The notes below the pieces were generated by a model that was not told the DNA's origin, did not search any database, and saw nothing but the letters and a program-made list of their open reading frames with translations. 23,189 nt of DNA, from positions 1 to 23,189 of the forward strand of contig MU624804.1 of NCBI GenBank assembly GCA_025349905.2. The letters run 5' to 3'. The stretch comes from Blastocladiella britannica. Taxonomy: Eukaryota > Blastocladiomycota > Blastocladiomycetes > Blastocladiales > Blastocladiaceae. Both the position numbers and the translations under genes were made by a program. Positions 1 to 23,189 of the stretch are shown here, in pieces. Numbering within the stretch: the stretch's first letter is position 1; every line of letters starts with the position of its first letter.

Positions 1-26
1 CAGGTCGTAACGTTTATGTTATGCAG

Positions 27-565
27 GTTGGATCCACGGCCACAACCGGCGCGCACGTGCCGATACGGTCGTCCCTCTCGGCGTCTTGATGCCGTGGGTA
101 GGCACCGCTCCCAAACTGACGGTGATTGCCGGGGAAGCCGACTTGGGGTCGCTGATGGGCACTCCGACGTTTGCCATGGCCGCGCAAGCGTACCCGAGCC
201 AAGTGTCGCTACACTACCGAGTCAAGCAACCCAACTCCACGGTCGATCCAGCCGCCACCGCCGCCAACGTGACGTACGGCCGCATGGACGCGGACTATGT
301 GACGTCGCTGCTGGCGCCGCTGGCCGGCCGGCCCGACACCATGGTGGTGATTTGCGGGCCGCAGCGGTTCATTGACGAGGCGTACGGGTGGGCTTGTGGG
401 ATCATTGGCGAAGACAGGGTGCAGATCTTGCCCCCGAGCACGCCACTCACCAACCCGGAACAGACGCTCGTGGTACCCAAAGGGTCCGGGTTGCCGGTCG
501 CTGTGCACCGCGATTTGCAGACGGGACTGGGCAACTGGCTGTACTTTAAGCCGCGCCGGGCGTAA
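27..565 (+). CDS. 3' end of an NAD(P)H-dependent oxidoreductase (cytochrome b5 reductase / FNR-type NAD-binding domain), partial
   Basis: This is the C-terminal part of a gene that enters from the left edge. Position 26 is the end of a possible splice acceptor (atgcag), and the frame is open from there to the TAA at 563-565. The protein shows a beta strand LTVIAGEADLG, a helix, a second strand VSLHYRV and then VVICGPQRFIDEAYGW followed by DRVQIL. This order matches the second half of the NAD-binding domain of ferredoxin reductase-type flavoproteins, where a CGP motif precedes the last helix and the final VxxL strand. The FAD-binding half must lie upstream, outside the window. About 45 residues extend beyond the usual end of the family (PPSTPLTNPEQ to the C-terminus), which is odd for a plain b5 reductase. 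The exact subfamily and the exon edge near position 27 are uncertain. Confidence 0.55.
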
Positions 566-582
566 AATGTGGCCGTGAATGC

Positions 583-588
583 AATAAA
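583..588 (+). terminator. Poly(A) signal AATAAA of the oxidoreductase gene
   Basis: A perfect AATAAA lies 18 nt after the TAA stop of the oxidoreductase fragment. Cleavage 10-30 nt further on would fall at or inside the 3' end of the convergent membrane-protein gene, whose stop codon is at 601-603, so the two transcripts probably overlap. Confidence 0.6.
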
Positions 589-600
589 TATTTTTTCATG

Positions 601-2102
601 TTAACCACGGCGGTCGCTGGTCGTTAATGGGGTCGATGGCGGACTCGTGGCGTCATATGTCGGCGGCGGCGGCTCCAAGAGAGTCGTAACGACCAACGCA
701 GGCCGGAGCGTTTCGGCAGCAGGTGCCAGCCGGTCCGAATCATGGTCTTGGCGATCACCACCCACATCGCTATCATCCTCCGCAGGCGTCTCGTACCGCG
801 GCAACCCCTCCTCGCCCTCGACCACCACCATCCCCAACTCGGCGTCCAGCGCGACCCTTCTCCCGCCCATTCCGTCCGCCTCGGTAGTGATACGCCACCC
901 GCCGCGGCGCACCGGTTCCAGCATTGCCCGCGACGACGGCTGCAGCGTCAGTTCGCGCTGCGCCGACGAAAAAACACCGAACCGGTGCTTGTTGGCGGCC
1001 TTCCACACCCGGAACGTGCGTGGCGCACACAAGATGATAAAGTAGATGCCCGCGGCGATGCCCAGGACTATAAAGTTTGGGATCGCGTTACTGGTGGTTT
1101 TGCCGGTGGACGGGTCGGGTGGGTTGGTTGAGGTCGTATTGGAGGACGGGAGCGTCAGGGATTGCACTATGGTCGGTGGTGTGGCGGATCCGGCGACACA
1201 TATTCCGCCGGTCATGGATGGTGACGAAGATGATGAGGAGAGGCACGCCAGGGATCGGCACTGTGCAGCGTCGGTGCACGCGGCACCGAGCGGGAGTGCC
1301 GCAACAAACCTCCGCGATGCCCGATCGCACGTCACCAGCGACGCAATCGACTGCTGCCCGTCATTGGGACCAGTCAGAATCAAGTAGGGTGGAAGTGGGG
1401 AGTGCTCGGATGCGACAAATGCTGGGAGAGCTTCTTTTGCTGCTGGAGACGATCCAGCAGGAACCGCGAGCACGGCAGAGATTCGTGGGAACGGTGGAGG
1501 TGGTGGAATAGCCAGTGTCCACTTTCGCTGCTGCTGCCCTTGCTGCTGCTGCGAAAATGGCAAGTACGACGACAAGTCGACATCAGGATCGCAAGGGTAG
1601 CCAATGGGAAGTGTCGGGAGACAGATGCCGCCGTCGATCTGGTCCAGCAGCGGATCCGTTGTATTTGCTGCTGACAGGTGCCAATTTGCAAGGGCAGGCC
1701 AGGACAAGGGGACGCAAATGGTGGACGCGGCAGCGACGAACTCGCGCGGGCATGACGAGATGGTGCAATCAAGGAAATCTATCGAAATGGAAGTGAAGTG
1801 AGACGCAGCGCAGCGAAATAAATAGTTGGCCTCGCTTAGACAAGTCTGAAAAAGGACGGACCAGCGGCAGTGCTCGAGCAACCATTTCGGTCCTGGCACT
1901 GGGCAAGGTCGCTTGCGGCCAATGAGGATGGCGGCGCGCACGGTTCCAGGGCGGTCAGGGGCGACGATCCCACGCGAACGCGGCAGGTGCTCGGGACGAC
2001 CATACTTTTTTCATTGCCATCAAGGAACGGAAAGAGGACTGACAGCGCTGCTGCTGCACTTTCTGGCGGCACGGACGAGGACGACGACAAGAGAGCAGGC
2101 AT
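601..2102 (-). CDS. Single-pass membrane protein, cysteine-rich outside, PY-motif cytoplasmic tail; family unknown
   Basis: The main exon runs from about 1845 down to the TAA at 603-601. It encodes a region with many cysteines (for example CTDAAQCRSLAC followed by GGIC), a Ser/Thr/Pro-rich stalk, one hydrophobic span (about nt 1083-1027, FIVLGIAAGIYFIILCA) and a basic then acidic cytoplasmic tail of about 140 residues. The tail holds LPRY and PPTY, both of the (L/P)PxY type that binds WW domains of NEDD4/Rsp5 ubiquitin ligases. An ATG at 2102, in another frame, reads Cys-containing sequence and probably supplies the N-terminus. An intron of 65 nt at 1899-1835 joins the two frames (about 478 residues) and fits the local intron size, but the strong-looking acceptor ending at 1846 does not fit any donor of normal length. 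The signal peptide is weak. Function is not recognised. Confidence 0.5.
1027..1083 (-). other. Transmembrane segment of the PY-tail membrane protein
   Basis: Nineteen mostly hydrophobic residues follow a Pro/Ser/Thr stalk and precede RTFRVWKAANKHR, a positive cluster that places the C-terminal tail in the cytoplasm by the positive-inside rule. Confidence 0.7.
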
Positions 2103-2266
2103 CTTAATTTTGCAAATATACGCGACCGAAAGAGCTCTTAGGCTCTAACTCGAGCGCGCGGTGCGCCGGGTAGCGTTGTGGCCATTGGTAATGCCCATGT
2201 GCGATTGTGGCGCAAAAGAAGCAAAGTCATGGAAAAAGCAGCGATCCACGCCAAAGGGATCGATGT

Positions 2267-5200
2267 CTATTTACGCTGCTGCCGCCGGTCGGTCAGATGC
2301 ACCAGGTACTCGACCCAGTGGTCGATCCACTCGCTCGACCGCGCCTCGGCACTGAGCTCCACCACGGAATGGCCGCTCCCAAACTCGAGTCGTACTGACC
2401 GCGCCGTGGACGCCACGGAGCTACTGGACTGGGCATCGGGCAACTTGCTTCGCACTCGCACGAGTTCCTTTAACGACAGGGCGGTACGGAACCGCGGTTC
2501 TCCCGGTGCCTCGGTCACGACAATCATGCCCTGTTCCGGGACAAGCAGTGCACGGCAGGCGCGGCCCAGCTGCACTTCAAGCACCATGGCCGCTGATGCG
2601 CGCTTGAACGTCACCAGTGGCCACACGGAACTGTCCTTTCCGGGTTCTCGGCTGAGCGATTTTTTGGACACGCCAACCGATTTCGACGTGCCCAGGACAA
2701 GATTTGTCCACCGCAAATTGGCATCCTTGGACGACGTGGAGAAGATGCCGCTCGGCTGGTAGCTACACAGTCCCATCTCTGTACCACCGCCGTTGCCGCC
2801 AACCATTGATGACTCGACTGCTTGCACCGTCGACCGCGCCACGGGCCGCTGAGATCGCAGCCCTACAATGCATATCTGCGCCGTGTACACCAGCGAGCAC
2901 AAACTGTAAGTCAGAACTCGAATGCTGGGCAGGACCACTTCAATGCCGCCAACGGTGATCTAGAAGTGTACTGGCCACTTGCATAAGTCACAATAATGTC
3001 TGGATGATGAAAAAAAATACGTACAGCAGTGGCGGCAAGAACCAGCATGGTATACAACATCCTTAGCGTCGGAATGCGCTGCAACCGTTGAATGGCGCGG
3101 TTGAGCGACGCTTGCACCGCCAGCCACAGATTCAGAGCAATCAGGCCCGCGTTGATGAGCAAAGATGGAGCCAATAGATATCGCCGCTGACCCAAGTCGC
3201 ACGCCGAGTAGTGCCAGGTGTCATGGACTGGAACCACGACTGAACGTGGCGGGCTTGCAATGTACCATAGGAGCATTGCGGCGGCCTGCAGCGAAAACAC
3301 GCCTAACATAAATGACCAAGCAATGGCCACCACGGACCGAGAGACTCGCGCCCCGGACGACGTGACGATAAAGTATGCTTGCAAGTCGCGAATCACCACC
3401 GATGCTAGGATGACCGTGAAGCTCGCGAGCCACAACAAGATCCGGAGCGAGCACGTGGGCGTGGATGCTGGGCCCAGGAACGTCAGGGGCCACAGCGCGA
3501 TGCACAGCCCTCCAGACCACAGACTGGCAGTGATAAATAGCTGCCACAGGCGGCGCGATCCGCATTTGAGGGCGGACCTGGCCATGGGCACCGCCGACGC
3601 AATCAAAATAACCATATTGATGGCCACGACCGTAGTGGCGACCACGCCAGAACTGCTTTCCCAGGCCACCAAGAGGACTGGGCCAAGGACATTGATATGC
3701 AAGATGCTTGCGATGGAGTTGGTCATTTTGGTGAGTGCGTCGTCCACAGACATGGAGCCGGCAAGGGCTTCGTGCACGTTGGTGTAGATTTTCTCGGATA
3801 CGGCCATGTACTGATTTCCAGTCAGCACTGCAGGACGGGAAAACACCCTGGTGTCGGAGACATTACAACTGTCCATCCTGGCGCAAAAAGCTGGATCTGT
3901 GGTGGATTCGTCAATAACAGGATCCCACAAAACACAAGAAAAAGGTGTACCAGAGCGCAACGAAGTGAGTGTCGGGCTCCACCCTTCCTCTTGATACCAC
4001 CACAGCTGATTGTCGCTCGTGGACAAAAATTCGAGGACCCGCACTGCATCGGTCGGACTGGACGAGAAGCGGTTAATCCCCAGATAATTGCCGCCATTGG
4101 TCGAAAATCCACGCTGAGCGACAGTCTCCCCCGGGATCAGCGCCACGGCACCAATCGCTCCGGGTGTATCCACAATCATGGTCTTTGGATTGAACCAGTT
4201 GCGCATAAAGACTGCCCGGCCAGATTTGAAGAGCGCACTCGTTGGATCTTCCATTCCAACCAGTCCGACAAGGGTTGGCGGCATGAGACCGGTGGTCAGC
4301 CACCGACGAAAGCGAGAGAGAATTCCAACCGCAGCACGGCGTTTGGCCGGGTCAAGGGTGGACAGGGTCGGGATGTTTGGGTCTTGCGAATCGCCCTCAA
4401 CTACTGGCCCTGCTCCAGCACTGGCGAATATCTCCATGACATTACACGTCAGCCCCTCGTAAGCGTTGAACTGGCCGAGGAAGCCTGCCATTTCGGTTCC
4501 AGCCGAGCGCTCGCCTGCTAGAATTGTTGCCAACTGGGTTTCCATTTCATCCCACTAGTGTTTTTTTATCCATTGACAATTTGTCATCTTAACCAATTGA
4601 TATGAAATGAGGGAAAAAAAAGCATACGGTAGCAGGTGGTGCGGCAATGTTGTATTTTTGCAACAAGTCATACCTGTAGTACAGGGTGGCAAAGGGCAAC
4701 TTGAAGGGCACAGCCAGGAGTGAGTTGTTGACGACTGCCGCCTGCACCATGCCTTGGTCAAAGCTCTGGATCACTCTTGGATTCATGGCCGTCTCCAGGG
4801 GCAGCAAGAGGTCGGTAAAGACAGAAGGCCAGATCACTACGACATATGGGTTAGGTGCATTGCCTTTTTTGATGATTTTCAAATGCATACCATCGACAAA
4901 TACACTTTTCAACCAGCAGTAAAATTGGAGTATTGGGATGAGGTCAATCAATGGATATGCAAAGCAAAGTGGAGTTCGCACATGTCAAAGTAGGCGCGTC
5001 GTTGCAACATCATGATTTGGAGCATGTCCCCAAGTTCTACATAGACGATCGTGTGAGGACAATGTATCTCCCAGAATGAGCCAAAGGAGTTGAACCAGTG
5101 GATGAGATTTTGATGGACTGGAAAACGACATGTTGATTTCAGTCCTTCAGCTGTTTTCGCTGGACAAAATAAAACAATGTACGGCATTGATGGCCGCAAT

Positions 5201-5377
5201 ATGGACTGGGATCCCAGAGGCGGTACTCCAGTCGTCGGCGCGGACCTGGAACGACGAGACGTCATCGCAGTAGAATACTCGGATTGGCGATCGGGCGGAT
5301 GGTCCCGCGACCGCATTGCCGATCCAAGCAGCGGCGGCGAGCAGTTGCAGCAGTCCAACAAGGCATCGAAATTGCAT
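2267..5377 (-). CDS. Receptor with solute-binding-protein ectodomain, class C-like 7TM core and PH-like tail
   Basis: Seven exons give about 905 residues: 5377-5183, 5117-5096, 5036-4982, 4904-4891, 4836-4628, 4554-3025 and 2959-2267; all junctions are GT-AG and in phase. Residues 1-24 are a signal peptide. Residues about 30-440 resemble an ABC-transporter substrate-binding protein: FDIVFVDVIWPSVF, then ATLYYRYDLLQKYNI, a Thr-Trp-Asp-Glu hinge and RAVFMRNW. Seven hydrophobic spans follow (about 469-490, 502-526, 535-554, 572-597, 624-647, 661-675 and 683-709). Cys533 before TM3 and Cys617 in the second outer loop are placed like the class C disulfide. The tail ends, at about 792-898, in strands plus a Trp-containing helix (SEWIDHWVEYL), compatible with a PH-like fold. 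Class C receptors use a periplasmic-binding-like ligand domain; here it looks closer to bacterial sugar-type binding proteins. The ligand is unknown. Confidence 0.8.
4891..5117 (-). other. Cluster of very small exons (22, 55 and 14 nt) in the receptor gene
   Basis: Exons at 5117-5096 (22 nt), 5036-4982 (55 nt) and 4904-4891 (14 nt) are separated by introns 5095-5037, 4981-4905 and 4890-4837. Without splicing, every frame here meets stops. With splicing, the protein reads AINASIKISSTELGDMLQ and then YFDIVFVDVIW, which restores the helix and the DVVxxDVxWP strand expected in a substrate-binding protein. The family pattern, rather than splice-site strength, supports these exons. Confidence 0.65.
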
Positions 5378-5478
5378 TTGGAATACTTGGTGTCGTTTGA
5401 GGAAGGATCCGCGCAAGGTGAAGGTCCGTTTTGAAGTCGCTCTTGAAATTTGATCGACATTTTTGAGGTCCCTCCCAA
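5378..5478. promoter_or_regulatory. Compact 101-bp bidirectional intergenic region
   Basis: The start codons of the minus-strand receptor (5377) and the plus-strand TIMMDC1-like gene (5479) face away from each other across 101 bp. Both promoters and both 5' leaders must fit here or overlap the neighbouring coding sequence. No clear TATA box is visible. Confidence 0.5.
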
Positions 5479-6223
5479 ATGCAGTCCGATGCAACAGTGC
5501 CGTACACGGGCTCCTCGCTCGAAACCCTGAGAACGTCGATGGCCGCATTCACGGCGCCGCGAGACCCGCTCGACACGTCTCCGCCGGCCCCACCGCCGCG
5601 CGAACTCGCGCGATTCATGAGCTTTGCCGGTCTTGGCGCGTTCTGGGGCATGCTTCTGGGCGGTGCGATTGGCGCCCGCACCGCTGGCCACCAGTTCCTG
5701 GCCGAGCACGCACATCATTTGCCAGTGACGGTGCCCGGGTGGTACTTTTACCACAAGCAAAAGAACTATCGCGTGGTATGGGGCGCGGTGACGCGTGGAC
5801 TGCGCGAGGCCGGGCGCCTGGGCACCGTGGTAGCGGTGTTTTCTGCGGTCGAGACTGCTGTCGATGTGGTGGCCGAGCGCGAGTCGCCAGCCAGCAGCGT
5901 GGTGGCCGGGCAGGCCGCAGCTACTGCGTTTGCCATTGCCAGTACGCTCTCGATTCTTGACATGTACCTGGATGACACACTCACGATAAAAAAAACTTAA
6001 AGATCGCCTGCCACGAGCCTCGTTCCGCAAGGCACTGCTGTATGGGACGGTCGCGGGAGCCGTTGTTGGCGGCGTGCAGGAAATCGGATCCTACTTCCTC
6101 GGGATTCCCATCAAGTACGCGCCGCGCGACCAGCTCGAGGCCGCAGCCAAAGTGCTGGCCGGAGAGGGGTCGTCCTCCTCAGCACCATCACCGAGCGGAT
6201 CACTTGGACGCATTCAGCTCTAA
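5479..6223 (+). CDS. Tim17/22/23-superfamily mitochondrial membrane protein, TIMMDC1-like (complex I assembly)
   Basis: Two exons (5479-5941 and 6003-6223; intron 5942-6002, donor GTACGC) encode 227 residues. Hydrophobic, glycine-rich segments lie at about 48-69, 113-131, 139-153 and 165-188. The block GRLGTVVAVFSAVETAVDVV, then SVVAGQAAATAFAIANRLP and LLYGTVAGAVVGG, follows the order of the Tim17-family domain in TIMMDC1 (C3orf1), a membrane-embedded assembly factor of mitochondrial complex I. YFYHKQKNY before the second span sits where TIMMDC1 has its FHxQR-like stretch. The length is shorter than human TIMMDC1 (285 residues). The start could be Met1 or Met21 (5539); the latter still leaves a short N-terminus before the first span. 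Another Tim17-family member cannot be excluded. The unspliced frame ends at 6000 and lacks the last hairpin. Confidence 0.6.
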
Positions 6224-6290
6224 TATCAATAGTGTATTTTTTTTAATGTTTTTCATTCGCGTACATGCCATGCTCGCCAAAAGAAAAAAA

Positions 6291-7093
6291 TCACTGTGGG
6301 GGACGCGGAGGCATGCCTGTCGGGAATGGGGGCCGGAAGCCCGGCGGCGGCGGCGGCGGCAGCGACATGCCCGGACGCGCACCTGGCATCCCACTGGGCA
6401 GCGCGGGCAGGGGCATGCCGGGGCTGTGAAATACACATCAGATCTTCAGTCAATGCCCACCCAATAATGGAAAAAAAAAAAGGAAAGTAAAGCGTACCGC
6501 CAGCCTGCGGGCATTGGAGGCATTGGGGGAAGCCCAGTGGGAGGACGCATGCCCGGCATGGGCGCAGCCCCACCCATCATACCGGGTCCCATGAGGCCCT
6601 GCGGCGCGCCCATACCAGGCGGCTGGGCCATCATGGCAGGGGCGCCTGCGACCACGGGCATCGGCATCATGGGCATGCCGCGACCGGCCGGTCGAGCAAT
6701 GCCAGCGCCAGCTACGGGCACCAATCCCGGCGGCGGCTTGCGCTTTTCGTCCTTGGGCGCCTGCGGCGGCGCCTCGACCGTGAAGTTGACGATAATGTCG
6801 CCGCGCAGCACCACCAGGCCCAGCACGCGCTTCTCCTCGCGCTCCTTCTTGTCGTTGGCACCCGCGCCCTTGACTTTGATGCGGCGGAACTCTTCGCAGT
6901 CGGCCAGCACCAGGTTCATGTGCCGGTCAAACGCCAGCAGCTGCCCGATCAGAACGCGGCCGTCCGTCAAGTACACGCGCAGCCGGTAATTGAGCAGCTG
7001 GAGCATTTTGCTCGACTTTTCGATGGTCGACTGGCGTGCCCGGCAATAGTGAGTCTTATTTTACGCGTGTACTTGATTGGAAAATCATACCAT
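6291..7093 (-). CDS. SNRPB: Small nuclear ribonucleoprotein-associated protein B (SmB), core spliceosomal Sm protein
   Basis: Three exons encode 222 residues: 7093-7091 (only the ATG), 7030-6498 and 6423-6291. Introns are 7090-7031 (donor GTATGA) and 6497-6424 (donor GTACGC). The product begins [10 protein letters not shown], like the MTVGKSSKM start of animal SmB, which supports the tiny first coding exon. Sm1 is present ([20 protein letters not shown], then [13 protein letters not shown]), with the RNA-contacting Asp/Met/Asn positions. Sm2 is present as [15 protein letters not shown]. From about residue 85 the protein is Pro/Gly/Met-rich with PPGM- and RPP-type repeats, the usual SmB tail; the third exon supplies its end with a polyproline run. 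Length is close to human SmB (231). It joins the heptameric Sm ring on U1, U2, U4 and U5 snRNAs. It converges on the TIMMDC1-like gene with 67 bp between stops. Confidence 0.93.
7031..7090 (-). other. Intron directly after the SmB start codon
   Basis: A 60-nt intron runs from GTATGA to CGCCAG and begins immediately after the ATG at 7093-7091. The next exon starts TCG ACC ATC GAA, giving the conserved Sm B N-terminus. The alternative start, ATG at 7006, would remove the conserved EKSSK residues. Confidence 0.8.
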
Positions 7094-7726
7094 GATTGTA
7101 TTCAGTTAAATTTGAAGTGGAGAGGGCCGACCGTCAGCTGCGTGGAACAGCGGGTACAAAAATAAAGAATAATAAATAAAGTATGCCAGATCTTCGTCGT
7201 GGCCGCAAGGAGCCGCTCTTGAGTTTGGCAAGAAAAAATGAGCGATGACCAAAAAATTATTCAAAATACTTCACACGTGAACAACACAACAATCGCTCAT
7301 CCTTGGGAAATCGAGTTTTTGAATATTATCACACTGCCTGTATAACCTCTCCCATTAATTAGGACAAGATAAATAATACCCTCGAGTTTTTGGAAGTGCC
7401 ACTCGGGTCCTGAGCTTATTTTACTTTCTCCTTTTCGTTGTCGCTCGAAAGAAAGAACGAAACAACAGACGACAATTAATTGCTCGCTCTCTTTTGTTTT
7501 CTTCATCTTCATCTCTATTACGACGCTGGTAGACTGGATCGACGAGTGCCGCAAACAAGAACGGATCCGATCACAACTTTTCCTTAAATCACCAACTGTC
7601 CTCAGTAAACGTATGTCCTCCCTCCCCAGAAATAGAATTGATTTTCACCTCTACCGGAACAGCATTTTTCAACGGATCCGAAAACGTACCCACAGCAAAA
7701 GTGGGCGAAAATTAACAACGAGGGAA
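7094..7726. promoter_or_regulatory. 633-bp divergent intergenic region between SmB and the giant ERICH3-like gene
   Basis: AT-rich DNA with no convincing gene. It contains several AATAAA-like strings near 7160-7180, an 18-bp stem made of ATGAGCGAT (7238-7246) and ATCGCTCAT (7292-7300), and an E-box palindrome CACGTG at 7274-7279 inside the loop. An in-frame ATG at 7613 would add 38 residues to the downstream protein, but that stretch is AT-rich and basic, so 7727 is preferred. The promoters of both genes must be here; no clear TATA box was seen. Confidence 0.5.
7238..7300. repeat. Inverted repeat, 9-bp arms, around an E-box palindrome
   Basis: ATGAGCGAT (7238-7246) is an exact reverse complement of ATCGCTCAT (7292-7300), separated by 45 bp. 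The spacer holds CACGTG (7274-7279), a bHLH-type site. The symmetry could be a paired transcription-factor site for the divergent SmB and giant genes; chance cannot be excluded in AT-rich DNA. Confidence 0.35.
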
Positions 7727-10700
7727 ATGAGCTCCTCTCCTCAACGAGCCCCAACAGCTGCACGCACCGCGCCGTCCTCGCCAGCACGGCCCGTGTCTGC
7801 GTTCGATACCTGGGCAACCATGTCACCCTCTCGCCCAGTGGAAAGTAGTAACTTGCCGCCGCTCCCGGGATCAGGACGTCCCGGCTCTGCTACCACGCAC
7901 CGATCCTATCACGCGCCGGATGCTAGCGATATGGACGATTCCTACACCTCTGATGTCGGTTATTCATACCGCACTGGTGCGCGATCGGCCTCTTCCAATC
8001 GCAGCGATCGTAAATACTCTGTGGGAAACCCCTCCTCGGATGGTCATGGGCGCTCGCGATCGGCTGCTCCTGGCGGCCGCAATACGGATGAGGTGCAATT
8101 GACTGGGAGCTACCGGCTCTTGAGGTACCTCTATTTTCTTGATTGGGTAGCAGTCACCTCATTGACATTCATTGTGAATATAGCGCCAACTTTCGCCGCC
8201 AGCGCGTGCGTGAAAAGACATATGATGTGAACCTGGTGTCGACCCACATGCCCCTCTACGAGCCACTGCTCGACGCATACCTTCAGTGCGTACTTGTATT
8301 GTGCGCTTAAAAAAGTGATCCACTAAAAACAAACACTTGGTAGGGATCACTTTAACTCGCCCGTCATCCGGTCTCACCTCATGTCCCTGGGCATCATCGA
8401 TGGTTCTGGGTACATCATTGACGAGCGGAACTTCAAGTACGCCCAACTGGCGCTGGATCGCGCCGAGCAGGCCGCCGATCTGGCCAAGGATGCGCAGCAG
8501 CGCGACATGGACCGGGAAGTCGAAGTGACGCTTCGTCGGGGCCACGCGGCGTCGGCACGCTTGTTGGGAAGTCCGCGCAAGCTTCGAGGCGAGGGCGGCG
8601 ACACGTGGGCCACCACACAAATGAGCTATGCGCCCGAGACGACTGACGGGTCGCAGCCAGCGCAGCAGCAACGACGCAAGTCGCTGGGCGAGATCAGTTC
8701 CGCTGCGTCCTCGGCCCGGTCCCTGACGAGTCAGCAGCAGCAGCAGCAGCAGGCGGTCGATCATCAGTCGGCCGCACAGCCCACTGGTACACTTCCGCCC
8801 GTGTCTCCGCGCCAATCTAGCATTGCTCTCCAAGCGGGCACGAATTTCAATGGCGGAACCACACCAGCGCCAGCATCAACCGCATCAGCCGCTCCACGGC
8901 TCAACCCAACGGGGCTCTCTGCGCGATACAATCTGGGCGGCAGCAGTGCTGCGATGCGGTCCACGCGCGGATCGGCGGCTAATTCTCGCAATGGCTCGAG
9001 CTCGGACGTGTCTCCTCGCCGAGCATCCATCCAGGTATCCTCTAACGTTGATCGGCAAGCGTCTACTAGCGGCGGCGGCAACGCCTCGGTCCGGATCGCA
9101 CACGCTCCACGCCCGCGATCGGCCCTCCACAAGGCCACTGGGCGCGGAGGACCCGGACATAACGGCAGCATCCGGCCCATGACGGCGGGACCGCATTCCA
9201 AGGGAGAGCACACGGGAAGCACCACCTGGGACGATGACCAGCAGGAACTCCTTCGAGACCCGGTGAGTGAGTTCAAGGGCGAGTACGATGACGGATTTGA
9301 GTCCGAGCCCGACAGCGGGAGCGAGACCGAGAGTCATTTTAGCAGCGGCACCAGCACGAGTCAGCAAAAGGCGACGGATACTGCCGCTGATGCTGCCGCT
9401 GATGCTGCCGCCGCTGTTGCACCGACTCTGCCACCGCCTGCTCACGCGGCTGCTCCCACCGAGTCGCCAACCAAGGCCAGAAAATCCAAGGCCAGAAAAT
9501 CCAAGCAAGAGCGCGCTTCTGCATCTCGCCTGACATTTGCGGAGCCGTCCGTCACGCCAGCGTCCATCACCGGATCCGCCGTCACCTTGGGAACTCCCGT
9601 CACTGTCGGAGCCGCGTCCCATGGCGTTTCATCTCCCTCCTTGCTCACCACGTCCACGTCCACTGACGCTGAAACCACCACATCGACCGCGGGTACCACT
9701 ACCACGTCCACCGACGCCGTTACGGCCACGGCCATGCTGCCATGTGCGCCAGCGACCACCGCCGATGCCTCCACTGGCAAGACCGTGTCGCTGGGCCACA
9801 TGGGAGCACAGACATCGGCGCTTGAGCTGCGCGAGAGCATGTCGCAAACCACCTCGCCAAAGCACGTGACGGTGATGGCTCAAACCAGCGCTACCGAGTT
9901 GCGCGAAGGCATGGCGCAAACCAGCACCAGCAACCTCGTCGGATCGGGGGTTCAGACGTCCGCGGCAAATGCGTTTTCCACTCGCACAGTCAGCGCCGGC
10001 GTGGAGCCCATTCCTACCGGCCCTGCTGCCGGTGGTAGTGCTGTAGCCGCTGCGCTTGCGCCGCCGCATACACCCACAAAGGAGCAGACCCGGCAGTCGT
10101 CCTCTCCAGATGTTTTTGGAGACATGAGCTCTCAAGTGTATGTCCTCATATTTTTTTCATTTAGGGAAAGGAAAAGATCTCATACCTTGTGAAAAATGTG
10201 AACAGGCTCAAACTGCATGAAGCAAAGCTGTCCGAGATCGCGCAGTCCCTGTGCAACCAGGAGCACCCAGTTCCAGCCAGCGCGCTGCACGAGACGCGCC
10301 AAAAGACTTCGTCCCTGTTGCGCGACATTCAAGGAACCCCGGGCCACTCGCGCCACCCGGTCTCGCGTGCGATCCTGGCCGAGACGTACTTGCTCTCGGC
10401 CCGCGCCGCGTTCGGGCTCGGCGATATGAGCGCGACCGAGTCCGCCACGCTCTCGGCCATGCATTATGCGGTGGATGCGGCTGGATCCGGCGCTCTTCTT
10501 CGCGATATCGTGGAATTCCAGCACTTGGTCATGGAGTCGGTTGCTCGCAACTCGGCTGTAGCGGCAGCGGCAGTGGTGGCGGAGCGAAACGCGTCCGCCG
10601 TGACGGCTGTTCGGGAGGCACCACCCGTCGCGGCGGCTGCTCCGAGGCCGAAATCAGCGATCGTTTCGGCCATTGCCGACCATATCGTGCCTCCACGCAT

Positions 10701-13700
10701 GGCCACTGCGCTCTCGCCGGCAGAGAAGATGCTCGTCGGTTACATTGCCACGCTCGGCGGCGATATTCCGGATGTCTTGACTCAGCTTGAGTCGACTATT
10801 AGCGCTCGTCAGCAGCAGCATCTTGAGCAGCAGCAACGGGTGACGCCAACGAGCCACGGCGCCGCGATCGACAAGGAGCTGCCCAAGGCGCCTGAATCAG
10901 ATGCACCCAAAATGCGCCGCCCTCGCTCGTCCGAAACGATTACGTTTATTCAGCCTGCCGGCACCACCTCACCGTATGCGCAACACGCAGCGCTCATCAA
11001 GCATGGCTCGGGGTCCAAATCGCAGCTGTTGGCGGCCAAGCCCCAGTCGAGCTCGAGTGCCTCGCTTCGCACAAGCTCTGGCGCCCTCGGGAGCGGGGCT
11101 GCGCTCGGTGCCACTACCGGCGGCTCCAAACACAGCCTTGCCTCCTCGTCGCGCAAGTCCAGCACCGCGAGCATTCACCGCCCGGGCAGCCACCATGGCT
11201 CGCACAAAAAATTGTCCAGCGCCATTGTCGGCGGATCAACAGCGTCCATCCAGTCGACATTCAATACCTCGCAAATCATTCAGCAAGGGTCGATTTTGTC
11301 CGCATCCCCAGCGATCGAGTCTGTTCCTGTTATTGCACCTGCTGCTACATCAACTCCAGCGATCACCACGGCGGCAGCAGCAAACACGACATCAGTAACA
11401 GCCACAGACGGCCCGCATGCGCACTTGTCTGAGCTCACTACCGTCCAACTGTCGGCCTCGACCGATTCCTGGGCAGCCTCTTCAGTCGGAGAGACTCTCG
11501 GGTCAGCAGTCAGCAACGGCACTCTCCTCGCAACCGAGTTGGTGGACACGGCCATGGCCGGCGCCTTGTTTGAGCTCGAACTGGAAGACACTCGCATTCA
11601 AAACGATGAATTCGAAAAGCAAGGGGCAGCGTCAGCACCGGCTCTCTTGGCGCCGACCACACATTCGGCTACTGCTCTCTCAGCGCATGCCAGCACCACA
11701 ATGTTGGTGCAGCCAACAGAGGTTGTTGCAGCAGTGCCGGCCACCGATGCATTTGGCTCGAGCGGCGGCCTGCTTCTCAGTGCTTCAAGCGCAACGCAAA
11801 TCACGAGCGTTGACCAGCAGCAGCAGCAGGCAGAAAGTGCCGTGCTCAACCGCCCCAGCTTTACCGAGTACCTACCATATGCCCCAGCGGTGCCGCCTTC
11901 CGTCCATGCCAGCCACTCTGCGCTAGGTGGCGCGACGTCAGCCCACCCGAGTCATTCTGCATTGAGCGAACCGCACCACGCAGGAGCGTTCACAGCTGTT
12001 GGAGCAGTGGCGGCGATGGGTGCTGTTGGTGCAGCGCTGTTGATTTCGACCCAGCACCAGATGATGCCAGAGCCAGCTCAGTTTACATTTGCTGGCCCAC
12101 TGCCCATGATGAGTGCTCAGGAACCGAGTATGCCCCTCCCTGCGATCCCTGCGCCGGTTCCTTACCCTGAGCTGCCGCAGATGCCGGCCGAGCAGCAGCA
12201 ACATTCATCTGCGCCGATCTTTCCGCAAACAGAGTCCACGTTCCCAGTTTTGCCAGCGCCCGTTCCTTTCCCCGAGCTGCCCCCTGCTCCTGTCGCATAC
12301 TCGCGCAGTGTCCATGGCTCACACCGTGCGCTGGACCAAGTGGATGCGCGCAGTCAGCCGACCATGAACCATTTCAGCGATATTGCACACGCCGTCCCGC
12401 TTCCACCGTCCGCGGCCGTGTCTCAGCTCATGTCCCGACACGGAAGCGCGCAAGTTCTTGCGTCTTCAGCGAGTCGCGAGATCCTTTCTGCCAACGCAAA
12501 CGATACTGGTCGGGATGCTGCTGCGGCTCCTCAAGCTCCGCAGCAGGCACCGCACGAGATTGCGCAGGTGACATCGCATGTGGCTTCCCCGGCGCACGTC
12601 TCGCAGCATAGCCTCCAAGAACTCCGCGCGTCGACGCACGAACTCGCCCACCCGACGACGATCGCAACACACGATATTGCATTGCCAGCTTCAGTCGCGG
12701 CCTCTCAATTGCTCGTTTCGCAGCATGAGCTGAGCGGCAGCGCCGACGTCCACAACCAGCACCCGCACCACCTCTCGGCGGCGAACTTGCCACATCAGCA
12801 CACTGGCACGTCGGTGTCGGTGCACCACACGACGACTTTGCGCGACCAATGCAATGGCGGATCAGCCATTCACCTTGGCCCATCGCCGCACGAGATTGCT
12901 CTTCCAGCCTCGGTCATGGCCTCTCAGGTTCTGGCAGTCGACTACGCGCCGGTTGCTTCACCAGGGCCGGACGCAAACAGGGACATGTTGTCGTCCCACC
13001 CTCAGCTTGCAGTTGCGCCGCACGAGATTGCGCTCCCGGCATCGACCATGGCCTCGCAGCTCCTGAATTTCTCGGATGGTGCAGCGATGGCGTCGCACCA
13101 TGGCTCTCGGGCACAGCTCCACACGCTAGATCCCCACGCCGTAGCCTTGCCTGCCTCTGTCATGGCGTCCCAGGTGCTGTCCATGCCAGAGATCGAGCAT
13201 GACAGCAGCTCCCACGACCATCACCAACTATTGTCCCACCCGCACCACATTGCGCTACCTGCGTCTGTGGCGGCATCGCAATTTTTCCCAGCGCCAGAGC
13301 CCTCAACCACCAACGCATATCACGGGCATGGGCATCTGGGTGACCACCATCACAGCCACTCGACGCACCGTGACATTGAAACCACGGACCCGCACGGAAT
13401 TGCCCTCCCAGCTTCGGTCATGGCATCGCAGGTTCTTACCCAACGGCAGTCGCCGCCCCCGCCCTCTGGCCGCCTGGAAGCTCACCAGATTGCGCTTCCT
13501 GTATCCGTGGCAGCATCGCAAGTGTTGGCGCCGTCGAACCATGCCTCTCGTTCGCAACTGATTAGTGAGGCCGACCCCCATGATATCGCACTCCCGCCGT
13601 CGTTCATTGCATCCCGGGTGTTGTCGTCCCAGACAAATGTGTCGCGCATTGAGCCGCACCATATTGCACTCCCCGCATCCACCATGGCGTCGCAAGTCTT

Positions 13701-16700
13701 GAACTCGTCCAGCGGCAGCTCGGCGGAAGGTGTGCAGCAGCATCCTCCGCAGCGCGCTGTGTCTGCCCACAATTTGCACCAGCAGCCTGCAACACAGCTG
13801 ACAAGCGGCAGTGCACGTGCTTCGAGTCACTCGACCTTAAGTGTGGCCGCATCCGCAGCTACCACTGGAGGCGCTTCAGTGGTGGCGCTCAATGTGCCAC
13901 TGCCGGCGTCCGTAGTAGGTTCGGTCGTCCTCGTCAAATCGGCCAGCGTCGCTTCTGTGATTGTGGCGACTGACGTTCATATCGGGGGTACTCCAGCGCG
14001 ACAGCAGGCCACGTCCATGCGGGACTTGGGCTCAAGTGACCACTTTGCGGCCCACATGGTCCCTTTGCCCGTGTCGGTTGCCGGCTCGATGACTTTGTCG
14101 GTGGGACCGGTGGTCGACCATCAACCTGCGACACTCCAAGTGAATCTAGCGGCGCTCCCGCTCCCGGCTTCCGTAGCGGCCTCGACCGTCCTGCTCGCTG
14201 ACGCTCCTCCAGCACACGAGTCGCAAAAGACCATGTCAACGTCCCGCTCAGCAGACACGCAGTCGTCGGCTTCACCTGGAGGCGACAGCGAGAGCTTCTT
14301 TGTTGCCCTCAAGGGCGATAACGGCCAAGTGGACCCGAGCATTATTCCGCTTCCAATGTCTGCGGCCGTATCTCGCTCGCTGGCCAATTCGACCGAAAAC
14401 TTGCACACCAAGTCGTCCTCGGCGGGGGCGCTTGGCGCTCACTTGGTTCCGCTCCCGGCCTCGGTTGCTGCGTCACTCGCGTATTTGCCGCCTGCGTCCT
14501 CGCAATCGCTTGCGCCGGCACCGGCGTTAGACCCGCACGGTATTGCGTTGCCACAGTCGACCATGGCGTCACTGGCCAACCTCGGCTCATCCACCTCGGT
14601 CGCTGAACCTCCACAGCGGAGGCACATATCCGAGTCTGACCTGCTTGTTCGTCCCCCATCGGCGCCTCAAGCGTCCTCGACAGCAACGGCTGCTCCACAT
14701 TCGCTTGGCGAGTCCAGCAATACCGCGGCAGTGCTGGCACTGCTCACCTCTCGCACAGAACAGACGTCCAACCCGTACTTGGTTGACCCGTATGCCATTG
14801 CTCTGCCTCACTCCGTGATAGGGTCCCAGTCGCTGTTTACTTCGGCGGCCCCTCTCATGGCTGAAACGAGAGACTTGCCTGTAACCACAAATGTGGAGGA
14901 AGAAGACGATATGCACCTGGTCGCTCAAGCCATCCCTCTCCCACCGTCTACAGCGGCATCTCAAATCTTAAACAGCAGTGTCATTGATGTCACTGCGCAG
15001 TCTGCCGACCAGGTGCACGAGGTTGATGCCAGCTCTATCCCGCTTCCTCACTCTGTCGCCGGATCCCAAATGCTTGTCCATGACCAAGGGTACCATACTT
15101 TCCAAACCGTCGACCCGACTGCGGCCTCGCTTTCACGTTCCATCGCTGGCTCTCATGTCTTGGCCAAAAACGTGTCGAGCGCGCAACAACATTCTCATGA
15201 CGCGTTGAGGCTGGACGCGTCCACTGTTCCGCTTCCGGCATCCGTCGCTGGCTCGCAGCTCTTGTCCTCTCACCATGGCTCAATGGCTCTCGATGCTGCC
15301 CGGTCCATGCCGCCTTCTGCGGAGATCCAAGAGCAACAAGCTGTGGACCCGACGCGTGTTGCTCATCCTGCGTCAGTTGCTGCATCAAGCACCTTTATTT
15401 TCCAACAACCACAAACCGATTACCTCGACAGCGAGCAGGCGGCTGGTATCCCGCTTCCTCGCTCTGTCGCAGCGTCGCAGACCCTTTATCATGCCAGCAA
15501 CTCGCACCTTCATCAGTCGCACCATGAGTCATACCTTGGTGTGGATCCGGGACAGGTCCCTCTCCCAGTGTCCGTCGCGTCGTCGCAATTGCTTTTCTCG
15601 GGGCAGCAGCCGCAGCACGACCAACAACAGCGCCAGGAAACGGCGGCAACGACGAGCTCACGTCTAGCCTCGCGTGCAGCGTCCAAGTCACAGCTCGCGC
15701 CTGAGCCGCATGCCATTCCGCTGCCTCTTTCGGTGGCTGCGTCGCGCCAACTCGCCTCAGCAGCCACTATTGACTTGGCGGCGGTTGACCACACCCAAAT
15801 CCCGCTGCCCGCATCGGTCGCTGCGTCGCAGGTCCTGTTTGTCGAGCCAGCCACCACACGCTCGATTCCCATTGAGCCCACCACCGTGCACCCAAGTAGC
15901 ACCGAGGCGCCGCCATCGCATCAGCAACACGACCTGACGATCGTGTCTGCGATCCCGCTCCCGGCATCGACTGCGGCATCCTTGCAAGCGCTCAACCACC
16001 ATGACGACGGCAGTTCAGACGTGGACCTTGACGCGGCGCGCGCGATGCCACTTCCGGCCTCGGTCGCAGTCTCATGCCAGCTTCTCTGTGAACCAGTATC
16101 GGCCCTCACATTTGTCACTTCCGACCCCCTCAGCCATGGCCAGTCGTCGGCTGATGTGCACGCAAGTCCTCCATCGACTCGGGGATACGACGACGAAACT
16201 GCGGCTGCCGCCACTTCGCTGCCGTTGTCCGTCGCCGCTTCGCAGACCCTGTTTTCGCCGCTTTTGCAATCGACTACGACGACGCGTGCCGTGGACATTG
16301 GTTTCGGCGTCGCACCGCCAACGAAAGCAGCGTCAAACTCGATGCTGGCGCCGGAATCACTCCCACTGCCGCAATCCGTTGCCGCGTCACAAGTCCTCGC
16401 GGCCCACAACTTGAACGATGCACTCTCCGTGGCCTCCGCTGCTCCTCTTCCGGCATCCGTCGCGAGCTCGCAATTGCTTTTCTCTCAAAACCGTAGTTTG
16501 GGCGACTTGAATGGGGGTCGTTTTGGTGGTGACACATTAGCGGGTTCCATTTTAGAGCCGCACCACCTCGTCCCGCTTCCGCTCTCGGCGGGGCCCTCTG
16601 TCGACCTCATGTACGCCAGCAGTGACACTGCATTCATTCCAACCGCTGCTGCGGCGCCTCAGTCGCCAGTACTGAAACAGGGCTCGAGCCAGCACTTTGC

Positions 16701-17796
16701 CGCGCTGGTCGCTCTGCCGGCGTCCGTGGCGGCTTCGCAAACACTTGCTTCGGCATCGTCACTGTCGGCGTCACTGTCGATGGCACCGGAGCGGGCAGTG
16801 ACTCGAGAGCTCCCAGGTCAATTCGTCCAAGGTCGGGACAGCGACGACTTTTTGCAAGGGTACGCGGCCGGAATTGAGCTGCCTGCATCCGTTGCTGGCT
16901 CCCGGACTCTGCTGTCGCATGCCACGAGCGTGTCGTCCGTGTACGGAAATGTCGCGCACGGGGCAGAACGGTCGATTACGGCCCCCAGGGACCTGAGTAT
17001 GGTACCCAGCGAGCGCAGCTTGGACGCGGCCCACATACCACTCCCAGTCTCGGTCGCGGCCTCGGCACTGGTTCTCGGCAGCTCTGAGAGTGTGTCATCC
17101 ATGGATGCGACGCAGGTCCCGCTGCCGGCGTCGGTTGCAGGCTCGCTTGCCACGCTATTGCCAGCAACATCATTGGCGTCAATGGTACCGACGCGGCCAC
17201 CGGGCGGGAGCGTGTCGCCATCGCGGCCAGGATCAGCGAGCAAGTCGTCGCCGCGCGCCAAGGGCGTGAGCAAGGAGAACGCGTCGAGTCGTACTGTCAG
17301 CATGACGAATGGATCCGAGGCAGTGACGCGGCACGTCAAGGGCGAGTCCATGGAGTCGCTGATTTCCGCCGCACGCATGGCGCCACTGCCTGCTTCTGCG
17401 ATGCCGTCGCTGCTGGCCCTCGACGTCCGCGATGCACACCAAGTCCCACTCCCCGCTTCGATCGCGTCCAGCTTGCAGAACCTGGGTGGTCCCGAGCGGC
17501 CGGAAGGTGCGGGCGAGTCACGTCCAGGATCCGCGGGACGCAAGAACAAATCGAGTGTCCGCCACCCAACTCACTCAACATTGGGCAGCCGCAGTGGATC
17601 CGCTGCCAGTTTGCGCGGATCCCAGCGCCAGCTCGCGTCGTCGTCCTCCAAGGCGGCGGGCGGCCAGTACAAGCTTGCATCGTCCTCATCTGGCGCGGGG
17701 ACCGTCCCGAAGCGCGAATCGGACAAGCACGTGTCGTCGACATCGCGCACACCCTCCGTTGCAAATCTGGCGGCCGAGTCCAAGGTGAACCAATAA
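7727..17796 (+). CDS. Giant ERICH3-like, probably cilium-associated protein with an array of about 38 Leu-Pro-x-Ser motifs
   Basis: Four exons (7727-8124, 8184-8285, 8344-10135, 10165-17796) give about 3,307 residues. Introns are 8125-8183, 8286-8343 and a third that ends at 10164 and starts at 10136 (29 nt) or 10112 (53 nt). Residues 1-130 are Ser/Pro/Arg-rich. Residues about 155-205 (EPLLDAYLQDHFNSPVIRSH, then GIIDGSGYIIDE and FKYAQL) resemble the N-terminus of human ERICH3 (LMDKHL, YFNN, RIRRHL, GLI..SG.I), a cilium-associated protein. An acidic patch near 9285-9340 (EYDDGFESEPDSGSETES) recalls its acidic stretch. Residues 765-1000 look helical. Residues about 1506-3206 hold the motif array; the C-terminus is basic and Ser-rich. 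Most of the protein is low-complexity and probably disordered. The start at 7727 is preferred over the in-frame ATG at 7613. The ERICH3 link rests on about 50 residues. Confidence 0.75.
8729..8751 (+). repeat. CAG-type polyglutamine tract
   Basis: About seven consecutive glutamine codons, nearly all CAG, in exon 3 of the giant gene. It is a coding microsatellite; shorter Q runs occur at about 10810-10840, 11815-11830 and 12190-12200. Confidence 0.7.
9800..9970 (+). repeat. Short internal repeat with core QTSA(T/L)ELRE in the giant protein
   Basis: Four diverged copies of a unit with core AQTSA-LELRE-SMSQT occur in a row: QTSALELRESMSQT, QTSATELREGMAQT, QTSTSNL and QTSAANAF. It lies in exon 3, before the main motif array, and is a separate repeat type. 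Confidence 0.65.
10136..10164 (+). other. Third intron of the giant gene, unusually short (29 nt) or 53 nt with an alternative donor
   Basis: The upstream frame runs into a stop after 10180 and the large downstream frame opens at the acceptor TTTAG (10160-10164). Donors at 10136 (GTGTAT) and 10112 (GTTTTT) are both phase 0, so both keep the frame. The first gives a 29-nt intron, half the size of any other in the window. The second gives a normal 53 nt and drops eight residues. Confidence 0.55.
12388..17490 (+). repeat. Protein-level array of about 38 copies of the motif [IV]-[AP]-L-P-x-S-[VT]-[AM]-[AG]-S-Q-x-L
   Basis: Within the last exon of the giant gene, a 15-17-residue motif recurs about every 45 residues over 1,700 residues. 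Examples are HDIALPASVAASQLL, HEIALPASVMASQVL, IPLPHSVAGSQML and VPLPASIASSLQNL. Many copies begin with PH or DPH. The spacers differ in length and are low-complexity (His, Ser, Gln, Ala). The Leu-Pro and following Ser are nearly invariant. Copies use different synonymous codons, so these are old duplications kept by selection on the protein, not a recent DNA tandem repeat. The pattern suggests a repeated short binding motif, perhaps a helix capped by Pro and Ser, but no partner is known. Confidence 0.85.
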
Positions 17797-17844
17797 GTTA
17801 AAAAAAAAAGACAATTTTGAATGAAATCCGTATATTTTTATAGT

Positions 17845-18956
17845 TTAGGCAGTCTTGGCCTTGGCGGCGTCTACGAGCGCTTGCACCTGCTTCTCGATCG
17901 CGTCAATCTTCTTGGCAATCTCGGCGATCTGAGCGGCCTCGCCAGCGTTGTTGTTGCCAGCGTTGTTGTTGCCAGCCTTCTTTTGCTTCTTCTTGTCGTT
18001 AGCGGCCTTCTTGTCATCAGCGGCCTTCTTGTCATCAGCGGCCTTCTTCTTGTCATCAGCGGCCTTCTTCTTGTCATCAGCGGCCTTCTTCTCCTCCTCG
18101 GCCTTCTTCTTGTCGTCGGCAGCCTTGTTGTCGTCGGTCGACTTCTTGCCGTCCGTGTTCTTCTTGTATGCGCCGGCCTTCTTGGCGGCATCTTCGGCAG
18201 CCTTCTTCTTCTCGTCCGCGGCCTTCTTGGCATCGGCGGCCTTCTTCTCGTCCGCGGCCTTCTTCTCGTCCGCGGCTTTCTTGGCGTCAGCAGCCTTCTT
18301 GGCGTCAGCAGCCTTCTTGGCGGCGCTAGCATCGTCGGTCGACTTCTTGGCCGGGGGAGTCTCCTTCTTTGCCGGCGGTGCGGCAATGGGGGCAGCGCCG
18401 CCGCCGTTGGTGGACACGACGGTGCACGACCCGAAACCCGCGGGCTGCGTGACCTGCAAGATGCACCCTGCGGCCGCGCACTTGAGGTCAGCGGGCACCG
18501 CAAACGAGAACTGGAACTGCTGGTTGCGCACGCCCGAAATGCGGCCATTGGTTCCTGGAACCTGGTCCACAACATTGGCCACCACCGAGAACGACTTGCC
18601 GGTGCCGGTCGGGTCAATTTTGACGGCAAGCGGGCCTGCGCCATCGCCGTTGGTGATCTTGTATTTGATTTTTTCAAGTCAGGAGTTTGGTCTCACTAAA
18701 TCAAAAATGAAGGAAAATAATTCACCTGCCAAGTGAACGTGGCCTGCTTGCCGGGAACAAGGGCGGTGACAGGCTTGCCGGCAACTGAGATGGCACCGTT
18801 GCCGACGGCGCAGGGGTCGTTGGCACTGACGCGCTTATCGGTGGGCACAAACGCGGCCGGGTTCACAAGGTGGCCGTGGCCGAGCGCCTCCTGGGCGGTC
18901 ATGGCAAGGACGGCGACCAGCGCGGTGAGGGAGAGGAGGTTGGTGGGGTAGATCAT
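17845..18956 (-). CDS. Egh16-like secreted protein with a Lys/Ala/Asp-rich repeat tail
   Basis: Two exons (18956-18726 and 18657-17845; intron 18725-18658, donor GTGAAT) encode 347 residues. A signal peptide ends near residue 26, leaving HGHLVNPAAF as a possible mature N-terminus. Residues about 75-165 (NGDGAGPLAVKIDPTGTG, then VPGTNGRISG, LKCAAAGC and QPAGFGSC) match the Egh16/Magas1 family of secreted fungal proteins. An N-terminal His followed by Gly-His also recalls LPMO-type copper proteins, but no later His exists that could complete a histidine brace, so that activity is not supported. Residues about 175-300 are tandem KKAADDKKK-type repeats likely to form a charged helix, and residues 310-347 a coiled coil (IAEIAKKIDAIEKQVQALV). 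This tail is unusual for the family. It converges on the giant gene, with 48 bp between stops. Confidence 0.65.
17983..18345 (-). repeat. Coding tandem repeat of 18- and 21-nt units (Lys-Lys-Ala-Ala-Asp)
   Basis: On the plus strand the unit GCGGCCTTCTTGTCATCA and a variant with one more CTT recur almost perfectly between about 17998 and 18090, then diverge (CTCCTC, GTCCGC, GGCGTC variants) up to about 18345. In protein these are KKAADD, KKKAADD, KKAADE and KKAADA blocks. The near-identical stretch suggests recent expansion, so length probably varies between strains. Confidence 0.85.
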
Positions 18957-19047
18957 CTTTAAGGTCTTAAATATGCGTGTCGGCCAGCGAGCTGTAGTGT
19001 TGTTGGGTGAAGGTACGCATTAGTAGAGCAGGGACTGCAAGGGCCTC

Positions 19048-19053
19048 TTTATA
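19048..19053 (-). promoter_or_regulatory. TATA box of the Egh16-like gene
   Basis: The minus strand reads GCGTATAAAGAGG, a good TATAAA, 92 nt upstream of the ATG at 18956, leaving room for a leader of about 60 nt. Similar ATAAAG strings precede the two CAP genes. Confidence 0.5.
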
Positions 19054-19165
19054 CGCGCGAATTATGTGCCTTCGAAAAATACCGCGCCTTTCAGTGATTT
19101 GGAGTTAAGTGCCATAGGGGAAAGTGAAACGGTTAATAATAAGGTGGGAAAATATTATACATTAT

Positions 19166-19171
19166 TTTATT
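19166..19171 (-). terminator. Poly(A) signal of the minus-strand double-CAP gene
   Basis: AATAAA on the minus strand, 14 nt after the TAA stop at 19187-19185, in an AT-rich stretch before the promoter of the next minus-strand gene. Confidence 0.6.
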
Positions 19172-19184
19172 TAAAGTACACAAT

Positions 19185-20034
19185 TTAAGCGCGGGCCACC
19201 GGCTCAACGCACTGCTCACCGGCGGCAGCGCCAAACACGGCCGACCAGAACACGCACTGCTTCTCGACCGTGGTGGCAACGGTGGCAGCGTTGTACTCCT
19301 GGGCCTGGTCAGCGCCGTGACGGTCGCTAGCGTGGTCCTGGGCGACGCGGCACGGACCGACAGCCTTGGCCAGACCAATGTGCGCCACCTTCTTGTCGGC
19401 GATGACGGCGTTGTGCTCGCTCGAGTCGATCCACAGCAGGAACGTCATGGCCGCCGAGTCAAACTTGGGCGCCATCCCCGCGGCAACAATCTCGGCCACC
19501 TCAGTGTACGCGCCCTCCTTGGTCGGATATCCGGCCGCGGCAACACGGTCAAACGCCTTCTTGCCGTCAGTGCCAGTGTGCGTCGCCGCGTGCAGGTTCT
19601 TGGCCATGTCGTCGGCCTGCGCCTGTGCGGCCTTGCTGAGCTTGGCGTTGATGCACACCGAGCTCAGGTTGTTGTAACCGCGGTGTGCGTTCACCAGCGC
19701 AACCATGCGGCGCTGGTACGCCGGGAGGGCCGAGTTGGCGTTGGCAAGGGTCACATCGGGGCGGCCCAGCTGACCGCTCTCGGCCGAGCCAGTCGAGGGA
19801 GCGGGCTTGGCGGGGGTCACGGGGGCAGCGGGAGCCGGGGCCACAGGGGCAACCGGAGCCGGCGTGGCGATGGGGGTCGCGGTCGACGTAGTGGTCTTGG
19901 CAAAGTTGGCGTTCACGGGCGGCGCGGGCTTGGCCGCATCAGCGACCGGCGCGGGCTTGTCAGCGACGGGAGCGGGCTTGGGAGCCGGGGTCACCACGGG
20001 AGCCGGCTTGGGCGCGGGCGTGGCAGTGGGCTTG

Positions 20035-20066
<32 letters not shown>

Positions 20067-20704
20067 GGCAGGGGCAGCCGAACCGCCAGAGCATGCCTCG
20101 GACGGGTTCTTGCCAAAGTCCTGCGTCCAGTACGCGCAGTTACCGGCCCAGCCGGGGCACTTGCCGCTGGCCTGGGCGATTCCAATGTGGGTAAAGTCGC
20201 CGAGGAGGTTGGCGCGGTGACCGGCCGAGTTCTCCCACGAGGTCATGGACGGGCCAGCAGCAGAGTAGCCGGGCAGGGAACCGACCGCGACGTTTTCTAT
20301 ACATTATTTTGTCAATACAAAACAAAAACAAAACAAAAAACAAACAAAAAACGAACCAGCAGCGCCCTGGTACGAGTAACCGGCAGCCTTGATGCGACCC
20401 CAGGGGTCCAGTGGATCGCTGATACCGCTGTGGGTCATCTGGCCGTTGCGGGCCTGATCGTTCGAGTGGCCCTGGGCGGCGTTGACGAGCTTGGTAGACA
20501 GGCAGAGGGCAGCGCGACCGTTTTGTTTGCGGACTTTTGAATTTGTCAGATTTTATCAGATTCAACAACAAAAAAATAGCTCCAAAACGAGAAAAACGCA
20601 CAGGAGTTGACAATGGCCAGCTGATCGATCATGTATTGTTCCAGCGCGAGCACCTGCGTGGCCGTAGCGGCGAGGACGGCGAGGACGATAAGCAAGTTTG
20701 CCAT
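19185..20704 (-). CDS. Secreted protein with two CAP (SCP/PR-1) domains, minus-strand copy
   Basis: Three exons (20704-20602, 20533-20357, 20296-19185) encode 463 residues; introns are 20601-20534 and 20356-20297. Splicing joins VNS to FRKQNGRAALC and GAA to ENVAVG. A signal peptide covers residues 1-21. CAP domain 1 (about 24-165) has the full putative tetrad: His in MTHSG, Glu in AENVA, Glu in WENS and His in SAGHRANLL, ending in CAYWTQDFG, a YkwD-like arrangement. A Pro/Ala linker (about 163-284) follows, then CAP domain 2 (about 285-455) with HTG, AEIVA and WIDSSEHNAV; here the Glu after Trp is Ile-Asp, so the second tetrad is altered. CAP proteins are extracellular and often bind lipids or sterols; the ligand here is unknown. 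Its nearest relative is the divergent gene at 21071. Confidence 0.85.
20030..20075 (-). repeat. 6-nt coding repeat in the Pro/Ala linker
   Basis: On the plus strand GGAGCC is repeated about six times, encoding alternating Ala-Pro on the minus strand. It forms part of the extended linker between the two CAP domains. Confidence 0.7.
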
Positions 20705-21070
20705 TTTACGTGTGTATTGTGTAGTGGTACTTGTTGTATTGGCGGAGAAAAAAAGATGAAATATTTTACAAAGTCAAGTCCAGAAAGAGCAAAAGAGCCA
20801 CTCAGGGACCGCGGCGGGCGCGCAGTGCCTTTATGTCCGGAGGGCCGTGCGCGACTCGGTGGCGTGGGACCGTAAAAAGGAATGCAACGAAAATAGAACT
20901 TGTCAAACCACTCGCAGTTTTTGTGGCTTCTTGCATCATGTCCAAACTGGGACTGCACTTCGCGACCGCACTCTGGGCTGGAAGTCGGGTCTTGCAATAA
21001 AGAGTCCGCGCGACCCCTCTCGTCAGTTTTAATGAGATCCAGATCCATAATATAACGTAAAATAGAAACC
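20705..21070. promoter_or_regulatory. 366-bp divergent promoter region of the two double-CAP genes
   Basis: The region lies between opposite start codons. On the minus strand CATAAAGG (near 20829-20836) is about 125 nt before the ATG at 20704. On the plus strand CAATAAAGAG (near 20995-21004) is about 67 nt before the ATG at 21071. Both resemble TATAAAGAG of the Egh16-like gene. No credible ORF was seen between them. Confidence 0.45.
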
Positions 21071-22437
21071 ATGCTCCTCGTTGTCGCCCTTGCCCTCCTC
21101 GCTGTCACAGCGTCGGCCAACGAAGTCGCGGTCGGCAACGGTGGCGCCGCATCGAACTCCCCCGCGCCCGCCGTGACCGTCTCGTCGCTGATTATCACGG
21201 CGCTGGACCAGGTGAACGCGTTCCGTGCCCGCAACGGCCGCCGCGCGCTGTGCCTCGAGCCGCGCCTCATCCAGGCGTCGCAGGCGCACTCGGCCGACAT
21301 GGCAGCCCACCGGTTCTTGGAGCACAATGGATCGAACGGCCAGTCGCCGTTTGCGCGCATGTCGGCCCTCGGGTACGGGTACACGGCCGCGGCCGAGAAC
21401 ATTGCCTACGGCAGCTACGGGTCGTACCAGACGATCGAGGGCCCGCTCAATGCCTGGGAGCACTCGTCGGGTCATCTTGCCAACCTGCTCGGCGACTACA
21501 CGCAGATGGGTATCGGCATGGCCTCGGGCGCGTGCCCCGGCGGTGGCGGTACTTGCTACTACTGGACTCAGGTACTTGGCTTTTTGAAAAAAAAATCATG
21601 TGACTGACACAATCCCAAAAATAGGACTTTGGCAAGTCGTCGCTCCCGTGCCTGAACCAGAACACGTACACGCCACCCGCGGCCGATTCCAAGAAGCAGG
21701 AGACGCCCGTGTACTCGTCCTCAACCCCGGCCAAGCCCACGTCATCGGCTGCTGCCCCCAAGCCGGCGCCAGCCACCCCCGCGCCTGCCCCCGCTCCGTA
21801 CGTGAGCCCGTCGCCCGTTGCCCCGGCCCCCGCCGCGACTCCCTCGACCCCCGTCAACCCGATCGACGCGTACGACTACGGCATGCTGTCGACCCCCAAC
21901 GTGGTGGTTCCCCCGACCGCGGCCGGCGGCGCGAGCGTGCCGGCATACCAGGCCGAGTTTCTGACGCTGGTGAACGCGCACCGCCGCCACCACAATGCGT
22001 CGCGCGTGTGCCTGTCGACGTCGCTGATTGTGGCGTCGCAGCGCCAGGCCAACGACACCGCGCAGCGTCTGCGGGCCATGACGCATGTGGGCTCGGACGG
22101 ATCGTCGGCGCGCGACCGCATGCTGCAGTCGGGCTTCCCGGCGGACTGCGGTAAGTCGGCCGAGATCATTGGCGCCGGCGCGAACGCTACGTTCGTGGAC
22201 CCGGCGCAGGCGGTGCTCCTGTGGCTCGACTCGGACAACGGCCACGACAATGTCATGTGCGATGCCGCTTGGACTCACCTTGGTCTTGGCCGCGCGCTCG
22301 GCGACTGCCCTGTTGACCCCAAGTCGCCGCAGCAGGCGGCTTACACTACCTCACCCATCACTGGCACTCCCCAGTGCTACTACTACGTGGCGACGTGGGC
22401 TCGCGCCGACAAGGCCGAGTGCATCAAGCTCGAGTAA
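21071..22437 (+). CDS. Secreted protein with two CAP (SCP/PR-1) domains, plus-strand copy
   Basis: Two exons (21071-21571 and 21625-22437; intron 21572-21624) encode 437 residues. A signal peptide covers residues 1-17 (cut after TASA). CAP domain 1 (about 38-172) has His in FLEHNG, Glu in AAENIAYG, Glu in AWEHS and His in SGHLANLLGDY, then CYYWTQ and, across the intron, DFGKS. A Pro/Ala/Ser linker (about 173-270) is followed by CAP domain 2 (about 275-430) with MTHVG, AEIIGAG and WLDSDNGHDN; as in the sister gene, the Glu next to Trp is lost. Six or more cysteines in the second half suggest disulfides. Domain order and the altered second domain are shared with the gene at 19185-20704, so they are paralogs, yet their introns are at different places. 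Confidence 0.87.
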
Positions 22438-22529
22438 ATCGCTTTCATAAAATGTAATATTTTCTGTATACTTTTTTGGGCTTCTCTTTCGAAAATATTG
22501 TATGACGCGCAGATAGGCGTCATACCAGG

Positions 22530-22945
22530 ATGTGCCCATGGAGGCACACGGATGGAATGAAAGCGACTACCTTGGCGTGGATCGGAGGTACGCGCTTGAC
22601 TTTCCTTATAGCGTTGCGTCCATATCCACTGAGCGTATATTGACCAAGTAGTTCCAGATGCCATGGATGTTCTGGGGTATGACGACGTACTCGAGGCAGA
22701 ACAGCCCATTTTCCCCGAGGGTACAGTGATTTTTGCTCGTCCTTGTCTCTTTACTTTCGCCCGTTATGGTGTTGACATTTTTCAATGTTAATCCAGTCCT
22801 CGGCGTTGTCGATCCCCTTGCGCCTATGATTGTGACCATCGACAAATCGCTCGCGGAGCGCAACGCTGTCAAAATGGGTGCAGCAAGAGCGGGGCCGCGT
22901 CCTGCGCGTCCCAAATATTGCGAATTTCGCGCCAAATTGAAATGA
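22530..22945 (+). CDS. Small basic-tailed protein, probably three exons, family unknown
   Basis: The best-supported parts are exon 2 (ending at 22720: DAMDVLGYDDVLEAEQPIFPE) and exon 3 (22797-22945: VLGVVDPLAPMIVTIDKSLA, then AERNAVKMGAARAG and a basic C-terminus ending FRAKLK). They are joined by a 76-nt intron with donor GTACAG and acceptor AATCCAG. The 5' end is unclear. A donor GTACGC at 22588 suggests an upstream exon with ATG 22530 in phase, but the more protein-like frame there (ATG 22538, MEAHGWNESDYLGV) does not splice in phase. Alternatively translation starts at ATG 22663, which has a good GCCATGG context. No family is recognised. A minus-strand frame across 22606-22971 competes but has poorer codon use in its first half. 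Confidence 0.4.
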
Positions 22946-23189
22946 ACATGAACACCGAGTTTTCGCCTCAACTCTCCACTTCGACTTTTCGCCAGTCATG
23001 CTGAACACTCTCAAGTTTTGGACGAAAAAGACACTATATCACACCACCTTGATGACTTGTGGTCAACGCATCTCTGCCTATGAAAGCGGCCCCTCCCCGT
23101 CGCTCACTTTTTTTCCTGTCGTTCGTCACCAACAATCGCCTTCAATCACACACAACGCACACTCAAGCTCCATTTCAATTAATTACAAT
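22946..23189. promoter_or_regulatory. Probable promoter and leader of a gene beyond the right edge
   Basis: No gene can be supported. The last 80 bases are C/A/T-rich and purine-poor (CACACACAACGCACACTCAAG), like a 5' leader on the plus strand. A frame from ATG 22998 stays open to the edge but has no recognisable protein character. Confidence 0.35.

Follow-up and report, generated by a model that had tools for sequence, protein, structure and literature searches.

ERICH3 is a vertebrate protein that has been seen along the cilium, and the accessible parts of its published descriptions name DUF4590 as its sole domain and mention no LPxS array. In other proteins, ladders of xQT units bind the dynein light chain LC8. 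The accessible description of Drosophila ASCIZ, for example, places the starts of two LC8 sites 11 residues apart. For a 2026 atlas of the flagellum in fungi, 394 reference flagellar proteins were mapped across fungal proteomes; ERICH3 is not named in the main text of that atlas (PMC13358043). A long, low-complexity, lineage-specific scaffold is likely to be missed by a reference-based flagellar survey. The accessible part of the literature on ERICH3 and fungi yielded nothing on the fungal protein presented below, and LPxS motif strings did not occur in the literature searched.

The window, a 23,189-nucleotide stretch of Blastocladiella britannica DNA, contains a gene whose product combines an ERICH3-like head with a low-complexity tail that carries an LPxS array (Table 1). 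The NCBI model of this gene (P0001) lacks exon 1 and starts within exon 3; it is identical to the present model from residue 180 onward. A 29-base intron at the junction of exons 3 and 4 was also considered, but it is improbable, and the intron of the NCBI model was preferred. Searches of the window for tRNAs and for Rfam families at the gathering threshold were negative. The initial annotation described the array; exons 1 and 2, the LC8-type ladder, the additional short element and the other array-bearing gene of the genome were missing from it.

Table 1. Features of the LPxS gene in Blastocladiella britannica (positions in the window).
Feature	Positions	Strand	Evidence or remarks
Host gene of the LPxS array, BC828DRAFT_118323	7727-17796	+	Product 3294 aa
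Exon 1, ATG at 7727; Ser/Pro-rich basic leader	7727-8124	+	Open frame; GT/AG intron 8125-8183; joined head aligned with P0002-P0004
Exon 2; opening part of head module (KTYDVNLVSTHMPLYEPLLDAYLQ)	8184-8285	+	Homology to Sorochytrium and Allomyces proteins; GT/AG intron 8286-8343
ERICH3-like N-terminal head module	8215-8539	+	Spans intron 8286-8343; 50% identical to Sorochytrium P0002
Exon 3; remaining head module, linker, acidic DPVSEF element, xQT ladder	8344-10137	+	
Acidic element DPVSEFKGEYDDGFESEPDSGSE	9257-9325	+	DPVxEF start common to P0002-P0004
Five xQT units, spacing exactly 12 residues (LC8-type ladder)	9791-9970	+	Upstream of LPxS array
Exon 4; likely helical domain, Ser-rich linker, LPxS array, C-terminus	10206-17796	+	Intron 10138-10205, same in NCBI model P0001
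Conserved domain, likely helical (KLHEAKLSEI... to GGDIPDVLTQ)	10210-10785	+	Aligned with P0002-P0004; 25% identical to P0002
LPxS array, 38 copies	12382-17484	+	Motif counts and position-specific matrix; first copy 12382-12435, last copy 17431-17484
Starts of the 18-residue LPxS units	12382, 12664, 12883, 13015, 13129, 13237, 13387, 13477, 13573, 13651, 13882, 14047, 14143, 14332, 14434, 14530, 14785, 14920, 15025, 15112, 15214, 15346, 15436, 15544, 15703, 15787, 15940, 16033, 16201, 16348, 16429, 16558, 16696, 16861, 17023, 17104, 17368, 17431	+	
Degenerate copy 20 (DPTAASLSRSIAGSHVLA)	15112-15165	+	LSRS, its L at 15130
Degenerate copy 22 (DPTRVAHPASVAASSTFI)	15346-15399	+	HPAS, its H at 15364
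Seven S[HRKN]xxL elements, 11-15 residues ahead of LPxS core; starts 12994, 13105, 13546, 14767, 15193, 15682, 16333	12994-16347	+	Placement control P 0.001; positions derived by hand

The number of LPxS copies is far above chance. The peptide is best described as [DE]-P-x-x-[IV]-[PA]-L-P-x-S-[VI]-A-[AG]-S-x-x-L. The strict pattern L-P-x-S-[VTAFI]-[AMVGI]-[AGSVP]-S recovers 36 copies, and two more are degenerate; the same pattern occurs 0.03 times on average, and at most once, in 1000 composition shuffles of the region. A position-specific matrix built from four species finds 38 copies at each of four cut-offs, whereas 20 shuffled versions of the protein average 0.0. The earlier estimate of about 38 copies therefore holds by pattern and by matrix (0-1 in shuffles), and its span of 12388 to 17490 agrees with ours. 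The claimed recurrence every 45 residues or so stands as an average (mean 45.5, range 21-94), but its regularity is not clearly above that of random placement: the coefficient of variation is 0.40 against 0.51 for random placement, and the P value of 0.054 is the lowest of the four species, none of which lies beyond the random range by this measure. Order-promoting residues make up 15-19% of the spacers versus 27-33% of the cores, a comparison of composition only. Together with the irregular spacing, this composition suggests that the spacers may be flexible or disordered.

The protein family is present in at least four species of Blastocladiomycota from three genera. At a matrix cut-off of 8 there are 38 copies in B. 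britannica, 29 in Sorochytrium, 53 in Allomyces arbusculus and 58 in A. javanicus, while 20 shuffles of each of the four proteins give a mean of 0.0. The B. britannica genome also has a second, short gene (on C515) with six copies, the last three of them decayed and three intact. It surfaced through its head module; a protein search of the genome with the array matched only the query protein itself and missed this gene. The likely helical domain has a weak match there as well (E 0.021). The DNA pattern for LPxSVAxS has 25 matches in the genome (20 in this gene, one in the second gene and four elsewhere), compared with five for a reversed-pattern control. No third array was found with this pattern, which catches 20 of the 38 copies here and one of the six in the second gene, so that a small array could escape it. 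A wider search with the array covered candidates of about 1,400-4,450 aa and scored the 7980 with the most words in common, so that carriers that are shorter or more diverged may exist beyond the phylum. The Sorochytrium head matched only itself among 175 candidates, in a length window that left out the Allomyces proteins. A mixed-alignment search of 7990 candidates gave no match at E 0.01, but the lengths it admitted did not include those of the relatives already known, and it is thus uninformative about ERICH3 in other lineages. Neither a consensus unit nor the head nor the helical domain had a meaningful match in the PDB, and no Pfam family scored above its cut-off for the helical domain.

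Comparisons between copies and between species suggest that selection maintains the peptide. Among the 178 copies of the four species, which are not independent because the two Allomyces are close relatives, S3 is Ser in 176 and S7 in 174, and this holds with the position masked during calling. These two serines and P1 are the most constrained residues. Positions 5 and 6 are mostly Ala or Gly, and V4 and L10 are also kept, less strictly than L0 and P1. The copies had been called identical sites; this was an overstatement, as only L0, P1, S3 and S7 are near-invariant. The observation that synonymous codons differ while the peptide is conserved is borne out: between copies pS is 0.71 and pN 0.165 over six core positions (0.72 and 0.32 over all 13), and synonymous sites are saturated. 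A ratio of dN to dS near 1 was not seen, pN being well below the saturated pS. TCN codons encode 75 of 76 core serines but 132 of 182 spacer serines (P 8e-8), which fits descent of the copies from one founder with rare loss of the serine.

The two Allomyces proteins are collinear for 51 of 53 copies, and identity between them is 83% in cores, 67% in spacers and 86% in the part before the array, so that the cores stand out against the spacers only. Retention in cores versus spacers is 79/86 versus 114/157 for Pro, 107/115 versus 206/270 for Ser and 89/103 versus 121/160 for Leu. In this one species pair the peptide is thus better kept than its flanks, as is typical of a short linear motif, and relatives that keep the spacers and lose the cores were not seen. 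Some of the apparent constraint is ascertainment, since copies were called by a conserved pattern, and the Allomyces comparison avoids this only partly. With pN far under a saturated pS and cores kept in relatives of three species, the proposal that each peptide is under selection is supported.

The head module resembles the N-terminus of ERICH3. The reference letters for that N-terminus are provisional, and no database record confirmed them. Against this reference hhalign gives a probability of 95% over 46 columns at 33% identity, and the four fungal heads score 11-14 standard deviations over shuffles in pairwise comparison. The module Y-x-x-L-x-D-x-x-L ... I-R-x-H-L-x-x-x-G-[LIV]-I-x-x-x-G-x-I is present by the same provisional letters. 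AlphaFold2 predicts helices at residues 2-24, 34-41, 44-52 and 65-109 of the Sorochytrium P0002 head, with a mean pLDDT of 67. A Pfam scan that covered the window's three coding frames, P0002 and P0003 did not find DUF4590 (PF15257), and the protein is accordingly filed as having an ERICH3-like head only. The initial annotation of a cilium-type protein is thus upheld in part, by the head and not by DUF4590. Genome searches for the BBS1, DUF4590 and SPMAP1 families were silent, but so were their controls, and they show no absence. The top weak match of the Sorochytrium head was SPMAP1-like (PF15075, E 0.0028), and the provisional ERICH3 head matches an overlapping stretch of the profile (E 0.019). 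At 18.5 bits the score stays under the Pfam cut-off of 27, with unrelated families nearly equal (E 0.0073 and 0.021), and the Blastocladiella and Allomyces heads had no match to this family.

Upstream of the array is a ladder of the LC8 type. All four possible pairs contribute to the lag-12 autocorrelation of Gln, a value reached in none of 5000 shuffles for a stretch picked by eye. The density of xQT is not above shuffles, since five in 60 residues are equalled in 21% of them, and few units are exact TQT. Each Allomyces protein has 12 xQT units, aligned by eye, while the Sorochytrium protein has no xQT cluster. By sequence the protein resembles a multisite LC8 client, which is marked by a series of TQT-like anchors at intervals of about 11-15 residues. 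A piece of a gene for an LC8-type dynein light chain is present in the genome (C297).

Overall it appears that the ERICH3-like head and the low-complexity LPxS tail, with 29 to 58 copies and six in the second gene, likely act as a chain of many docking sites for one partner, probably in the flagellum of the zoospore (probability about 0.58). Every peptide would occupy an identical pocket on a single receptor, anchored by its Leu, its Pro and its two small Ser residues. The head would target the protein to the flagellum or axoneme, and LC8 dimers could zip the upstream ladder into two parallel chains of doubled valency. The number of copies would then set how many partners one scaffold gathers, and the irregular spacing in four species suits beads on a flexible string. 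Flagellar location, docking, bound shape and partner are features that we infer. A broader version is possible but rather doubtful: LPxS may represent a docking motif of a new class, which has a dedicated flagellar receptor in zoosporic fungi and is reserved for one gene family. The Blastocladiomycota would then use copy number, from six in the short paralogue to 58 in A. javanicus, to tune the valency of a single flagellar scaffold braced by LC8.

The same conserved residues could serve other functions. The peptides might bind each other by small-xxx-small packing of Ser and Ala and form a homotypic gel or filament matrix with no separate receptor. The S3-x-x-x-S7 pair with its Ala/Gly, V4 and L10 neighbours, the very large number of copies and the sticker-and-spacer layout are consistent with this. 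However, a specific peptide is conserved and not a general hydrophobic patch, a helix in the motif is unsupported (conservation periodicity P about 0.2, hydrophobic moment P 0.95, the latter speaking against an amphipathic helix), and three intact copies out of six in the second gene are few for a self-assembling matrix; self-association is unlikely. The serines could also be serial kinase sites, and the number phosphorylated might work as a switch that counts, for instance to control flagellum length. GSK3-like kinases use the consensus S-x-x-x-pS, and kinases commonly accept Thr for Ser. The constraint on S3 and S7 and their spacing fit such a site, but Thr occurs at just 2 of 356 core serine positions, and the site has no need of L0, P1 or the less strictly kept V4 and L10, and we regard a phosphorylation switch as very unlikely.

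Spacing and copy history bear on two further explanations. SAXO or MAP repeats bind a repeating lattice, one copy per subunit, and each LPxS copy could likewise sit on one subunit of tubulin or an axonemal polymer. This would be in keeping with the ciliary-type head, with an array about 1,400-2,800 residues long across species, and with shortest spacings of 21-24 residues, which could reach a neighbouring subunit. It is quite unlikely, however, given spacing no more regular than random in all four species and spacers that are not basic (net charge -0.04 to -0.07 per residue). Alternatively, the tail may have grown by unequal exchange, with copy similarity reflecting descent and little function at the level of the copy. 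Adjacent copies are indeed more similar than distant ones (Mantel r -0.13 to -0.24), suggesting that copies were added locally and afterwards retained. In Sorochytrium spacers an ASQ element lies 16-26 residues after the core in 13 of 13 cases, and the region preceding the array is conserved between the two Allomyces to the same degree as the cores. As a full explanation local duplication is most improbable, for the peptides persist despite saturated synonymous sites, the Allomyces cores outlast the spacers, the serines are locked to TCN, and Tandem Repeats Finder detects no DNA tandem array in 12388-17490.

If the docking reading is true, the array points at a receptor. Because one short and sharply defined peptide recurs along the array, a single synthetic copy and its Ser/Ala variant would suffice to fish for that receptor. 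The family would also be an example of docking-peptide copy number tuned between species.

The locus combines features of several known systems. It shares a head module and large size with the vertebrate ciliary protein ERICH3 (C1orf173), which differs in having the DUF4590 not found here and, in its accessible descriptions, no LPxS array. The likeness of the head to SPMAP1-like proteins (sperm microtubule-associated protein 1) is weak and under the family cut-off. With the sortase signal LPxTG the peptide shares only the letters Leu-Pro-x; it is internal, repeated and eukaryotic, has Ser in place of Thr-Gly and lacks a terminal anchor. To our knowledge the LPxS peptide fits no described motif class. 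As in the LC8-ladder clients ASCIZ/ATMIN and Nup159, tandem xQT units with a 12-residue step lie in a low-complexity stretch, although this likeness concerns the upstream ladder and not the LPxS array, Sorochytrium is without the ladder, and LC8 binding is a prediction. Like multivalent short-linear-motif scaffolds in general, the array itself repeats a short peptide many times, in degenerate form, along a chain of low complexity.

In a protein database search the window protein corresponds to BC828DRAFT_118323 from Blastocladiella britannica (Blastocladiomycota), and the search recovered three relatives from the same phylum: Sorochytrium milnesiophthora P0002 (2117 aa), Allomyces arbusculus P0003 (3887 aa) and A. 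javanicus P0004 (4040 aa). The initial annotation had described about 38 diverged copies, and the count agrees: the window gene has 36 strict-pattern copies and two degenerate ones, making 38, against 0-1 by the same pattern in shuffles of the array region. A position-specific matrix with a cut-off of 8 finds 38 copies in Blastocladiella, 29 in Sorochytrium, 53 in A. arbusculus and 58 in A. javanicus, and a mean of 0.0 in shuffled proteins (20 shuffles for each of the four species). With the leucine of LPxS numbered 0, the 178 copies keep P1 in 175, S3 in 176, S7 in 174 and L0 in 166; V or I is found at -2 in 139 and at +4 in 138, and L at +10 in 117. Threonine occupies S3 or S7 at only 2 of 356 core positions. 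Masking the scored position during calling gave the same picture, with a matrix that was itself built from these copies.

The copies are irregularly spaced and were probably added locally. Mean spacing is 45.5-51.1 residues across the four species, and in no species is it more regular than expected by chance (lowest P 0.054). Adjacent copies are more similar than distant ones in all four species, least clearly in Sorochytrium (P 0.04), a pattern consistent with an array that grew by local duplication. Tandem Repeats Finder detected no DNA tandem array in the array region. A second element, S[HRKN]xxL, occurs outside the cores 18 times in the whole Blastocladiella protein and 23 and 26 times in the two Allomyces proteins, versus 3.9, 3.7 and 3.6 in shuffles; the 7 in Sorochytrium versus 2.5 are within the shuffle range. 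Within the array it lies 11-15 residues 5' of a core in 7 of 11 cases in Blastocladiella, 11 of 18 and 12 of 22 in Allomyces, and 0 of 4 in Sorochytrium. From this placement, the docking unit may have two parts in Blastocladiella and Allomyces, two of the three genera. A hydrophobic stretch rich in Gly and Ala, AGAFTAVGAVAAMGAVGAALLIS, lies 5' of the array at 11977-12050, and similar stretches were seen by eye inside the Allomyces arrays.

The best model of the window gene has four exons on the + strand and encodes 3294 residues. The NCBI model P0001 (3115 residues) begins inside exon 3 and is identical from residue 180 of the best model on. It omits exons 1 and 2 (7727-8285), where the conserved head, the N-terminal module, begins. 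These exons are supported because the joined head aligns across the splice junctions with the proteins of Sorochytrium and Allomyces. The tail-to-tail neighbour at 17845-18585 (-) has a Lys/Ala/Asp repeat, KKAADAKKAADEKK, and no Pfam family was found in it. Beyond it, both strands encode CAP/SCP secreted-protein domains (Pfam CAP; 19185-20246 (-), 21071-21607 (+) and 21709-22437 (+)).

Features of the window and of the second family gene
Feature	Position	Strand	Basis or remarks
Class C GPCR-like upstream neighbour	2911-4545	-	Pfam, below cut-off
Tim17-like upstream neighbour	5479-6000	+	Pfam, below cut-off
LSM domain protein, upstream neighbour	6446-7006	-	Pfam
Window gene, exon 1	7727-8124	+	best gene model
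Window gene, exon 2	8184-8285	+	best gene model
Window gene, exon 3	8344-10137	+	best gene model
Window gene, exon 4	10206-17796	+	best gene model
xQT ladder, between head and next domain	9791-9970		five units, exact 12-residue period
S[HRKN]xxL elements preceding LPxS cores, Blastocladiella	12994-16347		
Second family gene, locus L035	C515:546-4291	minus	same head, partial next domain, six LPxS copies

The genome has a second, smaller member of the family. A DNA pattern for LPxSVAxS gave 25 matches in 15.26 Mb of Blastocladiella britannica (20 in the window gene, a single one on contig C515 and four at other sites), and a reversed-pattern control gave five. The pattern detects 20 of the 38 window copies, so another large array would show but a small one could be missed; no further large array was found with it in the 15.26 Mb. 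The C515 gene has the same head as the window gene, a weak match to part of the following conserved domain (E 0.021), and its six copies in one open frame. The full core fits three of them, while the last three lack S7 or V4, and no xQT ladder is visible by eye in its linker. This gene, with few and partly decayed copies, shows that the number of copies can vary freely. An apparent GAF and nucleotide cyclase gene, recognized by eye, adjoins it (C515:5081-6500, minus, locus L035).

The head resembles the N-terminus of human ERICH3, and the xQT ladder looks like a zipper for the dynein light chain LC8. Blastocladiomycota produce flagellated zoospores. Against an unconfirmed version of the ERICH3 N-terminus the head has 28% identity (E 1e-8 in one comparison), hhalign gives a probability of 95%, and the four fungal heads score 11-14 SD above shuffles. 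Pfam scans did not find DUF4590 in three coding frames of the window, P0002 or P0003. AlphaFold2 predicts four helices for the Sorochytrium head with modest confidence (mean pLDDT 67). Blastocladiomycota are listed among flagellated fungi (PMC13358043). ERICH3 has been reported along the axoneme of cilia and in an airway motile-cilium proteome, and cilia are reported to be shorter when it is lost (PMC6848114). Each Allomyces species has 12 xQT units, aligned by eye. The lag-12 autocorrelation of Q was reached by none of 5000 shuffles, for stretches picked by eye. The Allomyces clusters, with 11 xQT in 170 residues, exceed all 1000 shuffles in density; the Blastocladiella cluster is not above shuffles, and the Sorochytrium protein has no cluster. 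Comparable sites in ASCIZ and Nup159 are reported to bind LC8 dimers (PMC5963919). A gene for an LC8-type dynein light chain is present in the Blastocladiella britannica genome.

Codon use and orthologues argue against passive duplication as the explanation of the array. Across the 38 window copies, pS is 0.71 and pN 0.165 at the six core positions, and 0.72 and 0.32 at all 13 positions, a constraint that is in part ascertainment because the copies were found by pattern. TCN codons encode 75 of the 76 core serines in the window gene, versus 132 of the 182 array spacer serines. Single-step changes between TCN and AGY pass only via non-serine codons, and the bias therefore fits descent from one founder copy under persistent selection for serine. 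In the Allomyces pair, 51 of the 53 A. arbusculus copies have a collinear counterpart in A. javanicus, and identity is 83% in cores versus 67% in spacers; the 1204 residues 5' of the array are 86% identical, so core conservation stands out only relative to the spacers. Passive duplication is disfavoured on this evidence.

We favour reading the chain as a scaffold. Its head would likely place it in the flagellum, LC8 would likely zip two chains together, and the long, probably disordered tail would offer tens of LPxS peptides to one putative receptor, presumably the purpose of the high valency. Besides passive duplication, the rival readings are that LPxS chains associate with each other, that the array is a phospho-array, or that it binds a lattice. 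Four strings of the LPxS peptide had no occurrence in a search of 5.39 million papers, and we know of no motif class that fits it. As for the scaffold reading, multivalent motif scaffolds are an already known kind of system.
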